Positions 1 to 64,000 of a stretch of 64,000 bases of DNA are shown one piece after another. Within the stretch, counting starts at the first letter, position 1; every line of letters starts with the position of its first letter. The position numbers and the translations under genes were made by a program. The stretch is from contig NZ_JACHHN010000008.1 in the NCBI RefSeq assembly GCF_014202765.1, positions 62,001 through 126,000 on the forward strand, read 5' to 3'. This stretch comes from Silvimonas terrae. GTDB lineage: Bacteria; Pseudomonadota; Gammaproteobacteria; Burkholderiales; Chitinibacteraceae. The notes under the pieces were generated by a model. That model was not told the DNA's origin and searched no databases. It saw only the letters and a list, made by a program, of their open reading frames with translations.

Positions 1-556
1 GTGGCGCGCAGGTCAGAATGGGCAGCAGGAAGTCTGGAATGCTGACGTTGCCGGGCATGCCGCAGCTTCCTCGCTCAAGGCTGATCCTGCACTCGTCAAT
101 CCTTACCACTTCATGCCGCCGATTGCCCCGCACCTGGCCGCCCGAGAGGTGGGGGTAACGGTGTCGCTGACGCATATCGCGGCATGCCATGCGCAACTGC
201 AACAGCAAGCGGATGTGGTGCTGGTGGAAGGCGCAGGTGGCTGGCTGGCCCCACTCAATGATCAGGCATTTATGGCCGATCTGGCGGTGACGCTGGGTTT
301 GCCGGTGATCCTGGTCGTGGGGATGCGGTTGGGGTGTATTAATCATGCGCTGCTCACCGCACAGGCCATACGCGCGCGCGGGTTGATCCTGGCCGGCTGG
401 GTGGCCAACCGGGTGGATCCGGCCATGGCCCGCTATGAAGACAATCTGGCTACGCTGCAATCTACCCTGAATGCCCCCCTGATCGGGCAGATTGCCCATC
501 ACCCAGAGGCGGAAAAAGGCAGCCTGCCGGCCGAGGCTGTTGCTTTTCTAGTCTGA
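1..556 (+). CDS. bioD: Dethiobiotin synthetase BioD (5' end missing)
   Basis: Closes the ureido ring of dethiobiotin from 7,8-diaminopelargonate, CO2 and ATP in the cytoplasm, the step before biotin synthase. The reading frame is open from base 2, so the start and the N-terminal P-loop lie outside the window. The remaining part carries the signature PPIAPHLAA, the loop VEGAGGW of the ATP/substrate site and the nucleotide-base motif NRVDP. The C-terminus ends normally at a TGA. Six bases separate it from the longest frame of the next gene. Family assignment is firm; only the 5' end is unknown. Confidence 0.93.
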   Translation, partial: WRAGQNGQQEVWNADVAGHAAASSLKADPALVNPYHFMPPIAPHLAAREVGVTVSLTHIAACHAQLQQQADVVLVEGAGGWLAPLNDQAFMADLAVTLGLPVILVVGMRLGCINHALLTAQAIRARGLILAGWVANRVDPAMARYEDNLATLQSTLNAPLIGQIAHHPEAEKGSLPAEAVAFLV

Positions 557-616
557 ATACTTGTGTCAGGGTTGCGGCTGGCGCAAACTGGCGAACTAAA
601 CCGACCGGATCAATCC

Positions 617-1204
617 ATGAACCTGTTTGTGAAGCGGCTGATGCCGTGGCTATGTGTCATTTTGCTGGCGGTACTGACTACCGGATGTTCTAAAGTGGCC
701 TTTGAAGGTACCGATATAACGGGTGCCAACTTTGGCGGTGACTTCACCCTGGTCGATCATCATGGCAAAGCGCGACGCCTGGCGGATTTTCAAGGCAAAG
801 TCGTTGCATTGTTCTTTGGCTACACACATTGTCCGGATGTTTGTCCGGTGACCATGGCAGAATACGCGGCCGTCATGAAAAGTCTGGGTGACAGGGCCAA
901 AGACGTGCAAGTGTTGTTCGTCTCGCTGGACCCGGAACGCGATACGCCCGCCTTGTTGTCGCAATATGTGCCTGCGTTCAACCCGACCTTTGTCGGCCTG
1001 ACCGGCACGCCACAACAGGTGGATGCGGTGGCCAAACAGTACAAAGTGATTTACCAGAAGCAGGGCACGGGTGCCAACTACACACTCGATCATAGTGCCG
1101 GCAGTTATCTGCTGGACCGGAAAGGGCGCCTGCGAGTGCTGGAAAATTACGGTGCCGCACCCACTGTGCTGACGAAAGACATCAATACCCTGATTGAGGA
1201 ATAA
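617..1204 (+). CDS. Sco1/SenC/PrrC-family copper lipoprotein
   Basis: Sco proteins bind copper through a CxxxC pair and a distal histidine. They help metallate the CuA site of cytochrome oxidase or act as periplasmic thiol redox proteins. With the start at ATG 617 the protein is 195 residues: a hydrophobic N-terminus ending in TTGC (Cys24, lipobox-like), a thioredoxin-like fold, the metal motif Cys72-PDV-Cys76 in YTHCPDVCP, and the ligand His159 in LDHSAG. An upstream in-frame ATG at 563 would add 18 residues in front of the signal peptide and spoil it, so 617 is preferred. It lies between bioD and ycgR; no cytochrome oxidase genes are in view, so the target is not shown by context. Confidence 0.9.
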   Translation: MNLFVKRLMPWLCVILLAVLTTGCSKVAFEGTDITGANFGGDFTLVDHHGKARRLADFQGKVVALFFGYTHCPDVCPVTMAEYAAVMKSLGDRAKDVQVLFVSLDPERDTPALLSQYVPAFNPTFVGLTGTPQQVDAVAKQYKVIYQKQGTGANYTLDHSAGSYLLDRKGRLRVLENYGAAPTVLTKDINTLIEE

Positions 1205-1210
1205 GCTTGC

Positions 1211-1981
1211 ATGAGCGAGCCTGAGAACACCCAGGAACGGCAAGCGCCCATCACCGATGGTGAGGACGTTGCGCAGTACCTGTTGACCAACCCGCTGGAA
1301 ATCGGTGCGATTTTGCGCCAGTTGGTGCAGCGCGGCGACTTTGTGACCGTCTATTTTTCGCACGGCCAGAAGCTGATGCTATCCCGGATTCTGGCTGTGG
1401 ATGTCCCCAAGCGCGAAATCGTGCTTGACGTGGGTGGTCATGAGCCCACCAACGAAGCGCTGTCGCAATCCGACCGCAATGTGGTGGTGGCCTTGCCCGA
1501 CGGCGTAAAAATCCAGTTTGTGATCGGCCGTCCCAAACTGATCAAGTTTGAAGGTTCGCCAGCGTTTACGGTGCCCTTTCCCTCTGATTTGATCAAACTG
1601 CAGCGACGCGAGTTTTTCCGTATCGAAACCCCACTGGTCCGACCGTGGCTGTGCAGCACCACGCTGGCAGACCGCCAGCGCGCCACACTGGAAATCCACG
1701 ACATCTCGCTGGGTGGGGTAGGGTTGTGGGCGTCGCCAGCCCAGGCTGCGCAGTTGCAGGCGGGTGAACAACTGGCCAAGACCGAACTGGAACTGGGGCA
1801 GTGGGGTACCATGCCGGTCGCATTGGAAGTGCGCTCCCGCCGGGTGATGACGAACCGGACCGGGCAGGAAGTGCATCACATCGGCTGTCGTTTTTTGAAT
1901 CTGACCCGGCAAGCCGAGGCCACGCTGCAAAAGCTGCTGGCGCAACTGGAGCGCGAACGCAAATCGCTGGTTGGGCGCTGA
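1211..1981 (+). CDS. ycgR: Flagellar brake protein YcgR (PilZ domain)
   Basis: C-di-GMP receptor that binds the flagellar motor and slows or biases rotation when c-di-GMP is high. The 256-residue protein has the N-terminal YcgR domain (about 20-115) and a C-terminal PilZ domain (about 125-245). The c-di-GMP motifs are visible: QRREFFR, the RxxxR loop, and DISLGGVG, the D/NxSxxG motif. It starts 6 bases after the Sco1 gene, suggesting cotranscription. The several c-di-GMP enzymes in this window (HD-GYP, EAL, GGDEF) give it an obvious signal source, and the flagellar operon further on gives it a target. Confidence 0.92.
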   Translation: MSEPENTQERQAPITDGEDVAQYLLTNPLEIGAILRQLVQRGDFVTVYFSHGQKLMLSRILAVDVPKREIVLDVGGHEPTNEALSQSDRNVVVALPDGVKIQFVIGRPKLIKFEGSPAFTVPFPSDLIKLQRREFFRIETPLVRPWLCSTTLADRQRATLEIHDISLGGVGLWASPAQAAQLQAGEQLAKTELELGQWGTMPVALEVRSRRVMTNRTGQEVHHIGCRFLNLTRQAEATLQKLLAQLERERKSLVGR

Positions 1982-2014
1982 CCCGCCCGGTTTTCGCGCG
2001 CCTCCACCAAAAAA

Positions 2015-2043
2015 ACAAAAAGCCCCGGTAGGGGCTTTTTTGT
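2015..2043. terminator. Bidirectional intrinsic terminator between ycgR and the alcohol dehydrogenase
   Basis: A 10-bp perfect stem (2017-2026 with 2031-2040), GGTA loop, A-run on the left and T-run on the right. It therefore works for the plus-strand ycgR and for the convergent minus-strand dehydrogenase. Confidence 0.9.
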
Positions 2044-2062
2044 TGGGGGGGGCAGGGCGACC

Positions 2063-3085
2063 TCAGAACTCCAGGACCACCCGACCCAGCAGCTCACCTG
2101 CCAGCATTTTGTCGAAGATACTGTTGATGTCGTCCAGCCTGGCTTTGCTGTAATGCACCTTGATCTTGCCATCCGCGGCAAACTGCAAAGACTCACGCAA
2201 GTCTTCCCGGGTGCCGACAATGGAGCCGCGCACGGTAATGCGCTTGAGCACGACGTCAAAGATCGGGGTTTCAAACGTGCCCGGTGGCAAACCGACCAGC
2301 GAAATCGTACCGCCACGGCGCAACAGATCAATCCCTTGCTTGAAGGCTGCAGGCGATACCGCAGTCACCAGTGCACCATGAACACCACCCGTATCTTTCT
2401 GCACCTTGGCGACCATATCTTTGTCGGCATAGTCGTAGGCCAGATCGGCACCCAGTTCTTTGGCCAGCGCGAGCTTTTCCGCGCCGTGGTCAATGGCAAC
2501 CACCTTGAAACCCATCGCCTTGGCATATTGCACCGCCACGTGGCCCAATCCGCCAATGCCGGAAATGGCGACCCAGTCGCCGGGCTTGGCGTCTGTTTCT
2601 TTCAGCCCTTTGTAGGTGGTCACACCCGCGCACAGGATCGGCGCGACGTCCAGTGGGTCAAGGCCTTTGGGGATCTGGGCCACATAGTCAGCCGGGGCCA
2701 GCATGTATTCGGCAAAACCACCATTCACGGAATACCCCGTGTTGGTCTGGGTTTCGCACAGGGTTTCCCAACCGGTAACGCAATAGGTGCAGCAACCGCA
2801 GGCTTCATGCAGCCAGGGTGAACCGACAATGTCGCCTTTCTTGATGCGGGTAACGCCGGGGCCGACTTCCACCACTTCCCCTACGCCTTCGTGGCCGGGA
2901 ATGAACGGTGGGGTGGGCTTGACCGGCCAGTCGCCGTGGGCGGCATGCAAATCGGTATGGCATACGCCGCAGGCGATCACACGGATCAAAACCTGACCAG
3001 GACCGGGGGAGGGGATTTCTACTTGGGTGATTTCAAGTGGTTTCTGGAATTCGCGAACCACTGCTGCACGTGCGGAGACTGACAT
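2063..3085 (-). CDS. adhP: Zinc-dependent alcohol dehydrogenase (AdhP/AdhA type)
   Basis: Medium-chain NAD(P)+-dependent alcohol dehydrogenase, 340 residues, the normal length for the bacterial AdhP group, which oxidises ethanol and other primary alcohols. Catalytic zinc ligands are Cys42 and His65-Glu66 in GHEGVGE, plus a later Cys in PILCAGVT. The structural zinc lobe has Cys96, 99, 102 and 110. The nucleotide-binding turn is GIGGLG in the Rossmann domain. Transcribed alone, convergent with ycgR. The assignment to class is strong; the physiological substrate is inferred from the family only. Confidence 0.93.
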
Positions 3086-3234
3086 TGCTGACTCCTTGCC
3101 TTGATGGTGGAAGGAACAAGGCCGGTACCGGGTTTGGTGCCGACTGTATCTGAGCAGGTTAAGTCTTTCTTCTCAAGGTTCTGTTGACCTGAAGCAATTT
3201 TTTTGGCGTTGCTTGGGAGTTTTGTAAATATGAA

Positions 3235-4170
3235 TCAAAAAGAAGAGGCGAAAAAACTGGCAGTGGTGGGCCAGCGCAGACGAACCCGCAATTCTTGCTT
3301 GAGCCGGGTATTGCGCAAGCGTCTGGATTCGCCCAGATAGGACAGTATTGCCGGAGAAAGTTTCACTTGTGCCTGTTCGCGCGTGATGCGGGGCGGACGG
3401 GGCAGGTGGCAGGCATCGGCCACTTCATCAAACCAGTCGCCCATGCGGGAGGGCGCGTCATCCACCACGTTGTAGGTGCGCAAAGGCCGGCCACGGAACA
3501 GGGCGATGCCAATGGCGCGGGCCAGATCATCGGCATGGATATGGTTGGACCAGCTGTCTTCTTCCTGGTGCAAGACCGGGTCTCCCCGGCTGATGCGTTC
3601 GGTTGGCAGGCGGCCGGCAGCATAAATACCCGGCGCACGCAAAATAGCGAGCGGTCGTTGCGTACGCCGCGCCCAGCCCCGTAGTTGCTGTTCTGCGCTG
3701 GCGCGCCGGCGGGCTCTGGCGCTGTCTGGCCGGGCACCGCTGCTTTCATCCAGCCACTGGCCGGCCGCATTGCCGTACACGCCGGTCGTGCTAATGTAGA
3801 CGGCGGGTCGGGGTGGGTATGTTAGAATTGATGCCCTGTTGCTTCGGGGGGGCCGTTTTTGCAACGCGTTCAGCAACTTGCGCGTGCGCGAATCGACCTC
3901 ACCTGATGCATCTGGCGGTACGCTGTGAATCAGTGCTGCACCCAGGCCAGCCAGGCGGGTCAGGGTGGCAGGATGATCCAGATCCGCCAGAACGGGCACC
4001 GCGCCCAGCGCGCGCAGGCGATCGGCCACTTCAGGTCGCCGACACAGTACAAATACCCTGAAACGTTGTAACAGCCATGGCAAGGCGCGCGTCACCACGT
4101 CGCCGCAGCCGGCAATCAGCAGCCGCGGTTTAATCCGCTGACGCGAACGATTCTTGTTAATTGGCAACAC
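3235..4170 (-). CDS. NAD(P)-binding SDR/epimerase-family protein (YeeZ-like)
   Basis: Extended short-chain dehydrogenase-like protein with an N-terminal Rossmann turn (LLIAGCGDVV), the strand YISTTGVYG that replaces the usual YxxxK segment, and the motif HADDLARAI typical of the YeeZ/epimerase group. The function of YeeZ proteins is not established. A much longer frame reaches base 4347 but would run through the start of the divergent flavin reductase. The likely start is GTG at 4170 (or TTG at 4167), giving about 311 residues. The gene pair is divergent with only about 25 bases between starts, so promoters must overlap coding DNA. Confidence 0.78.
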   Translation of the reverse strand: MLPINKNRSRQRIKPRLLIAGCGDVVTRALPWLLQRFRVFVLCRRPEVADRLRALGAVPVLADLDHPATLTRLAGLGAALIHSVPPDASGEVDSRTRKLLNALQKRPPRSNRASILTYPPRPAVYISTTGVYGNAAGQWLDESSGARPDSARARRRASAEQQLRGWARRTQRPLAILRAPGIYAAGRLPTERISRGDPVLHQEEDSWSNHIHADDLARAIGIALFRGRPLRTYNVVDDAPSRMGDWFDEVADACHLPRPPRITREQAQVKLSPAILSYLGESRRLRNTRLKQELRVRLRWPTTASFFASSF

Positions 4171-4195
4171 TTGATTGATCTGGAAAGATTTGACG

Positions 4196-5230
4196 ATGTC
4201 CAAGCAACTTACCATTCTGCCTTCCGGCCAGCAAATCAGCATGCAAGAAGGGCAGACCATTCTGGATGCCGCCATTGGCGCGGGCTTTAGCATGCCGTAC
4301 GGCTGCAAGAACGGCGCCTGCGGTGCCTGCAAGGGCCAGGTGGTCAATGGTCAGGTGAGCTACCCGGACGGTTATGCTGAATCTGCTTTGCCGCATATGG
4401 AGCGTGAGCGTGGTTTGGCGTTGTATTGCTGTGCCGTGCCAGAGGGCGATATCACGGTGGAATGCCGTGAGGTGAGCGCCACCAAGGATATCCAGATCAA
4501 GACGCTACCCTGCCGCGTGCAAAAGATCGAAAAAGTCTCGCACGATGTGGCGGTGTTGTCCTTCAAACTGCCGACGACAGAGCGCATGCAGTTTCTGGCA
4601 GGCCAGTATATTGACCTGCACACCAAAGGCGGCAAGAAGCGAAGCTTCAGCATTGCCAACGCCCCGCATGATGATGAATACCTGCAATTGCACATCCGCT
4701 GCATGCCCGGTGGCGAGTTTGCCAACTATGTCTGGAACGAGATGAAAGAGCGCGAAATCATGCGCTTTACCGGTCCGCTGGGTTCATTCTTCCTGCGTGA
4801 AGACAGCAACAAGCCGATTATCTTTGTCGCGACCGGCACGGGTTTTGCACCGATCAAGGGCATTCTGGAGCATGCCTTCAACAAGGGCATCGACCGGCAG
4901 ATGGTGTTGTACTGGGGGGCACGTAGCCTGCGTGATCTGTACATGCCAGAACTGCCAGAGCAGTGGGCCAAGGATCACCCCAACTTCAAGTACATTCCGG
5001 TGTTGTCTGAGCCGGCGCCGGAAGACAACTGGACTGGCCGCACAGGCTTTGTGCATGAAACCGTGATGGATGACTTTGGCACCATGGCGGCATGGCAGGT
5101 GTACGCCTGCGGCGCGCCGGTGATGGTCGAGGCCGCATACAAAAACTTTGTGGCGCGCGGTCTGCCAGAAGATGAGTTCTTTTCTGATGCCTTCTTTAGC
5201 TCCAAAGATACGACCAAGCCGGCTGTCTGA
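4196..5230 (+). CDS. Ferredoxin-type flavin reductase (AscD/CDP-6-deoxyglucoseen reductase-like)
   Basis: A fusion of a plant-type [2Fe-2S] domain and a ferredoxin-NADP reductase-like module, 344 residues from ATG 4196. Cys37, Cys42, Cys45 and a fourth Cys at 78/79 form the cluster. RSFSIAN binds FAD and VATGTGFAPIKG binds the pyridine nucleotide. Databases often name this group after CDP-6-deoxy-delta-3,4-glucoseen reductase, but no deoxysugar genes are nearby, so a general NAD(P)H:flavin or oxygenase-reductase role is as likely. An in-frame ATG at 4175 exists; 4196 is chosen because GGAAAG lies 8 bases upstream. A strong terminator follows. Confidence 0.88.
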   Translation: MSKQLTILPSGQQISMQEGQTILDAAIGAGFSMPYGCKNGACGACKGQVVNGQVSYPDGYAESALPHMERERGLALYCCAVPEGDITVECREVSATKDIQIKTLPCRVQKIEKVSHDVAVLSFKLPTTERMQFLAGQYIDLHTKGGKKRSFSIANAPHDDEYLQLHIRCMPGGEFANYVWNEMKEREIMRFTGPLGSFFLREDSNKPIIFVATGTGFAPIKGILEHAFNKGIDRQMVLYWGARSLRDLYMPELPEQWAKDHPNFKYIPVLSEPAPEDNWTGRTGFVHETVMDDFGTMAAWQVYACGAPVMVEAAYKNFVARGLPEDEFFSDAFFSSKDTTKPAV

Positions 5231-5243
5231 TCACGCGTGCCAG

Positions 5244-5291
5244 CCCGCCAACAAAAAAGCCACCGCAGCAGGTGGCTTTTTTGTTGGCGGG
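5244..5291 (+). terminator. Intrinsic terminator with a 21-bp perfect stem
   Basis: Arms 5244-5264 and 5271-5291 are exact reverse complements around a GCAGCA loop. The arms contain the A6/T6 tracts themselves, so the hairpin is symmetric and can act in both directions. Confidence 0.9.
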
Positions 5292-5297
5292 TTCATG

Positions 5298-5325
5298 AAA
5301 AAAAGCCCCGCAAGATAAGCAGGGC
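5298..5325 (-). terminator. Intrinsic terminator of the dioxygenase gene
   Basis: Read on the minus strand: a 7-bp GC stem (one G-U pair, 5305-5311 with 5319-5325) followed by a run of seven T, 35 bases past the dioxygenase stop. Confidence 0.75.
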
Positions 5326-5359
5326 CGAAGGGCAAATCAGTGTTGAAAGTCGGCCATAT

Positions 5360-6358
5360 TCAGCCGGGCAGGGCGGCAGGGTCTACTGCCAGAAGGTCGT
5401 CAGACCAGCGGCGCAGGCCAAGCACTTTCTCGCCCAGTGGGCTGAGTGCGGCACGCGGATAACGGGTTTGCTCCCAGTTGCGTGGATCACCCGGAAAGGC
5501 GTACCCGCGCGCTGGTTCGCGCCGATACCAACTCCCTACACGCCAGTCCCGCAGTTCGGTGTTGGCTTCATCGGCCGGGGTGAACGAGATGTACTGGGCC
5601 AGCCGTACCTTGTTGGTCGAAGTATTGGGCCGGATGCCATGGGCCAGCAGGCTGTTGAAGATCAGCAAGTCGCCGGCCTGCATCGGGATGAACTGTACTG
5701 GCCATGGCACGCTGGCCAGATCGGGCTGCCACGGGTTGCGGTCTGCCGGGGCGGTTTTGCGCCATTCGGCAAACTGCTCAAACAATTGGGGAATGCACTG
5801 GAAGCCACCGCCTTCTTCGGTGGTATCCGACAAGGCCAGCACGCCTTGTACGTTGACCGGCAACGGGTTCAGCGTGGTATCGGCATCCCAGTGGATAAAG
5901 CCGCCGAACTTGCGCGCGCCCTGGTTGGGCGGGTTCAGGTTGGCGCGGTCAATAGTTACCCACAGGTCTTCCCGGTCCCAGATATCAACAAATGCGTTGT
6001 AGATGCGCTCGGACTGGCGGTTATCCCACATCGTCTGGTTCTGGTAGGCCTCCACCATGCCGGAGCCGTTGAGTTCTTTCATCTCATGGTCGCGCAGTTG
6101 CGGCTTGGTCCAGTTGGCGGGGTCTTGCGGGGTCAGTTCCTGGAATTCCCACAGAAAGTCTGTCGTGCGCTTGACCGCCTCCGTCGGGACGGCGTTCTTG
6201 ATGATCACGTAGCCATAACGTTGCCAGTGGGCAAAATCGGCTTCCGACAATACGCGCAGCGGCAGCGCTTTTTTCAGATCACGCAACTGCACTTGATCCA
6301 GATAGGCAACAGAGGGGTTACCGGGGCGGTTGTCGCCATATTGGTAGCGATCGTTCAT
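5360..6358 (-). CDS. Phytanoyl-CoA dioxygenase (PhyH) family protein
   Basis: Fe(II)/2-oxoglutarate-dependent oxygenase of 332 residues. The metal triad is visible as His156-x-Asp158 in FIHWDAD and His240 in LLAHGIRPN, with Arg252 placed to hold 2-oxoglutarate. PhyH proteins hydroxylate many small molecules, so the substrate cannot be named. It is divergent from an AraC-type regulator 115 bases away with an inverted repeat in between, which suggests that the regulator controls it in response to the substrate. Confidence 0.88.
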   Translation of the reverse strand: MNDRYQYGDNRPGNPSVAYLDQVQLRDLKKALPLRVLSEADFAHWQRYGYVIIKNAVPTEAVKRTTDFLWEFQELTPQDPANWTKPQLRDHEMKELNGSGMVEAYQNQTMWDNRQSERIYNAFVDIWDREDLWVTIDRANLNPPNQGARKFGGFIHWDADTTLNPLPVNVQGVLALSDTTEEGGGFQCIPQLFEQFAEWRKTAPADRNPWQPDLASVPWPVQFIPMQAGDLLIFNSLLAHGIRPNTSTNKVRLAQYISFTPADEANTELRDWRVGSWYRREPARGYAFPGDPRNWEQTRYPRAALSPLGEKVLGLRRWSDDLLAVDPAALPG

Positions 6359-6385
6359 GGTGTACTCCAGGGTGGATGCGCTGAT

Positions 6386-6430
6386 TTTGCGCTGCCAACT
6401 GGCCGCCGTTTACGCTTGATATAGCGCAAA
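6386..6430. promoter_or_regulatory. Inverted repeat between the PhyH and AraC genes, candidate operator
   Basis: TTTGCGCT (6386-6393) and its exact complement AGCGCAAA (6423-6430) lie 29 bases apart in the divergent promoter region. Spacing of the centres (37 bases) is not a clean multiple of the helical turn, so this is only a candidate binding site for the AraC protein. Confidence 0.35.
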
Positions 6431-6473
6431 CTGATACTATTGTGACGTCTGATTGTGCAGTGCAGGTGAGAGT

Positions 6474-7331
6474 TTGAAACCGCAACGCGAACACGTGACC
6501 GTGCCCGATGGCGCTTCCTGGACCTTGCTCTGGCGGGAATTGCCCAATCTGCCATTTGAATGGCACTACCACCCTGAGTTTGAACTGACGCTGACCGTGA
6601 ATGCGGCCGGACAGCGCTATGTGGGTGATCATCTGGGCGACTTTGCCGACGGTGATCTGGTGCTGGTCGGCCCCAATCTGCCGCATACCTGGTCGGCCCC
6701 GCACGCGCTGGATGAAACCCGGCCGGTGCTGGCGGTGGTAGTGTGGTTCAGCCGGGAGTGGGTAGAGAAACTGGTGACTGGCTTGCCGGAGCTGGCGCCA
6801 ATCCGCCGCCTTGCCGGTCAGGCTGCCCGCGCACTGCGGTTTTCCGATGTCGTGGCGGCGCAGGTGCGCCCGCAACTGTTGCAACTGGAGGCGCTGGACG
6901 CCGCGCGGCGCTTGCCCGTGTTGCTGGCGGTGTTGCTGGCACTGGCGGGGGATGCTGCTGCAGAGCCGCTCTCTGCCGGTGCCGTCACGCCTGATACCCA
7001 GGGTGGGCAAGATCGGCTGGCTCGCGTACTGGACCTGATGCACCAGCGTTTTGCCGAATCCCTGACGGTGGACGAACTGGCCGCGCGTGCAGCGCTATCA
7101 GTCGGGGCCTTTCACCGTTTTTTCAAACGGCAAACCGGCAAAACCGTGACGGCTTATCTGGCCCAACTGCGCGTAGGGCATGCCTGCCAGTGGCTGATCC
7201 AGAGCGATAAACCGGTGGGCATGGTGGCGGAAGCCGCCGGATACCGGAATCTGGCCCACTTTAACCGGCAGTTTCTGGCGGCCAAGGGGATGACGCCCCG
7301 GCAATTCCGGCAGCGCTATCGTGCGCCATGA
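6474..7331 (+). CDS. AraC-family transcriptional regulator
   Basis: About 285 residues: an N-terminal cupin-like sensing domain (HYHPEFELTL, followed by GDLVLVGPNLPHTW) and two C-terminal helix-turn-helix motifs (LTVDELAARAALSVGAFHRF and the VGMVAEAAGYRNLAHFNRQF segment). No ATG fits; TTG at 6474 has AGGTG five bases upstream, while another TTG at 6453 lacks such a site. Likely regulates the divergent dioxygenase. The cupin residues imply a small-molecule ligand that is not identifiable here. Confidence 0.87.
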   Translation: MKPQREHVTVPDGASWTLLWRELPNLPFEWHYHPEFELTLTVNAAGQRYVGDHLGDFADGDLVLVGPNLPHTWSAPHALDETRPVLAVVVWFSREWVEKLVTGLPELAPIRRLAGQAARALRFSDVVAAQVRPQLLQLEALDAARRLPVLLAVLLALAGDAAAEPLSAGAVTPDTQGGQDRLARVLDLMHQRFAESLTVDELAARAALSVGAFHRFFKRQTGKTVTAYLAQLRVGHACQWLIQSDKPVGMVAEAAGYRNLAHFNRQFLAAKGMTPRQFRQRYRAP

Positions 7332-7356
7332 ACGTGGCCCCAGCGCGCAGACATGA

Positions 7357-7384
7357 AAAAACCGGACCCGAAGGTCCGGTTTTT
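7357..7384. terminator. Bidirectional terminator between the AraC gene and the porin
   Basis: A 12-bp perfect stem (7357-7368 with 7373-7384), CGAA tetraloop, flanked by A5 and T5 runs. Serves both converging genes. Confidence 0.9.
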
Positions 7385-7436
7385 ACTTTTACACTCGGCC
7401 AGAGAGAGGCTGGCCAGACTGTAGTGCCTGAGTCGA

Positions 7437-8495
7437 TTAGAACCAGGTCTTCAGGCCAGTCATCACGCGGTAGCTGCTTTCACCTGCGGCTGCAGTGCTG
7501 TCGTTGCCATAGTACAGCGCGTCGTCAGCAGCGCTGTACGATGCGTTGTCGCCGTTCTTCACGTAACGGGCGTCAACGAACGCCAGGCTGTGCTTGGACA
7601 GGCTGTAGTTGTAACGGGCATCGATGGCTTGCGCGCCGCTATCGTTCTGGGTGGCGCCGTTCAGCTTGGCGTCACGCAGGTTGATGTAGCTCAGGTAAAC
7701 ACCGTGCTTGCCTTGCTCGTAGGAGCCTTGGGCAACCCACATGTCTTGCTTGGTTTCGTCGCCGGTGTAGGTTTGTTGAACGCGCTTGAAGCCGCCCTTC
7801 ACACCAAAGCCGCTATCAAACTTGTAGTTGGCGCCAGCGTACCAGTTCTTGCTGTCGGTGCCGTCCAGCAGGGCAGGTTGGCCAGAGATATCTTCAGCGC
7901 TGATGTTGTCACGATGCTGGTAGGTACCATCGATACCCAGACCTTGCCACTTGTAGTTGGCGGTCAGGTCGTAGCCCTTGCTGCCTTGACGGCTTTGGTC
8001 TTCCAGGAAGTAAGCGGCGGAAGCATTAAAGCCGTACACGCTCGGCATGTCGTAACGCAGCACGTTCTTGGCGTAGTTGGACTGACCGAAGCCATAGTCG
8101 CGCACCAGCCACTCTGCACCGGTATCACCGTACAGGCGATTCAGGGCGTCGTAAGTCGGGCTCAGCATGTTACCGGCGCGGAAAGTACCGTAGTCACCGG
8201 TCAGGCCGATGTAGGCTTGGCGGTTACCCCAGTTGGCATCGCCGCCTTGAGTACGGTTGCCCGGCTGGTTCTGGATTTCTTGTTCGACACGCCAGATCAC
8301 CTTGCCGCCGGCATCAAGCTTGTCGCTGCCGGATACGCCGATGATCGCGTCGTAGGAAACACCGCCGGACTTGGTATTGCCGGCCTTCATGTAATCAACA
8401 CCACCGGTGATGTTACCGTCGATGGTGACGTCAGCCATTGCTGCGCCGGTACCGAGTGCCAGTGCTACAGCCAGGGTTGTGTATTTGATTTTCAT
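7437..8495 (-). CDS. Gram-negative outer-membrane porin
   Basis: Trimeric beta-barrel porin of the betaproteobacterial type (gram-negative porin, Porin_4-like), 352 residues. A clear signal peptide is cut at AMA|DVT (21/22), alternating amphipathic strands fill the rest, and it ends in the aromatic C-terminal residue (TWF) required for BAM recognition. The start is the ATG at 8495, preceded by AAAGGAG; the longer frame to 8585 adds a non-signal leader. A monocistronic gene with a strong ribosome site, as expected for an abundant protein. Pore selectivity cannot be read from the sequence. Confidence 0.93.
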   Translation of the reverse strand: MKIKYTTLAVALALGTGAAMADVTIDGNITGGVDYMKAGNTKSGGVSYDAIIGVSGSDKLDAGGKVIWRVEQEIQNQPGNRTQGGDANWGNRQAYIGLTGDYGTFRAGNMLSPTYDALNRLYGDTGAEWLVRDYGFGQSNYAKNVLRYDMPSVYGFNASAAYFLEDQSRQGSKGYDLTANYKWQGLGIDGTYQHRDNISAEDISGQPALLDGTDSKNWYAGANYKFDSGFGVKGGFKRVQQTYTGDETKQDMWVAQGSYEQGKHGVYLSYINLRDAKLNGATQNDSGAQAIDARYNYSLSKHSLAFVDARYVKNGDNASYSAADDALYYGNDSTAAAGESSYRVMTGLKTWF

Positions 8496-8704
8496 TTGTA
8501 GTTCTCCTTTGTCTGAATCCACGTCTTGTTTGGCTTGACGGCAGTGCCGCAAACTTGGATGCAGTTTAAGGAGGGGGCTTTTCATACACCCGTAACTATT
8601 TCCAACAGCATATTGTGAATTTTTACGGAATTTTTTTGATTAAAGTCGCTACAACTACGCGTGCTATATTGACCTGGCGCATATACGCTAAACGGAATTT
8701 ACGC

Positions 8705-9475
8705 ATGGTCCGACGTGTTGTGTTCAACCAGAAAGGGGGTGTAGGCAAGTCGACCATCACCGTCAATCTTGCCGCTGCCGCCGCACTCGCCGGTCGTTCT
8801 GTCCTTGTGGTGGACCTGGATCACCAGGGCAATGCCAGCCGTTATCTTCTGGGTGAAGGCGCTGCTCAAACCACCCCTACCTTGACCCAGTTCTTTGAGC
8901 AGACGCTCAATTTCAGCTTGTATGCCAATGGAGTCGAAGACTTCATTCATTCCACGCCGTGTCCTGGATTATCCGTGTTGCCGGCGGGTTTGGGGCTGGC
9001 GGAGCAGCAAGCCAAACTGGAGTCCCGTTACAAGATTTTCAAATTGCGGGAGTCTTTGCAAGAGCTGGGCACGCGCTTTGATGAAATCTGGCTCGATACC
9101 CCGCCTGCACTCAACTTTTTTACGCTGTCTGCGCTGATTGCGGCAGATCGCTGCCTGATCCCGTTTGATTGCGATGCATTCTCCCGCGATGCACTGGTCG
9201 GTTTGCTGGACCGCGTGGCAGAGATTCGGGCTGACCATAATCCGGCGCTCGAGGTGGAAGGGATTATCGTTAACCAGTTCCAGCCGCGCGCCAGCTTACC
9301 GGTGCGCATGGTGGATGAACTCAAGGCGCGCGGCTTGCCTGTGCTGGAGCCATTTTTGACCAGTTCCGTGAAGGTGCGAGAATCGCACGAACGTGCGTTG
9401 CCGCTGGTCCAGCTTGAACCGCGCCACAAACTGGCACAGGCATTTAGCGCCCTGTACCAATCGCTGGCAAAATGA
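8705..9475 (+). CDS. ParA-family ATPase (orphan, no ParB)
   Basis: Deviant Walker-A ATPase of the ParA/MinD class, 256 residues. NQKGGVGKST near residue 9, the Walker B/A' region (EIWLDTPPALNF) and an adenine-site tail (VNQFQPRA) are visible. No ParB gene or parS-like repeat is nearby, so it is not the chromosome-partition ParA. Such orphans often position protein arrays or flagella, and the next gene, 38 bases on, is a two-component-type regulator, so a joint role in placing a signalling complex is possible but unproved. ATG 8705 is chosen since a longer frame from 8615 adds a non-homologous leader. Confidence 0.85.
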   Translation: MVRRVVFNQKGGVGKSTITVNLAAAAALAGRSVLVVDLDHQGNASRYLLGEGAAQTTPTLTQFFEQTLNFSLYANGVEDFIHSTPCPGLSVLPAGLGLAEQQAKLESRYKIFKLRESLQELGTRFDEIWLDTPPALNFFTLSALIAADRCLIPFDCDAFSRDALVGLLDRVAEIRADHNPALEVEGIIVNQFQPRASLPVRMVDELKARGLPVLEPFLTSSVKVRESHERALPLVQLEPRHKLAQAFSALYQSLAK

Positions 9476-9512
9476 GTGTTTCGGGCGCAACCCGTGCCAG
9501 GGGTAAACATTC

Positions 9513-10427
9513 ATGAGTGTGGGTAGTCTGGATAAAAAGCCGCGATTGCTGATCGTCGATGACGAGCCGTTCAATCTGGAAATCCTGAGCGAACATTTGC
9601 AAGATGCAGACTACGACGTGGTCACCGCCGATGACGGCGAGGCCGCGTGGGATCTGTTATCCCGTGATCATGCGTTTGACGCCATCTTGCTGGACCGCAT
9701 GATGCCACGCATGGACGGCATGGCCTTGCTGGCGCGGCTGAAACAGCAACCAGAACTGATGCAAGTGCCGGTGATCATGCAAACCGCCGTGGGTGCGGCG
9801 GAGAACGTGCGGGAAGGGCTGACGGCAGGCGCTTACTACTATCTGATCAAGCCGTTCCAGCGCGACATGCTGCTGGCCATTGTCAGTGCCGCAGTCGATT
9901 TCTATCGCGAAAAACGCCAGCTGGAACAGCAGTTGGTGGCGCAGGCCGGCAACTACGGCCAACTGGTGAGCGCAGAGTTCGAGTTCTGCTCGCTGGAAGA
10001 AGCCCGCCAACTAACCCTGGTGTTATCTCATGCTTGCCCGGAACCCCAACGCGTCGCACTGGGTTTGTCCGAGCTCCTGGTCAATGCGGTCGAACACGGC
10101 AACCTGGGCATTCGTTATGGCGAAAAAACCCGCTTGCTGCAACTGGGGCGCTGGCAGGATGAGGTGGAAGCCCGACTGGCCAGCCCGGACTACGCGGGCC
10201 GGCGGGTGCGGGTGAATTTCAGTCGCACCAAAGAAACCATCACCATCATCATTACCGATGAAGGCAATGGTTTTGACTGGCGGCCCTTTCTGGAGTTTTC
10301 GCCCGAGCGTGCGTTTGATCCGCATGGGCGTGGCATTTCCATGGCGCGCATGTTGTCGTTTGACCAGATCGAATATCGGGGCAATGGCAATACCGTGATG
10401 GCACAGGTGCGGCTGGCAGTGGGCTGA
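9513..10427 (+). CDS. Response regulator with C-terminal HATPase (anti-sigma-like) domain
   Basis: A 304-residue protein: receiver domain 10-130 with Asp61 as phosphate acceptor (LLDRMMPRMDG) and the KPF switch lysine; then a GHKL ATPase domain like RsbW/SpoIIAB kinases (LGLSELLVNAVEHG as N-box, TDEGNGFD as G1 box, DPHGRGISMARML as G2 box). No phosphohistidine dimerisation domain is present, so it is not a classical histidine kinase. The likely activity is phosphorylation-gated serine kinase/anti-sigma binding of a STAS partner. It may share the STAS protein at 36.1 kb. Preceded by AGGGG eleven bases before ATG. Confidence 0.85.
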   Translation: MSVGSLDKKPRLLIVDDEPFNLEILSEHLQDADYDVVTADDGEAAWDLLSRDHAFDAILLDRMMPRMDGMALLARLKQQPELMQVPVIMQTAVGAAENVREGLTAGAYYYLIKPFQRDMLLAIVSAAVDFYREKRQLEQQLVAQAGNYGQLVSAEFEFCSLEEARQLTLVLSHACPEPQRVALGLSELLVNAVEHGNLGIRYGEKTRLLQLGRWQDEVEARLASPDYAGRRVRVNFSRTKETITIIITDEGNGFDWRPFLEFSPERAFDPHGRGISMARMLSFDQIEYRGNGNTVMAQVRLAVG

Positions 10428-10448
10428 TCTGCCTGGCCGCACGCGGGG

Positions 10449-11234
10449 TCACTCCAGGATTTCCACCGGCATCCCGATTTCGATCCGGCCCGCATTGCGC
10501 GCCAGCACGTTCTGGCCGAACTCTGCCCCCTCCGCCCCTTTCCGACGCTTGGCAATGGTGCGCAGCGGCTCCTGATCGTCTGATTTTTCAGCCGTATGCG
10601 GGTCTACCGTGGTGAACACGCAGCGCCCGCACGGCTTGTCGATCTGGAACACCACGTTGCCGATCCGAATGGCCTTCCAGCCGTCTTCTGCAAAGGCATC
10701 CGCGCCAGTCACCACCAGATTGGGCCTGAAACGGGCCATCTCCATATCCCGGCCAACCCAGTCATTGAGTTGCAGCCGTGACGACTCGCCAATCAACAGC
10801 AGCGGGTAACCATCTGCAAATGAAAGCGGAATGTCCGGATGCTGTCTGACCCGGCGCTGCGTATCACCGGTATATAACAAGCGCGCCTGACGGCCCAGAT
10901 AGTCGCTGATCCACTGATCCGCCTCATGCGCGCCGGTCCAGGCGCCAAAGTGGTCTTTCCAGACCTGGGCATCGCAGGCGGTGGTGAACTGGCGGCGTTC
11001 TACACTCAGCATGGGCATACCCGGCGCAGAGAGCGTCAGGCTGTGTTCGTCTACGCGGGTTTCGATTTTGACCATGCTTGGGCAATCACGCCCGGTCATC
11101 ATGACGCCTTCTGCAGAGGTCACCATCCATGCCCGATCATCCGGTAAACCCAGCGGGGTGACCTCGCTATGCGACATGGCCAGCCCTTTCACGGACTTGA
11201 TGGGGTAACGATAGATGGCGCTCAGTGCGGGCAT
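10449..11234 (-). CDS. MOSC domain-containing protein (YcbX-like)
   Basis: 261 residues: an N-terminal MOSC_N beta-barrel (IYRYPIKSVKG near the start) and a C-terminal MOSC domain (FRPNLVVTGADAFAEDGW, and KPCGRCVFTTVDP with the conserved cysteine). MOSC proteins carry molybdenum-cofactor-linked sulfur and YcbX reduces N-hydroxylated bases. No ferredoxin domain follows, unlike E. coli YcbX, so an external electron donor is implied. Start at ATG 11234, since the longer frame overlaps comEC. comEC lies upstream on the same strand 49 bases away. Confidence 0.88.
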   Translation of the reverse strand: MPALSAIYRYPIKSVKGLAMSHSEVTPLGLPDDRAWMVTSAEGVMMTGRDCPSMVKIETRVDEHSLTLSAPGMPMLSVERRQFTTACDAQVWKDHFGAWTGAHEADQWISDYLGRQARLLYTGDTQRRVRQHPDIPLSFADGYPLLLIGESSRLQLNDWVGRDMEMARFRPNLVVTGADAFAEDGWKAIRIGNVVFQIDKPCGRCVFTTVDPHTAEKSDDQEPLRTIAKRRKGAEGAEFGQNVLARNAGRIEIGMPVEILE

Positions 11235-11283
11235 GGCAGTCTCGTCAAGCAGGGTTGAAGGCGTGAATAACCAGCCAAGCTTA

Positions 11284-13572
11284 TCACCACTGCTCGTACC
11301 AGTAATGCGGGTGTTGTACCCGCCAGCGGCTGACCGAAAGCGCCGCGCCCTGGGTTGAGAGGGTGATGGCCCCATCGCGGTCCGTGCGCACATCTTCTGC
11401 GCCCGCGGCGGCGTAGCGGGCCACCACTTCTGGCCGCGGGTGGCGAAACCGGTTCAGATAACCCGATGAGAACACCACCCAGGCCGGGTGCGTGTCGGTG
11501 ACAAACGAGGCAGAAGACGATGTGATGCTGCCGTGATGCCCGGCCACGACCACGTCAAAATGCCCAAGCCAGTTGCGGCTGAGCATCTCCGCCTCCTGGG
11601 TAATGCCGACATCGGCCGGGATCAGCATGCGCTGGTGCGCGGTTTCGATCTCCAGCACGCAACCCCGCGCATTTTCGTCCGGCATGAGGGCATCCGGCAC
11701 GGGCCAGAGCACCGTAAAACTCACGCCGTCCCAATCCCAGCTCTGCCCGGCTTCGCACAATTCATCATGCTGTGCCAGGCCCCAGGCCGGATGCTCTGCC
11801 GGTAATTGCGCCAACAAGGTCTTGACGGGTAACGCTTGCAAGAGGGTCTGCGCGCTCCCGGAGTGATCATTGTCTTTGTGGGATACCACCAGCGTATCAA
11901 GGCGGCGTATTTGCCGGCTACGCAACACCGGCAGAATGGCACGGTCCGCCTGACCGGGCTTGCCGGTATCGAACACCAGTGCGTGCTGGCGGGTTTGCAC
12001 CAGCACTGACAACCCTTGATCAACATCGATCACGGTCGCCACAAATTCGCCGGGCGCAATCACCGGCGCTGGCACCACCAATAATGGCGCTGCCAGCAAG
12101 AGCCCCAGCCAGCGGCCCGGCAAGCCCCGCGGCAACATCAAAAACCAGATGCCGAGCATGGCCGGAATGATGGTCCAGGCCGGCGGCGGGGCAAAATCGG
12201 GCGATGGCACATGCGCGGCCAACCAGGCCAGCACCCAGTGGGTGGCGGCAAAGGTGCGTTCTGCGGCGTGCCAGAGTAAGCCGCTGGGGTCGGCCAGCCC
12301 GGCGAGGGTCAGTGGTGTGACCAGCATACTGACCACCGGAATGGCCAACGCATTGGCCAGCGGAGAGACCAGCGGCAACCGGCCAAAGACCACCAGCAAC
12401 ACGGGGAGTGTGCCCAGCGTGACGGCAAGTTCGGTCCGCAGCCAGCCGTGCAACCCTCTGATGCCCCCGACCCGGTTGGTGCTTAACCAAAGTAGCGCAC
12501 CCACCGCCAGGAACGATAACCAGAAACCGGCCGAAATCACCGCAAACGGGTCAATGACCACCACCACAAACAACGCCAGCATCCAGATCACGCTTTTATG
12601 CATGGGGCGCCCGCACAACAGGCACACAATGCCGGTCGCCAGCATCAGTACCGCGCGCTGGGTGGGAATGCCCAGGCCAGCCAGCAGACTGTAGAGCAAG
12701 GCGGCGCAAAGTCCGCTCCACAACTGCCACCGGTAAAGATTGCCATGGCGTAACAGGCGGGGCATCCGCCGCCCGATCCAGCCGGTTAGCCAGCCAGTCA
12801 GCGCGGCGATCATGGACACATGCAAACCGGAGATAACAGTCAGATGTGTGGTGCCCGTTTGCGCAAAGTCCAACCATTGATCCCGGCCGATATGACTGCG
12901 ATCACCAGTCGCCGTTGCTACGATCACCCCCGCCCAGGGCGCATCGCCCAGTGTGCGCAATATGCGCTGGATTACGGCCTCCCGGACCCGGTCGATGCCC
13001 GCTTGCCAGGCATGACCGGGTTGCCGCTGGCCGTGCTTCACATTGCCGGTAGCGCCGATGCCTTGTTGCAGCATCCAGGCTTCACTATCAAATCCACCCG
13101 GATTTTGCTGGCCGTGTACGCGCTTGGGCTGAAGGGTGAATTGCCAGCGGGTGCCGGCGGATACCTCCGGATGCTCGCCCCACCAGGACAGTGACAAACG
13201 GGTGGGCAATGTCGCACCGGGTGTCATGACACGGGTGGGGACGAACACAAACCGCACGCCGAACTCGCTGGTTTGCGGCAGCCCACCCACATAACCCTCC
13301 GCCACCACCTGGTGTTGCTCTTGCGTCCGATCCAGCCGGTCTGCCATACGCCAGTGCGCCCGCAAGTTGGCCCAGGCAAAACCGGTCACCAGCATCAGGC
13401 CGAAAATCGCCAGACTTCTGCTGCCGCGCTGGCAACGCCAGGCCATGACTGCGCCGAGCAACAGCAGCGGTATCGGCGCATAAGCTGGCGGCAGGGCAGG
13501 TTGCAGCTGCAAGAGGCAAACACCGAAGACAAACGCGACCAGCGCGCCCAGATAAGAAATCAGCATGGCCAA
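11284..13572 (-). CDS. comEC: DNA internalisation protein ComEC/Rec2
   Basis: Inner-membrane channel that takes up single-stranded DNA during transformation. 762 residues, the expected length. An N-terminal membrane segment and soluble DUF4131 region (about 1-210), the Competence domain with many helices (about 225-500; the TTHLTVISGLHVSM motif is present), and a C-terminal metallo-beta-lactamase domain (about 530-740). The lactamase metal motifs are kept as SHKDNDHSG and AGHHGS; the family motif DVGQG reads DVDQG. Other competence genes (pilQ, comEA) are not in the window. The upstream region is shared with the divergent monooxygenase. Confidence 0.93.
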   Translation of the reverse strand: MAMLISYLGALVAFVFGVCLLQLQPALPPAYAPIPLLLLGAVMAWRCQRGSRSLAIFGLMLVTGFAWANLRAHWRMADRLDRTQEQHQVVAEGYVGGLPQTSEFGVRFVFVPTRVMTPGATLPTRLSLSWWGEHPEVSAGTRWQFTLQPKRVHGQQNPGGFDSEAWMLQQGIGATGNVKHGQRQPGHAWQAGIDRVREAVIQRILRTLGDAPWAGVIVATATGDRSHIGRDQWLDFAQTGTTHLTVISGLHVSMIAALTGWLTGWIGRRMPRLLRHGNLYRWQLWSGLCAALLYSLLAGLGIPTQRAVLMLATGIVCLLCGRPMHKSVIWMLALFVVVVIDPFAVISAGFWLSFLAVGALLWLSTNRVGGIRGLHGWLRTELAVTLGTLPVLLVVFGRLPLVSPLANALAIPVVSMLVTPLTLAGLADPSGLLWHAAERTFAATHWVLAWLAAHVPSPDFAPPPAWTIIPAMLGIWFLMLPRGLPGRWLGLLLAAPLLVVPAPVIAPGEFVATVIDVDQGLSVLVQTRQHALVFDTGKPGQADRAILPVLRSRQIRRLDTLVVSHKDNDHSGSAQTLLQALPVKTLLAQLPAEHPAWGLAQHDELCEAGQSWDWDGVSFTVLWPVPDALMPDENARGCVLEIETAHQRMLIPADVGITQEAEMLSRNWLGHFDVVVAGHHGSITSSSASFVTDTHPAWVVFSSGYLNRFRHPRPEVVARYAAAGAEDVRTDRDGAITLSTQGAALSVSRWRVQHPHYWYEQW

Positions 13573-13694
13573 ACCCTGGCAGGCAGACCGGTTGCTTGCG
13601 ACACGCGAATAGCGCTTGCTTGTGCTGCATCAAGCACGCGGGATGATGCATGCTGACATCCCGATGCGCCGGGGCATCTGCTAAACTCGGCCCC

Positions 13695-14870
13695 ATGAAA
13701 TTTCATGATGCAGATGTGCTGATTGTTGGCGGCGGCCTGGTAGGCTGTGCGCTGGCTTGCGCGCTCAGAAACACCGCCCTGCAGGTCACCCTGGTCGATA
13801 GCCATCCGCCGGCGCAAAGCTGGGATGACGCAACCTGGGACAGCCGTATTTACGCCATCAGCCCGGCCAGCCGGCGTTTTCTGACGCAGATTGGCGTATG
13901 GGAACGCATGAACGCCAACCGCCTGCAAACAGTAGCCCGGATGCGGATTGCCGGCGACGATGGCCGCGCCGAGCTAGGGTTCACGGCCATGGATGCCGGT
14001 ACGGATGAACTGGCGCGGATTGTAGAATCACGAGAGCTGCAGCGCTCCCTGTGGCAAGCCGCATCTGAAGCACCCAATGTCACCTTGCTGGCCCCGGCCC
14101 AGCCGACGGCCTTGCATGATGAGGCAGATGGAAAACTGCTGGCGCTGGCACACGGTCCGCGCCTGTCAGCCCGGCTGATTGTCGGCGCGGACGGCGTACA
14201 ATCCTGGGTACGCACGCAGGCTGGTATTGAAGAAAAAACCACCCCCTATCAGCAGTGGGGCGTGGTCGCCAATTTTGAATGTGAGAAGCCACACCTGGCC
14301 ACGGCCAGCCAATGGTTCTTTGAAGACGGCATTCTGGCTTTCCTGCCGCTGGCGGGGCAGCGCATGTCCATGGTGTGGTCGTGTGGTGAGTTGCGCAAGA
14401 AAGAACTCATGGCCCTCTCCCCAGAGGCGCTCTGCCAGGAAGTGGCGCGTGCCGGGCAACATCGCCTGGGCGCACTCAAGCCGATTTCTGCCGCCGCTGC
14501 GTTTCCGCTGCGCTTGATGCACGTGGCCGACCTGGTCAGACCAGGTCTGGCGCTGATCGGAGATGCCGCCCATGCGGTCCATCCGCTCGCCGGGCAGGGT
14601 GTGAACCTGGGATTTGGCGATGTGATGGAACTGGCGCGTATTCTGGTGGCCGAACCGGCAAGTCGCTGCGGCGAATATCTGGTGCTGCGGCGGTACGAGC
14701 GCGCGCGGCGCGAAAACGTATTGCTGATGCAGGGCGTTACGCACGGTCTGCAAAAGCTTTTCAACAACGCCAATCCGGTACTGCGGGTGTTGCGCAACAC
14801 CGGGCTGGGGCTGACTGACCAATGGGCATGGCTGAAGCACCGGCTGATCCAGCATGCCATGAACGCTTAA
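13695..14870 (+). CDS. UbiH/UbiF/VisC-family FAD-dependent hydroxylase
   Basis: Class A flavoprotein monooxygenase, 391 residues, of the group that hydroxylates the ubiquinone ring. Features are the FAD-binding VGGGLVGCALA near the N-terminus, the middle motif LIVGADGVQSWVR and the second FAD motif GDAAHAVHPLAGQGVNLGF. The exact ring position (C5, C6 or C1) cannot be told from these motifs. Start at ATG 13695, because the longer frame from 13650 reads into the comEC promoter region. dsbC follows after only 9 bases, so the two are probably cotranscribed, an arrangement seen in other betaproteobacteria. Confidence 0.92.
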   Translation: MKFHDADVLIVGGGLVGCALACALRNTALQVTLVDSHPPAQSWDDATWDSRIYAISPASRRFLTQIGVWERMNANRLQTVARMRIAGDDGRAELGFTAMDAGTDELARIVESRELQRSLWQAASEAPNVTLLAPAQPTALHDEADGKLLALAHGPRLSARLIVGADGVQSWVRTQAGIEEKTTPYQQWGVVANFECEKPHLATASQWFFEDGILAFLPLAGQRMSMVWSCGELRKKELMALSPEALCQEVARAGQHRLGALKPISAAAAFPLRLMHVADLVRPGLALIGDAAHAVHPLAGQGVNLGFGDVMELARILVAEPASRCGEYLVLRRYERARRENVLLMQGVTHGLQKLFNNANPVLRVLRNTGLGLTDQWAWLKHRLIQHAMNA

Positions 14871-14879
14871 AGGTAGAGC

Positions 14880-15632
14880 ATGAAGTTTTCCGCAATCGTC
14901 CGTACCCTGGCCATCAGTGGCCTGTTGACCCTTGTTGCCTGCAGTGCAGAAGCAGAAACCCCCAATGCCAAGCAATTGCACGACAAACTGCAGCAATTGT
15001 TGCCGGGCCGTGATATCACCAGCGTGAGCCCATCGCCCATGAAAGGGGTGTATGAGGTCGTCGTGGGCGGCCATCAGATTATTTATACGGATCTGAAGGG
15101 CGACTACGTGTTGATTGGTGAAATGATCGACATGAAAAACAAGGTCAGCCTGACCCAGGCCCGCGCGGCAGAACTCTCCCGCACGGATTTCTCCAAGCTG
15201 CCGTTTGACCAGTCGTTCAAGGAAGTGCGTGGCGATGGCAGCCGCAAGCTGGCCGTGTTCTCTGATCCGGATTGCCCGTTCTGCAAACGGCTGGAGAACG
15301 ATAGCCTGGCCGGTGTCACCAACGTGACCATTTACACCTTCCTGTTCCCGCTCAACATCCACCCGGATGCAGAGCGCAAGTCCAAACTGATGTGGTGCGC
15401 GGCCGATCGTGATGGCGCATGGCGTGACTGGATGGACCACGGCAAGCTGCCGGACAACAAAGGCGATTGCGATACCCCGATCGAGCGTAACCTGGCGCTG
15501 GGCGACAAACTGGGCATTACCGGCACCCCGGCGCTGATCTTTGCCAACGGCCGTCTGGTGTCTGGCGCGATCCCGAAAGAGCAACTGGAACAGTTGCTGG
15601 CCAAGGGTGGCCCGGATCAATCCATGCAGTAA
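14880..15632 (+). CDS. dsbC: Thiol:disulfide interchange protein DsbC
   Basis: Periplasmic disulfide isomerase, 250 residues. N-terminal signal sequence, a small dimerisation domain (about 28-90) and a thioredoxin-fold catalytic domain with Cys132-PF-Cys135 and the cis-proline loop (ITGTPALIF). The signal ends with LVAC at Cys21, a good lipobox, although a signal peptidase I site (AEA|E) follows directly, so the protein could be membrane-anchored rather than soluble. GAGCATG-type spacing after ubiH-like gene; a strong terminator follows. Confidence 0.95.
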   Translation: MKFSAIVRTLAISGLLTLVACSAEAETPNAKQLHDKLQQLLPGRDITSVSPSPMKGVYEVVVGGHQIIYTDLKGDYVLIGEMIDMKNKVSLTQARAAELSRTDFSKLPFDQSFKEVRGDGSRKLAVFSDPDCPFCKRLENDSLAGVTNVTIYTFLFPLNIHPDAERKSKLMWCAADRDGAWRDWMDHGKLPDNKGDCDTPIERNLALGDKLGITGTPALIFANGRLVSGAIPKEQLEQLLAKGGPDQSMQ

Positions 15633-15650
15633 GGCGCATCAGCGTCTGGA

Positions 15651-15686
15651 CAACAAAAAAGCAGCCATCAGGCTGCTTTTTTGTTG
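15651..15686. terminator. Bidirectional terminator between dsbC and the TraB-like gene
   Basis: A 16-bp perfect stem (15651-15666 with 15671-15686), ATCA loop; the A6/T6 tracts sit inside the stem and work both ways. Same design as the terminator at 5244. Confidence 0.92.
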
Positions 15687-15719
15687 GTTGTGTACATCCG
15701 GTCTGCCGCCGGTTAGGTC

Positions 15720-16649
15720 TCACTGAGCCTTGGGCGTGTCGTAGATCGGCGTCAGCGTATAGCCCGCCTTCTTCAACAAGGCCACCAAACCCTGCGGTCC
15801 CGGCAAATGCATGGCGCCTACAGCGATAAAAGCATTGCCCTTGCTCAGCGGCGCTTGCAGGCGATCGGCAAAACGCTGGTTGCGATCGGTCAGCAGATCT
15901 TTGCGGGTCCAGTTGCGGAACCAGGCCTGATCGCCGGCCGACATGTTCGGGTCATCCTCGCCGGACAAATCCATGATGTGGTTCAGATCGCGCGCCACAT
16001 AAGCGTCGACAATCTGGCGCGTCTGTTTGGCGTATTCATCCGGGTGGTCGATCATGCTGTAGAGCATGGCGCGCTGCTTGTCTTCCGGCATGTTCTGGAA
16101 CAAGGACAACTGTTCCTGAATGGTTTCAAGGCCGCCATAGTTTTTGCCCCCTTCAACCGACATTTTGGCCAGCAACAAATCCAGTGGAATCTGGCCGGGC
16201 TGTTTTTTGGGTTCCATCATCAGCATGGCGGCCGCCCAGATATACAAACGGCGCGTGGCGACTTCCGGGTATTCCCGCGCGGCCAGTTCCGGCAGCAGCT
16301 TCTGGTAATGGGCATCGTCAATATGCGCCGACAACAGATCACCTTCCGGGCGCAGCACCGCTTTGGCCATATCCATCATCATGTTCAGGTCGATGCGGAT
16401 CTCGGTATACACCTGGTCCGATGAATCAAAGGCTTTCTGAACCGGTTCAGACAGCGTGGTCACGCGCGGGTCGGCCACGTGCGCGGTGCCAAACAGCCAA
16501 GACGATGGCGTACCGGGTTTGTCGATACGCCAGAAAATGGCGCGGGGCGCAGCCTGGGCTTTATCGGTGGCGGCCTGTGCCATTTGTGGCAGCAAGGCAG
16601 CCAGAGTCAACGCAGCGGCAAAAAACCGCATGCAAGAGCGGGCGAACAT
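15720..16649 (-). CDS. TraB/GumN-family (Tiki-like) protein, exported
   Basis: 309 residues with a signal peptide cut near AQA|ATD (about 26). Family motifs GTAHVADP near the N-terminus and VGAMHLPGPQGL near the C-terminus supply the two histidine/glycine signatures that in eukaryotic Tiki form a metalloprotease site. In bacteria the role is not settled. Periplasmic or outer-membrane placement is implied by the signal. Single gene on the minus strand, convergent with dsbC; a promoter region of about 170 bases separates it from yqhA. Confidence 0.88.
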   Translation of the reverse strand: MFARSCMRFFAAALTLAALLPQMAQAATDKAQAAPRAIFWRIDKPGTPSSWLFGTAHVADPRVTTLSEPVQKAFDSSDQVYTEIRIDLNMMMDMAKAVLRPEGDLLSAHIDDAHYQKLLPELAAREYPEVATRRLYIWAAAMLMMEPKKQPGQIPLDLLLAKMSVEGGKNYGGLETIQEQLSLFQNMPEDKQRAMLYSMIDHPDEYAKQTRQIVDAYVARDLNHIMDLSGEDDPNMSAGDQAWFRNWTRKDLLTDRNQRFADRLQAPLSKGNAFIAVGAMHLPGPQGLVALLKKAGYTLTPIYDTPKAQ

Positions 16650-16815
16650 GGTGGTTTCCTCTTTCCTCGGGAACTGATGTTATCTGGTGTGATGCGTGAC
16701 CGGTTGTGCGCACCGGTTCTTGAGCGCAGGCCAGTATAACGAAGTCCCTGCACTGCTGGCAGGGCAGGGACGATGGCGTGCGCGTTGCAGACAGTTTTGC
16801 CTGCGGGCGGGCGGC

Positions 16816-17331
16816 TTAATGCGGCTGCTTGCCAACCGCCGCAACCCGATCCATGACCGCAAACAGCACCCCGGAAATAACAAACGTCACGTGGATGGCG
16901 ATCAGCCAGCCCAGCTTCTGGCTATCCATCGAATCGATATTCACAAATGCCTTCAACAGATCAATGGCCGAAATCGCCACAATAGAACCAATCAGCTTGA
17001 GCTTGAGGTCGGCATAGCTCACTTTGCCCATCCAGTACGGCTTGTCTTCCGAGGCATGCGCCACATCCATGCGCGAGATAAAGTTCTCGTAACCGCTGAA
17101 CATGACAATCAGCAACAGGTTGGCGACCAGCGTGACATCCACCATCGACAGAATGCCGATGATGACATTGCCATCCCCAGTCAGCAGCGTCTGGCCCAGC
17201 GCCCAAAGCTCTTTGAGCATTTTGGCAAACAGCGCAATCAAGCCGAAGACCAGCGCCAGATAGAACGGCGCCAGCAGCCAGCGGCTGTAAAAAATGGTTT
17301 TCTCCAGTGCGGTTTCAATTCGCGAATGCAT
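16816..17331 (-). CDS. yqhA: YqhA family (UPF0114) inner-membrane protein
   Basis: 171 residues with about four hydrophobic segments (roughly 17-38, 56-80, 112-130, 140-160) and the family core YENFISRMD. Conserved in proteobacteria, function unknown. Complete and of normal length. It is divergent from the alpha/beta hydrolase, 101 bases apart. Confidence 0.9.
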   Translation of the reverse strand: MHSRIETALEKTIFYSRWLLAPFYLALVFGLIALFAKMLKELWALGQTLLTGDGNVIIGILSMVDVTLVANLLLIVMFSGYENFISRMDVAHASEDKPYWMGKVSYADLKLKLIGSIVAISAIDLLKAFVNIDSMDSQKLGWLIAIHVTFVISGVLFAVMDRVAAVGKQPH

Positions 17332-17432
17332 CGTTGACCTTTTATGGTGTAATCAGGGCTGGTTTGTCCGGCCCGGCTCATGCAGACCCGCAAAAATCCC
17401 GCCAGTTCCCGCAATATTTGCCAGAGCAAACA

Positions 17433-18251
17433 ATGAGTTCACGCCGTCACCTGGAAATCCTGCATTACCCGCCAGCCAGGCCGCTGGCAGACATGCCACC
17501 GCTGCTGTTTGTGCATGGGGCATATGTGGGGGCCTGGTGCTGGGAAGACCACTTTCTGTCCTGGTTTGCAGATCTGGGTTACGACTGCTACGCACTAAGC
17601 CTGTCTGGTCACGCGGGCAGCGGCGGGCGCGAGAAGCTGGATCACTTTGGCCTGGGTGAATTTTTGTCGGATATCGCCCGCGTGGCCGCCCCTTTGCGGC
17701 AGTCCCCGGTGATCATCGGGCATTCCCTGGGCGGCTATCTGGCGCAACGCTACGCGCGCAAGCACCCCGTGGCCGGGCTGGCGCTGCTGGCCAGTGTGGC
17801 GCCATGGGGGCTGATGAACTCGCTGGGCCACATGATGGTGGCCTCGCCGCACTTATTGCTGGGCCTGAACCAGTTTCAGTGGCATACCGGCGCCATTGAT
17901 ATCGACCCGGCCGTACTCAAGCAATTGCTGTTCTCCAAAGAGACCCCGCGCGTGGGTCTGAATGCCTTTGCCGCAAGGGTGCAGCCGGAATCCGCCCTGG
18001 CGCTGGCAGAACTGATGATGCCGCAGCCCTGGTTGTCCTGGGGCATGCCAGACATTCCGGTGCTGGTTCTGGGGGCCGGAGAAGACCGGATTATCCCGGC
18101 GGCAGACGTCCGCGCCACGGCGCGGGCCTGGCGTGTCGAGGCCGAATTCCTGCCTGGCCTTGGCCACGCGCTGATGTGCGACACCTTGTGGGAACACGCC
18201 GCACAACGTGTACACACCTGGCTGCGCCAGCAATACGCGCCAACCGGTTGA
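17433..18251 (+). CDS. Alpha/beta hydrolase
   Basis: 272 residues of the alpha/beta-hydrolase fold. The oxyanion region LLFVHGAYVG, the nucleophile elbow GHSLGG, an acidic residue in GAGEDRII and the final histidine in GLGHALM form a complete Ser-Asp-His triad. Cytosolic, with no signal peptide once the start is set to ATG 17433 (a longer frame from 17307 overlaps the yqhA promoter). Substrate is unknown; family members include esterases and lactonases. Confidence 0.87.
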   Translation: MSSRRHLEILHYPPARPLADMPPLLFVHGAYVGAWCWEDHFLSWFADLGYDCYALSLSGHAGSGGREKLDHFGLGEFLSDIARVAAPLRQSPVIIGHSLGGYLAQRYARKHPVAGLALLASVAPWGLMNSLGHMMVASPHLLLGLNQFQWHTGAIDIDPAVLKQLLFSKETPRVGLNAFAARVQPESALALAELMMPQPWLSWGMPDIPVLVLGAGEDRIIPAADVRATARAWRVEAEFLPGLGHALMCDTLWEHAAQRVHTWLRQQYAPTG

Positions 18252-18431
18252 TGGTTGCAACCGCGCGCAACCCGATGCTTGTCCCAGAAGTATTTTCTCG
18301 TAAGTCATGATTTGCAGTTCATTCTTGCCGCTTTTCTGATTCATCCAGTGTTTCCTTGCGTGATTATTCCGGCTTCCTGACGGTTTTTTGCCAGCATAGG
18401 ATCGGCCGATCCATATGCGTGCGAGGAAATC

Positions 18432-19106
18432 ATGGCCGTTCAGGCGTATCACCTCTCCCTGCCGGGGCTCAAATCAGAGCAAGGCAATGCAATCCAGGTT
18501 TCTGTCCACTCCCTCAGCATTGAAGAAACCCTGGGGCAGCCTTATCAACTGACGCTGACCGTCACCACGCCGTCCTCGCTGGACATGCTGCAGGTGCTGG
18601 ACCGCTCCGCCGTGTTTACCGTCTGCCCGGTCGATGAGGCCGCTCTGGCAGATGGCCTGTCGCTGACCGAAGCCACTGGCCAACCCGTGCGCACCTGGGC
18701 CGGGGTAATCCGCAGCGCCACCCGTGTGAGTTTCAGCGCTGATGAAACCCTCTACGAACTGATCATGGCCCCGCGCCTGGCCAGATTGGCCGAAGTGAGC
18801 GATACCCGCCTGTACCAGAACCTGGATGTCCCCGGCCTGATCGACAAGGTCCTGCGTGAAGACATCGGTTTTACCGGTCAGGACTTCCAGATCAAAACCA
18901 CCCGCGCTTACCCGGTGTTTGAGCATGCCATGCGCTGGAAAGAATCCGGGCTGGATTTCCTCAAGCGCCAGGCAGAGAGCTGTGGCCTGTTTTACTACTT
19001 CATCCAGCAAGACGACCGGGAAGTGGTTGTCTTTGCGGATGCTCAGCCTGTGGACCTGCAAAGAGCCGGTATGGCCCCAAGCCATTGCAGACGCCTGCCT
19101 GGTTGA
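18432..19106 (+). pseudogene. vgrG: vgrG, truncated after the N-terminal gp27-like domain
   Basis: VgrG forms the spike of the type VI secretion tube. Residues 1-205 match the start of a VgrG (GNAIQVSVHSLSIEETLGQPY, and the gp27/Phage_GPD core with ESGLDFLKRQAESCGLFYYF). A full VgrG has 600-900 residues with OB-fold and beta-spike needle. Here the frame breaks up around base 19060 and stops at 19106 after a nonsense tail, so needle and effector-loading parts are gone. A good ribosome site (GAGGAA) and start remain. It probably cannot make a working spike; best read as an internal deletion remnant. Confidence 0.85.
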
Positions 19107-19299
19107 TCCAGATGATGCATTTGCCCGCCCCCTGCCCGCAGAACCGGTCGGCTTGGCCTATGGCGTAGAACGCCACAAGCGGGACTGGGGCTGGATCAGC
19201 AGTGCCCGGCAATACGCCCCGGACAAACTCGCCCAATGGCAACCGCTCTACCAGCCGGTGGAAGATGCCGCACAAAAACGGTATCCGACCGATATGTGA
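19053..19299 (+). pseudogene. C-terminal tail of an unidentified gene joined to the vgrG remnant
   Basis: In the frame one base ahead of vgrG, about 78 residues (from KEPVWPQAIADACLV to AAQKRYPTDM, stop at 19299) look like genuine protein: normal composition, tryptophan-rich, and GC-biased third positions like neighbouring genes. No start codon or ribosome site precedes it, so it is the end of a gene whose front was lost in the same event that cut vgrG. By position it would be a VgrG-linked effector or accessory protein, but I do not recognise the family. Confidence 0.6.
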
Positions 19300-19362
19300 G
19301 TTCCGGGACGTTATTCGGGGGTCCGGACTACGCAATAGCCAATAAATAACCAGGGGAAATGA

Positions 19363-20736
19363 ATGTCGAACATTACAAATGCGGCACTCGAAGTGCAGAA
19401 TCCGCAAGAGATTATCGATCAAGCCATCAGCCGGGCCGGTGCTGTTGCCATGCTGGCCGCTTTTGGCTTTGTAACGGTAGAGAAATATGAGGAAGCAAGT
19501 GCCTTTCTGAAGACTCACCCGGAAGTAACATTTGACAATGATGATTTTGCAGCGACACTGCGCTGGCTTGAAGATTATCAATATACAGACGCAGCAACAG
19601 TGGCACAGCATAAGCAACAGTTACTTGACCTGTGCAATGAGCCTACGCATGAGCATGTCATGTTTCTTAATGTGTATCGGTCTATTGATCCTGAATTGTT
19701 CGATCAGAAACTCAAAGAAATACACTGCCTGGATATTGTCAATACTTTTGAAGTCGCGGGTTTTTTTGAATCCGACATCAAAGAAAATATTCTGCATAAA
19801 CTGAAAAATGATGATTTCTCCTGTTTACGAAACACAGAGGAGCGTTGTCATTATTTTCTGGAATGGCTAATAGAAAACCAGTATACGTCAGTAGAAAAGA
19901 AAGAGAGAATTATTGCTGAACTCCTCAAAAAGCAACCCCAGGACGTTGAGCAGTTTGAAGTATATATTTCAATGCTGGTCAATATGCGGAGCATAGACCG
20001 GGAGCGTTGTAATTTCCGGATTCAGACATTACTGGCGCAAAGGTATTTACACTTGTTGGTGGACAACAATATTTTGCATCAAGCACTTGATGATGCATCA
20101 TTTTCTCGTCTCGTTGAAAATGGTCCACGTCTTTTGCCCGCAGATCTTTCGGTAAATATTATGGGGCGCTTGTCTGGTAATACAGATCTTCAGCCCTTGC
20201 TTGCCTGGTTGTTTGCCGAAGGCATGGCGGAACCAGTGCAAGTTGAGGACGCCATTTGTAAATTACTTGAAAACGACGAAGCTCCTATTGAAGTTTTAAT
20301 GGAATTAAAAAGTCTGGATAGGAAAAAATTTGAAACGCGCATTAAATATGTTGCAATAAGAGGATTGTTGTTATTGTTGAATGTTTATAAATACATCCCA
20401 GATGAAAACCTGGATACAGCGATTTTAGCAATGGAAAGATACGGGCCAACCCTGGAATTTGGTGATGTAGATATAAGCGAGATCATTGATTGGCTGTTAA
20501 ATGAAAATCTGACAACGAGCGCCCATATTGAATATGCAACAAATATTTTACTGAAAGATGACAAAACTAACTCTAATCAGCAAATTTTGCTTTTGTCACA
20601 ACTTAAATCTATAAATCCTGCTTTATTTGAATCCAGAATAACGGAGCTTCAAAAAAAGGAAATAAAAAAGCTAAATTTGAAATTGGCGTTACAAATTTTA
20701 GTTGTGGTTTTGTTTGCACTCTGGCTTTTCTTCTGA
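19363..20736 (+). CDS. AT-rich protein of four internal repeats with C-terminal membrane anchor, unknown function
   Basis: 457 residues, no family recognised. The sequence is built of four units of roughly 100-110 residues. Each unit has a helix with Trp-Leu (RWLEDYQYT at 68, EWLIENQYT at 168, AWLFAEGM at 282, DWLLNENLT at 377), and about 40 residues later a SID-like segment (RSIDPELF at 106, RSIDRERC at 209, KSLDRKKF at 316, KSINPALF at 415). This suggests an all-helical solenoid. The last 19 residues are a hydrophobic helix (tail anchor). There is no signal peptide. Codons are far AT-richer than in neighbours, a sign of transfer. Start supported by AGGGGA. Its place between vgrG and PAAR suggests a type VI effector, adaptor or immunity protein. 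Confidence 0.75.
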   Translation: MSNITNAALEVQNPQEIIDQAISRAGAVAMLAAFGFVTVEKYEEASAFLKTHPEVTFDNDDFAATLRWLEDYQYTDAATVAQHKQQLLDLCNEPTHEHVMFLNVYRSIDPELFDQKLKEIHCLDIVNTFEVAGFFESDIKENILHKLKNDDFSCLRNTEERCHYFLEWLIENQYTSVEKKERIIAELLKKQPQDVEQFEVYISMLVNMRSIDRERCNFRIQTLLAQRYLHLLVDNNILHQALDDASFSRLVENGPRLLPADLSVNIMGRLSGNTDLQPLLAWLFAEGMAEPVQVEDAICKLLENDEAPIEVLMELKSLDRKKFETRIKYVAIRGLLLLLNVYKYIPDENLDTAILAMERYGPTLEFGDVDISEIIDWLLNENLTTSAHIEYATNILLKDDKTNSNQQILLLSQLKSINPALFESRITELQKKEIKKLNLKLALQILVVVLFALWLFF

Positions 20737-20792
20737 AAGCGTATGGCAAGCAGATTCTCTATGAACGAATATAAATTTGGGGTGCAGCAAAG

Positions 20793-21050
20793 ATGCCTTC
20801 TCTTGTGTATGTTGGCGATAAAACCAGCCATGGCGGCGTAGTGCTCAGTGGTTCTGCCCGTGTCACCAAAGATGGCCGTGGTGCGGCCCGTAAAACCGAC
20901 CGGGTGTCGTGCCCCAAGTGCGGTGAGAACATGATTGTGCAGGGCGACGACAAGATTCGCGACGGGGATCTGCCGCTGGCGTTTCATGGTTACAAAACCG
21001 CCTGTGGTGCTACGCTGATTGCATCAACCAGCAATACAGGGTCGGCGTAA
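20793..21050 (+). CDS. PAAR-domain protein (type VI secretion tip)
   Basis: 85 residues, the length of a stand-alone PAAR protein. It forms the sharp metal-binding cone on top of VgrG and can carry effectors. The opening GDKTSHGGVVLSGS and the glycine-rich turns with Cys and His residues (VSCPKCGENM, FHGYKTACGATL) match PAAR proteins of the DUF4150/PAAR type. No effector domain is fused. The next gene begins 3 bases after the stop, indicating one transcript. Confidence 0.88.
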   Translation: MPSLVYVGDKTSHGGVVLSGSARVTKDGRGAARKTDRVSCPKCGENMIVQGDDKIRDGDLPLAFHGYKTACGATLIASTSNTGSA

Positions 21051-21053
21051 ATC

Positions 21054-21809
21054 ATGCCTTTTGATCTGGACCAGATTAGCCCGGTAGAAGCGGTGCCCCC
21101 TATCCGGATTGGCTGGGGCAAGTGGCTGTTGTTGCTGGTGTTGATGATGGGGGCAGGGGCAGCGGCGCTACTATTGGGTGCCCCCAAGCTGTTACCTACC
21201 GCGCCCGTGTTGCTGTGGCTGGCCATTGTGGGCGTGCCTGCGCTGCTCTGGCTCATATTGTTGTGCTTTGCCATCGGTCATCAGCAGTCACTGCAGACGG
21301 ACGTCAAAGACGCCAATCTGCAACGCCAGATTGAAATGGCCAATACCGTTAACGTGGCGGGGATACCGCTGGCGGTACTGGCTGCCGCCTACCGGGTTGA
21401 TGCTGCAGCAGTAAAGATTTCCAGCGGAACCATAGCGGCTCGGCAGATTCGGCGCATGCCTCAATTGCGCTACAGCAAAGATGCCCAAACCGTGGATGCA
21501 CGCTGGCTGGAGGCGCCCGGCAGGGTCTGGTTGCCGGAGATGCCGGAGCAAGCCCGCCATGAAGCCGTGCTGGCTTGGGTGCTCCAGGATTTGTTCAGGC
21601 AGCTTCAACCTGCACTGGCTGCATTGCCGGAAGGAACACCGGTCCAGATCCATCTGCACGCCGACACGCGGGTTTCTGATGAATCTGTGCAGACCTTGTG
21701 GCAGGAGGCTGGCGCTGAATATGCCCGCCATCTGCATCTGGCTTTGCCCGTGGTGTCTGCTGAGTTGCCAGACCTGGCCGCTGTGGAGCGCTGGCTGTGG
21801 AGTCCGTAG
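21054..21809 (+). CDS. Two-helix membrane protein of the type VI locus (N-terminal part of a split gene?)
   Basis: 251 residues: two transmembrane helices (about 22-44 and 51-74) and a soluble C-terminal region. Not a recognised family. The frame ends at 21809, but a second good frame starts at 21797 and continues the same type of sequence (...ERWLW then VEDPQQVPVMLICAVQLH), so the two probably were, or are in relatives, one protein of about 425 residues broken by a one-base frameshift. Otherwise they are translationally coupled through the 13-base overlap. Located between PAAR and the TssM-like gene. Confidence 0.65.
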   Translation: MPFDLDQISPVEAVPPIRIGWGKWLLLLVLMMGAGAAALLLGAPKLLPTAPVLLWLAIVGVPALLWLILLCFAIGHQQSLQTDVKDANLQRQIEMANTVNVAGIPLAVLAAAYRVDAAAVKISSGTIAARQIRRMPQLRYSKDAQTVDARWLEAPGRVWLPEMPEQARHEAVLAWVLQDLFRQLQPALAALPEGTPVQIHLHADTRVSDESVQTLWQEAGAEYARHLHLALPVVSAELPDLAAVERWLWSP

Positions 21810-22324
21810 AAGACCCGCAGCAGGTGCCGGTCATGCTGATCTGTGCGGTCCAGTTGCACCGCCTTCTGAATGAGTTGCCCCCCGAGGGCAGTGCAGAAGC
21901 CGCAGTGATGCTACTGCTGGCCGGGACTACAGCCGTGCAACGCTTTGGTTTGCGCCCCCTTGGCGCACTGCACCGGCCTGAGCGCCGTTCAACCGACCGG
22001 ATACCGCATGGGTTACGGCATGCCCTGAGCTGGAGTGCGTTGACTGGCGAAACCATCGTGGACCAGTGGCTCACTGGCGGTGCGGAGTCTGCGGCGCAGC
22101 AAGCGCTATTGAGTGCTTACGAAGATGACCCGGTTGGTGTGGCTAAAACGCCAGAGTTGGCCGGTCAGCATGACCTGGATCGGGCGATCGGCAACACCGG
22201 GCTGGCCAGTGAGTGGTTGACGGTGGCCTTGGCTGCCGAACATCTGGCAGTCACGGGCACCCCTCAACTGATTTCCCCCGAGACCAAGGGCCAGCTCACG
22301 CTGGCGGTGCTCACCCCTTTTTGA
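21797..22324 (+). CDS. Continuation of the preceding type VI locus protein (frameshifted or coupled)
   Basis: 175 residues without membrane segments, beginning with ATG inside the end of the previous gene and ending 27 bases before the TssM-like gene. The sequence (LICAVQLHRLLNELPPEGSAEAAVMLLLAG...) is of normal coding quality. No ribosome site of note precedes the ATG, which speaks for a frameshift in one ancestral gene rather than a separate one. Function unknown. Confidence 0.55.
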   Translation: MESVEDPQQVPVMLICAVQLHRLLNELPPEGSAEAAVMLLLAGTTAVQRFGLRPLGALHRPERRSTDRIPHGLRHALSWSALTGETIVDQWLTGGAESAAQQALLSAYEDDPVGVAKTPELAGQHDLDRAIGNTGLASEWLTVALAAEHLAVTGTPQLISPETKGQLTLAVLTPF

Positions 22325-22351
22325 TGTCCCCACTAAAAAACGATACTGCAC

Positions 22352-25300
22352 ATGCTTACAAAACTGAACTTCAAATATCTCGGCCTGGCGTTGTTACTGG
22401 TGGGGCTGGTCGGGGCAATTTATATTTTTGGCAGCTATATCGGGCTGGATACGCCCGACCAGAAGAAAAGTGCAGCAGCTATCCTGGTCGCTGGGGTAAC
22501 GGTGGTCATGATGTGTCTGCAGGCGGGACGGTTTTACTCGCGCCGTACGCAGGCGATCAGGGCTACGGGTACAGCCAAAGTCGGTGACAAGGAAACAGAA
22601 CGGAAACAGGCAGAAGCAGAAAAAGCACGCCAGGCCTGGCACACCCAACTGCACCAATACCTCTCCACCCAATACAGCTGGCTGGAACGCCGCCGTAAAA
22701 CCTGGTTGTTCGTCCTGGGCGATCAGCGCCTGGTGCGCAACCAGTTCCCGTACCTGATCGAACAGCAGTGGCTGGATACACCGCAGGCCGTGCTGGTCTG
22801 GGCGGGTGTGGGTTCCGTCGCGCCGAAGGGCGGTTGGAGCCGGTTACGGGGTTGGTGGCGGCGGCCGGCGGCCGGCATTGTGCTGGTGGCCGATGGCATC
22901 ACAGCCGCTGGGGATGAACCGGCACAACTGGCGCAGGCTTGCGGGTTCGCCTTGCCGGTGCAGCTCTTGCTGGCCCCGCCCTTGCCGGGTCACCGGGCGG
23001 AGGAGGCCGCGCCGGTGGTGTTGGCCTCCGGATCGGGCCTGCGGGGCGGGGTTGTGCCGGGCTTGTTGCAACGCCTGGTGAGGCCGCTGGCACAGTCTGG
23101 TATTGCCGCCGTGTTGCAAGCACGGGAGGCCTCGTTTGATGCGCGGTTGTCCCGTTGGTTAGAGGCGGAACACACCCCGCTGGGCCGCTGGTTTACGCGG
23201 ATGACGGACCAGTTGCACCGCCGGCAGCGGCTGCACGGGGTGTGGTTTGCACCGACGCGTGCGGCGGTGTCGTCGCCAAGCCAGGAGGGTGGGGCGGAAC
23301 TGGCCGATGATCCGGCCGGCTACCGGGCGCGCGAAGCCGGCCGGGCGGTGGTGTTGCCGCCGTCCTGGCTGGGCCTGTTTGGTCGCGTGCGCCAACCGCG
23401 CGTCCGCTTCTCCAGACTGGATATATTCTGGTTCATGCTGACTGGCTGTGCGCTGGCGGTCATGGTGTGGTTGTTGATGGTATGGCAAGCCAACCGCATC
23501 CTGGTTCAGCAAGTGCGAACAGATGTCACAGCCCTGCACAATGCCAGAATCCTTGCAGAGGGCCTGCCTGCGCTGGTGGTGCTGCAAAACGACATGACCT
23601 TGCTGGAAAGCCGCATTGCCCGTTCATCGTGGTGGTCGCAGTTGGGCTTGCAGCATGATGCCGCCTTGTTGAATACCCTGTGGCAACCCTATGGTCTTGC
23701 TGCCAACAAGTGGCTGATGCAGCCGGTGCAATTCCAGCTGGCCCGGCAATTGAAAGCCCTGGACGCGGTGCCGCTGGATGGGGCTGCAGATCCGGACTCT
23801 GGCACATCTGGCGCAGATGCGGTGGGCCAGGCAGGGTACGACACCCTCAAAACCTGGCTGATGCTGGTGCAACCTGGCCATGCGGACAGTGGCTTCCTGA
23901 GTCCCCGTCTGGCCGGGGTCGGCAAGGTGGTCTGGCCGGCCCAGCCGGGAGACCGTATCGAGCAAATCGCCGCCTTCTACGCCAAACACCTGGCCGCCCA
24001 CCCGCAGTGGCGACTGGCAGGAGACGAGTCCCTGTTGTTCTCGGCAAGACAAACCCTGTCCGGGCTGATCGACGTCAAACAGGCCGAAGACACGCTTTAC
24101 CACCAGTTGCTGGACGAAACCAAAGCCCGTTATCCGGACCCGACCATGAGCGCCTTGTTGGGTGGCCGGGATTCGCGCGGCCTGTGGTCCGTACAGGGAC
24201 GCCTTCCTGGCACCTTCACCCGCCAGGCGTATGAAGGCTATGTCAAAGACAATATCGAGCGATTGTCAAAACAGACCGCCACATCGGGTGATTGGGTGCT
24301 GGGTCAGCAAACTGCGCGCACTGAAGAAAAACCGGAGGACATTGCTGCTGCACTGAACCGGCGTTACTTTGCCGACTTCGGTCATGCCTGGCAGGCCTTC
24401 CTCAATCGTATCGTCTGGGTGCCTGCCAGTAACCTCTCCGGCAACGCGGAACAACTGCGTGTCTATGCTGATGCCCAACAGTCCCCGCTGGCCGGTCTGA
24501 TGAAAACCATTGCCTGGCAAGCGCAGACCGGTGCACAGGCGCATAGCCTGGCTGATTCACTGGTCGACAAAGCGCGGAGTGTGTTCAAGGGCAAGGAAGA
24601 TAACCCGGCCCAGCCCCCCGCCCAGACCACGCCCAAAGACAGTGTGCCACTGGCAGACGCCTTTGGTCCGCTCTTGCGTCTGGTCAGTGAAGGCAATGGC
24701 ACTCAGGCCACCGACAACACCTTGAGTCTGCAACGCTATCTGGATCGCGTGAGCGCCACCCGCCTCAAGCTGGACCAGGTCAGTGCGGCCGCTGATCCGG
24801 ACGCATTTGCCCGGCAACTGGCGCAGAACCTGTTTCAGGGCCGTGCCAGTGATCTGGTGGACGCGCGGGATTACGCCCAACTGGTTGCCGCCAGCCTTGG
24901 CAGTGGTTACGCCGGTATGGGCCAGAACCTGTTCCTGGAACCGCTCGACCAGGGCTGGCGTACCCTTATCCGGCCGGCGGCGGCCAGCCTTGACTCGCTC
25001 TGGCAAACCAGCATTGTCCTCCCGTTCAACAGCACTTTCTCTGGTCGCTATCCCTTTAACGATAGTGATGCCGATGCCAGCCTGGCGGACCTGGCCCGGT
25101 TCCTTGGACCGCAAGGCAATGTCGCCCAGTTCGCGAGCACGCAGCTGGCCGGCATTCTGGAAAAGCAGGGCGACCAATGGGTGCCCAACCCGCTCTACGC
25201 CCAGGCCATGCGCTTTGATCCAGAGTTTCTCAATGCACTGAACAAGCTCACCTGGCTTTCCGGCCAGCTTTATGCGGAGGGAGACCTCAAGACCCGTTTC

Positions 25301-25759
25301 AGCCTCATGGCCCTGGGCGACCCGCAAGTCACGGACAGCCAGCTCAATATCGATGGCCAGATGCTCCATTACTTTAACCAGAAACCAAAGTGGCAAGACG
25401 TGACCTGGCCGGGCAACCCGCTCACCCAGCGCGGTCTGCTCACGTGGGATGCGTTGGCCACCGGTCTCAGAAAACAGAATGACTTTGCCGGCCCATGGGG
25501 GTTTATCCGACTGCTGGCCAAGGCAAAAACCGAACAGATCAACAAGAGTGACTGGCGCATCAACTGGGCCCTGGACGACGGCGTGACCTTGCATTACCTG
25601 CTACGCACGCAATCAGGCAGCGGCCCGCTGGCGCTGTTGCAACTGGATCATTTCAAGCTGCCACAGCGGTTGTTTGGGGCCAGCAATACCAAGCCGGTGG
25701 CGACGCGGGCCAGTGCAGTATCAGGTAGCTCTGGGGCGCATGCTGATCCAGCGAGCTGA
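22352..25759 (+). CDS. TssM/IcmF-related (ImcF) membrane protein, degenerate P-loop
   Basis: 1135 residues, similar in length to TssM, the inner-membrane scaffold of type VI secretion. Two N-terminal helices (about 9-30 and 42-58), a third near 355-380, then a long periplasmic region with the ImcF-related core. In TssM a Walker A site usually follows the second helix; here the equivalent segment (KTWLFVLGDQRLVRNQF, about 115-131) has no GxxGxGK, so nucleotide binding is unlikely. No other structural tss genes (tssB, C, F, G, K, L) are in the window, so this is a satellite paralogue that would modify or anchor a machine encoded elsewhere. Confidence 0.8.
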   Translation: MLTKLNFKYLGLALLLVGLVGAIYIFGSYIGLDTPDQKKSAAAILVAGVTVVMMCLQAGRFYSRRTQAIRATGTAKVGDKETERKQAEAEKARQAWHTQLHQYLSTQYSWLERRRKTWLFVLGDQRLVRNQFPYLIEQQWLDTPQAVLVWAGVGSVAPKGGWSRLRGWWRRPAAGIVLVADGITAAGDEPAQLAQACGFALPVQLLLAPPLPGHRAEEAAPVVLASGSGLRGGVVPGLLQRLVRPLAQSGIAAVLQAREASFDARLSRWLEAEHTPLGRWFTRMTDQLHRRQRLHGVWFAPTRAAVSSPSQEGGAELADDPAGYRAREAGRAVVLPPSWLGLFGRVRQPRVRFSRLDIFWFMLTGCALAVMVWLLMVWQANRILVQQVRTDVTALHNARILAEGLPALVVLQNDMTLLESRIARSSWWSQLGLQHDAALLNTLWQPYGLAANKWLMQPVQFQLARQLKALDAVPLDGAADPDSGTSGADAVGQAGYDTLKTWLMLVQPGHADSGFLSPRLAGVGKVVWPAQPGDRIEQIAAFYAKHLAAHPQWRLAGDESLLFSARQTLSGLIDVKQAEDTLYHQLLDETKARYPDPTMSALLGGRDSRGLWSVQGRLPGTFTRQAYEGYVKDNIERLSKQTATSGDWVLGQQTARTEEKPEDIAAALNRRYFADFGHAWQAFLNRIVWVPASNLSGNAEQLRVYADAQQSPLAGLMKTIAWQAQTGAQAHSLADSLVDKARSVFKGKEDNPAQPPAQTTPKDSVPLADAFGPLLRLVSEGNGTQATDNTLSLQRYLDRVSATRLKLDQVSAAADPDAFARQLAQNLFQGRASDLVDARDYAQLVAASLGSGYAGMGQNLFLEPLDQGWRTLIRPAAASLDSLWQTSIVLPFNSTFSGRYPFNDSDADASLADLARFLGPQGNVAQFASTQLAGILEKQGDQWVPNPLYAQAMRFDPEFLNALNKLTWLSGQLYAEGDLKTRFSLMALGDPQVTDSQLNIDGQMLHYFNQKPKWQDVTWPGNPLTQRGLLTWDALATGLRKQNDFAGPWGFIRLLAKAKTEQINKSDWRINWALDDGVTLHYLLRTQSGSGPLALLQLDHFKLPQRLFGASNTKPVATRASAVSGSSGAHADPAS

Positions 25760-25876
25760 TAGAGGGCATCTCCTCGATCCCCAAGTGGCATGGCAGTTGC
25801 AAGCTGCACGTATCAGCCCCATTTAGACTGGTGATCCGGATGCAAACAGAACCGGCCTGCTTTACTGGAGAGCACC

Positions 25877-26275
25877 ATGACAGACAAAGTTGTCAAAACA
25901 GATGCGCAATGGCGCGAACAACTCAGCCCGGAGCAATACCGCGTGACGCGTCAGGCGGGCACCGAGCGCCCGTTCAGTGGCGATTTGTATTACCGCAATG
26001 AAGACGGTGACTATCACTGTGTCTGCTGTAACGCCTTGCTGTTTCACTCTGGCACCAAGTTTGATGCCCATTGCGGCTGGCCCAGTTTTTGGGAAGAAGC
26101 CGTGCCCGGCGCCATCAAGCGTATTGAGGACTACACGCACGGTATGGTCCGCACGGAAGTGCGTTGCGCGCAATGCGACGCGCATCTGGGGCACGTTTTC
26201 CCGGACGGCCCGGAACCGACTGGCGAGCGTTATTGCATTAACTCGGTATCTATGACGTTCAAGCCGGAAAGCTGA
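25877..26275 (+). CDS. msrB: Peptide methionine-(R)-S-oxide reductase MsrB
   Basis: Repairs oxidised methionine (R-sulfoxide) in proteins using thioredoxin. 132 residues, complete. Structural zinc ligands Cys48, Cys51, Cys97 and Cys100, catalytic Cys120 in RYCINSVSM, and Cys66 as possible resolving residue. A strong ribosome site (TGGAGA) precedes ATG. Single gene with its own terminator. Cytoplasmic, no signal peptide. Confidence 0.96.
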
Positions 26276-26295
26276 GACGGGACGTGTTGATCCAT

Positions 26296-26323
26296 AAAAA
26301 GCGGCGCACTGGCGCCGTTTTTT
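26296..26323 (+). terminator. Intrinsic terminator of msrB
   Basis: A 6-bp GC stem (26302-26307 with 26312-26317) extended by A-T pairs, ACTG loop and a T6 run, 20 bases past the msrB stop. Confidence 0.85.
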
Positions 26324-26351
26324 ATGGGTGCGCTCTAGACTCAACCAAGAG

Positions 26352-26600
26352 GATTGCCGTTGGGGTTGCCGTTGGGGTTGGTGTTGGGGTTGTTTTTGAC
26401 TTTCCCTCCCCGTTAAAGCCCAGCGCCGAGGGCGTGGAGGGAGACCTTAGGCTCCCGACCAACCGAGGGCAGCCCGGAGGGCCGCCAGGCTGGGGTCGCC
26501 TTTCTTTGGTTACTTTCTTTGGCGAAGCAAAGAAAGTAACGTGGGCCCGGCACCCCGGGTATCGAACGCCTTTCAACCCCGCGCCGAAGGTGCTAACACG
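26352..26600 (+). repeat. Dispersed intergenic repeat, copy A
   Basis: One of three related copies in the window (others at 50341-50692 and 57168-57402). Order of parts: GTTGCC/GTTGGG-type short repeats, a GC-rich segment with AGCGCCGAGGGCG, then a perfect 13-bp inverted repeat (26509-26521 with 26528-26540; GTTACTTTCTTTG and its complement), then a tail ending in a CCGCGCCG box. The loop is 6 bases here but 20 in the others. It carries no credible gene; short frames across it are artefacts of the repeat. Lies between msrB and the lipoprotein gene. Confidence 0.8.
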
Positions 26601-26652
26601 GTGTTCAAGCTTTTCTGGCCCCGTTCTGCAAAGGCCACCTGCGGTGGCCGAC

Positions 26653-26681
26653 TGGATTCCGGCTCAAGGCCGGAATGACGA
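26653..26681 (+). repeat. REP-like palindrome, identical to 57101-57129
   Basis: A 29-base palindromic unit (TGGATTCCGG, short loop, CCGGAATGACGA) that recurs exactly at 57101-57129. Of the dRS3/REP type common in intergenic DNA. Confidence 0.75.
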
Positions 26682-26728
26682 GGTAGTAGCGAGGTACACA
26701 TCTTATTCTTGCCAATATCTCAACCCAG

Positions 26729-26762
26729 AATTCCCGGCCATTCGGCCTTCATCCGGGCTACG
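26729..26762 (+). repeat. REP-like palindrome of the ATCCGGGCTACG type
   Basis: AATTCCCGGCC, a short loop and GGCC..ATCCGGGCTACG. The same family in either orientation is found at 50275-50308, 56894-56933 and 57016-57054. Confidence 0.65.
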
Positions 26763-26805
26763 ACGCTACAACACGCATTGCCAAGGCCACCTCTAGTGGC
26801 CGTAC

Positions 26806-26834
26806 TGGATTCCCGCTTTCGCGGGAACGACGAA
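26806..26834 (+). repeat. dRS3-like palindrome
   Basis: ATTCCC, eight bases, GGGAA followed by CGACGAAG; the arms CCCGC/GCGGG pair perfectly. Resembles the dRS3 repeats known from Neisseria. The rest of the stretch to 27124 shows no other feature apart from the lipoprotein promoter. Confidence 0.6.
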
Positions 26835-27124
26835 GCGGCAGGGAGAAATCTCCCCATGCTTGCCACCCTCAACATCAACACTCCCCGATTCCCTCCCCAA
26901 ACCCCGGTTTTTCCCAAAAAATCCCCTGCATATTCCTGCCTCATGCATGCTGCATAAATCCCGCATGTGGCATGTGGGCATTGTCCTGACGTCACTTTTA
27001 CGGTATCTATTTCCCCGAACGCAGTATTTGTGGTGGAACCGGGGCAGACCAGGTGCAAGGGCTGCGTTTGCAACCGCACAAAACAACATTAATCAAATCA
27101 ATATTGATATTCAGGAGCGTCCCA

Positions 27125-27745
27125 ATGGAACGGGTAAACGGTAAACGCCTTGTGGCATCGGTGGTGGCACTGGCCGCTGTATTTGCGCTGACCGCGTGTG
27201 GCAAGAGCAGTGAAGCGCCCAAAGTGGCACTGGATGACAAGGATCTGATCAATACCCTGAACAATTTCATTCAGGCCGATCAGCAAAATTGCGTGGCGAT
27301 GCCCATTGCGTTCAATACCGCCGTCGCCAAGGATTACGCCAGGCTCACCGATCCCAACGGCGCGCAACTGGCCGCGCTGGTCAAGGTGGGCTTGATTGCC
27401 GAAGCGCCGGCAGATGGCGGCCAGGTGCAGTTTACGGCGACCGACAAGGGCAAGGATGCCTATGACGGCAATACGCCTCCGGGCTTTTGCAGTGGCACGC
27501 CGGAAGTCGACAAGGTGGTGAGCAATACGGTCGAAGAAACCGCAGACAACTACAGTCGCGACAAGGTGGTGTTTACCACCAAGCTCGACGGTGTGGCTGA
27601 CTGGGCCAAAGATGATGCAATCCGCCAGCAATACCCCAAGTTCGCCACGTTGATCGACAACCAGGGGAAAGAACAGCATTCGCTGGAAATCGAAAGCCGT
27701 GGCCAGGGCTGGCGCGTGCTGGAGCCGAGCCCGGTCGCCAACTAA
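27125..27745 (+). CDS. Hypothetical lipoprotein
   Basis: 206 residues with a lipoprotein signal (basic MERVNGKR, hydrophobic core, lipobox LTAC at about 21-24), so it is anchored in the inner or outer membrane. The mature part has a repeated alpha/beta look with conserved-looking segments (LINTLNNFIQADQQNC, LVKVGLIAEAP, TATDKGKDAY) but matches no family I can name. Start at ATG 27125, with AGGAG nine bases upstream; longer frames lack a signal. Stand-alone gene flanked by repeats and a terminator. Confidence 0.78.
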   Translation: MERVNGKRLVASVVALAAVFALTACGKSSEAPKVALDDKDLINTLNNFIQADQQNCVAMPIAFNTAVAKDYARLTDPNGAQLAALVKVGLIAEAPADGGQVQFTATDKGKDAYDGNTPPGFCSGTPEVDKVVSNTVEETADNYSRDKVVFTTKLDGVADWAKDDAIRQQYPKFATLIDNQGKEQHSLEIESRGQGWRVLEPSPVAN

Positions 27746-27774
27746 GTGTAGATGGCGGGCGCGTTGCGCCGTAA

Positions 27775-27808
27775 AACAAAAAACCCGTCAGATGACGGGT
27801 TTTTTGTT
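27775..27808. terminator. Bidirectional terminator between the lipoprotein and EAL/HDOD genes
   Basis: A 16-bp perfect stem (27775-27790 with 27793-27808) with the A/T tracts included. Ends the plus-strand lipoprotein gene and, from the other side, the chemotaxis operon. Confidence 0.92.
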
Positions 27809-27843
27809 GCCTGCAATGTGCGTCTGATGGTCAAACCAGCGGC

Positions 27844-29064
27844 TTACAGACCCAGTTCTTCCACCCACAGCAACGACTGACCATGCGCACGGTTGAGCAT
27901 GTCTGGTGTCAGTTGCAACTGATCGCACAGACGTGGCACTTCCGACATGTCCGGGTCTTCGCAGGCTTCGGCCAGTTCCAGGAATGGCCCGTAAATGCCC
28001 GAGCGTTCCGTCAGTGCGTCGGCAATGCTCTCTGGCAGGATCAGCGTTTCCAGCACGCGGTCCATCGGCATATCCAGCAACACGTCCAGCAAAGAGAAAA
28101 TGCCGACAATGAACAGGTTGTCGCGGTCCTGACCATCCAGCAAGTGGCTGCCCAACAGTTCCACCAGACGACCACGCGTCACGGCGGTCTTCAGCAGGGC
28201 AGGGGGCGAGCCGGCTTCTGTGCTGGCGGTGACCAGCAACAGGGTCAGCCAGCGGTACAGCTTCTGGTAACCCAGAATGGTCACCGCATGGCGGAACGAC
28301 TGGATTTCGCACGACAGGCCAAAACCCACGCTGTTGATGTAACGCAGCAACTTGAACGAGAGCGCCACATCACGCTTGAGCGCGTTCTCGATGTCACGGA
28401 TTTCCGCGTTGTTGCGCAACATGTTCAACAGATTGAGGATGTTGGCGTAGTTGGGGTTGATGACCTTGGCCGACAGCGTTTCCGGGTGGGCAAAGTAATA
28501 GCCCTGGAATGCATCAAAACCAATGTCCATGCATTTGCGGAACTCTTCCTTGGTCTCGACCTTTTCTGCAATCTGCAACACGGGATACTTGCGCAGTGCC
28601 TTGGAAATGGCCGGCAGGCGATCCATGCCCAGTGCCTGTACATCCAGCTTGATGTAGTTGGCAAATTCCAGGAAAGGCGCGGTTTGCGGCGAGAGTTCAA
28701 AGTCATCCAGCGCAATACCAAAGCCCTGGCTACGCAGTTCTTTCACGCGGGCCAGCAGTTCCGGCGTGGCCGTGGTGGTTTCCAGCACTTCCAGCACCAC
28801 GCGCTGCGGTTGCAGGAGTTCCAGGAAGTTACTCTCCAGCATGGACTCAGCCACGTTGATGAACGCCAGCTTGCTGCCCACCAGCCAGTCCGTCCCCATG
28901 TTGGAGATGGTGTTGACCAGTACGTTGGTGCCCGCTTGCATATCGCTGGAGAACTCGGCCGTCAGGGCTTCCTTGTTCAACCGGAACAGCAGTTCATAAC
29001 CGATGATCTGCTGCTGTCGGTTCAGGATAGGTTGGCGGCCGATAAAGGCGTGATCTTGCGTCAT
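27844..29064 (-). CDS. EAL-HDOD signalling protein (YuxH/CdgJ type)
   Basis: 406 residues. N-terminal EAL-like domain (about 5-195) followed by an HDOD domain (about 200-395). The EAL part keeps the fold (GRQPILNRQQQIIGYELLFR, IALDDFEL) but lacks the ELTEN-like and DDFGxG catalytic signatures, so it is probably an inactive or c-di-GMP-binding module. Proteins of this architecture, such as CdgJ in Vibrio, affect motility. Last gene of the minus-strand chemotaxis operon, 104 bases after cheA, consistent with such a role. Confidence 0.9.
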   Translation of the reverse strand: MTQDHAFIGRQPILNRQQQIIGYELLFRLNKEALTAEFSSDMQAGTNVLVNTISNMGTDWLVGSKLAFINVAESMLESNFLELLQPQRVVLEVLETTTATPELLARVKELRSQGFGIALDDFELSPQTAPFLEFANYIKLDVQALGMDRLPAISKALRKYPVLQIAEKVETKEEFRKCMDIGFDAFQGYYFAHPETLSAKVINPNYANILNLLNMLRNNAEIRDIENALKRDVALSFKLLRYINSVGFGLSCEIQSFRHAVTILGYQKLYRWLTLLLVTASTEAGSPPALLKTAVTRGRLVELLGSHLLDGQDRDNLFIVGIFSLLDVLLDMPMDRVLETLILPESIADALTERSGIYGPFLELAEACEDPDMSEVPRLCDQLQLTPDMLNRAHGQSLLWVEELGL

Positions 29065-29168
29065 TTCTGGGTCTCTGGCTGTGCTTCGAGGGCACAGTGA
29101 AGTATATCAGTAAAGTCTGATTTGGCAGTGATTAGGGCCAGTGTCTGACAGGCTGCACGAAAACGGGA

Positions 29169-31103
29169 TCAGGCGGCAAGTTGTTCAATGAAATGCGCGC
29201 TTCTGACCGCCGCACCATCCGACGATGCGGATGCTTGCAGCAAATCTTCCATGTCCAGTACCAGCACCACAGAACCATCTCCTGACAAGGTAGCACCTGC
29301 TACACCATGCGGGTGGATATTCTGCAGTGGTTTGATGACCACGTCATCACGGCCAACGAAACTATCTACCGCAAGAATGAACGAATGCTCGGCCGAGGTC
29401 ATCAAGACACCGAAAGACGGCACTTCGGTTTCTTGCCAGCCCAGGAGACGCGCCAGCGACTTCACCGGCAGGATTTCGTCGCGTACCACAATGGTCGCGC
29501 GGCCAGAGACTTCCTGGACCTGATCGCCACGGATCGGGATGATCTCGCGCACCATGGCCAGCGGTACGGCAAACGGCTGGTCACAGACACGGACCACCAG
29601 CACTGGCAGGATTGCCAGGGTCAGCGGCAGGGTAATGGTGAACCGCGAGCCTTCGCCAACGATGGACTGAATGTCGATACGGCCATTGAGTTTCTGGATA
29701 TTGGTTTTCACCACATCCATACCCACGCCACGGCCAGAGATACTGGAAATCTGATCCTTGGTGGAGAAGCCCGGCATGAAAATCAGCTGCAAACACTGTT
29801 TGTCATCAAGGCTGTTGGCGGTTTCAACGTCAATCAAACCTTTTTCCAGTGCCTTCTTGCGGATGACATCCGGGCGCATGCCACGGCCATCATCGGTAAT
29901 CTCGATCTGGATATGATCGCCGACCTGCACGGCCGACAGCTCGACCTGGGCCTGGGCAGACTTGCCTGCGGCCAGACGCTCGGCCACGGTTTCCACGCCA
30001 TGATCGACGGCGTTGCGCACCAGGTGGACCAGCGGGTCGTTCAGGTCTTCCAGCATGGTCTTGTCGAGTTCGGTTTCCTCGCCCGTCAGCACCAGATCCA
30101 CTTCCTTGCCCAGTTGGCGGGCCAGATCGCGCGCCAGTCGCGGGTACTTCTGGAACAGGCGGCCGATGGGCTGCATGCGGGTTTTCATCACCGCATTCTG
30201 CAAGTCGCCCACCAGAAGGTCCAACTGGCTAATGGCTTCATCCAGCGCTTTCAGCGTGGCGTTATCCATCTTGCCGGCCATGATGTCGGTACGCAGCGTG
30301 GTCAGGCGGTTCTTGGTCAGGCCGATTTCGCCAGACAGGTTTAATACCTGATCGAGGCGGACGGTATCGATCCGGATGGTGGTTTCTTGCGTCACAGGCG
30401 CAACAGCAGACTGTTGTACCGACGGGGCCTTGGTGGCCGCAACGGGCACAGCAGGGTGGGATACGGCTGGAACAACGGGGAGATCATTAATCACGACTTC
30501 TTGCTGCGGAACGTAAGTGCCTTGTGCCGGTGCTGCCGCTGGTGCGGCATCGGTGTCCAGCAAGGCGTTGTAAAGGGCTTCCCACTGCGGCTCACCGTTG
30601 GTGGCGGCAGGGGTAATGCTGGATGTGGTGGGTGCTGGCGCGGGTACCGGTACTGGTGCCGGCGCGGCGGGCGCATGGGCCGGGGCGTGTGCGGCGTGCG
30701 TATGCAATTCCTGGCCTTGCAGTACGGCATCCAGCGCGGCCAGCAAGCCGGCATTGGCCGGCAGTGGCATGCGGCCTTGCTGCATCACCACGAACATATC
30801 CTGCACGGTGGCGGTGGCGGAAAGAATGACATCCATGAATTCAGGATTCAGGGTCATTTCACCATTGCGCAGCTTGTCGAACAGGTTTTCCGTGCGGTGG
30901 CACAAACTCACCATGGCTTCGACATTCAGAAAGCCCGCTCCACCCTTGATCGTGTGAAAGCCGCGGAAGATGTCGTTCAGCAAGTGCTTGTCATCGGGCC
31001 GCTTTTCCAGCTCGACCAGCTTGCTGTCCACATCAGACAACAGCTCGGTGGATTCGGTGAGGAAATCCTGCAACAGATCGTCCATACCCGAGAATTCGCT
31101 CAT
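29169..31103 (-). CDS. cheA: Chemotaxis histidine kinase CheA
   Basis: 644 residues with the standard CheA order. Hpt domain 1-105 with phosphorylated His50 in GFHTIKGGAGFL; an Ala/Pro-rich linker with no obvious P2 domain (about 125-235); dimerisation helices (SGEIGLTKNRLTTLRTD); GHKL ATPase (LVRNAVDHGVE, DDGRGM, SGRGVGMDVVK); and a C-terminal CheW-like receptor-coupling domain (about 500-640). It phosphorylates CheY and probably the CheV receivers. It lies 189 bases after cheZ, with a hairpin at 31251-31278 in the gap, which may tune its expression. Confidence 0.95.
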   Translation of the reverse strand: MSEFSGMDDLLQDFLTESTELLSDVDSKLVELEKRPDDKHLLNDIFRGFHTIKGGAGFLNVEAMVSLCHRTENLFDKLRNGEMTLNPEFMDVILSATATVQDMFVVMQQGRMPLPANAGLLAALDAVLQGQELHTHAAHAPAHAPAAPAPVPVPAPAPTTSSITPAATNGEPQWEALYNALLDTDAAPAAAPAQGTYVPQQEVVINDLPVVPAVSHPAVPVAATKAPSVQQSAVAPVTQETTIRIDTVRLDQVLNLSGEIGLTKNRLTTLRTDIMAGKMDNATLKALDEAISQLDLLVGDLQNAVMKTRMQPIGRLFQKYPRLARDLARQLGKEVDLVLTGEETELDKTMLEDLNDPLVHLVRNAVDHGVETVAERLAAGKSAQAQVELSAVQVGDHIQIEITDDGRGMRPDVIRKKALEKGLIDVETANSLDDKQCLQLIFMPGFSTKDQISSISGRGVGMDVVKTNIQKLNGRIDIQSIVGEGSRFTITLPLTLAILPVLVVRVCDQPFAVPLAMVREIIPIRGDQVQEVSGRATIVVRDEILPVKSLARLLGWQETEVPSFGVLMTSAEHSFILAVDSFVGRDDVVIKPLQNIHPHGVAGATLSGDGSVVLVLDMEDLLQASASSDGAAVRSAHFIEQLAA

Positions 31104-31292
31104 TTCGGCCCCATTTTTTCAGTCAAGTTCTATTGCATTTACATTACATTGCGCCAGAAACACCCGGAATATCGGGTATTTCATTGTCACCTTAGCCTGT
31201 AATTGGCGTCGGGTCAGGCGGGTATTGCCCGTACTAGCTGCAATCTTGCGCTCACCGGCGGGTGTTTTCGCCGGCGAGGGTATGCCATCTGC

Positions 31293-32060
31293 TTAAAAGC
31301 CCAGGCTTTCCAGCAGATCGTCCACCTGAGCCTGATCGGTGACGACGTCCGTGCGACCATCGCTGCTGATCACCGGGCCGGCCAACAGACCTTCGTCGCG
31401 CGGTGTCTGCGGTGAGAACGTCACCAGGAACTCCAGCAACTGGCTTTCCATTTCCTTGACCATGACCAGCACTTTCTTGATCACCTGACCGGTCAAATCC
31501 TGGAAGTCTTGCGCCATCATGATTTCCAGCATCTGGCTGCTGATTTTTTCTGAATTGGTCGTGGTTTGTTCCAGATGCGCGCGGGTGGCGTACACCAGTT
31601 GTTTGAACTCTTCCACCGTCAATTCATGCGCAAACAGCTGGTTCCAGCGATTGGAGAGCTGACGCGCAGTGCCGGAAATTTCGTCCTGCAGCGGCTTGGC
31701 ATCGTCCAGCGCGTTGAGCGTGCGGTCGGCCGCCTGTTCCGTCATCGTCGCGATATAAGACAGGCGGTCTCGCGCGTCCGGAATCTGGTGCGCGGCTTTT
31801 TCCAGCGATTTGTCCAGACCCAGTTCACGCAAGGTGTCATGCAAATGGCGCGTCAACTGGCCAATTTGCGTGAACATGGTGCGCGCGGGTTCAGCCATAT
31901 CTGAGGGCAGGCCATTGGGCACAGCCTCTGCCGCGGTATGCACCGCTGCGGCGGGGGCTGCTTCGGCGACGGTTTCCGCCGCGCGATTCGCGCTGACAAT
32001 ACTGTCGAACAGCGCTTCCAGGTCCGGCGAATCTGAGCTATTGAGGGCTTGATCGCTCAC
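31293..32060 (-). CDS. cheZ: CheY-P phosphatase CheZ
   Basis: 255 residues. Dephosphorylates CheY-P and so resets the motor. The long four-helix hairpin carries the catalytic segment AQDFQDLTGQVIKKV, and the last 12 residues (QAQVDDLLESLGF) form the CheY-binding tail. An Ala-rich N-terminus is a little longer than in E. coli. Start is GTG at 32060, preceded by AAAGGAGG at the right distance. 60 bases downstream of cheY, so cotranscribed with its substrate. Confidence 0.95.
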   Translation of the reverse strand: MSDQALNSSDSPDLEALFDSIVSANRAAETVAEAAPAAAVHTAAEAVPNGLPSDMAEPARTMFTQIGQLTRHLHDTLRELGLDKSLEKAAHQIPDARDRLSYIATMTEQAADRTLNALDDAKPLQDEISGTARQLSNRWNQLFAHELTVEEFKQLVYATRAHLEQTTTNSEKISSQMLEIMMAQDFQDLTGQVIKKVLVMVKEMESQLLEFLVTFSPQTPRDEGLLAGPVISSDGRTDVVTDQAQVDDLLESLGF

Positions 32061-32120
32061 GGCGAGCCTCCTTTCTTCCGGCTAAAAAGGCCGGTTTATC
32101 GGTTGTAATCGGGTATCAAG

Positions 32121-32507
32121 TCAGGCCATGTTGGCGAAAATTTTCTTGAGCTTTTCGTCCAGCGTGGCAGCAGTGAAGGGTTTGACGATATAACCTGATG
32201 CCCCGGCGGAGGCGGCGGCGATAATATTTTCCTTCTTGGCCTCCGCAGTCACCATCAGCACCGGCAGATGCTTCAGTTGTGCGTTGGCGCGCACTTGCTG
32301 CAACAGTTCCAGACCCGTCATGTTGGGCATGTTCCAGTCGGTTACGACAAAGTCGTAAGTCGAGTTTTGCAGTTTGTGCAAAGCGATTTGCCCGTCCTCT
32401 GCTTCTTCCACGTTGGAAAAGCCGAGCTCCTTGAGCAGATTGCGCACGATCCGGCGCATCGTGGAAAAATCATCCACGACCAGAAAGCGCATATTGTTAT
32501 CCGGCAT
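32121..32507 (-). CDS. cheY: Chemotaxis response regulator CheY
   Basis: 128 residues, a single receiver domain. Acidic pocket (VVDDFSTMR), phosphorylation site in [10 protein letters not shown] (Asp57-equivalent), switch Thr in [10 protein letters not shown] and KPF lysine all match E. coli CheY closely. It binds FliM when phosphorylated. Start at ATG 32507 with GGAGTG upstream; the longer frame to 32615 is excluded because the leader has no family match. Between cheV and cheZ. Confidence 0.96.
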
Positions 32508-32671
32508 ACAGTTCACTCCGTCGGGGCGCATTTGGATAGCGCCAATCCAGTTGTACAAATCAAAACCTGGTTCAGCAATCCGCCAGGCTAGCAAATCAAT
32601 ATTGCAAACACGCACAGGGCAGGTGAGCGGATTGCGCCTGCCATGTTGATCAATCCAGCAACAACCTGGTA

Positions 32672-33622
32672 TTACCCACGATCGGTGATGTACGGCATCA
32701 CCGTATCTGCCAGCACCACCGGATCAAACTTGGCCACGTAGGCATCGACGCCCACGCTGGCACCCATGGCGCGATTGGCATGGGATGACAGTGACGAGTG
32801 CATGACCACCGGAATACCTTCAAAGCGGCGATCCGATTTGATATGGCGGGTCAGCACATAGCCATCCATTTCCGGCATTTCTGCATCGACCAGAATCAGT
32901 TTGAGCTTGGTGCTCAAAGGCTCATTATCGTGTGAGGCACGCTGGGCCAGATTCTGCAATTTGTCCCACGCTTCTTTACCGTTATTGGCCTGGTGATACT
33001 TGATGCCCAATTTATCGAGCACACCCACAATTTCTTTGCGCGCCACCACCGAATCATCGGCAAAGAAGGTGTAAGCGTCAGGGCTGACCACGGTGGAGGG
33101 CAGGTCCGGAATTTCCGGCTCGCCTAGCACACCTGACAGGATTTGTTCCACGTCCAGGATAGACACCAGCTTGCCGTCCGGCAGTTCGGTCAGCGCTGTG
33201 ATCAACGCCTGGCTGCCAGACAACATGGATTCCGGCGCGCGGACCTTATCCCAGTCCACGCGGATAATGCGATCCACGTCATGCACCAGAAAAGCCTGGG
33301 TATGTTTGGAGAACTCGGTGACGATCATGGTCGAGTTCTTGATGTCCAGTTTGGGCTGGCTACCCGCCATGAATTGCGAGAGCGCAATCACCGGAATGAT
33401 ATTGCCACGCAGGGAAATTACACCTTCCACACCTGCTGGCATGTTGGGCGTGCGGGTGATCTTGGGGGTTTGCGAAACCTCGCGCACCTTGAACACGTTG
33501 ATGCCGAAGATTTCCCGCGTGCCCAGCGAGAACAAGAGGATTTCCATCTTGTTCGAGCCCGCCAGGCGTGTGCGGGCGTCAATGTTGTCCAGCAGGTTAG
33601 CCTGCGCTTCGATAATATTCAC
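32672..33622 (-). CDS. cheV: Chemotaxis coupling protein CheV (first copy)
   Basis: 316 residues: CheW-like coupling domain (about 20-165; [11 protein letters not shown] and [15 protein letters not shown]) and a receiver domain (about 185-310; [10 protein letters not shown], phosphoacceptor Asp in [12 protein letters not shown]). Couples chemoreceptors to CheA and lets phosphorylation adjust that link. No separate cheW is in the operon, so the CheV proteins may do its job here. About 24 bases after the second CheV copy and clearly a paralogue of it. Confidence 0.93.
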
Positions 33623-33645
33623 TGTGTTGTACCTCTGCCGGTGGT

Positions 33646-34605
33646 TCAGGCCGTTTGTGCTTCAAGCAGATAATTGGCAATTGCCTGCGACAGCTTGTGT
33701 GCTTCGAACTTGGACACATAACCATCGACCCCGACCGACTGGCCGAGCTTCTGGTTGGAGGTGCCGGACAACGACGAGTGCATCAAAACGGGAATACCGG
33801 CAAAGCGGATATCTGTTTTTACCATGCGGGTGAGCATGTAACCGTCCATCTCCGGCATTTCCACGTCGGTGAGGATCAGCTGGATGAAATCACGCACCGG
33901 TCGGCCCTGAATTTCGGCCGAACGGGCGATACGTTGCAGTTCGTCCCAGGCGCGGCGACCATTCACCGCGCTTTGGTGTTTGAGCCCCATGGCGTCCAGC
34001 GTCAGTTCAATTTGCCGCCGTGCCACGGCCGAATCATCGGCGTAGAACACGCGCTTTTCAGCAAACTTGGTGTCGCGGATCACGGTCTCGGAATCAATCG
34101 TCAGGTCGGTCTGCAGGGCTTCGGCCAGCACCTTTTCCACATCCAGCATCATCACCAGCTTGCCGCTGTCGAGTTCAGTCACGGCGGTCACCAGACCGCT
34201 CATCTGATGGCTCAGCATATCGGGCGGAACCCGCATGGATGTCCAGTCGAGGCGCAAAATGGTGTCGACCGCTTCGACAAGGAAACCTTGGGTATGACCG
34301 TTGTATTCCGATACGATCATGATTTCCGGGCGATTATTGGTGACAATGCCGGCGTACTTGGCCAGATCAATCACCGGCACCAGCACGCCACGCAAACTGA
34401 CCATGCCTTCAACATTGGCCGGGGTTTCCGGCGCATGGGTGATTTCCGGCGTGCGCATAACCTCGCGCACCTTGAACACGTTGATACCAAAGTGTTCGCG
34501 GCGGCCGGAGCGCTGGTCTTCGCCCAGCGTGAACAGCAGAATTTCCAGCTTGTTGGTCCCGGCCAGCTTGGTGCGCGCGTCGATATTCTTGAATAAGTCA
34601 GACAC
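33646..34605 (-). CDS. cheV: Chemotaxis coupling protein CheV (second copy, operon leader)
   Basis: 319 residues, same CheW + receiver layout as its neighbour ([41 protein letters not shown]), with a short insert in the first domain (GEDQRSGRREH). The GTG at 34605 is the start: GGAG lies seven bases before it and the encoded VSDLFKNIDARTKLAG aligns with the first copy. Leads the cheV-cheV-cheY-cheZ-cheA operon and is divergent from flrB. Two CheV copies side by side suggest different receptor partners. Confidence 0.93.
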   Translation of the reverse strand: MSDLFKNIDARTKLAGTNKLEILLFTLGEDQRSGRREHFGINVFKVREVMRTPEITHAPETPANVEGMVSLRGVLVPVIDLAKYAGIVTNNRPEIMIVSEYNGHTQGFLVEAVDTILRLDWTSMRVPPDMLSHQMSGLVTAVTELDSGKLVMMLDVEKVLAEALQTDLTIDSETVIRDTKFAEKRVFYADDSAVARRQIELTLDAMGLKHQSAVNGRRAWDELQRIARSAEIQGRPVRDFIQLILTDVEMPEMDGYMLTRMVKTDIRFAGIPVLMHSSLSGTSNQKLGQSVGVDGYVSKFEAHKLSQAIANYLLEAQTA

Positions 34606-34825
34606 AGTGGACTCCAGGATAAAGCATAAATTCTGCCAAAATTTGTAAGTAAAACCACAGATTAAAGAAAGTCTGTGCGGTTTGCTTTTGATAAAGGGAA
34701 GTGTAGCGCTTCCCCCATATCGGTAAAGCACTAAAAAACTTTAGTTGCGAAAACGCATTACTAAAGTAGCGCATGCTGATGACATTTATAATAGAAACGC
34801 CAGCATTCAACAAGGAGTGGCAGCA

Positions 34826-36010
34826 ATGCCGGATGAAAGTGCCAGCATGAATCCACGTGAGCTGGAGGAGGCTTTTTCTCTTTTCACTGCAGCGTCAAGG
34901 CAATTGACTGACGCTTATGCCGATTTGCAACAACAGGTTGAGTTTCTTACAACGCAACTCGAAATTGCCAACGGCAATCTGCGGCGTGAGCTAGAAGAAA
35001 AGGCCGCTTTGTCCCGTCGGTTAGCCCATTTGCTGGCCAGATTGCCCGCTGGCGTCGTGGAACTGGACGCCCAAGGGCTTGTTGCTGCGCTTAATCCGGC
35101 CGCTTCTCAATTATTAGCACCATTGGCGGCGGGCGAAAGCTGGTTAAAGTTTCAGGGTGATCATTTACAACTCGCACCCATGACCGATATCTGGGTCTAT
35201 CCCCGCCCCCAGGGTGCGCTGAGACTCAGCATAGTCGAAAGTGACATGCCAGAAGAATCAACCCGCATTTTACTGGTGCATGACCTGACAGAAAGCTGGG
35301 AAATGGAGCAATCGCTCATGCAGCACAAGCGTTTGGCCTCCATGGGCGAGATGGCCGCCGGGCTGGCGCACCAGTTACGCACCCCCCTGGCGACGGCATT
35401 GCTGTACGCCGGCCATTTGTCCCGGGCGGAACTGGCCGACGCCGACCGGATCAAATTCAGTGAGAAAACCACGGCCCGTTTGCGCCATCTGGAAACCCTG
35501 ATCCAGAACATGTTGCGTTTTGTACGCGGCCAGGACATGTCGCTGGAGGCCGTTGATCTGGTGGCCACAGCGCAAGAGGCGGCCCAGACCTTGCAGCCAC
35601 AGATGGAGATACGGGGGCTTCGGCTTTCGCTAATGCTGCCAGAGGATGAAATTCTCATTCTGGCCAATCGCAAGGAATTACTTGGCGTGGTTCTCAATCT
35701 TCTGGACAATGCGATGCTCGCGTCACAAGACAGTGCCGAAATCGGGTTGACTCTTGAAGTTGCCGGCGGGACCGCCATTTTAAGAGTGATTGACCAGGGT
35801 TGCGGTATGTCGCCCCAGGTGCAAGCCCGGTTGTTCGAGCCGTTTTTTACCACCCGTAAAGAGGGAACCGGCCTTGGCCTTGCCATCGTGCGTAATCTTG
35901 TCAATTACTGGCACGGTGAAATCGAGGTGCAATCTGCGACAAGTCAGGGCAGTGTGTTTACGATTCGGTTGCCAGCTTGTCGCGACGCAACTAATGTTCA
36001 GGTACGATAA
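34826..36010 (+). CDS. flrB: Sensor histidine kinase FlrB/FleS
   Basis: Cytoplasmic kinase of the flagellar two-component pair; phosphorylates FlrC to switch on class III genes. 394 residues: an N-terminal coiled-coil (about 20-70), a PAS-like domain (70-170), HisKA with the H-box ASMGEMAAGLAHQLRTPLA, and HATPase_c (LLDNAM; DQGCGMSP; GTGLGLAI). No membrane segment, as in other FlrB proteins. Start at ATG 34826, with AAGGAG 10 bases upstream. Unlike in Vibrio and Pseudomonas it is not next to flrC: three regulators stand between. Confidence 0.9.
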   Translation: MPDESASMNPRELEEAFSLFTAASRQLTDAYADLQQQVEFLTTQLEIANGNLRRELEEKAALSRRLAHLLARLPAGVVELDAQGLVAALNPAASQLLAPLAAGESWLKFQGDHLQLAPMTDIWVYPRPQGALRLSIVESDMPEESTRILLVHDLTESWEMEQSLMQHKRLASMGEMAAGLAHQLRTPLATALLYAGHLSRAELADADRIKFSEKTTARLRHLETLIQNMLRFVRGQDMSLEAVDLVATAQEAAQTLQPQMEIRGLRLSLMLPEDEILILANRKELLGVVLNLLDNAMLASQDSAEIGLTLEVAGGTAILRVIDQGCGMSPQVQARLFEPFFTTRKEGTGLGLAIVRNLVNYWHGEIEVQSATSQGSVFTIRLPACRDATNVQVR

Positions 36011-36089
36011 TTGACGACAGCACTTCGTTGTTGCTGACAATCATTGTATTGGTTTGCTGTTAAGTAACTTGCAAAAGGTTGAAGATCCC

Positions 36090-36395
36090 ATGACGCCCAC
36101 TGTTCAGATCGAAGGGGATGCAGGTCGTGTCATTCTCTCGGGACAGTTTGATTTCAGTGCCCATCGCGAATTTCGCCAGGTTTGTGAATCACTGATTGCC
36201 AATCCGGAAATCAAGGAAGTGCTTGTTGATTTCCAGAACGTCAATTATCTGGACAGTTCTGCCCTGGGTATGTTGTTGCTATTGAAAGAAAAAATCGGCG
36301 CCGCGAGTAAAAGCATGGCGCTGGTCAACTGCCGCGATACGGTCAAGCAGGTGCTTGAGATTGCGTGTTTCGGCAAAATTTTCACCATCCGGTAA
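36090..36395 (+). CDS. STAS-domain anti-sigma factor antagonist (HsbA-like)
   Basis: 101 residues, one STAS domain with the phosphorylatable serine in YLDSSALGMLL. Partner-switching antagonist: the unphosphorylated form binds an anti-sigma factor, and kinase/phosphatase proteins set its state. The next gene encodes both a PP2C phosphatase and a kinase-type ATPase, exactly as in the HsbA-HsbR pair of Pseudomonas, where HsbA binds FlgM and a cyclase. The start at ATG 36090 gives the usual length. Function in motility or biofilm is inferred from that parallel and from location. Confidence 0.88.
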   Translation: MTPTVQIEGDAGRVILSGQFDFSAHREFRQVCESLIANPEIKEVLVDFQNVNYLDSSALGMLLLLKEKIGAASKSMALVNCRDTVKQVLEIACFGKIFTIR

Positions 36396-36413
36396 TCCGG
36401 CGGTCCCCCCGGC

Positions 36414-38129
36414 ATGAAAATCCTCGTTGTCGATGACACCGAGGCAGTCCTCCTTCTGATTTCCCGTTTTATAGAGGCCCTGGGTCATAGTGTGATCCAG
36501 GCGCGTGATGGGAGCGAGGCTGTCCAAAAATGGCGCCAGCATCAGCCTGATCTGGTGCTGATGGACATGATGATGCCGGTCATGTCTGGCCCGGAAGCTG
36601 CGGTCGCCATCAAGGAAGAGGCCGGGCAATCCTGGGTGCCTATCGTTTTCGTCACCGGGGTGGGTGAAGAAAACCGGCTGGCCGACGCCATTGAGCGCGG
36701 CGCCGACGATTACATCAGCAAACCCGTCAATTTCCGGGTGCTGGAGGCCAAACTCAAGGCCTTCAACCGTACGCTGGAACTCAATCGCAAGGTGCGCGAG
36801 CAGTCTGCCCGCCTTGCCAGTTATTACGACGCGGCCGAAGAAGAAAAACGCGTGGTACGGCATTTGATGGACCAGATGGTCAATGCCGAACGTCTGAACG
36901 ACCCCTTGCTTGATTACTGGCTGTCACCGGCTGAATCCTTGTCTGGCGACTTGATTGCGGCTGCGCGCACGCCCGGTCAGGTGTTGTATGTGCTGTTGGC
37001 CGACGGCATCGGCCATGGCCTGACGGCGGCGCTGAATGTGCTGCCGCTGACCCAGCCGTTTTACAGCATGGCAGAGAAGGGCTATTCGCTCTCTGACATT
37101 CTGGTGGAAATGAACAACAAGGTGCGTCAGGTGCTGCCGGTGGGGCGGTTTGTCGCTACGGTACTGATTGCCATCGATGAAACCACGCACTGTATTGAAG
37201 TCTGGAACGGCGGTATGCCGACCGTCCATATGCTCGATAGCAAGGGTGCGGTGGTACATCAGTTCAAGTCCTCCAATCTGCCGCTGGGTATTGTGCCCAC
37301 CCAGGACATGGAAACCATCACCGCCCGCTATTTCTATAGCGAGCCGGGTACGGTGCTGGCCTGTTCTGATGGTTTGACCGAAGCACGTGCACCAGATGGT
37401 GAAGCATTCAGCGAGGCGCGCTTGTTGCAACTGGTGCGCCAACAACCCGAAGAAGTACGCCTCTCTGCCTTGCAGGGCGCGCTGGCTGATCATCTGGCCG
37501 GTCATCCGCATCACGACGATATCTCGCTGGTGATGATGCGGTTTGGGCAGCACATGCTGGGCGAGCGCCCATTGGCCGCGCAGCAAAGTGCCGAGGCTAT
37601 GGCCACCATGGCGCTGGTCGGTACCGGTCAAAGCATGTGGCATTACAGCCTGACCCTGGGCGCGGAAGAACTCCAGTACATCAACACCGTGCCGTTCATG
37701 ATGTCGTTTGTGAACGAGATCAAGGTGCTCAAGCCGTACCAGTCTGAGGTGTTCCTGATCCTGAGCGAACTCTTCGTCAATGCGCTGGATCATGGCCTGT
37801 TGAATATGGATTCCACCCTCAAGCAAGGCGAGCAGGGTATGGATCGGTATCTGCTGGTGCGCGGACAGCGTTTGGCCGCACTCAAGCAAGGGCACATCGA
37901 AATTGACCTGAATGGCCTGCGGATCAACGGCCGCGATGTGTTGCGCATTCGCATCAAGGACACCGGCCCGGGTTTTGACTGGCCGCGTTTCAACTTGCCG
38001 GAAGATGATCCGGCCCGGCTGCACGGACGCGGCCTGATGCTGGTACGCTCCATGTGCGCGGCGATCCAGTTTCCGGGCAGCGGCAATGAGGTGGTCGTGC
38101 ATTATCTGCCTGGACCGGCCAGAGTCTGA
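36414..38129 (+). CDS. Response regulator with PP2C phosphatase and HATPase domains (HsbR-like)
   Basis: 571 residues, three domains: receiver (1-120, Asp51 in LMDMMMPVMSG), SpoIIE/RsbU-like PP2C phosphatase (about 170-380; metal motifs LSGDLIAA, LADGIGHGLTAA, ACSDGLTEA, HHDDISLVMM), and a C-terminal GHKL kinase-like domain (about 425-560; ELFVNALDHG, KDTGPGFD, LHGRGLMLVRS). It can both dephosphorylate and rephosphorylate the STAS protein encoded 18 bases upstream, with phosphorylation of Asp51 deciding the balance. Same architecture as Pseudomonas HsbR. Shows family resemblance to the REC-HATPase protein at 9.5 kb, which lacks the phosphatase. Confidence 0.9.
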   Translation: MKILVVDDTEAVLLLISRFIEALGHSVIQARDGSEAVQKWRQHQPDLVLMDMMMPVMSGPEAAVAIKEEAGQSWVPIVFVTGVGEENRLADAIERGADDYISKPVNFRVLEAKLKAFNRTLELNRKVREQSARLASYYDAAEEEKRVVRHLMDQMVNAERLNDPLLDYWLSPAESLSGDLIAAARTPGQVLYVLLADGIGHGLTAALNVLPLTQPFYSMAEKGYSLSDILVEMNNKVRQVLPVGRFVATVLIAIDETTHCIEVWNGGMPTVHMLDSKGAVVHQFKSSNLPLGIVPTQDMETITARYFYSEPGTVLACSDGLTEARAPDGEAFSEARLLQLVRQQPEEVRLSALQGALADHLAGHPHHDDISLVMMRFGQHMLGERPLAAQQSAEAMATMALVGTGQSMWHYSLTLGAEELQYINTVPFMMSFVNEIKVLKPYQSEVFLILSELFVNALDHGLLNMDSTLKQGEQGMDRYLLVRGQRLAALKQGHIEIDLNGLRINGRDVLRIRIKDTGPGFDWPRFNLPEDDPARLHGRGLMLVRSMCAAIQFPGSGNEVVVHYLPGPARV

Positions 38130-38256
38130 GACCGCCCCGGCAAGGCTGACAGGTGTTCCACGGCAGGTCATCTCGCAACGGTGTGCTGACTACACCATAA
38201 TGAAGTGATATAAAGCGATCCCCGGTCCGGGTCCGCCACCCCGCAGGAGGATGTCG

Positions 38257-38934
38257 ATGTCGCGGCCAGAATACGGCGAAAAACCGACCATGCTGAATGT
38301 CCCCAGTTACACCGCTGATGTCGTGCTGCCCCGCAAGGTGCGCCCGCCGGTGACCTCTGCCCGTGTCATTGTGGTGGGTGCATCCACCGGTGGCACCGAG
38401 GCGCTCAAGGTATTGCTTGAGCCCTTGCCGCCAGATACGCCACCCATCCTCATCACCCAGCACATGCCGGAAAGCTTCACCCAGTCTTTTGCCCAGAGAC
38501 TTGACTCGATCTGTCGCATCCGCGTCAAACAGGCCGAAGATGGCGAGCGCTTGCAAACGGGCTGCGCTTATATTGCGCCAGGCCATTCGCACTTGTTGCT
38601 GACCAGTAACGGTCCGGCCTGGACCTGCGCTTTATCCCAGGCCCAGCCGGTTAACCGGCACCGGCCGTCAGTGGATGTGCTGTTCCGTTCCGCAGCCAAC
38701 CTGGGCGGCGCTAACGTGGTCGGGGTCATCCTGACCGGGATGGGGCGCGATGGGGCGGCCGGCATGCTGGAAATGCGTGAAGCGGGGGCGCAGACCCTGG
38801 CGCAGGATGAAGCCAGTTGCGTGGTCTTTGGCATGCCCAAAGAAGCCATCGCCGCCGGTGGGGTACAAGAAGTGTTGCCACTCAAGGATATGGCTGCGCG
38901 CATGCTGCAGTTAAGCCGCATTCCGGCGCGCTGA
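38257..38934 (+). CDS. CheB methylesterase domain protein without receiver
   Basis: 225 residues, only the catalytic methylesterase domain: Ser43 in GASTGG, His69 in ITQHMP, and the Asp of [10 protein letters not shown], so the triad is intact. Normal CheB has an N-terminal receiver that regulates it; here about 35 unrelated residues replace it. The perfect AGGAGG at 38245-38250 fits ATG 38257, not the ATG at 38251. No cheR is in the window. Placement between the HsbR-like protein and FlrC suggests a regulatory use beyond adaptation of receptors. Confidence 0.9.
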
Positions 38935-38985
38935 GCGCCCGCCGCTGCGCTCGATTGCTCAATCACCAAGTTGTACGGGTAAACC

Positions 38986-40329
38986 ATGGCATTACCGGTT
39001 TTGATCGTTGAAGATGACGATGCATTGCGCGAAGCGCTGGTGGATACACTGACCCTGGGCGGCCACGATGTGGTCGAGGCGTCAGATGGCCAGGCCGCGC
39101 TCAAACTGCTGGAACACCAGCGTGTGGGTCTGGTGTTGTCAGACGTGCAGATGCGTCCCATGGATGGTGAAACCCTGCTGGGCGAAATCAAACGGCGTTA
39201 CCCGTGGGTGCCGGTCATTTTGATGACCGCCTATGGCGTGGTCGAAAAAGCGGTGGCGGCCCTGCATGCCGGCGCCGCGCATTACCTGCCCAAACCCTTT
39301 GAGCCTGATGCGTTGTTGCAAGAGGTGGCGCGTTATCTGCTGCCCGATGGCAGCGAGGAGCACGTGATTGCCGAAGACCCGGCCATGCGCGCCTTGCTGG
39401 ATGTCGCGCGCCGGGTGGCGCAATCGGATGCCTCGGTGCTCATCACTGGTGAATCGGGCACCGGCAAGGAAGTATTGGCCCGCTTTATCCACCGCAACAG
39501 CCCGCGGGCAGACAAACCTTTCGTTGCGATCAACTGTGCGGCGATTCCGGAACAATTGCTGGAGTCCACCCTGTTTGGGCACGAACGCGGCGCATTCACG
39601 GGCGCGGCCGTGCAGCATATCGGCAAGTTTGAACAGGCAGATGGCGGCACGCTGTTGCTTGATGAAATTACCGAAATGCCCCTCTCGCTGCAGGCCAAGC
39701 TGCTGCGCGTGTTGCAAGAGCGTGAGGTGGAGCGGGTAGGTGGCACCAAACCGCTGAAAGTGGATTTGCGTGTTCTGGCGACCTCCAACCGGGATCTGCC
39801 CAACGCGGTGGCCAATGGCCATTTCCGGGAAGACCTGTATTACCGGCTCAATGTGTTCCCGCTGGCGCTGCCGGCATTGCGCGAGCGGCCGGATGACGTG
39901 GTGCCGCTGGCCCGCGCCATGCTGGCCCGTCATGCTGCCCGCATGAACCGCCGTGCTCCGGCGCTGACGCCAGAGGCCATCCGGCAACTGGCCGCCCACG
40001 GCTGGGAAGGCAATATCCGCGAACTGGACAACGTGGTGCAGCGGGCCTTGATTCTGGCCCCGGGTGACGTGATCGAGGCGGCACATTTATACCTGCCGCA
40101 ACGCCCCGGAGCACCTGCCCCGGTGATGAGTACGGCGGCGGTTGTTGCCCATGTCGTGGCAGCGGCGCCAACCGACCTCAAGGCGCTGGAAAAACAACAC
40201 ATTCTGGACGCGCTGCGGGCCAGTGGCGGCGTGCGTAAACAGGCCGCTGAACGGCTGGGAATGAGCGAGCGCACGCTGCGTTACAAGCTGCAGCAGTACC
40301 GCGAAGAAGATGGCGGCCTTGACGCGTAA
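38986..40329 (+). CDS. flrC: Sigma-54-dependent flagellar response regulator FlrC/FleR
   Basis: 447 residues: receiver domain (Asp53 in LSDVQMRPMDG), AAA+ domain with GESGTGKE Walker A and the sigma-54-contacting GAFTGA loop, and a C-terminal Fis-type helix-turn-helix (GGVRKQAAERLGMSERTLRYKLQ). Phosphorylated by FlrB, it opens sigma-54 promoters of flagellar basal-body operons; the fliE operon begins 168 bases downstream and is a natural target. No convincing sigma-54 -24/-12 pair was found in that gap. Complete and of family length. Confidence 0.93.
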   Translation: MALPVLIVEDDDALREALVDTLTLGGHDVVEASDGQAALKLLEHQRVGLVLSDVQMRPMDGETLLGEIKRRYPWVPVILMTAYGVVEKAVAALHAGAAHYLPKPFEPDALLQEVARYLLPDGSEEHVIAEDPAMRALLDVARRVAQSDASVLITGESGTGKEVLARFIHRNSPRADKPFVAINCAAIPEQLLESTLFGHERGAFTGAAVQHIGKFEQADGGTLLLDEITEMPLSLQAKLLRVLQEREVERVGGTKPLKVDLRVLATSNRDLPNAVANGHFREDLYYRLNVFPLALPALRERPDDVVPLARAMLARHAARMNRRAPALTPEAIRQLAAHGWEGNIRELDNVVQRALILAPGDVIEAAHLYLPQRPGAPAPVMSTAAVVAHVVAAAPTDLKALEKQHILDALRASGGVRKQAAERLGMSERTLRYKLQQYREEDGGLDA

Positions 40330-40497
40330 GCCGGGCCGACGGACAGCCGGTCTTGCCTGGGTGTTGCGGATGTGCCGCAGCAAGTACAAATGCATGAATT
40401 GCTTGCCCGGCAGGGCCCCGGCCCCCTACAATCTGGGCATACTGCGTCTTTTTATGTCTCATCCATTTTCAACGGCCCCAAACGGACCAAACAAGCC

Positions 40498-40821
40498 ATG
40501 AGCGTGCAAGGCATCGATCAATTGCTGGGCGAACTGAAAGCCATGTCTGCGCAAGCAGCAGGCCAGAGTGCTGCGCCCGCTGCCAGCGACACGGGCGCCG
40601 CCAATTTTGCGGATATGCTCAAGTCGTCGATCGACCAGGTTGCGCAAGTTCAGAACAGCGCTGAAGCACAGCAAACGGCTTTTCAATCCGGGGACCCCAA
40701 TGCAGACCTGCAAGATGTGATGGTCTCGCTGCAAAAAGCGAGCCTCTCTTTCCAGACCATGGTGCAGGTGCGCAACAAACTGGTTAGCGCGTACCAGGAA
40801 ATCATGAACCTCCAGGTCTGA
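40498..40821 (+). CDS. fliE: Flagellar hook-basal body protein FliE
   Basis: Joins the MS ring to the rod. 107 residues, typical length, with the conserved C-terminal helix LQDVMVSLQKASLSFQTMVQVRNKLVSAYQEI. Start ATG 40498; the in-frame extension to 40372 has no similarity to FliE. First gene of fliEFGHIJ, 37 bases before fliF. Confidence 0.95.
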   Translation: MSVQGIDQLLGELKAMSAQAAGQSAAPAASDTGAANFADMLKSSIDQVAQVQNSAEAQQTAFQSGDPNADLQDVMVSLQKASLSFQTMVQVRNKLVSAYQEIMNLQV

Positions 40822-40858
40822 TGATCTGGCGGTATAACCGGGCACTTACAAGTTTGTT

Positions 40859-42580
40859 ATGGCGGAAGCGGACGTAGCAGTTGAGGGCGGGCGTGCACAG
40901 GGTAATGCCCTGGAGTCAGCCCGTCAGCGCTTTCTGGATCTCCCGAATTCGCGCAAAGCCCTGTTCATGATCGGGCTGGCGGCGTTGATCGCCGTCTTGA
41001 TCGGCGTGGCCCTGTGGAGCCGCGAACCCGATTACCGCATTCTCTACACTAATATTGCAGACAAGGACGGCGGCGAAATCCTCCAGTCCTTGCAACAACT
41101 CAACATCCCCTACAAGACCGACCAGGGTGGCACCATTTCTGTGCCGGCCAATCGCGTCTATGACGTGCGCCTGCAACTGGCCGCGCGTGGCCTGCCCAAA
41201 TCTGGCGATGTCGGCTTCGAATTGATGGATAACCAGAAGTTCGGTGTTTCACAATTTGCGGAGCAAGTGAACTATCAACGCGCGGTGGAAGGTGAACTGG
41301 CGCGCTCCATCGAAACCATCCAGTCCGTCGACAAAGCGCGCGTGCACCTTGCCATGCCGCGGCAGACCGTCTTTTTGCGGGATCAGCAAAAGCCGTCGGC
41401 CTCCGTGATTCTGACCATGCGCCCAGGCCGGGCGCTGGATCCGGGCCAGGTAGCGGGTATTGTGCACCTGGTGTCTTCCAGCGTGCCTGAACTGACGGTA
41501 TCAAACATCAGCGTGGTGGATCAGGACGGCAATTTGTTGTCCAACAACAATTCGGCCAATCACGCCAATCTGGACGCACGCCAACTGGTGTACGTGCAGC
41601 AGATCGAGAAAGGCTACGTTGATCGCATCCAGTCCATTCTGGAGCCGCTGGTCGGCAAGGAAAATGTCCACGCCGAAGTCACCGCCCAGGTGGACTTTGC
41701 CGAAGTGGAGCAGACTTCCGAAGCCTATAAGCCCAATACCGCGTCTGATACCGCTTCGATTCGTAGCCAGCAAACCATGAGCCAGGACGGCAAGGATGCC
41801 GGCGCAGGTGCTGCTGGCGTGCCTGGCGCGCTGTCTAACCAGCCGCCGGGGGCTGCGGCTGCGCCGATCACCGTCACCAGCGCCTCTGGTCCGGCCGCTG
41901 CCGCGCCCGCTGGCGGGTCTAATTCGCGCCGTGAATCCACCACCAATTACGAAGTGGACAAGACGGTTCAGCACGTCAAACAGCCGGTGGGCACCGTCAA
42001 GCGCCTGTCTGCCGGGGTAGTCATCAACTACAAGCCCAACCGTGACAAAGATGGCAAGCTGACCTGGGCCCCCTATACGCCGCAGGAAATGACCCAGATC
42101 AACAATCTGGTGCAGGAGTCGATCGGTTATAACAAGGATCGGGGCGATTCGATCAACGTCGTCAACGCGACCTTTGCTGGGGCGCCACTGCCGGAAGCCG
42201 AACAAGGCTTCCAGGACCAGGCCATGTCGTTTATCAAAGCGAACCTGGCCAACCTGATCAAGCTGGGCCTGATTGCGCTGGTGGTGTTGTATCTGTTGCT
42301 GTTTGTGGTGCGCCCGCTGATGCGCGATCTTTCCAAAGCGCGCGAAGAGCCCAAAACCGTGGAAATCGATTTTGGCGATGGCGTCACCCTGACCGACGAA
42401 GAAGCCGCCGCGCGCGAAGACGAAGAACAGGAAGCCGCCGCCAGGATTGCCGCGCAGGCCGACCTCCTGGGTCAAGCCCGCGAAATGGCCAAGAACGACC
42501 CGCGCATGGTGGCAACCATCTTGCGCGAATGGATGTCGAACGAGGAAGACGCCTCGCCGAATTCCAACAAGGTGGGTTGA
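40859..42580 (+). CDS. fliF: Flagellar MS-ring protein FliF
   Basis: 573 residues, normal length. Two membrane helices (about 34-54 and 460-480) bracket the periplasmic ring-building motifs (YRILYTNIADKDGGEILQSL; the YscJ-like domain to about 230). A disordered Ala/Gly/Pro-rich section follows (about 300-355), and the C-terminal cytoplasmic tail binds FliG (ending VATILREWMSNEEDA). The platform for the whole motor. Cotranscribed with fliE and fliG. Confidence 0.97.
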   Translation: MAEADVAVEGGRAQGNALESARQRFLDLPNSRKALFMIGLAALIAVLIGVALWSREPDYRILYTNIADKDGGEILQSLQQLNIPYKTDQGGTISVPANRVYDVRLQLAARGLPKSGDVGFELMDNQKFGVSQFAEQVNYQRAVEGELARSIETIQSVDKARVHLAMPRQTVFLRDQQKPSASVILTMRPGRALDPGQVAGIVHLVSSSVPELTVSNISVVDQDGNLLSNNNSANHANLDARQLVYVQQIEKGYVDRIQSILEPLVGKENVHAEVTAQVDFAEVEQTSEAYKPNTASDTASIRSQQTMSQDGKDAGAGAAGVPGALSNQPPGAAAAPITVTSASGPAAAAPAGGSNSRRESTTNYEVDKTVQHVKQPVGTVKRLSAGVVINYKPNRDKDGKLTWAPYTPQEMTQINNLVQESIGYNKDRGDSINVVNATFAGAPLPEAEQGFQDQAMSFIKANLANLIKLGLIALVVLYLLLFVVRPLMRDLSKAREEPKTVEIDFGDGVTLTDEEAAAREDEEQEAAARIAAQADLLGQAREMAKNDPRMVATILREWMSNEEDASPNSNKVG

Positions 42581-42693
42581 TCTGGTGACGGGGCCCGGCG
42601 AGACCGGGCCTCATCTGTTTGACCGCTTGCCCGATTGCTTGTTTGATTGCGGGTGGCCGCTGCCCGGCAACCCCTTTTCCTGGAGTGCAGACC

Positions 42694-43701
42694 ATGCCCG
42701 CCACACTGAACGAAGAAGGCGTACGCAAAGCCGCCATCTTGTTGATGACGCTGGGCGAAGAAGCCGCCGTCGAGGTGTTCCGCTACCTTGGCCCCAAGGA
42801 AGTCCAGAAGCTGGGCTTTACCATGGCCGCCATGGACAACGTCAAGCGCGAAGAAGTCGACGGGGTGCTGGGCGACTTCATGGATTCCACGCAAAACCGT
42901 GCCAACCTGGGCGCGGCCGACGAATATATCCGCTCTGTGCTGACCAAGGCACTGGGCTCGGACAAAGCCGCCAACCTGCTGGACCGCATCTTGCAGGGCA
43001 ATGACAACAACGGTATCGAGTCCCTCAAGTGGATGGATTCTGCCGCCGTGGCTGAACTGATCAAGAACGAACACCCGCAGATTATTGCCACCATCCTGGT
43101 GCACCTGGAGCCGGATCAGGCGTCTGAAGTGCTGGCTAACTTTGTTGAGCGTAACCGCAACGACGTGCTGCTGCGGATTGCCACGCTGGAAGGCGTACAA
43201 CCGGCTGCACTGAAAGAACTGAACGACGTGCTGACGCAATTGTTGTCCGGCTCGGACAAGCTCAAGAAGAGTGCCATGGGCGGCGTGCAGATGGCGGCCG
43301 ACATCCTCAACTTTATGGGTGGCGTGGTCGAGGCGTCGGCCATTTCCAGCGTGCGGGAGTACGATCCGGAACTGGCACAACGCATCCAGGACAAGATGTT
43401 TACTTTCGACAACGTGCTCGATATCGACGACCGCGGTATCCAGTTGTTGTTGCGTGAAGTGCAGTCTGACTCGCTGGTCATTGCACTCAAGGGCACCACG
43501 CCGCAGTTGCGGGACAAAATCTTCAAGAACATGTCCCAGCGCGCCGCAGAAATGTTGCGCGATGATCTGGAGGCCAAAGGCCCGGTCAAACTCTCCGAAG
43601 TGGAATCCGAGCAGAAAGAAATTCTCAAAATCGTGCGCCGCCTTGCTGACGAAGGCCAGATTGTGTTGTCCGGCAAGGGTGAAGAAGGGCTCGTCGAATA
43701 A
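42694..43701 (+). CDS. fliG: Flagellar motor switch protein FliG
   Basis: 335 residues. Rotor protein that transmits torque from the stators and changes conformation with CheY-P bound to the switch. N-terminal FliF-binding domain, middle domain with the EHPQ motif (NEHPQIIATIL), and the C-terminal torque helix with charged residues (DNVLDIDDRGIQLLLREV). Start ATG 42694; earlier in-frame codons encode no FliG sequence. 15 bases before fliH. Confidence 0.97.
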   Translation: MPATLNEEGVRKAAILLMTLGEEAAVEVFRYLGPKEVQKLGFTMAAMDNVKREEVDGVLGDFMDSTQNRANLGAADEYIRSVLTKALGSDKAANLLDRILQGNDNNGIESLKWMDSAAVAELIKNEHPQIIATILVHLEPDQASEVLANFVERNRNDVLLRIATLEGVQPAALKELNDVLTQLLSGSDKLKKSAMGGVQMAADILNFMGGVVEASAISSVREYDPELAQRIQDKMFTFDNVLDIDDRGIQLLLREVQSDSLVIALKGTTPQLRDKIFKNMSQRAAEMLRDDLEAKGPVKLSEVESEQKEILKIVRRLADEGQIVLSGKGEEGLVE

Positions 43702-43716
43702 TGAGGATGTCACCTC

Positions 43717-44622
43717 ATGGCTAACCCCCCGCGTCGCGTCATCCCGCGTGAAGAACTCACCGCCTGGGAGCGCTGGGAACTGGGTACGATCGACGACCCC
43801 ACGCCGCCGCGTGTGCGGCCAGGGCATGCCCCGGCCCCCGTTCCGACGCCTGTGGCAGAGCCCGCGCCCACGCCGCAGGCCGCGCCGGTAGCAGAGCCTG
43901 TCGTGCCCGCTGTGCCGGATCAACCGGTCTTGCCACGTGTGCCCCTGCCCACGGCAGAAGAACTGGAAGCCATTCACCAGCAAGCGCATGAAGAAGGTTT
44001 TAACGCCGGTCAGGCCGAAGGCCTGGCTGCCGGCCGGGCGCAGGCTGAGGACGAAATCAGCCGGCTCAAGGTCTTGCTGGATCAGCTTGCCAATTATTCT
44101 GAACGCGCCCAGGCAGAACTGGCCGAGTCCGTGCTGGACCTCTCGCTCGTGGTGGCGCGTGAACTGGCGCGGGTGGAAATCGATGCCGACCGCAACCGTG
44201 TGCTGCCGGTGATCCGTGAACTGATTGACTCCATGCCGGTGGTGCGTGCGCCGGCCCGCATCATTGCGCATCCGGATGATGTTGACGCGCTGGAAGCCTT
44301 GCTGGGCGTGGAATTGCCGCGTGATGTCTGGCGCATTGTGGTCGATCCCAACCAGACGCCGGGCGGTTGCAAGGTAGAAACCCCGACCTTGCGGGCTGAT
44401 TTGACGCTGGCGTCTCGCTGGGCGTCCCAATTGCGCGTATTGCAACGTGCCAATCGGGCCGATCTGGCCTGGAATGCGGAAGTGCCGCTGGTGCCGGAAC
44501 CCGCCTTGTCAGCACCCGATCCCGTCCCGCCACCGGCTGCCACGCCGGTGCCGATCGTGCCGCCCGAGATCGAATCGGTTTCGCTGGATCTGGATGCGCC
44601 GGCCGATGACGAATCTGTTTGA
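43717..44622 (+). CDS. fliH: Flagellar assembly protein FliH
   Basis: Regulates and holds the export ATPase FliI at the gate. 301 residues, longer than E. coli FliH because of a Pro/Ala-rich N-terminal stretch (about 25-75) and a Pro-rich tail. The core has GxxxG-like repeats ([21 protein letters not shown]) forming a long helix, and a V-ATPase-E-like C-terminal part ([17 protein letters not shown]). The end overlaps the start of fliI by 17 bases, so translation is coupled. Confidence 0.93.
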
Positions 44623-46018
44623 TACCACCCGGTTGTACCTGGAAGAAGCCGCTGCGGCCAGCAAGCGCATCCGCCCCTGGCTGCCGCGCGGCAAGCTGGT
44701 GCGCGTGTCCGGCCTCGTGCTGGAGGCCACCGGCCTGCGCTTGTCCATTGGGGCGTCGTGTGAAGTGATGACGCCGGGCAACCTGGCGGTCGAAGCCGTG
44801 GTGGTGGGGTTCCAGGACGAAAAACTGTTTTTGATGCCGCTGACCGAAATCTATGGGGTCGAGCCTGGCGCCGAAGTCGTGCCGCATGAAGATGTCGCAG
44901 CGTGGGTTCCCGAGTATGGCAAGCCGCGTGCGCCGCAACGGCGTATCGAAGATCACGGCCGCCAGGTGCCGGTGGGCTGGGGCATGCTGGGCCGGGTGGT
45001 GGATGCCCTGGGTCGCCCGCTGGATGGCAAAGGCCGGGTGGAAAGCGAAGACTGGATGCCGCTGTTCGCGCGTCCGTTCAACCCGATGTACCGCGAACCG
45101 GTGCGGGATGTCATGGACGTCGGCGTGCGCGCCATCAACGCCCTGTTGACGGTGGGGCGTGGGCAACGGCTGGGCCTGTTTGCCGGCTCAGGCGTGGGTA
45201 AATCCGTGCTGCTGGGCATGATGGCCCGCTATACCACGGCTGATGTGGTGGTGGTGGGCTTGATCGGTGAACGTGGCCGTGAGGTCAAGGATTTCATCGA
45301 AAACATTCTGGGTGAATCCGGCTTGCAACGTTCGGTCGTGGTGGCTGCGCCGGCAGATACCTCGCCCTTGCTGCGCCTGTACGGCGCGGCCTACGCCACC
45401 AGCATTGCCGAGTATTTCCGCAATGAAGGCAAGAACGTCTTGCTGATCATGGACTCGCTGACCCGTTACGCCATGGCCCAACGCGAGATTGCCTTGGCAG
45501 TGGGCGAACCACCTGCTACCAAGGGATATCCGGCGTCGGTCTTTGCACGTTTGCCCCAGTTGGTGGAGCGTGCAGGGAACGGCAAAGAGGGCGGGGGCTC
45601 CATCACGGCGTTCTATACCGTGTTGTCGGAAGGCGATGACCAGCAAGACCCGATTGCGGATAACGCGCGGGCCATTCTGGACGGCCACTTTGTCCTGTCG
45701 CGTAATCTGGCTGAATCTGGCCATTATCCGGCGATTGATATCGAAGCATCGATCAGCCGGGTGATGACCGATATCGTGTCTCCCCAGGAGTACGAGCTGG
45801 TTCGTCGTTTCAAGCATTTGTGGTCGCGTTACCAACGCAGTCGCGATCTGCTCAGTGTGGGGGCGTATGTGGCGGGCAGTGATCCAACCCTGGATGACGC
45901 CATCCGCCGCTTCCCCTCGTTTGAGCATTTTCTGCAGCAGGCCATCGAAGAACGGGAAAGCTATGCCGGTGCACGCACCAGACTGGCTGAACTCTTTGGC
46001 GTGGCACCGCCGCAGTAA
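44606..46018 (+). CDS. fliI: Flagellar export ATPase FliI
   Basis: 470 residues, F1-beta-like ATPase that drives export of rod, hook and filament proteins. Walker A in [13 protein letters not shown], Walker B in [16 protein letters not shown], and the type III ATPase signature [23 protein letters not shown] (split here only by family naming) are intact. Start ATG 44606 lies inside fliH and gives the family N-terminus ([11 protein letters not shown]). Confidence 0.97.
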
Positions 46019-46070
46019 GCCGCGCTGGGCGTGGTTTGCAGGGTGATGACCGTTTTACGGATATAACAAC

Positions 46071-46511
46071 GTGGCTCAGTTTCGTTTTGCCTTTCTGTTG
46101 TCGCTTAGCCGCGAACAACGCGAAGACGCCGCCAGAATCATGCAAAGTGCCGCTGCCAAAACAGAAACGGCCCGGCAAAAATTGTTTCAGGTTGAATCGT
46201 ACCGCTCGGAATACCGGGCCCGGCTGACCCAGTCCGGGCAGGGCGGCATGACGGTCACCCAATGGCGGGATTTTCAACTCTTTCTGGGCCGACTGGATGA
46301 AGCGGCCACGCAGCAGATGACTGAGGTCGAACGCCTGCAACGTGAGTACGATAAGTTCAAGGCGGCATGGCAAGAGTGCGAAAAGAAGGTCAAGGCCTTC
46401 GAGACGCTGGAAACGCGCCACAATGCCAATGAACTCAAGCGCGAAGCGCGCCAGGAACAAAAGCTGGTGGATGAATTCAACAGCCGTCCCCGTGGCGACC
46501 GTGCCATGTAA
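46071..46511 (+). CDS. fliJ: Flagellar export chaperone FliJ
   Basis: 146 residues, almost entirely coiled-coil (repeated Lys/Glu/Gln heptads), the gamma-subunit-like stalk of the FliI hexamer. Starts with GTG 46071, with ACGGA upstream; no better ATG exists near the conserved N-terminus (FRFAFLLSLSREQRED). Last flagellar gene of this operon; fliK and later genes are not in the window. Confidence 0.92.
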   Translation: MAQFRFAFLLSLSREQREDAARIMQSAAAKTETARQKLFQVESYRSEYRARLTQSGQGGMTVTQWRDFQLFLGRLDEAATQQMTEVERLQREYDKFKAAWQECEKKVKAFETLETRHNANELKREARQEQKLVDEFNSRPRGDRAM

Positions 46512-46549
46512 ACCCATCCATCAAACCTTGCCGGATGTTGCGCCACGCC

Positions 46550-46957
46550 ATGCCTGACTTGTCCGACGCCGCTTTGTATGCCCATCTGATTGAGCTTGAA
46601 ACCACCTTGCACCGGCCAGTGGTGCGGCAGGATGCGGTCAAGGTGGGGGCATTACTGGACGACGGCTTTACCGAGATCGGCCGGTCCGGGCGGACCTGGG
46701 ACAAAGCCGCCATGCTGCACGAGTTGATGGCCCAGCGCGATGCCCCCACGGTGTATGCCGATGAGTTCCGCTTCAAGCGCCTGGCCCCGGCGATTGCCTT
46801 GCTGACCTATCGCTCTGCCGCACTCGCTAGCGATGGCACGCTCTCTTTGCATGCCTTGCGCAGTTCGGTCTGGCGTCAGGCCGGCCTGGGTTGGCAGATG
46901 GTGTTCCACCAGGGCACGCCAACGGCCCCGTTTGTGGCAAATCTGCCTGCCGGATAA
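46550..46957 (+). CDS. DUF4440/SnoaL-like small protein
   Basis: 135 residues of the NTF2-like (cone-fold) type: HLIELETTLHRPVVRQDAVKVGALLDDGFTEIGRSGRTWDKAAM is typical of DUF4440 proteins. Function unknown; some act on or bind small molecules. Start ATG 46550. It follows fliJ by 38 bases on the same strand and may be read with the operon, but has no known link to flagella. Confidence 0.85.
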   Translation: MPDLSDAALYAHLIELETTLHRPVVRQDAVKVGALLDDGFTEIGRSGRTWDKAAMLHELMAQRDAPTVYADEFRFKRLAPAIALLTYRSAALASDGTLSLHALRSSVWRQAGLGWQMVFHQGTPTAPFVANLPAG

Positions 46958-47071
46958 GCCCGGCCCACCCGCCGAAGCAGAGCGCTGTTACAGTGGAAAC
47001 TGACTGACCGGTTGAATCGGCCAGGTCAGTCGGGCCAACGTGCCGCATTCCACACCCTGTAGAGCCCGTGC

Positions 47072-48295
47072 ATGATCCGTAAAATAACAATCGACCAGCT
47101 AACGGTGGGTATGTATATCCATGATCTGAACCTGGCGTGGTTCGATCACCCGTTTGTGCGTAACCAGTTCATGCTCGATTCGGCCGAAGATCTGGCGCAG
47201 ATTCGCGCTATCGGCCTGAAAGAGTTGTACATCGACTCCGCCAAAGGGCGGGATGTGGCGGAAGCACCAAGCCTGGAAGAAGTCCAGGCCAGGACCGAAG
47301 CCACCTTGCTTGAAGCATTGCTCAAACCCGATGGGGCCGGCCACAAACCGACTTCACTGCGGGATGAAGCTCATCGTGCGGTCAGTATTCACAAGCAGGC
47401 CGACAGGGCCGTGCGCAAGGTCATGCAGGATGTCCGCCTTGGGCGCATGGTCGAAATTGCCGAAGTGGAAGACGTGGTTGATGCCATTGCCGGCACCATT
47501 GAGCGCAACCCGAGCGCCATGCTGGGCATCTTGTGCATTCGCAACAAGAACGAATACACCTTTTTGCATTCGGTCGCCGTCGGCACCCTGATGATTGCGT
47601 TTGCCAAAAGCATGGGCATGGACGCAGACACCGTGCGCAGTGCCGGCGTGGCCGGTTTGCTGCATGACACGGGCAAGATGTGCGTGCCCGATCACATTCT
47701 GGACAAACCCGGCCGGCTGACCGAAGAAGAATTCAACGTCATCAAAAGCCACCCGCTGGAAGGCTGGGAAGTGCTGCGGCAACTGGATGGCATTGACCCG
47801 ATTGCGCTGGAAGTCACCCTGCATCATCACGAGCGGCTGGATGGCACGGGTTACCCGCACAAGCTCAAAGGGGATCAAATCAGCCAGATCACGCGCATGG
47901 CCTCGATTGTGGATGTCTACGACGCCATTACCTCTGACCGCGTCTATCACAAGGGCCTGCCAGCCGCGCAGGTGCTGCGCAAGCTGTGGGAATGGAGTCC
48001 GGATCACTTTGACCCGCAACTGGTGCAGCACTTTATCCGCACGGTGGGCATCTACCCGGTGGGGTCTGTGGTGCGGCTGGAATCCGGGCGGCTGGCGGTG
48101 GTGATTGAAGCCAACGCAAAGGCCCCTTTGTTGCCCCGGCTGAAGGTGGTGTTTTCACTGCGCAGCAACAGTTATATCCCGCCAGAGGAGTTTGACATGG
48201 CGCGGCAGGCACAGCGGGGCGCGGATCGCATTGTGGGGGTGGAATCCGCAGAGCGTTATGGCATTGATATCAGCCGCTATCTACTGACGCACTAG
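47072..48295 (+). CDS. HD-GYP domain c-di-GMP phosphodiesterase
   Basis: 407 residues. N-terminal DUF3391 (about 1-125: KITIDQLTVGMYIHDL) and C-terminal HD-GYP domain (about 150-350) with the HD pair in LLHDTGK and HHERLDGTGYP, which supplies the GYP motif. Breaks c-di-GMP down to GMP. Cytoplasmic. Adjacent to the flagellar operon, so lower c-di-GMP and relieved YcgR braking is a reasonable outcome. Confidence 0.93.
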   Translation: MIRKITIDQLTVGMYIHDLNLAWFDHPFVRNQFMLDSAEDLAQIRAIGLKELYIDSAKGRDVAEAPSLEEVQARTEATLLEALLKPDGAGHKPTSLRDEAHRAVSIHKQADRAVRKVMQDVRLGRMVEIAEVEDVVDAIAGTIERNPSAMLGILCIRNKNEYTFLHSVAVGTLMIAFAKSMGMDADTVRSAGVAGLLHDTGKMCVPDHILDKPGRLTEEEFNVIKSHPLEGWEVLRQLDGIDPIALEVTLHHHERLDGTGYPHKLKGDQISQITRMASIVDVYDAITSDRVYHKGLPAAQVLRKLWEWSPDHFDPQLVQHFIRTVGIYPVGSVVRLESGRLAVVIEANAKAPLLPRLKVVFSLRSNSYIPPEEFDMARQAQRGADRIVGVESAERYGIDISRYLLTH

Positions 48296-48472
48296 CCCAA
48301 TCTTTGCAACACTTGCCAGCAAAGATTGCGCATGCCTCCGCGGTTTTCGCAAAAATTCAATTGCTTATGCAAGCATGTGTGCAAGGAAACTGACACCGGC
48401 GCCATCCCGTAAGCAAAAAATGTAAGCCTGACTTATGATCAAGGCATGACATTGTCGGAAGGGAGAGCCGCC

Positions 48473-50092
48473 ATGTTGCGAAGCGTTCGAGGCAAGATTC
48501 TGGTGTGCTATCTGGTTGCCGCCAGCCTCGTGGCAGCGGCGGCGTTTGTCGGCATTGCCGGCATGCAATCGAGCGTGCGCCGCTACGAAAACGACGTCAA
48601 ACAGTTGCAAGACGCACGCGTACAAGTGCTGTCCATGCAAGTGACCTTCAAAATCCAGGTGCAGGAGTGGAAAGACACCCTGCTGCGCGGCAGCAAGCCA
48701 GAAAAACTGGATCAGTACTGGAGTGCCTTCCTGAAAGACGAGGCCGCAGTACAACAGACCGCAGACCATCTGCAACAAAGCCTGCCGCCTGGCCCCAGTG
48801 CCGATCTGGTCCGCCAGTTCCGGGACGCCCACCAAAAGCTGGGCGAGGGGTATCGCAAAGGCCTGGAAGCCTTCAAGGCCGCCGGCTTTCAATCTGCCGC
48901 CGGAGATGCCGCCGTGGCCGGAATCGACCGCGAGCCCACCCGCATGCTGACCGACGCCGTCGCCCGGATCAGTGATGACTCCACCCAGATTGAAGCGCAA
49001 GCCCACAACATGGCAGAACGCCAGTTCATGCTGAGTATGGTGGGCATGATTGTGGCTATTGTGGCTGGTTTGTCCGGCTTTTACTGGCTGGCCACGCGGA
49101 CGGTCACCGGCCCGCTGGGAGAAGTCGCCAACAAGGTCCAGGTGCTGACGCGGGAAAACGACTTCACCTCACGCATCAACGTGACATCCGACGACGAGAT
49201 TGGCGCCCTGGGGACGGCGCTCAATACCTGTCTCAGCCATGTCCAGAAAGCCCTGCAGCGCATGAACACGGTGTCCAATGAACTCTCCGCTAGCGCCACT
49301 GCGCTGGATGGGGCCTCGCGCCAGTTGGCCAACAGTACCGAGTTGCAAAACCAGAATACCGGCAGCATTGCCGCAGCGGTAGAGGAGATTGCGGTCAGCC
49401 TGGCGCATACCTCGACCGAGGCCCAGGAGGCCCATGGTTTATCCAAAGAAGCCGGTGGCAAAAGCGGGCAGAGCGCCGAGGAATTCGGGCGCACCCAGAC
49501 CAGCATTACCTCCATTGCCTCTTTGATTGAAGAAGCCGCGCGCGACGTGGATCAACTGGGTAATGCCTCCAGCGAGATTTCCGGCGTGCTGGACGTGATC
49601 AAGAGCCTGGCCTCGCAGACCAATCTGCTGGCGCTGAACGCAGCCATTGAAGCCGCCCGCGCAGGGGAGCAGGGCCGTGGCTTTGCCGTGGTCGCGGATG
49701 AAGTGCGCAAACTGGCTGAACATACCTCCAACTCGACCAACCAGATTCAGACCACCATTACCGGCATCCAGCACAGCGTGGGCCGCGTGGTCTCACAGAT
49801 GGAACTGGTCGTCGGGCGGGTGGACGAATGCCGCACGCAAGCTGGTAACGCCGCCGACGTGGTGCAGCAACTGCGTGATGCCAGCAGCCGGATTGAATCC
49901 GCCATGGGTGAGGTCGCGCTGGCGGTGCGTGAGCAAAGCATCGCCAATGAATCGATCTCGCAAAACGTGGAGCATTTGGCTCAAAGCAGCGAACACAACG
50001 GGGCCGCCACCCGCACTGCCGCGGATCAGGCCACGACGGTGAATGGGCTGGCTGGGCGGTTGCGGGAGATTGTGGCGGAGTTCCGGATTTGA
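48473..50092 (+). CDS. Methyl-accepting chemotaxis protein
   Basis: 539 residues: TM1 (about 8-32), a periplasmic helical sensor (about 33-185), TM2 (about 184-206), HAMP (about 208-260) and the signalling hairpin with the strictly conserved tip [20 protein letters not shown]. Start at ATG 48473 because GGAAGGGAG sits just upstream, while ATG 48446 has none. Ligand unknown. Signals to the CheA encoded in this window. Confidence 0.94.
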
Positions 50093-50274
50093 GATAGCGG
50101 GACGCTGTTCCTGCCTCGGGCGGGGAGGTGGTTCGCCGGAGTGTGAGTGGTGACTGCGCTATGGGCATGGGGGCCAGGGCTGTTCCACTGACTCGTTGTT
50201 CCGGTCCTCGGCGGCCCCCTTGCCCCGGAAACCAGTTCGGCCACCGCAGGCGGCCTTTGCTGGCAGATGCCACT

Positions 50275-50308
50275 CGTAGCCCGGATGAAGCGAAGCGGGA
50301 ATCCGGGG
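50275..50308 (-). repeat. REP-like palindrome (CGTAGCCCGGAT type)
   Basis: Same repeat family as 26729-26762, 56894-56933 and 57016-57054. It sits 33 bases before dispersed repeat copy C in the gap after the chemoreceptor. Confidence 0.65.
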
Positions 50309-50340
50309 TGGCTTTCTGGTTCATATTGCTGTGGTTTTTA

Positions 50341-50693
<353 letters not shown>

Positions 50694-50721
50694 GCATCAT
50701 CCTGCCGTCGCCATCTCCGCC

Positions 50722-51438
50722 TTACTCCGCCCGCGCCCGCAGGTCAGTTGTATAAACACCAGGCGTGGCCGAAAGCCCGGCCTTGACCTGCTCGGTGATC
50801 TCGTCACCCAGCACTTCATCCGCGCCGGCTTCCAGCGCGTCATAGGCACGCGCGACGATGACCTCCGGGGCGGTCTTGGGGGCGTCAATGCCTTGGGTCA
50901 GGTCCGTATCCACAAAACCCATATGCAGTCCCAGCACCTGTGTGCCTTGCGCGCGCAGGGCGTGGCGCAGGCCGTTGGTCAGGCTCCAGGCTGCGGATTT
51001 GCTGGCGCTGTAACCCGCCATCATGGGCGAGTTGATCCAGGACACGACAGACAGCACATTCAGGATGGCGCCACCGCCGTTGGCGGCCAGGGTGCCGGCA
51101 AAGGCGCGGGTCAGTCGCAGCGGGCCGTAGTAGTTGGTTTCCATTTGCTGGCGGGCCGACTCTACGCCGTTATCGTCCAGAAACCCGGTCATCTGCGCGA
51201 TGCCGGCGTTGTTGACCAGTACGGTCACGTCTTTGAATTCGGCGGCCAGTGCGGCAACGTCGGTATCGCTGGTGACATCCAGTTTGACCGGGATGACACC
51301 GGGCAGCGTGACCGTGGCCGGGTCACGGGCGGCGGCATAAACTTTGCGCGCACCCCGGGCGAGTGCTGCTTTGGCAAAGGCCAGGCCCAGACCACGGTTG
51401 GCGCCGGTAATCAATACAACTGCGTTTTCGAGTTTCAT
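50722..51438 (-). CDS. Short-chain dehydrogenase/reductase
   Basis: 238 residues, classical SDR: cofactor motif TGANRGLGLAF, NNAGIAQ, catalytic Ser in VLSVVSW, and YSASKSA (Tyr and Lys). Cytoplasmic NAD(P)-dependent oxidoreductase of unknown substrate. Upstream lies a palindrome (51467-51485) matching one in front of the neighbouring tetR gene, so it is probably repressed by that protein and induced by a ligand. Both genes run on the minus strand, about 100 bases apart. Confidence 0.9.
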   Translation of the reverse strand: MKLENAVVLITGANRGLGLAFAKAALARGARKVYAAARDPATVTLPGVIPVKLDVTSDTDVAALAAEFKDVTVLVNNAGIAQMTGFLDDNGVESARQQMETNYYGPLRLTRAFAGTLAANGGGAILNVLSVVSWINSPMMAGYSASKSAAWSLTNGLRHALRAQGTQVLGLHMGFVDTDLTQGIDAPKTAPEVIVARAYDALEAGADEVLGDEITEQVKAGLSATPGVYTTDLRARAE

Positions 51439-51466
51439 GATGTTTCTCCTGAGGTTTTACTCATTT

Positions 51467-51485
51467 AATATTACGATCATCATAT
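51467..51485 (-). promoter_or_regulatory. Candidate TetR operator before the SDR gene
   Basis: On the minus strand ATATGATGATCGTAATATT, 17 of 19 bases equal to the site at 52176-52194. It lies 29 bases upstream of the SDR start, where a repressor would block the promoter. Confidence 0.65.
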
Positions 51486-51539
51486 TTTAAATCAAACCAA
51501 AACCGGCCAGGCCGGGTGCTACCAAAGAACAGACCAGAG

Positions 51540-52157
51540 TCAGTGGGGGAGTGCGTCTGACGCTGGCATGGAAATGGCGGATGCTGCATCGTACTGCGCG
51601 CGCAAGGTGGTGCGGGCATTGGCCAGGATGGCCTTGCCGGCCTCGTTATCACCCAGCGTGCGCGCCAGTTGCAAGGTGCCGACCAGGGCGCCGGCCAGCA
51701 CGGGCGCCTGAGCTGCATGTTCATCGGGCAGAAACTTGCGGATGCCTTCAATAAAGGCCTGTACCCGGTTGCGGGCGGCATCCAGCACCATATCGGACTG
51801 GCGTGGCATGTCTGAACCCAGAGCAGCCACCGGGCAACCACACTCGGCATCCGCCAGGTGGGCATCAGACAGATAAGCCTCCACCAGTGCCGCCAGCGGG
51901 CTCAGCCCCTGCTGCCGTGCTTGTTCCAGCCCCTGCGTGATATTGGCCGTGCTTTGGCGTGCCGCCTGGTCCATGGCTTCGACCAGCAAGGCATCGCGTG
52001 AGGCAAAGTGGGCGTAGAAGCCGCCATGGGTCAGTCCGGCTTCTTTCATGATGTCGGCCACGCCCACCCCGTTATACCCGGCCCGGCGGATGGCGCGGGC
52101 CGCCACATCAACAATGCGCTGATGGCTGAGTTCCTTGCGGCTGGGCTTGGCTTGCAT
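51540..52157 (-). CDS. TetR-family transcriptional regulator
   Basis: 205 residues. N-terminal helix-turn-helix (IVDVAARAIRRAGYNGVGV, and EAGLTHGGFYAHFASRD) and a C-terminal ligand domain with two close cysteines (AECGCPVAALG). Resembles the NemR/AcuR-like group that senses electrophiles, but the ligand is not known. The operator pair suggests that it represses itself and the SDR. It is short enough to be complete. Confidence 0.9.
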   Translation of the reverse strand: MQAKPSRKELSHQRIVDVAARAIRRAGYNGVGVADIMKEAGLTHGGFYAHFASRDALLVEAMDQAARQSTANITQGLEQARQQGLSPLAALVEAYLSDAHLADAECGCPVAALGSDMPRQSDMVLDAARNRVQAFIEGIRKFLPDEHAAQAPVLAGALVGTLQLARTLGDNEAGKAILANARTTLRAQYDAASAISMPASDALPH

Positions 52158-52175
52158 GACCGTTCACCAATCGAT

Positions 52176-52194
52176 ATATGATGTTCGTCATATT
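52176..52194 (+). promoter_or_regulatory. Candidate TetR operator before its own gene
   Basis: ATATGATGTTCGTCATATT: the arms ATATGA and TCATAT are perfect complements around a 6-base centre. 18 bases upstream of the tetR start; the sister site is at 51467-51485. Confidence 0.68.
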
Positions 52195-52248
52195 TAAGCA
52201 AATGCATGGGCCTGTCAACGGCACAGGCGACCAGCGGTCATTAAAAAC

Positions 52249-52274
52249 AAAACGGCCGCATTCAGGCGGCCGTT
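52249..52274 (-). terminator. Intrinsic terminator of the DUF2252 gene
   Basis: A 9-bp stem (52251-52259 with 52266-52274), 6-base loop; on the minus strand it runs into a T-rich tail. About 30 bases after the stop of the DUF2252 gene. Confidence 0.8.
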
Positions 52275-52305
52275 GCTGTGGGGCGGTTTATCAGACCGGA
52301 CTGAA

Positions 52306-53664
52306 TCAATACAGCGGTGTACCGGCCTTGTAGGCCGCCTGGAAGGCTTGCCAGTCCAGATTCACCTGATCGGCATAGCTGAAAGCAAAGGCGGAAATTT
52401 CGCTTTGCAGACCGCTCTGGCTGGTCACTGCGTTCAGAATCTCGGTTTCGATCTGGTAGGGCACAACAGTGCTGTCATAGTCCTGATCCGCCAGGGCGTG
52501 GGCGGAAGCCAGCGCCTGACCGACATAGGTCATGGCGGTGTTGAATTTGCTGCTGCTGGTCAGTTGCGTGTAGTCAAAGTCTTCCGCAAACGGGGATTTC
52601 TCGTGCACATAAAACGGAATGCCGTTGATGGTGGTGTAGCCCACCAGTACATCTGCATTCAGGACTTGGGCTTTGGCGGTGCGGGCCACCCGATCGCCTT
52701 CGTTATTGGCGTAATCACCCGTGCTCAGTTGCGCCGGGGCGGCAATGGCCACATCGCTCAGCGCTTCTTGTTTGAGTTCCAGAATCACGTCATCCGAGGT
52801 CGAGGTCGAGGCGCCCTCCACCAGCACGTAATAGCGATAACGCCCAAGGCTGCCGGTGCCGGAACCCAGTTTCTGGCGGATATCCTTCACCGTGTAGAAA
52901 CTGGCCGCATATTGCTTGCCGGACGAAATCGTCTGCACATAGCTGGCGACGGCGGCCGTGATGGCGGAGTAGGTGCTGCTGTTCACCGTGACCAGCGCCG
53001 AGGTGGTCTGGAACACGCGCTTGCTGCCACTCGTGGTGGTGTATTTGGACAGCAAGTCTGAACGCTTGTCGCCAGCCGCGTCAGAGATCACATCCTTGAT
53101 CACGCTGCTGGTGTTGCTGGTGGTCAGTTGAAAGCTCTTTTCTGCGGTCGTGCCGTTGAATTTGCCCAATTGCGCCAGGTAAGCGTTGACAAAGGTATTG
53201 ATACTGGTGGTGATGTCCTTGTCGGCCAGCCCGTTTTCACGGCCTGCCAGCACCATGCTGACCGCCGCGCGGCGCAGATCCCACACGTACTGACCCAGAT
53301 AGCCCTGGTCAAAATCATCTACGGTGAATACGGCCTTGCCGCTGCTGTCTTGCCAGGCCCCAAAATTGGCAAGATGCGCATCGCCGCCCAACCAGGTAAA
53401 AGCCGTCGAGGCGCTGGTATAAGCCGAAGCGGGCAGGGTGGTCATGTCGTGATAGAAGATGTCTGCCGTGCCACGATAAAAATAGAACGCGCTGCCATTC
53501 ATGGTCGACATCTTGGTGGCCAGATCCGCACTGTCGGTCGCGGCATAAGGATGGTTGTAGTTATAGATATCGTTGACCACCCAACTGGCGCGGGAAGTGG
53601 CGGCAAACGTGGCCGCAGAAGCGAAGGACAGCAACAGCGCAAGGCAGGACAAGCGTTTTGACAT
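52306..53664 (-). CDS. Exported DUF2252-family protein
   Basis: 452 residues with an N-terminal signal peptide cut near TFA|AT (about 21/22). The DUF2252 motifs are present: FYFYRGT, GGDAHLANFG, VDDFDQGYLG, VWDLRRAAVSM and ELKQEA. DUF2252 resembles the aminoglycoside-phosphotransferase/protein-kinase fold (GDxHxxN, DFD), but most members lack a signal and act in the cytosol. Export makes ATP-dependent kinase activity doubtful. The middle is rich in Ser and Thr. Function unknown. Single gene with its own terminator. Confidence 0.85.
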   Translation of the reverse strand: MSKRLSCLALLLSFASAATFAATSRASWVVNDIYNYNHPYAATDSADLATKMSTMNGSAFYFYRGTADIFYHDMTTLPASAYTSASTAFTWLGGDAHLANFGAWQDSSGKAVFTVDDFDQGYLGQYVWDLRRAAVSMVLAGRENGLADKDITTSINTFVNAYLAQLGKFNGTTAEKSFQLTTSNTSSVIKDVISDAAGDKRSDLLSKYTTTSGSKRVFQTTSALVTVNSSTYSAITAAVASYVQTISSGKQYAASFYTVKDIRQKLGSGTGSLGRYRYYVLVEGASTSTSDDVILELKQEALSDVAIAAPAQLSTGDYANNEGDRVARTAKAQVLNADVLVGYTTINGIPFYVHEKSPFAEDFDYTQLTSSSKFNTAMTYVGQALASAHALADQDYDSTVVPYQIETEILNAVTSQSGLQSEISAFAFSYADQVNLDWQAFQAAYKAGTPLY

Positions 53665-54098
53665 CGGAGTGCTCCAGGTAATGCACCTCTGGCGGGTGCG
53701 GATCGCGGCGTATTACGCCGGGCCTCCGTGACAAGCCGAAGACACCCATGCAGCCTGTGTCGTTTTACATACAAATATTGCCAAGGCAAGTACATGGCCG
53801 CCATAGCAAGCCTGCACGCTCAGAACGACCATTCGTCTCTTTTTTACTGAATACGGCTGTCAGTCGCTTGTATGCAAGTCCGCAATCGTGTGCGCAACAA
53901 AATCCGGTGCACAAGCAATGTCAGCGTTTTGTGCCGTGCTGGCACCGCACTGTGCGTAAGCCGGAACGGCTTTAGGGCGATCAATGACGGGTAGAGTTGG
54001 TCAATCTGACGATCGGTGACTGGCATCCGGCAGAAAACGGCAGATAATTACGACATGCCAGCCGCATAGCGGTTGCCGCACGTGTATCAGGAGTCATC
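53665..54098. other. Intergenic region without a detectable gene
   Basis: 434 bases between divergent genes. Short frames on both strands have no homology-like features or ribosome sites. It must hold the promoters of the DUF2252 gene and of the small N/Q-rich protein. I see no repeat or structured element. Confidence 0.5.
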
Positions 54099-54470
54099 AT
54101 GAACGTTGGTTTGAACAGCCCCATTGCCTCGACCCAAGCGTCGTCTGCGCTGCAGCGTGCGCCGCAAGCAAACGATAATCAGACGCTGGGGCGCGCGCAA
54201 GACAACAACACGCACGATGAAGTGCGTGCCGCAACCGCGCCAGGCCCTACGTCTGCCACGCCGGTCAATAATGGTGTGACCACCGCCAACGGCAGTACCA
54301 CGGTCAACACCACGCACTCGGTCAACCAGATTAACCAGATCGCCGCCAACAACGCGGCGCATCAAGCTGCCCAGGCGCAGCAAAATGCGGCTGCGACAGC
54401 GCAGAACAACAACCCTACGTACAACACGCTGGGTCAACGCGTAGGTAGCCTGGTGAATACCTCAGCCTGA
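54099..54470 (+). CDS. Small Asn/Gln/Ala-rich protein of unknown function
   Basis: 123 residues, mostly low-complexity (Ala, Asn, Gln, Thr), predicted disordered in 20-75 and helical (QAAQAQQNAA) in 85-100, with a more conserved-looking C-terminus (NTLGQRVGSLVNTSA). No signal peptide. A good ribosome site (AGGAG) and its own terminator show that it is a real gene. The composition recalls secreted or scaffold peptides, but I recognise no family. Confidence 0.72.
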   Translation: MNVGLNSPIASTQASSALQRAPQANDNQTLGRAQDNNTHDEVRAATAPGPTSATPVNNGVTTANGSTTVNTTHSVNQINQIAANNAAHQAAQAQQNAAATAQNNNPTYNTLGQRVGSLVNTSA

Positions 54471-54486
54471 TCGACCGTTATTCCAC

Positions 54487-54511
54487 AAAAACCCGCCGCT
54501 GGCGGGTTTTT
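54487..54511 (+). terminator. Intrinsic terminator of the small N/Q-rich gene
   Basis: An 11-bp stem (54487-54497 with 54501-54511), GCT loop, then T residues; 16 bases after the stop. Confidence 0.88.
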
Positions 54512-54597
54512 TATTGGGCGTTATTTGGGCAAATCGCCACCTGTGGCATGCTCCGGGCACAGCATTACAAAACGACAAAGCCCCGCCGGAGAATGAC

Positions 54598-55212
54598 ATG
54601 AAGCGTAGTCACCTGCTGTTGAGTGTGCTGGCCTGCCTGAGCCTGACACTGGCCCACGCGGCGGACCCCAAACCGGTCAGCGTGGTCTGCAAAACCACCA
54701 AGGGTGATCTGGAGATCGCCGTTCAGCCCGCCTGGTCACCATTGGGTGCTGCCCGTTTTCTGCAACTGGTGGATGACGGTTTCTTCACCAACGTGCCTTT
54801 GTTCCGCTGCGTAAACAACTTTATCTGCCAGTTTGGCGCCATGCCGCCGCATGCCAGCGCCAAAACCTACGCCAACATTCCCGACGATCCCAAACAGCCG
54901 GCCCTGCGCGCGTTCAAACGGGGCTATCTGAGTTTTGCCGGTGCCGGCCCCAACACCCGCTCCACCCAGATGTTCATCACTTTGGGCGACAATATCGGCG
55001 GCCTGGGCGAACAAGCCTGGGAAACCCCGTTTGCGCAGATCACCCCGGCCAGCCTGCAAAGCACGGTGGCCCACCTGAACACCAGTTATGGCGATATGCC
55101 ACCGTGGGGGAAGGGCCCCGATCCGCAAAAAATTGCAGCAATGGATGGGGCGACCTATCTGACGCAGAACTACCCGCAGCTGGATTACATCAAGAGTTGT
55201 GCACGGCGGTAA
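54598..55212 (+). CDS. Periplasmic cyclophilin-type peptidyl-prolyl isomerase
   Basis: 204 residues with a signal peptide (cut at AHA|ADP, near 22). The cyclophilin core is recognisable (TTKGDLEIAVQP, FLQLVDDGFFTNVPLFRCV, NTRSTQMFITLGDN). The usual FHRVIxxFMxQGG is altered to FRCVNNFICQFG, so the catalytic Arg is present but several binding residues differ. Two cysteines (Cys in FRCV and FICQ) may form a disulfide. Probably helps folding of outer-membrane or secreted proteins. Start at ATG 54598 with GGAG upstream. Confidence 0.85.
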   Translation: MKRSHLLLSVLACLSLTLAHAADPKPVSVVCKTTKGDLEIAVQPAWSPLGAARFLQLVDDGFFTNVPLFRCVNNFICQFGAMPPHASAKTYANIPDDPKQPALRAFKRGYLSFAGAGPNTRSTQMFITLGDNIGGLGEQAWETPFAQITPASLQSTVAHLNTSYGDMPPWGKGPDPQKIAAMDGATYLTQNYPQLDYIKSCARR

Positions 55213-55256
55213 GGTGAGGTGCCAGCCCGACCGTGAACGGTAAGGCGGGCTACCCA

Positions 55257-56627
55257 TCACGTCTCCTGATCTTCTCCATCGGTTGTCTTTGGCGTTCTGC
55301 CGACGGACATAGAGTCTCCCGGCGCTTTACTCACCACCCGGTTACGCCCTGTGCGTTTGGCTTCGTACAGCGCATCGTCAGCGCGGCGGATGAACTGGCT
55401 GATTTGCTCGTCCATACCCATGACCGTGACGCCAAAACTGGCGGTAATACGCATGCCGGCCGGCCAGATGACCTCCGTGACGGACTGGCGCATACGTTCG
55501 GCACGGCTGGTGGCGGTATCCAGCGCGGCATTGGGGAAGAACAGCACCAGCTCTTCACCACCCCAACGCACCAGATAATCCCCGGAGCGGATTTGCGTCC
55601 CCAGCAATTGCGCAAATTGCTTGAGCACCATGTCGCCCACCTCATGCCCATGGGTGTCGTTCACTTCTTTGAAGTGGTCGATATCCACAAACACCATCGC
55701 CAGGGGTTTGCCGCTGTGCCGGGCATGTTCAGATGCGCGTAACAACTCTTCCAGCACGCCGGCGCGGTTGCGGATGCCCGTCAGCGGATCACGTTGCGCC
55801 TGCTCGGAAATCTGGATTTTCTCCAGATGTAGCGTATCGGCCAGGTCCCGCAGTGCGTGTTCGCGCTGACGACTCTCGCTCAGGCTCTGGTTCAGCCGCG
55901 CCTGATCCTGAATCAGGGCAATGGCGCTGAGTAAAATCCAGCACAGCACCAGCAAGGTCGCCAGTTTTTCGCGGCTGATCCATTTGCCGTGGAACGCAAT
56001 GTAATCAATGCTGATCTGGTGTTCGCCCGGCTCTTTGAACCCGGCGGTCGTCAGGCTGATCATGGGCACGCGGTGCAGGTCTACCGCGCTTTGCAAGAGC
56101 GGAATATGGTGATCATCCAGCCACCATTCGGCCACGCTAAAGAGATCAAACGGGATGGAAACTTCTTCACCGCCAGCTTTGGGCGTAAAGCTGACCAGGT
56201 TGTTTTTCCAGGTCTCCGGGGTCTCGACCTTGCTATACGCCGGGTCAAAATTACGGGCCACAAACCGCACCTGGCGCCGGCCCGGGCCCTGGTAATCCAG
56301 CTTGATCTCCACCCGGTCGTAGTCGGCCAGATCAATGCCATCCGGAGCTTTGGCAAGCGTGACATCCAGCTCGCAATACGGCCAGTCGTAGCGTGTGGTC
56401 AGCGTGCAATTCATGCGCATGCGGTGACCATCCGGGTGATAGCTCGCCCGCGAATAACCGGTTGGGTCTTTCTGACCATCACCATCGCTGACCACGCTGA
56501 TGGGATAACCGCTGCGGGCATCGATATACAACACCCGATCCATGCCCCACGTTTGCCAGGCCAGCAACCCTACCGACAAGAGCAGCATGACCAGCATGCC
56601 CAGGCGATGAAAAGCGGATAGTGACAT
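55257..56627 (-). CDS. Membrane-bound GGDEF diguanylate cyclase
   Basis: 456 residues: TM1 (about 10-28), a periplasmic domain of about 190 residues, TM2 (about 222-242), a short coiled coil (245-285) and the GGDEF domain (about 290-430) with active site RWGGEELVL. A product-inhibition RxxD site is not evident before it. The periplasmic part (YDRVEIKLDYQGPGRRQVRFVARNF; SIPFDLFSVAEWWLDD) looks like a beta-sandwich carbohydrate-binding-type sensor. It makes c-di-GMP, so opposing the HD-GYP and EAL enzymes of this window. Confidence 0.9.
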   Translation of the reverse strand: MSLSAFHRLGMLVMLLLSVGLLAWQTWGMDRVLYIDARSGYPISVVSDGDGQKDPTGYSRASYHPDGHRMRMNCTLTTRYDWPYCELDVTLAKAPDGIDLADYDRVEIKLDYQGPGRRQVRFVARNFDPAYSKVETPETWKNNLVSFTPKAGGEEVSIPFDLFSVAEWWLDDHHIPLLQSAVDLHRVPMISLTTAGFKEPGEHQISIDYIAFHGKWISREKLATLLVLCWILLSAIALIQDQARLNQSLSESRQREHALRDLADTLHLEKIQISEQAQRDPLTGIRNRAGVLEELLRASEHARHSGKPLAMVFVDIDHFKEVNDTHGHEVGDMVLKQFAQLLGTQIRSGDYLVRWGGEELVLFFPNAALDTATSRAERMRQSVTEVIWPAGMRITASFGVTVMGMDEQISQFIRRADDALYEAKRTGRNRVVSKAPGDSMSVGRTPKTTDGEDQET

Positions 56628-56786
56628 GAATGTCCTTCCTCCCCCTGATCGGGTCAGCCTGGCGTGCGCCGGCCACTTGGTGTTTATAAGCTAACTCTTG
56701 ATCATTTGGTTGCAACCTGACAAGTACGGGGAGAGGGAAGGTGACATTCCGGTTGTTAATCATGTCTGCATGGAACCGGACCTGAA

Positions 56787-56818
56787 AACAAAAAACGGCC
56801 CTTTGCGGCCGTTTTTTT
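56787..56818. terminator. Orphan bidirectional intrinsic terminator
   Basis: A 10-bp stem (56791-56800 with 56807-56816), CTTTGC loop, A and T runs on both sides. No annotated gene ends next to it: the cyclase to the left starts here and the glutathione transferase ends about 720 bases to the right. It may be all that is left of a lost gene or end long read-through. Confidence 0.7.
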
Positions 56819-56893
56819 TGAGGGAAGGAGAGACCCCGGCCACCGGGGCACAGCGCGGGCGGCTCGCCGCCCGCGATCTGGGGAAAACCACAT

Positions 56894-56933
56894 CGTAGCC
56901 CGGATGAAGGACCGAAGGTCCGGGAATCCGGGG
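56894..56933 (-). repeat. REP-like palindrome (CGTAGCCCGGAT type)
   Basis: Pairs with the reverse-oriented relative at 57016-57054; the two flank about 80 bases of unique DNA. Same family as 50275-50308 and 26729-26762. Confidence 0.65.
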
Positions 56934-57015
56934 TTGCAATGCGGGCCATATCGCGACCCCCGCGCGCCTGAAAACCCACCCCCTCCGCACAACAGCATTC
57001 TTGCCGGCATGGCCA

Positions 57016-57054
57016 CCCCGGATTCCCGGCCTATCGGCCTCCATCCGGGCTACG
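57016..57054 (+). repeat. REP-like palindrome (ATCCGGGCTACG type)
   Basis: Reverse-oriented partner of 56894-56933. Confidence 0.65.
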
Positions 57055-57100
57055 GTGCTGCGCTCCGAATTCACCGTAAAGAGTGTGCATGTGTCGTCGC

Positions 57101-57129
57101 TGGATTCCGGCTCAAGGCCGGAATGACGA
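57101..57129 (+). repeat. REP-like palindrome identical to 26653-26681
   Basis: All 29 bases are shared with the unit at 26653. It sits upstream of dispersed repeat copy B, whereas at 26.6 kb it sits downstream of copy A. Confidence 0.75.
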
Positions 57130-57167
57130 GTCAGTGGGGTGCGTGTTGAAGTGGCAGTGGCAGTGGA

Positions 57168-57402
57168 TGTTGCCGTTGGGGTTGTTTTTGACTTTCGCCC
57201 CCGTCAAAGCCCAGCGCCGAGGGCGTGGAGGGAGACCCAGGCTCCCGACCAACCGAGGGAAGCCCGGAGGGCCGCAGGGCGGGGTCGCCTTTCTTTGGTT
57301 ACTTTCTTTGGGGCCGCCGAGGTGGCGAAGCAAAGAAAGTAACGTGCTCCCGCCACCGCGGGTATCAAATGCCTTTCAACCCCGCGCCGTCAGGCGCTAA
57401 CA
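57168..57402 (+). repeat. Dispersed intergenic repeat, copy B
   Basis: Closest to copy A (26352-26600), with long identical blocks from the GTTGGGGTTGTTTTTGAC end onward. The 13-bp inverted repeat is 57298-57310 with 57331-57343 and the loop is 20 bases. No gene in it; the gap 56628-57541 holds only repeats and the orphan terminator. Confidence 0.8.
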
Positions 57403-57541
57403 ACATTGCAATGGTGGATTGTCGCTTCGCTCCGAATCCACCCTACAAGTCTGGATTCCGGCGCAAGAGGATCGCCGAGGGCCGCAATGACGAAGCGGAG
57501 TGCCTGGACTCATTGCCATGACCCAGGCCGCCCCTCAAAAA

Positions 57542-58246
57542 CTAGCCCCGCTTCGGAATCCCCAACCCCTTCACCACCGCCGGCCGCGCCACAAACGCCT
57601 TGAGCACACGCTTCACATTGGCAAAGTCCTCAATCCCCACCAGCTCGCCCGCTTCATAGAAATTGATCAGATTGTTTACCCACGGCCAAGTGGCAATGTC
57701 GGCAATCGTGTACTCGTCGCCCATAATCCAGTCCCGGCCGGCCAGGTGCTGGTCGAGCACACTCAGCAAACGGCGGGATTCGGCTACATAACGATCACGT
57801 GGGCGCTTGTCTTCAAACTCCTTACCGGCAAATTTGTGAAAGAACCCCACCTGACCAAACATCGGGCCCACGCCACCCATCTGGAACATGACCCACTGAA
57901 TGGTCTGATAGCGGGCGGCTGCGTCAGCGGGCAGCAGCTTGCCGGTTTTTTCGGCCAGGTAAATCAGGATGGCGCCAGATTCAAACAGCGGCAGCGGTTG
58001 GTCGCCTGGGCCGTGCGGATCAATGATGGCCGGAATCTTGTTGTTGGGGTTCAGCGAGAGAAATTCGGGCGAGAGCTGGTCGTTGGTGTCAAAGCGTACC
58101 AGGTGCGGCTCATACGCCAGCCCGGTTTCTTCCAGCATGATCGATACCTTGACGCCATTGGGCGTTGGCAGTGAATACAGTTGCAGGACATCCGGGTTTT
58201 GCGCGGGCCATTTCTGGCTGATGGGAAAAGAAGACAGATCGGTCAT
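57542..58246 (-). CDS. Glutathione S-transferase of the YfcG/YghU disulfide-bond oxidoreductase type
   Basis: 234 residues: thioredoxin-like N-domain (LYSLPTPNGVKVSIMLEETGL, with the TPNG motif that marks the Nu-class YfcG/YghU group; later ESGAILIYLAEKTG for glutathione) and helical C-domain (EYTIADIATWPWV). These enzymes reduce disulfides with bound glutathione. Cytoplasmic. The gene is alone, divergent from the EAL protein. Confidence 0.92.
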   Translation of the reverse strand: MTDLSSFPISQKWPAQNPDVLQLYSLPTPNGVKVSIMLEETGLAYEPHLVRFDTNDQLSPEFLSLNPNNKIPAIIDPHGPGDQPLPLFESGAILIYLAEKTGKLLPADAAARYQTIQWVMFQMGGVGPMFGQVGFFHKFAGKEFEDKRPRDRYVAESRRLLSVLDQHLAGRDWIMGDEYTIADIATWPWVNNLINFYEAGELVGIEDFANVKRVLKAFVARPAVVKGLGIPKRG

Positions 58247-58759
58247 GCTGATTCCTTGACAGGAGAGTAGCGGGAAAAACGCAGCCAGCGGCTGACGTGC
58301 GCAGAGTCATGTGGTGGCTAGATGGGCGCGGCATGACGCATTACAACCATCTATGCAGACAATCTGCGGGCTGGCCATCGCAAAGTAGGGGTTGGAAATC
58401 TCAATCCGGTTTGGATGGGCCAGGTGTTGTTTTGCTTCCGTGCCAGGATATGGACAGATTTGCTGATTGTCAGGAAACTCGTCAAATTTGCTACGTGTTT
58501 TCCCTAATCGTCATCAAACTGTCAGCACTTGCACGATTATTAAATGCTAATATTTTGCCGAAATCAGCATTTCCCCCGTTTTGATAACGTGATCAGCAGT
58601 AAATCTAACCAGTACGGGTCTATGCCCTGACCGATTCTGGCCGTTGTGCAGCAGTCTGGCAGTTTTCTGTTTTATCCTGATTAATCAATGTGGTAAATCA
58701 AGCTATGGCGTGCGGCTACGGGTGTGGCCGGGCTGCGGGCCGTAGAAAAGGCATGCTGG
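58247..58759. other. Intergenic region without a detectable gene
   Basis: 513 bases between divergent genes. An AT-rich part around 58500-58570 is a plausible promoter zone for the EAL gene. I looked for a c-di-GMP riboswitch and a small RNA and saw no convincing structure. Confidence 0.5.
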
Positions 58760-60385
58760 ATGAATTTCCTGGTCGAAAACGCGACGCGTTTTACAGTGAG
58801 CTTTCCGCTGAGTCAGCAAAGTGTGCTGTTCTGGGTCTTTGCCAGCTTTGTCGTTCATATCTGTCAGCGCCTGGTAGAACAGGCCGGCACCGTGGTCGAT
58901 TTGCCCAGCCGCCGTTTGAGCGTATCGCAATCGGCCATGTGCATTGGTTGCCTGGTGTGGGCGCTGGATGTTGTCGGTTTCTTCATGTACCCCGGGCTGG
59001 CCAGAGAAGGCCTGCAGCTGACGCCCGCGCTGGGCGCTCTGCTGATCATGACCGGGAGTGCCCGCTTGACCGTGCCCCACCTGAGTCGGGCCAGCGATGC
59101 CCGCAAGGTCGTGGTGGCCGGCCTGGGGCTGGCTATTGGCATGGTGGTCGCGCATCTGACGCTGGTGGCCGATTATGTGCACGGGCAGATCAGGATCAAT
59201 CTCCTGGCGGTGGGGACATCGATTTTGCTGGCAGTGGCCATTGCGGTGGCCATTGCGTTGCGTCACCGCCTGGCCCGTTTACGTGCCGTGCGGGCAGATT
59301 TCCGCTCTTTGAGCTGGCAAGAAGCCACGCTGGCCGGGGCGGCCATCGTGCCGTTGCACTGGTGCCTGATCAATATTTTCCCCATCCGTACCAATCAGGG
59401 TATCCACAATGCGGAAAGCGTCACGCTGCTGGTTACGCTGCTGGTGTTTGGCCTGGCGGTAGGTATGGATCAACTGCAGAACCTGCGGCATGAGCAATCC
59501 CGGCAGTCTTTGTTGAACCGGGCCCTTTCTCTGGTGCGTTCCTCACCACGCCGGGTGGGCAAGGCGGCGGATATCCAGTTGTCCTTGATTGCTGACCGCC
59601 TGCCAGAGCTGATCTCCCCTGCGCATTTGCAGATGTATTTCCAGCCCATTGTCACCACGGGCGGAACAGTCTGGCAGCAAGAGGCCTTGCTGCGCATTGC
59701 CGATCCGGTCATGGGCTCAATCAGCCCGGAGCCGTTTTTTCTGGCGGCAGAACTTCAGGGCAAAACCACGGTGCTGGACCGGATGATTCTGCAGATTGTC
59801 ATGGGCCATATGCAACGCTGGCAGCAGCAAGGCAGTGTATTGACGGTGGCCGTGAACGTGGCGCCGGTGACGCTGGCCGCTGCCGACTTTGCCGACTGGC
59901 TGCAGGCCGCTTTGCGCCAGCATGGACTCGCCCCGCACTATCTGAAACTGGAACTGACCGAACACGCCATCATTGCCTCCGGCGAAAGCATGGTCAGTGC
60001 CATGACCGCGCTGCGCATGCGCGGTATTGGCGTGATCATGGATGACTTTGGCGCCGGCTATTCGTCCTTGGGTGTACTGGCCGCTTTGCCGATTGAAGGC
60101 ATCAAATGCGACCGCTTGTTTGTGCGCGATCTGCAGCATGACCCGCGTCGCCAGGCCATGTTGCGGCATATTGCCGCGCTGGCGGGTGAACTGGGTTTAT
60201 CTGTGACCGCAGAGGGCGTAGAAAGCCGGGAAGAACTGGCCGCCGTGGCCAACGCCGGGATCGGCAGTTTTCAGGGTTACCTGTTTGCAGCGGCCTTGCC
60301 GGCGGCAGAGGTGATCCCCTGGCATCGGCAAAGCACCGGGCTGGCCCCGTTTGCCTTGAACCGCGGGCGCATCCAGCCGGTGTAG
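58760..60385 (+). CDS. Membrane-bound EAL c-di-GMP phosphodiesterase
   Basis: 541 residues. About seven membrane helices in 1-235 with several histidines near helix ends (VVHICQ, VVAHLTL, LHWCLINIF), loosely like MHYT-type sensors. The EAL domain (about 285-520) has all catalytic signatures: QEALLR, ELTEH, MDDFGAGYSSL, KCDRLFVRDL and AEGVES, so it should be active. Start at ATG 58760, with AAAGG eight bases upstream. It would lower c-di-GMP and promote motility. Confidence 0.9.
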   Translation: MNFLVENATRFTVSFPLSQQSVLFWVFASFVVHICQRLVEQAGTVVDLPSRRLSVSQSAMCIGCLVWALDVVGFFMYPGLAREGLQLTPALGALLIMTGSARLTVPHLSRASDARKVVVAGLGLAIGMVVAHLTLVADYVHGQIRINLLAVGTSILLAVAIAVAIALRHRLARLRAVRADFRSLSWQEATLAGAAIVPLHWCLINIFPIRTNQGIHNAESVTLLVTLLVFGLAVGMDQLQNLRHEQSRQSLLNRALSLVRSSPRRVGKAADIQLSLIADRLPELISPAHLQMYFQPIVTTGGTVWQQEALLRIADPVMGSISPEPFFLAAELQGKTTVLDRMILQIVMGHMQRWQQQGSVLTVAVNVAPVTLAAADFADWLQAALRQHGLAPHYLKLELTEHAIIASGESMVSAMTALRMRGIGVIMDDFGAGYSSLGVLAALPIEGIKCDRLFVRDLQHDPRRQAMLRHIAALAGELGLSVTAEGVESREELAAVANAGIGSFQGYLFAAALPAAEVIPWHRQSTGLAPFALNRGRIQPV

Positions 60386-60442
60386 GCCCCTCCACCCGGA
60401 ACGGGTTCCCCCAGCGTGGTTTTTCCCCGGAAGATCAGCGTG

Positions 60443-60470
60443 AAAAAAAAGGCCCGCATGGGCGGGCCTT
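60443..60470 (-). terminator. Intrinsic terminator of the secreted CBM56 protein gene
   Basis: A 7-bp GC stem (60451-60457 with 60462-60468), 4-base loop, and on the minus strand a run of eight T. 83 bases past the stop. Confidence 0.82.
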
Positions 60471-60552
60471 AAGGAGCGACCGGCACTGCCATGCCGGTGT
60501 CGATGAACATGCACAGGCCGGCATGACGCCGGCCCGCTTTTACATCAACGCA

Positions 60553-63111
60553 TCAGGGGTAAGTGTTCAGGGTGGAAATTTGCGACGCGGTATTGGCCGT
60601 CGCCCCGGTGTTGTTGATCACGTGCGTAATGGTGCCCACGCCACCCAGTGATACGGTGGTCAGATCCGTGAACTTCACGCCGGCCGTTTGTGGGGCTTCA
60701 AAGCCGTTGTTCAGGATGATGGCGTTGTTGGTGTTGAAGAAGCAGTACACCCCCACACCCCATGCCTGGTGCGTCGTCACGTTGTTGGACACCTTGTACG
60801 AGGCATAACCGTTTTCGCCGTTGTACATCCAGTCAGACTGCTGGGCGACGTCATACGGCGCTTCGCTCTGATAGAAGTACACGCGACCCCCGTTACCGTT
60901 CCACAAGGTCTGGAACTGCTCGTAGTGTTCCACCGCCAGGCCATACATGGTGGCGTTGTCGCCGTTGACGACCAGCCCGTTGGTGGCCGGGTTCACCGTC
61001 CAGCCCACGCCGTTGCCGTGGTCGGCACGCCAGAGCCAGAAGTTGTCGCCGATCACGTTGTTGCTGTTGACCACTAGCGTTTGCGTGGCCGAGGCCGCTT
61101 GCACGCCGCCAATGCGGAAATACAGATCATGCAGCGAGACCGGGTTGGCCGCATGGCTGACCCCGGTGACGCTCTGACCAATCTTCAACAGGGCTGGCGA
61201 GGTTTGTGCACCGGCATCAAACAGCAGGCCGGCCACCTTCACGCCATCCACATCTGCCACATCCATGATGTCCTGACCAGAATCGGCTTCCAGCGTGGCA
61301 ATACCCAAGCCCAGAATGATGGTGTTCGGGTTGTTGACGCGCAGGGTGTCGTTCAGGTGATAGACGCCAGGGGTAAACAGAATGTGCTTGCCTGCTGCCA
61401 GTGCCGCGTTGAGGGTCTGTGCGGTATCGACCGTCTCTTTGGCCACGTAGAACTGGCTGATCGGCACAGCGGTGCCAGCCGGTGTCTTATTGTACCAGGT
61501 CGTCCCTTGGGTATTGCTGGTCAGCGCCGGCACAAAGACGCTGTAGTTGCCATTGGCATCAATCTGCAGGAACGGTTTCTCACGCACCACCGGGGTCTGT
61601 GGTACCACGGTGTACGGTGGATTGGGCCATGCACCTGCCGGCGGATTCACATCGCCAACAAACACCATGTTCCACACGCCACCCACCCAGCTACCCCACT
61701 GACTGTTACGGCTGATCCACTGTTGCTGCGAGCCGGAACTGATCTGGCCATCAATGACCGTGTCAGAGATAAACCCGCCGCTGCTCCAGCCGCAATATGG
61801 TGAGCACAGGGTCACGCCACCTTTGATGTGCATGCGGCGCAACGGCGCTGCTTGCGACACCGCCCAGCGATCCGTGCCACTGACCGGTGTGACGGCCAGG
61901 TTGGCGGCGGCACGCCAGAAGTTCTGCGTGGCATTGCCATTGGCCAGCCAGTCCGCTTCTACGTGGACGTCTTGCAGATTGGTCGAATCTGGCGATGCCC
62001 CCAGGCCCAGCACTTCGGTATAGAAGCCAACATTCACGCTCACGCCGTAATTGCCTGGCTTGAACAGGAAGGCATAACGCTGCGTCCCGAACTGGTTGGT
62101 GACCTGGTTGTTGAAGACCGTGTCGACCTGGCTCTGGATGGTTGCGGCCGGCATGCCCGGATCAAAAATCAGCACATTCGGGCCAAAATCAACCGGGCCG
62201 CTTGGGGTCGGTGCCGGGGTCGGCGTGGGTGCTGGCGTAGGTGCGGGAGTCGGGGCTGGCGTTGGGGCCGGCGTGGGGGCGGGAGTTGGTGCTGGCGTTG
62301 GCGCCGGGGTGGGTGCTGGCGTCGGGGCCGGTGTGGGTGCCGGTGTCGGAGCAGGCGTCGGTGTCGCGCCGGCATAGGTCAGCGTTTGCTGCGCTGTATC
62401 TGTGGCAGAGCCATTGGCCTGGCCGATGGTGAAGGAATAGGCCACCACCGCACCGTTGGCCAAACCGGAAATCTGGTAGGTGTTGTTGGTGCCGCTATTG
62501 GTCATGCGCACGTTAAGCTGACCACCGCCATTGACCGTGTAGTGAATGTCAGCCCAGGTGCCGCCATTGGCGTAGAACGCCACCACACCCCCAGACAACT
62601 GCGTTGCCCCGTAACTGGCTGCTGGCGTTGGCGCCGGTGTGGGGGTCGGGGCTGGAGTGGGAACCGGTGTGGGGGCCGGAGTCGGCGCTGGCGTGGGTGC
62701 CGGTGTGGGTGTCGGGGTGGCTGCACCGGAATAGGTAAACTGCGCCCAGGCCGTATCTTGCGCCGAACCATCTGCCTGGCCGACCGTGAACGAATACCTC
62801 ACCACTGCGCCAGCCGGAATACCGGTCACCGTATAGGTGTTGTTGGTCCCGCTGTTGGTCATGCGGACATTCAACTGTCCACCCCCAGCGACGGTGTAGT
62901 GAATGTCCGCCCATGTGCCACCATTGGCGTAGAACTGCACCGTGCCGCCACTTTGCTGCGTATAGCCGGTGCTGATCGTGGCGGCTTGCACCACGGGCGC
63001 AATGGCGAGCGAACCGCCCACTACGAGCGGCCCAGGCGCCATGCTCAATGTTGCCAGCGCGAGCGCGATAATGCGCTTTTTGCTGGTCCCTTGCTGCCAG
63101 TTACTTTGCAT
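60553..63111 (-). CDS. Secreted protein with two CBM56-like domains and a GH55-like beta-helix
   Basis: 852 residues. Long N-terminal signal (cut near VQA|AT, about 43). Two near-duplicate CBM56-like beta-1,3-glucan-binding domains (about 46-129 and 166-248; both contain WADIHYTV and [15 protein letters not shown]). They are joined by Pro-Thr-Ala-Pro linkers of about 33 and 60 residues. A 540-residue right-handed beta-helix follows ([61 protein letters not shown]), similar to proteins often labelled adenylyl cyclase in actinobacteria, but closer in look to GH55 exo-beta-1,3-glucanases. GGAGG ribosome site. Likely attacks fungal or algal glucan. Catalytic residues not verified. Confidence 0.82.
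62195..62375 (-). repeat. Coding tandem repeat: Pro-Thr-Pro-Ala linker
   Basis: About 12-base units encoding PTPA repeat through the second linker of the CBM56 protein. A shorter block (about 62620-62715) encodes the first linker. Synonymous third positions vary, so the array is older than the hexamer array at 50621. Confidence 0.85.
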
Positions 63112-63187
63112 TTATTGTCTCCTCCAACGTTCGACTGCGAATCGACGGCTTGAAATCCATTTCATACTCAGTGCCGACTCGCATTCC

Positions 63188-63245
63188 GACAAGTAAATGC
63201 TTTACCCTACATGTCTTGTTTGTTACTAGCTCCTGACAAGTAAAT
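63188..63245. promoter_or_regulatory. Direct repeat of an 11-base word upstream of the secreted glucan-binding gene
   Basis: GACAAGTAAAT at 63188-63198 and 63235-63245, same orientation, start-to-start spacing 47 bases, within 135 bases of the start codon. Candidate activator or repressor sites. Confidence 0.35.
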
Positions 63246-63723
63246 TCGCCATCCAAACCGGATTTGACTCTGGATTTTCTGACACGTGTACAGCCGATGA
63301 ACGTAGCAACTTAGTGCGTTACCGGCTGCCGTGTGCCCGCTTCTGGCGCGTTTTTCGCCCACCCGCATTTGCTGCGTTGCATCAGGAAAAGGCCGTTTTT
63401 GGGTATCTTGAAAAACCGGGTATGGCAGCCGGTTTATTGAGATCAAATGCTTGATATACCAGCGTTTATGCCGGTTTGATGAATGCCTGAGAGTAGCGCG
63501 TATTGATGCCAATGCTGGAGGAGGAAGGGGTGTTTCCTGAAAACGGTTTCACCGTATTGGGTCAGCTTGCGCCGTTGTGGCGCAGCAAGCGGCGCACAAG
63601 GGTATGCCAAAGCCCAGGTGATGGCCTTTCAACGTGCTTTCATGATGGATTTTAAACATGCGAACGTCATGAGTTGCGCCTCTTAAGGGCACAAGGTCAG
63701 GCAAGGGGGCGGGCAGGTAAACT

Positions 63724-63750
63724 GCGTTGCCTGCGGGGTGCAGGCAACGC
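63724..63750 (-). terminator. Hairpin after the glycosyltransferase gene
   Basis: An 11-bp perfect stem (63724-63734 with 63740-63750) with a 5-base loop, 14 bases past the stop. The T-tract is poor, so termination efficiency is uncertain. Confidence 0.5.
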
Positions 63751-63763
63751 GGCAAGGCGCAGG

Positions 63764-64000
63764 TCAGGCCGGAACAGGCGGGGAGGCCAACGGGCTGCCT
63801 GGATTGATATGCGGACGGCGGCGGCCATTGAGCAACTGGTCGAACAAGGCGAGATAACCGCGCCCCATGGTATCCAGGCGATGATGCTGCTCGTAGTAAT
63901 TGGCGGCGCGTTCAACCATGCCGGCTGCCCACTCGGGTTTATCCAGCAACGCGCTGATGTGTTGTGCCAGCGCGGTGGCATCACCCGGGGGGCTCAACAG
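63764..64000 (-). CDS. Glycosyltransferase, C-terminal end (5' part outside the window)
   Basis: The frame is open to the right edge, so only the last 78 codons are seen. The sequence LLSPPGDATALAQHISALLD followed by RAANYYEQHHRLDTMGRGYLALFDQLL is the usual end of a family 1/4 (GT-B) glycosyltransferase, where PGD-type residues bind the sugar nucleotide. Substrate unknown; it would belong to a polysaccharide or glycan locus to the right. Confidence 0.75.
   Translation of the reverse strand: MLSPPGDATALAQHISALLDKPEWAAGMVERAANYYEQHHRLDTMGRGYLALFDQLLNGRRRPHINPGSPLASPPVPA

Follow-up and report, generated by a model that had tools for sequence, protein, structure and literature searches.

Membrane depolarisation by BTH_I2691/VasX effectors is described in PMC12909789, where the Tke5 cassette of Pseudomonas putida has the gene order vgrG3-tap3-tke5-tki5-PAAR. 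In Stenotrophomonas rhizophila, the DUF6708 (PF20455) protein Tsi3a is labelled as the immunity protein of a MIX/BTH_I2691 effector in an excerpt of PMC13340143, which also mentions a string of homologous immunity genes behind a DUF6708 immunity gene. Some specific, non-cognate protection from ColA (BTH_I2691) is ascribed, in the excerpted text of PMC8926400, to Arc2 of P. aeruginosa, a cluster of seven genes (arc2A-G). How cells survive pore-forming effectors of type VI secretion systems (T6SS) beyond a single cognate immunity protein is an open question.

The gene described here resembles, as a class, the known T6SS accessory or immunity proteins. It occupies the same part of a cassette as the DUF6708 proteins, which occur in tandem, but its product does not match PF20455 and has a different layout. 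By the published description, it is comparable to Tki5, the immunity protein of the pore-former Tke5, in cassette gene order and in proposed job, except that it is an additional gene, set between an immunity remnant and a PAAR gene. Arc2, likened in the same way, serves as a working analogy of protection from the same effector class by a non-cognate factor, although it is described as a seven-gene cluster. The Kdp potassium system is shared as a genomic context with 5 of the 25 family members, whereas the window protein itself fits none of the Kdp family models in Pfam or NCBIfam.

Window locus and its deletion scar

The window, i.e., the whole 64,000-nucleotide stretch of Silvimonas terrae DNA that was analysed, contains the following features.

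18432..19050, forward strand: 5' end of vgrG, about 206 codons, cut off (Phage_GPD, E-value 1.4e-31, ORF residues 31-205, profile positions 1-159 of 305)
19041..19299, forward strand: 3' end of a DUF6708 gene, out of frame with the vgrG piece at the junction; deletion scar (blastn, 74-77% to the 3' ends of three L033 genes)
19363..20736, forward strand: predicted four-unit, tail-anchored membrane protein of 457 aa (ATG to stop; profile and hydropathy evidence)
19429..19725, forward strand: unit R1, residues ~23-121 (40.1 bits, profile from other genera)
19723..20037, forward strand: unit R2, residues ~122-225 (21.0 bits, same profile)
20032..20358, forward strand: unit R3, the least conserved, residues ~226-331 (9.3 bits, same profile)
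20353..20655, forward strand: unit R4, residues ~332-431 (38.7 bits, same profile)
20677..20733, forward strand: predicted tail-anchor helix, residues 439-457 (hydropathy; aligns with the helix of relatives in alignment A6)
20793..21050, forward strand: PAAR tip protein (Pfam PAAR_motif, E-value 6.9e-25)
21054..22324, forward strand: two overlapping ORFs (21054-21809 and 21797-22324), corresponding to one frame of 422-442 aa in genomes G001 and G042
22352..25759, forward strand: tssM (IcmF) of the type VI system (IcmF-related, E-value 1.5e-48, with IcmF_helical and IcmF_C; TIGR03348, 7.4e-81, under its cut-off)

The T6SS context and the PAAR neighbour, both proposed in the sequence-only reading, are borne out by the PAAR_motif match and by tssM downstream. 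The "vgrG remnant" of that reading stands in part: vgrG sequence extends to about position 19050 (TIGR03361, 6e-28, below its cut-off, and taken as a partial match in the vgrG counting), but the following stretch, 19041-19299, matches a DUF6708 3' end, and the whole is a junction of two genes, vgrG 5' and DUF6708 3', left as a deletion scar. Positions 19041-19293 share 74-77% DNA identity with the 3' ends of three DUF6708-type genes at locus L033 of G001; the protein tail encoded at 19041-19299 resembles the tails of the L033 proteins, and PF20455 was matched in the one of these three genes that was scanned.

The gene order at L033 is vgrG-DUF4123-VasX_N effector-three DUF6708-type genes-PAAR-422-aa gene-tssM (with vgrG, DUF4123, PAAR and tssM named there from sequence likeness and order), and the PAAR-to-tssM part is common to L033 and the window. 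Given the junction and this order, the greater part of vgrG and of the DUF6708 gene was lost by deletion; by comparison with G001, an adaptor gene and an effector gene between the scar ends may also have gone. VasX_N had no match in the window's own genome, in a search that found it in 12 of 43 genomes (positive control). The unit gene itself is absent from this locus of G001, the closest syntenic cassette.

Downstream of PAAR, the gene at 21054..22324 looks split by a frame change, since its two ORFs form one frame in G001 and G042. A second copy of this gene type is present in the window's own genome (C4, L035 9900-11192; 47% identical over residues 74-250), and none of the genes around that copy was recognised by eye as T6SS.

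Repeat units and predicted membrane topology

An AGGGGA stretch lies shortly before the ATG of the 19363-20736 ORF, and the ORF encodes four units of about 100 residues, then a C-terminal hydrophobic helix. Each unit contains a WL helix (RWLEDYQYT, EWLIENQYT, AWLFAEGMA and DWLLNENLT in R1-R4) and a SID-like segment (SIDPELF, SIDRERC, SLDRKKF and SINPALF, respectively), and the units are predicted from their pattern to be helical. Ten single-unit sequences from the genera Burkholderia, Cupriavidus, Paraburkholderia and Caballeronia, and none from the window, went into the independent profile. The four-unit layout claimed earlier is confirmed by this profile, which finds all four units, while in 2000 shuffles of residues 1-436 the top stretch scored 8.7 bits and none reached the weakest unit. 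Because of these values (9.3 vs 8.7 bits), R3 barely exceeds the shuffles, and its match starts only at profile position 41; with another profile, one that includes R3 itself, it scores 78 bits. In pairwise alignment against 500 shuffles, five of the six unit pairs gave p <= 0.006, the exception being R2-R4 (p 0.092). The AT-rich composition relative to the neighbours also held: the GC content of the gene is 39.5% (GC3, 38.6%) vs 57-62% in the five neighbour genes measured. A promoter scan of 18300-21100 gave 5 sites vs 4.0 +- 2.1 in shuffles.

The tail helix (residues 439-457) has a mean hydropathy of 2.49, is preceded by ten residues with a net charge of +3, and is followed by no further residues. 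Positively charged flanks of membrane helices lie on the cytosolic side (the positive-inside rule), and this rule, together with the charge bias at the helix, would place the repeat units in the cytosol. The window protein and the Burkholderia-type members show the bias clearly; it is slight or absent in G029, in G031 and, for the inner side, in G895. A helix with a hydropathy of at least 1.5 was found in 10 of the 11 full relatives measured, G851 being the exception. A second hydrophobic stretch (residues 21-39, hydropathy 1.71) reads by alignment as the first helix of R1 rather than as a signal peptide. With a single C-terminal helix, no signal peptide and no residues after the helix, hydropathy and alignment agree with the tail-anchored layout and the cytosol-facing repeats suggested previously; the protein is probably tail-anchored, with its repeats in the cytosol.

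Relatives of the window protein

The family searched for here appears to be undescribed, being absent from the Pfam, NCBIfam, PHROGs and PADLOC libraries. All Pfam matches of the window protein had E-values of 0.013 or worse, below their cut-offs, and its NCBIfam matches (0.024 or worse) were far below theirs; PHROGs and PADLOC gave no match, and PHROGs searched with the relatives gave one (E-value 0.054). No delivery or toxin domain was found in the window protein with Pfam and NCBIfam. The best Pfam candidate, PemK-like, reached 16.1 bits vs a cut-off of 23.1 and covered the end of R4 and the start of the helix. For the 14 members of alignment A5, three NCBIfam models (best E-value 0.00074) and two Pfam models (best E-value 0.045) matched one member each, and in PDB the window protein had one match (0.42) and A5 six (0.049-0.44, DEP-domain proteins first); all of these were taken as chance. 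The plasmid collection, phage collection and viral contigs contained no match, with which a mobile origin remains compatible. The clear housekeeping-family match that would have refuted the earlier reading was not found in the four libraries, and no PDB sequence match is convincing. The further claim, that no described family has this layout, applies to the libraries searched, although one- and three-unit relatives do exist.

A search for homologues and their gene neighbourhoods, as proposed in the sequence-only reading, revealed 24 relatives (25 members with the window protein), among them some with T6SS and some with kdp neighbours. The family is rare. With the window protein as a query, 4 of 43 genomes of its bacterial family matched, its own included, and none of three congeners. 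Order-wide searches gave 2 of 399 and 2 of 389 genomes and added G319, in whose family members were found in 11 of the 299 genomes searched; the class and phylum searches gave 1 of 369 and 3 of 388 genomes, respectively (own genome counted where searched). A scan of named genomes with the window protein alone returned no relative, and with alignment A4 it returned 14 loci, from the genera Burkholderia, Cupriavidus, Paraburkholderia and Caballeronia, five of which (L084, L085, L086, L093 and L095) were dropped as apparent repeats of G1070, G969, G801, G1003 and G946. A weak match (E-value 2.9e-4) in G1162 (L103), a distant genome of the phylum, covers profile positions 100-167, i.e., the end of a unit and the membrane helix.

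Relatives in the window's bacterial family consist of three units, the helix and a four-cysteine outer domain, while those in Burkholderia and its kin mostly have one unit, the helix and the same outer domain. The three-unit form, with a further domain of ~260 residues after the helix, occurs in G029, in both copies of G030 and in G031. In all four of these relatives the independent profile picks out three units; its scores in G879 (8.4 bits) and G851 (5.8 bits) are both inside the shuffle range, and it finds nothing of note in G895. The outer domain is clear in G851, where the unit is weak (16 bits), and in G895, where no unit is found by profile and the copy is placed in the family through this domain. 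A common origin of the three- and four-unit arrays was neither supported nor contradicted by a tree of 22 units.

In A5, all four cysteines of this domain are conserved without exception (positions 151, 207, 314 and 324 of the first row), which would fit an oxidising periplasm, where the outer domain should lie. The window protein stops at the helix, where the outer domain of the relatives starts, with 56 bases left to PAAR, and at E <= 0.05 the window gene is not among the matches of the outer-domain profile. By these comparisons, the window protein is a family relative that lacks one part, the cysteine domain. Among the members found, four units and an absent outer domain occur only in the window copy. 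The G879 copy is truncated within the outer domain, and the kdp-linked G946 member (L038 9321-10557) is split across two frames, its L094 counterpart being one ORF.

Gene neighbourhoods and candidate roles

Based on the flanks examined, 9 of the 25 members are near T6SS genes, 5 are at kdp and 11 (8 of them in Burkholderia) are near neither. For this classing, a few T6SS and Kdp proteins, each represented by one reference sequence, were searched for by tblastn at 1e-8, and gene calls in the loci came from a simple ORF script; the "neither" class may hide divergent genes, because tblastn missed a DUF6708 gene of G030 that was seen with Pfam. Four of the nine T6SS-linked members (the window, by its scar, G030 copy a, G879 and G895) are associated with a VasX/DUF6708 cassette. 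The three relatives among them follow or lie inside VgrG-DUF4123-VasX-DUF6708 cassettes: the G879 member is collinear and downstream of DUF6708, the G895 member is collinear and has two DUF6708 genes upstream and one downstream, and G030 copy a is convergent, after DUF6708, in a cassette whose DUF4123 match is just under the Pfam cut-off. The effectors of G879, G895, G030 and L033, all four of those scanned, match NF041559 (BTH_I2691) at 242-543 bits (cut-off 150). As for the others, the members in G801, G1065, L083 and L090 are ~1.8 kb from tssF with tssM beyond, and the L091 member is 0.35 kb from tssB, with tssC also nearby; no VasX or DUF6708 match was found at these five loci. The window gene adjoins PAAR and is 1.6 kb from tssM.

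With uniform placement assumed, loci grouped as independent and observed numbers read off by the authors, and 3 to 18 vgrG genes per genome, vgrG lies within 10 kb of 4 of 16 members (0.57 expected, P 0.002) and of 4 of 9 independent loci (0.31 expected, P 1.3e-4). VasX linkage at 3 of 9 loci has a P of 3e-6, assuming one VasX gene per genome, though some genomes have two. Among the 18 VasX_N loci of the window's bacterial family, a unit gene was present only at that of G030 (in the stretches examined, several of which reach contig ends).

The kdp-linked members belong to two lineages with different layouts: those in G029, G030 (copy b) and G031 start 113-115 bases after kdpE, and those in G946 and L094 are divergent from kdpA. 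Counting independent loci, 2 of 9 are linked to kdp vs 0.018 expected (P 1.4e-4, on the assumptions of uniform placement, a 12-kb target and a single operon in each genome). KdpE of L010 scores 322.4 vs a cut-off of 325, KdpA of L094 was identified by a separate profile check, and the other kdp labels rest on the tblastn classing; the KdpE match near the window is a response regulator ~9 kb away. G030 carries two members (L010 and L008), one at kdpE and one beside the VasX cassette, 88% identical over residues 1-305, which suggests that the gene has moved or been duplicated from one of these contexts to the other.

Because it recurs among cassette genes and at a potassium operon, the protein is most readily interpreted as one that resides in the membrane and serves in protection or stress, and its place beside pore-former immunity genes and potassium-uptake genes suggests that it may help cells withstand leaky membranes. 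Our leading, though still tentative, explanation is that the window protein is a cassette-borne, immunity-type accessory of the inner membrane that limits the ion leak caused by pore-formers and has here been left without its effector. It would belong to an undescribed family of single-pass inner-membrane proteins with one to four cytosolic units of ~100 residues, a membrane helix and, in most relatives, a periplasmic four-cysteine domain. The gene would be the surviving part of a VgrG-DUF4123 adaptor-VasX/BTH_I2691 pore-former-DUF6708 immunity-PAAR cassette, in which deletion took the greater part of vgrG and of the DUF6708 gene and would also have taken the genes between them. The protein would stay in the inner membrane of its producer, where its units would bind a partner at the cytosolic face, and damage from pore-forming effectors (depolarisation, potassium loss) would be limited beside or after the DUF6708 protein. 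The cassette link is one of position; the ion-leak link would join two associations, cassette and kdp, and we infer the membrane side, the protective role, the partner binding and the content between the scar ends. Counting against protection are the 11 of 25 members in neither context, the five core-gene loci with no VasX or DUF6708 match, the finding of a unit gene at just one of the 18 VasX_N loci in the stretches examined, the lack of one at the G001 cassette, the missing outer domain of the window copy, and the silence on potassium of a P. aeruginosa resistance paper that names VasX (PMC12663445).

Of the "effectors, adaptors or immunity proteins" that the sequence-only reading considered, the immunity side is favoured, because a DUF6708 scar precedes the gene and, in three relatives, DUF6708 genes come before it or on both sides of it. 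Injection into a target membrane, which that reading had left open, is not supported: the position before a PAAR gene and the hydrophobic tail would suit an effector, but no delivery or toxin domain was detected, the relatives keep a four-cysteine outer domain and also sit at kdp or away from the T6SS genes tested, and the preceding remnant is of DUF6708 type, not an adaptor gene, all of which makes this role very improbable. Assembly, kdp regulation alone, delivery and decay are each less likely than protection. A single-pass accessory of T6SS assembly, aiding the membrane complex, the baseplate or one particular VgrG/PAAR spike, would explain the tssF/tssM neighbours in G801, G1065, L083 and L090, tssB in L091 and PAAR/tssM at the window; it is unlikely in view of the eight Burkholderia loci and five kdp-linked copies with none of the tested T6SS genes in reach, and of the rarity of the gene (4 of 43 genomes of the bacterial family).

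Somewhat doubtful, too, is a role as regulator or adaptor in stress that concerns potassium or the envelope in general. The gene would then be at home beside kdp, its cytosolic units would bind a sensor kinase or the transporter, and its T6SS linkage would reflect recruitment for the same stress function or hitch-hiking. The two lineages with different layouts, the excess of kdp linkage over expectation and the paired G030 copies argue for it; 20 of the 25 members are away from kdp, and no regulator family matches. The gene could also be a decaying passenger from an AT-rich cassette, with no present role here, as the cassette is broken and the outer domain missing. Its low GC content, the scar directly upstream, the lack of VasX_N in the genome and of any match in the three congeners fit this view, yet 457 open codons from ATG, the AGGGGA before the start and the four preserved units make it improbable.

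A broader idea, to which we assign a low probability, is that the family guards against ion leak in general, whatever the toxin. The cytosolic units would sense, or respond to, a loss of potassium or of membrane potential. Wired both to the kdp operon and to T6SS cassettes whose effector does this damage, the guard would form a second layer behind cognate immunity, and unit number and outer domain would tune it. In a limited look at the open-access literature, no title or abstract opening described a T6SS-Kdp link, and the available part of a paper on resistance of P. aeruginosa to T6SS attack that names VasX (PMC12663445) contains none of the terms "kdp", "potassium" and "membrane potential". 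A family found in both BTH_I2691/VasX cassettes and the kdp operon would link interbacterial defence to potassium and membrane-potential homeostasis in a testable way, and its members offer a set of genes for deletion.

At the G895 locus, the DUF6708 genes are followed by a hydrophobic-looking protein of 199 aa (L040 7447-8043) with no Pfam match, and the T6SS cluster of G1065 includes a Tle1-like gene.
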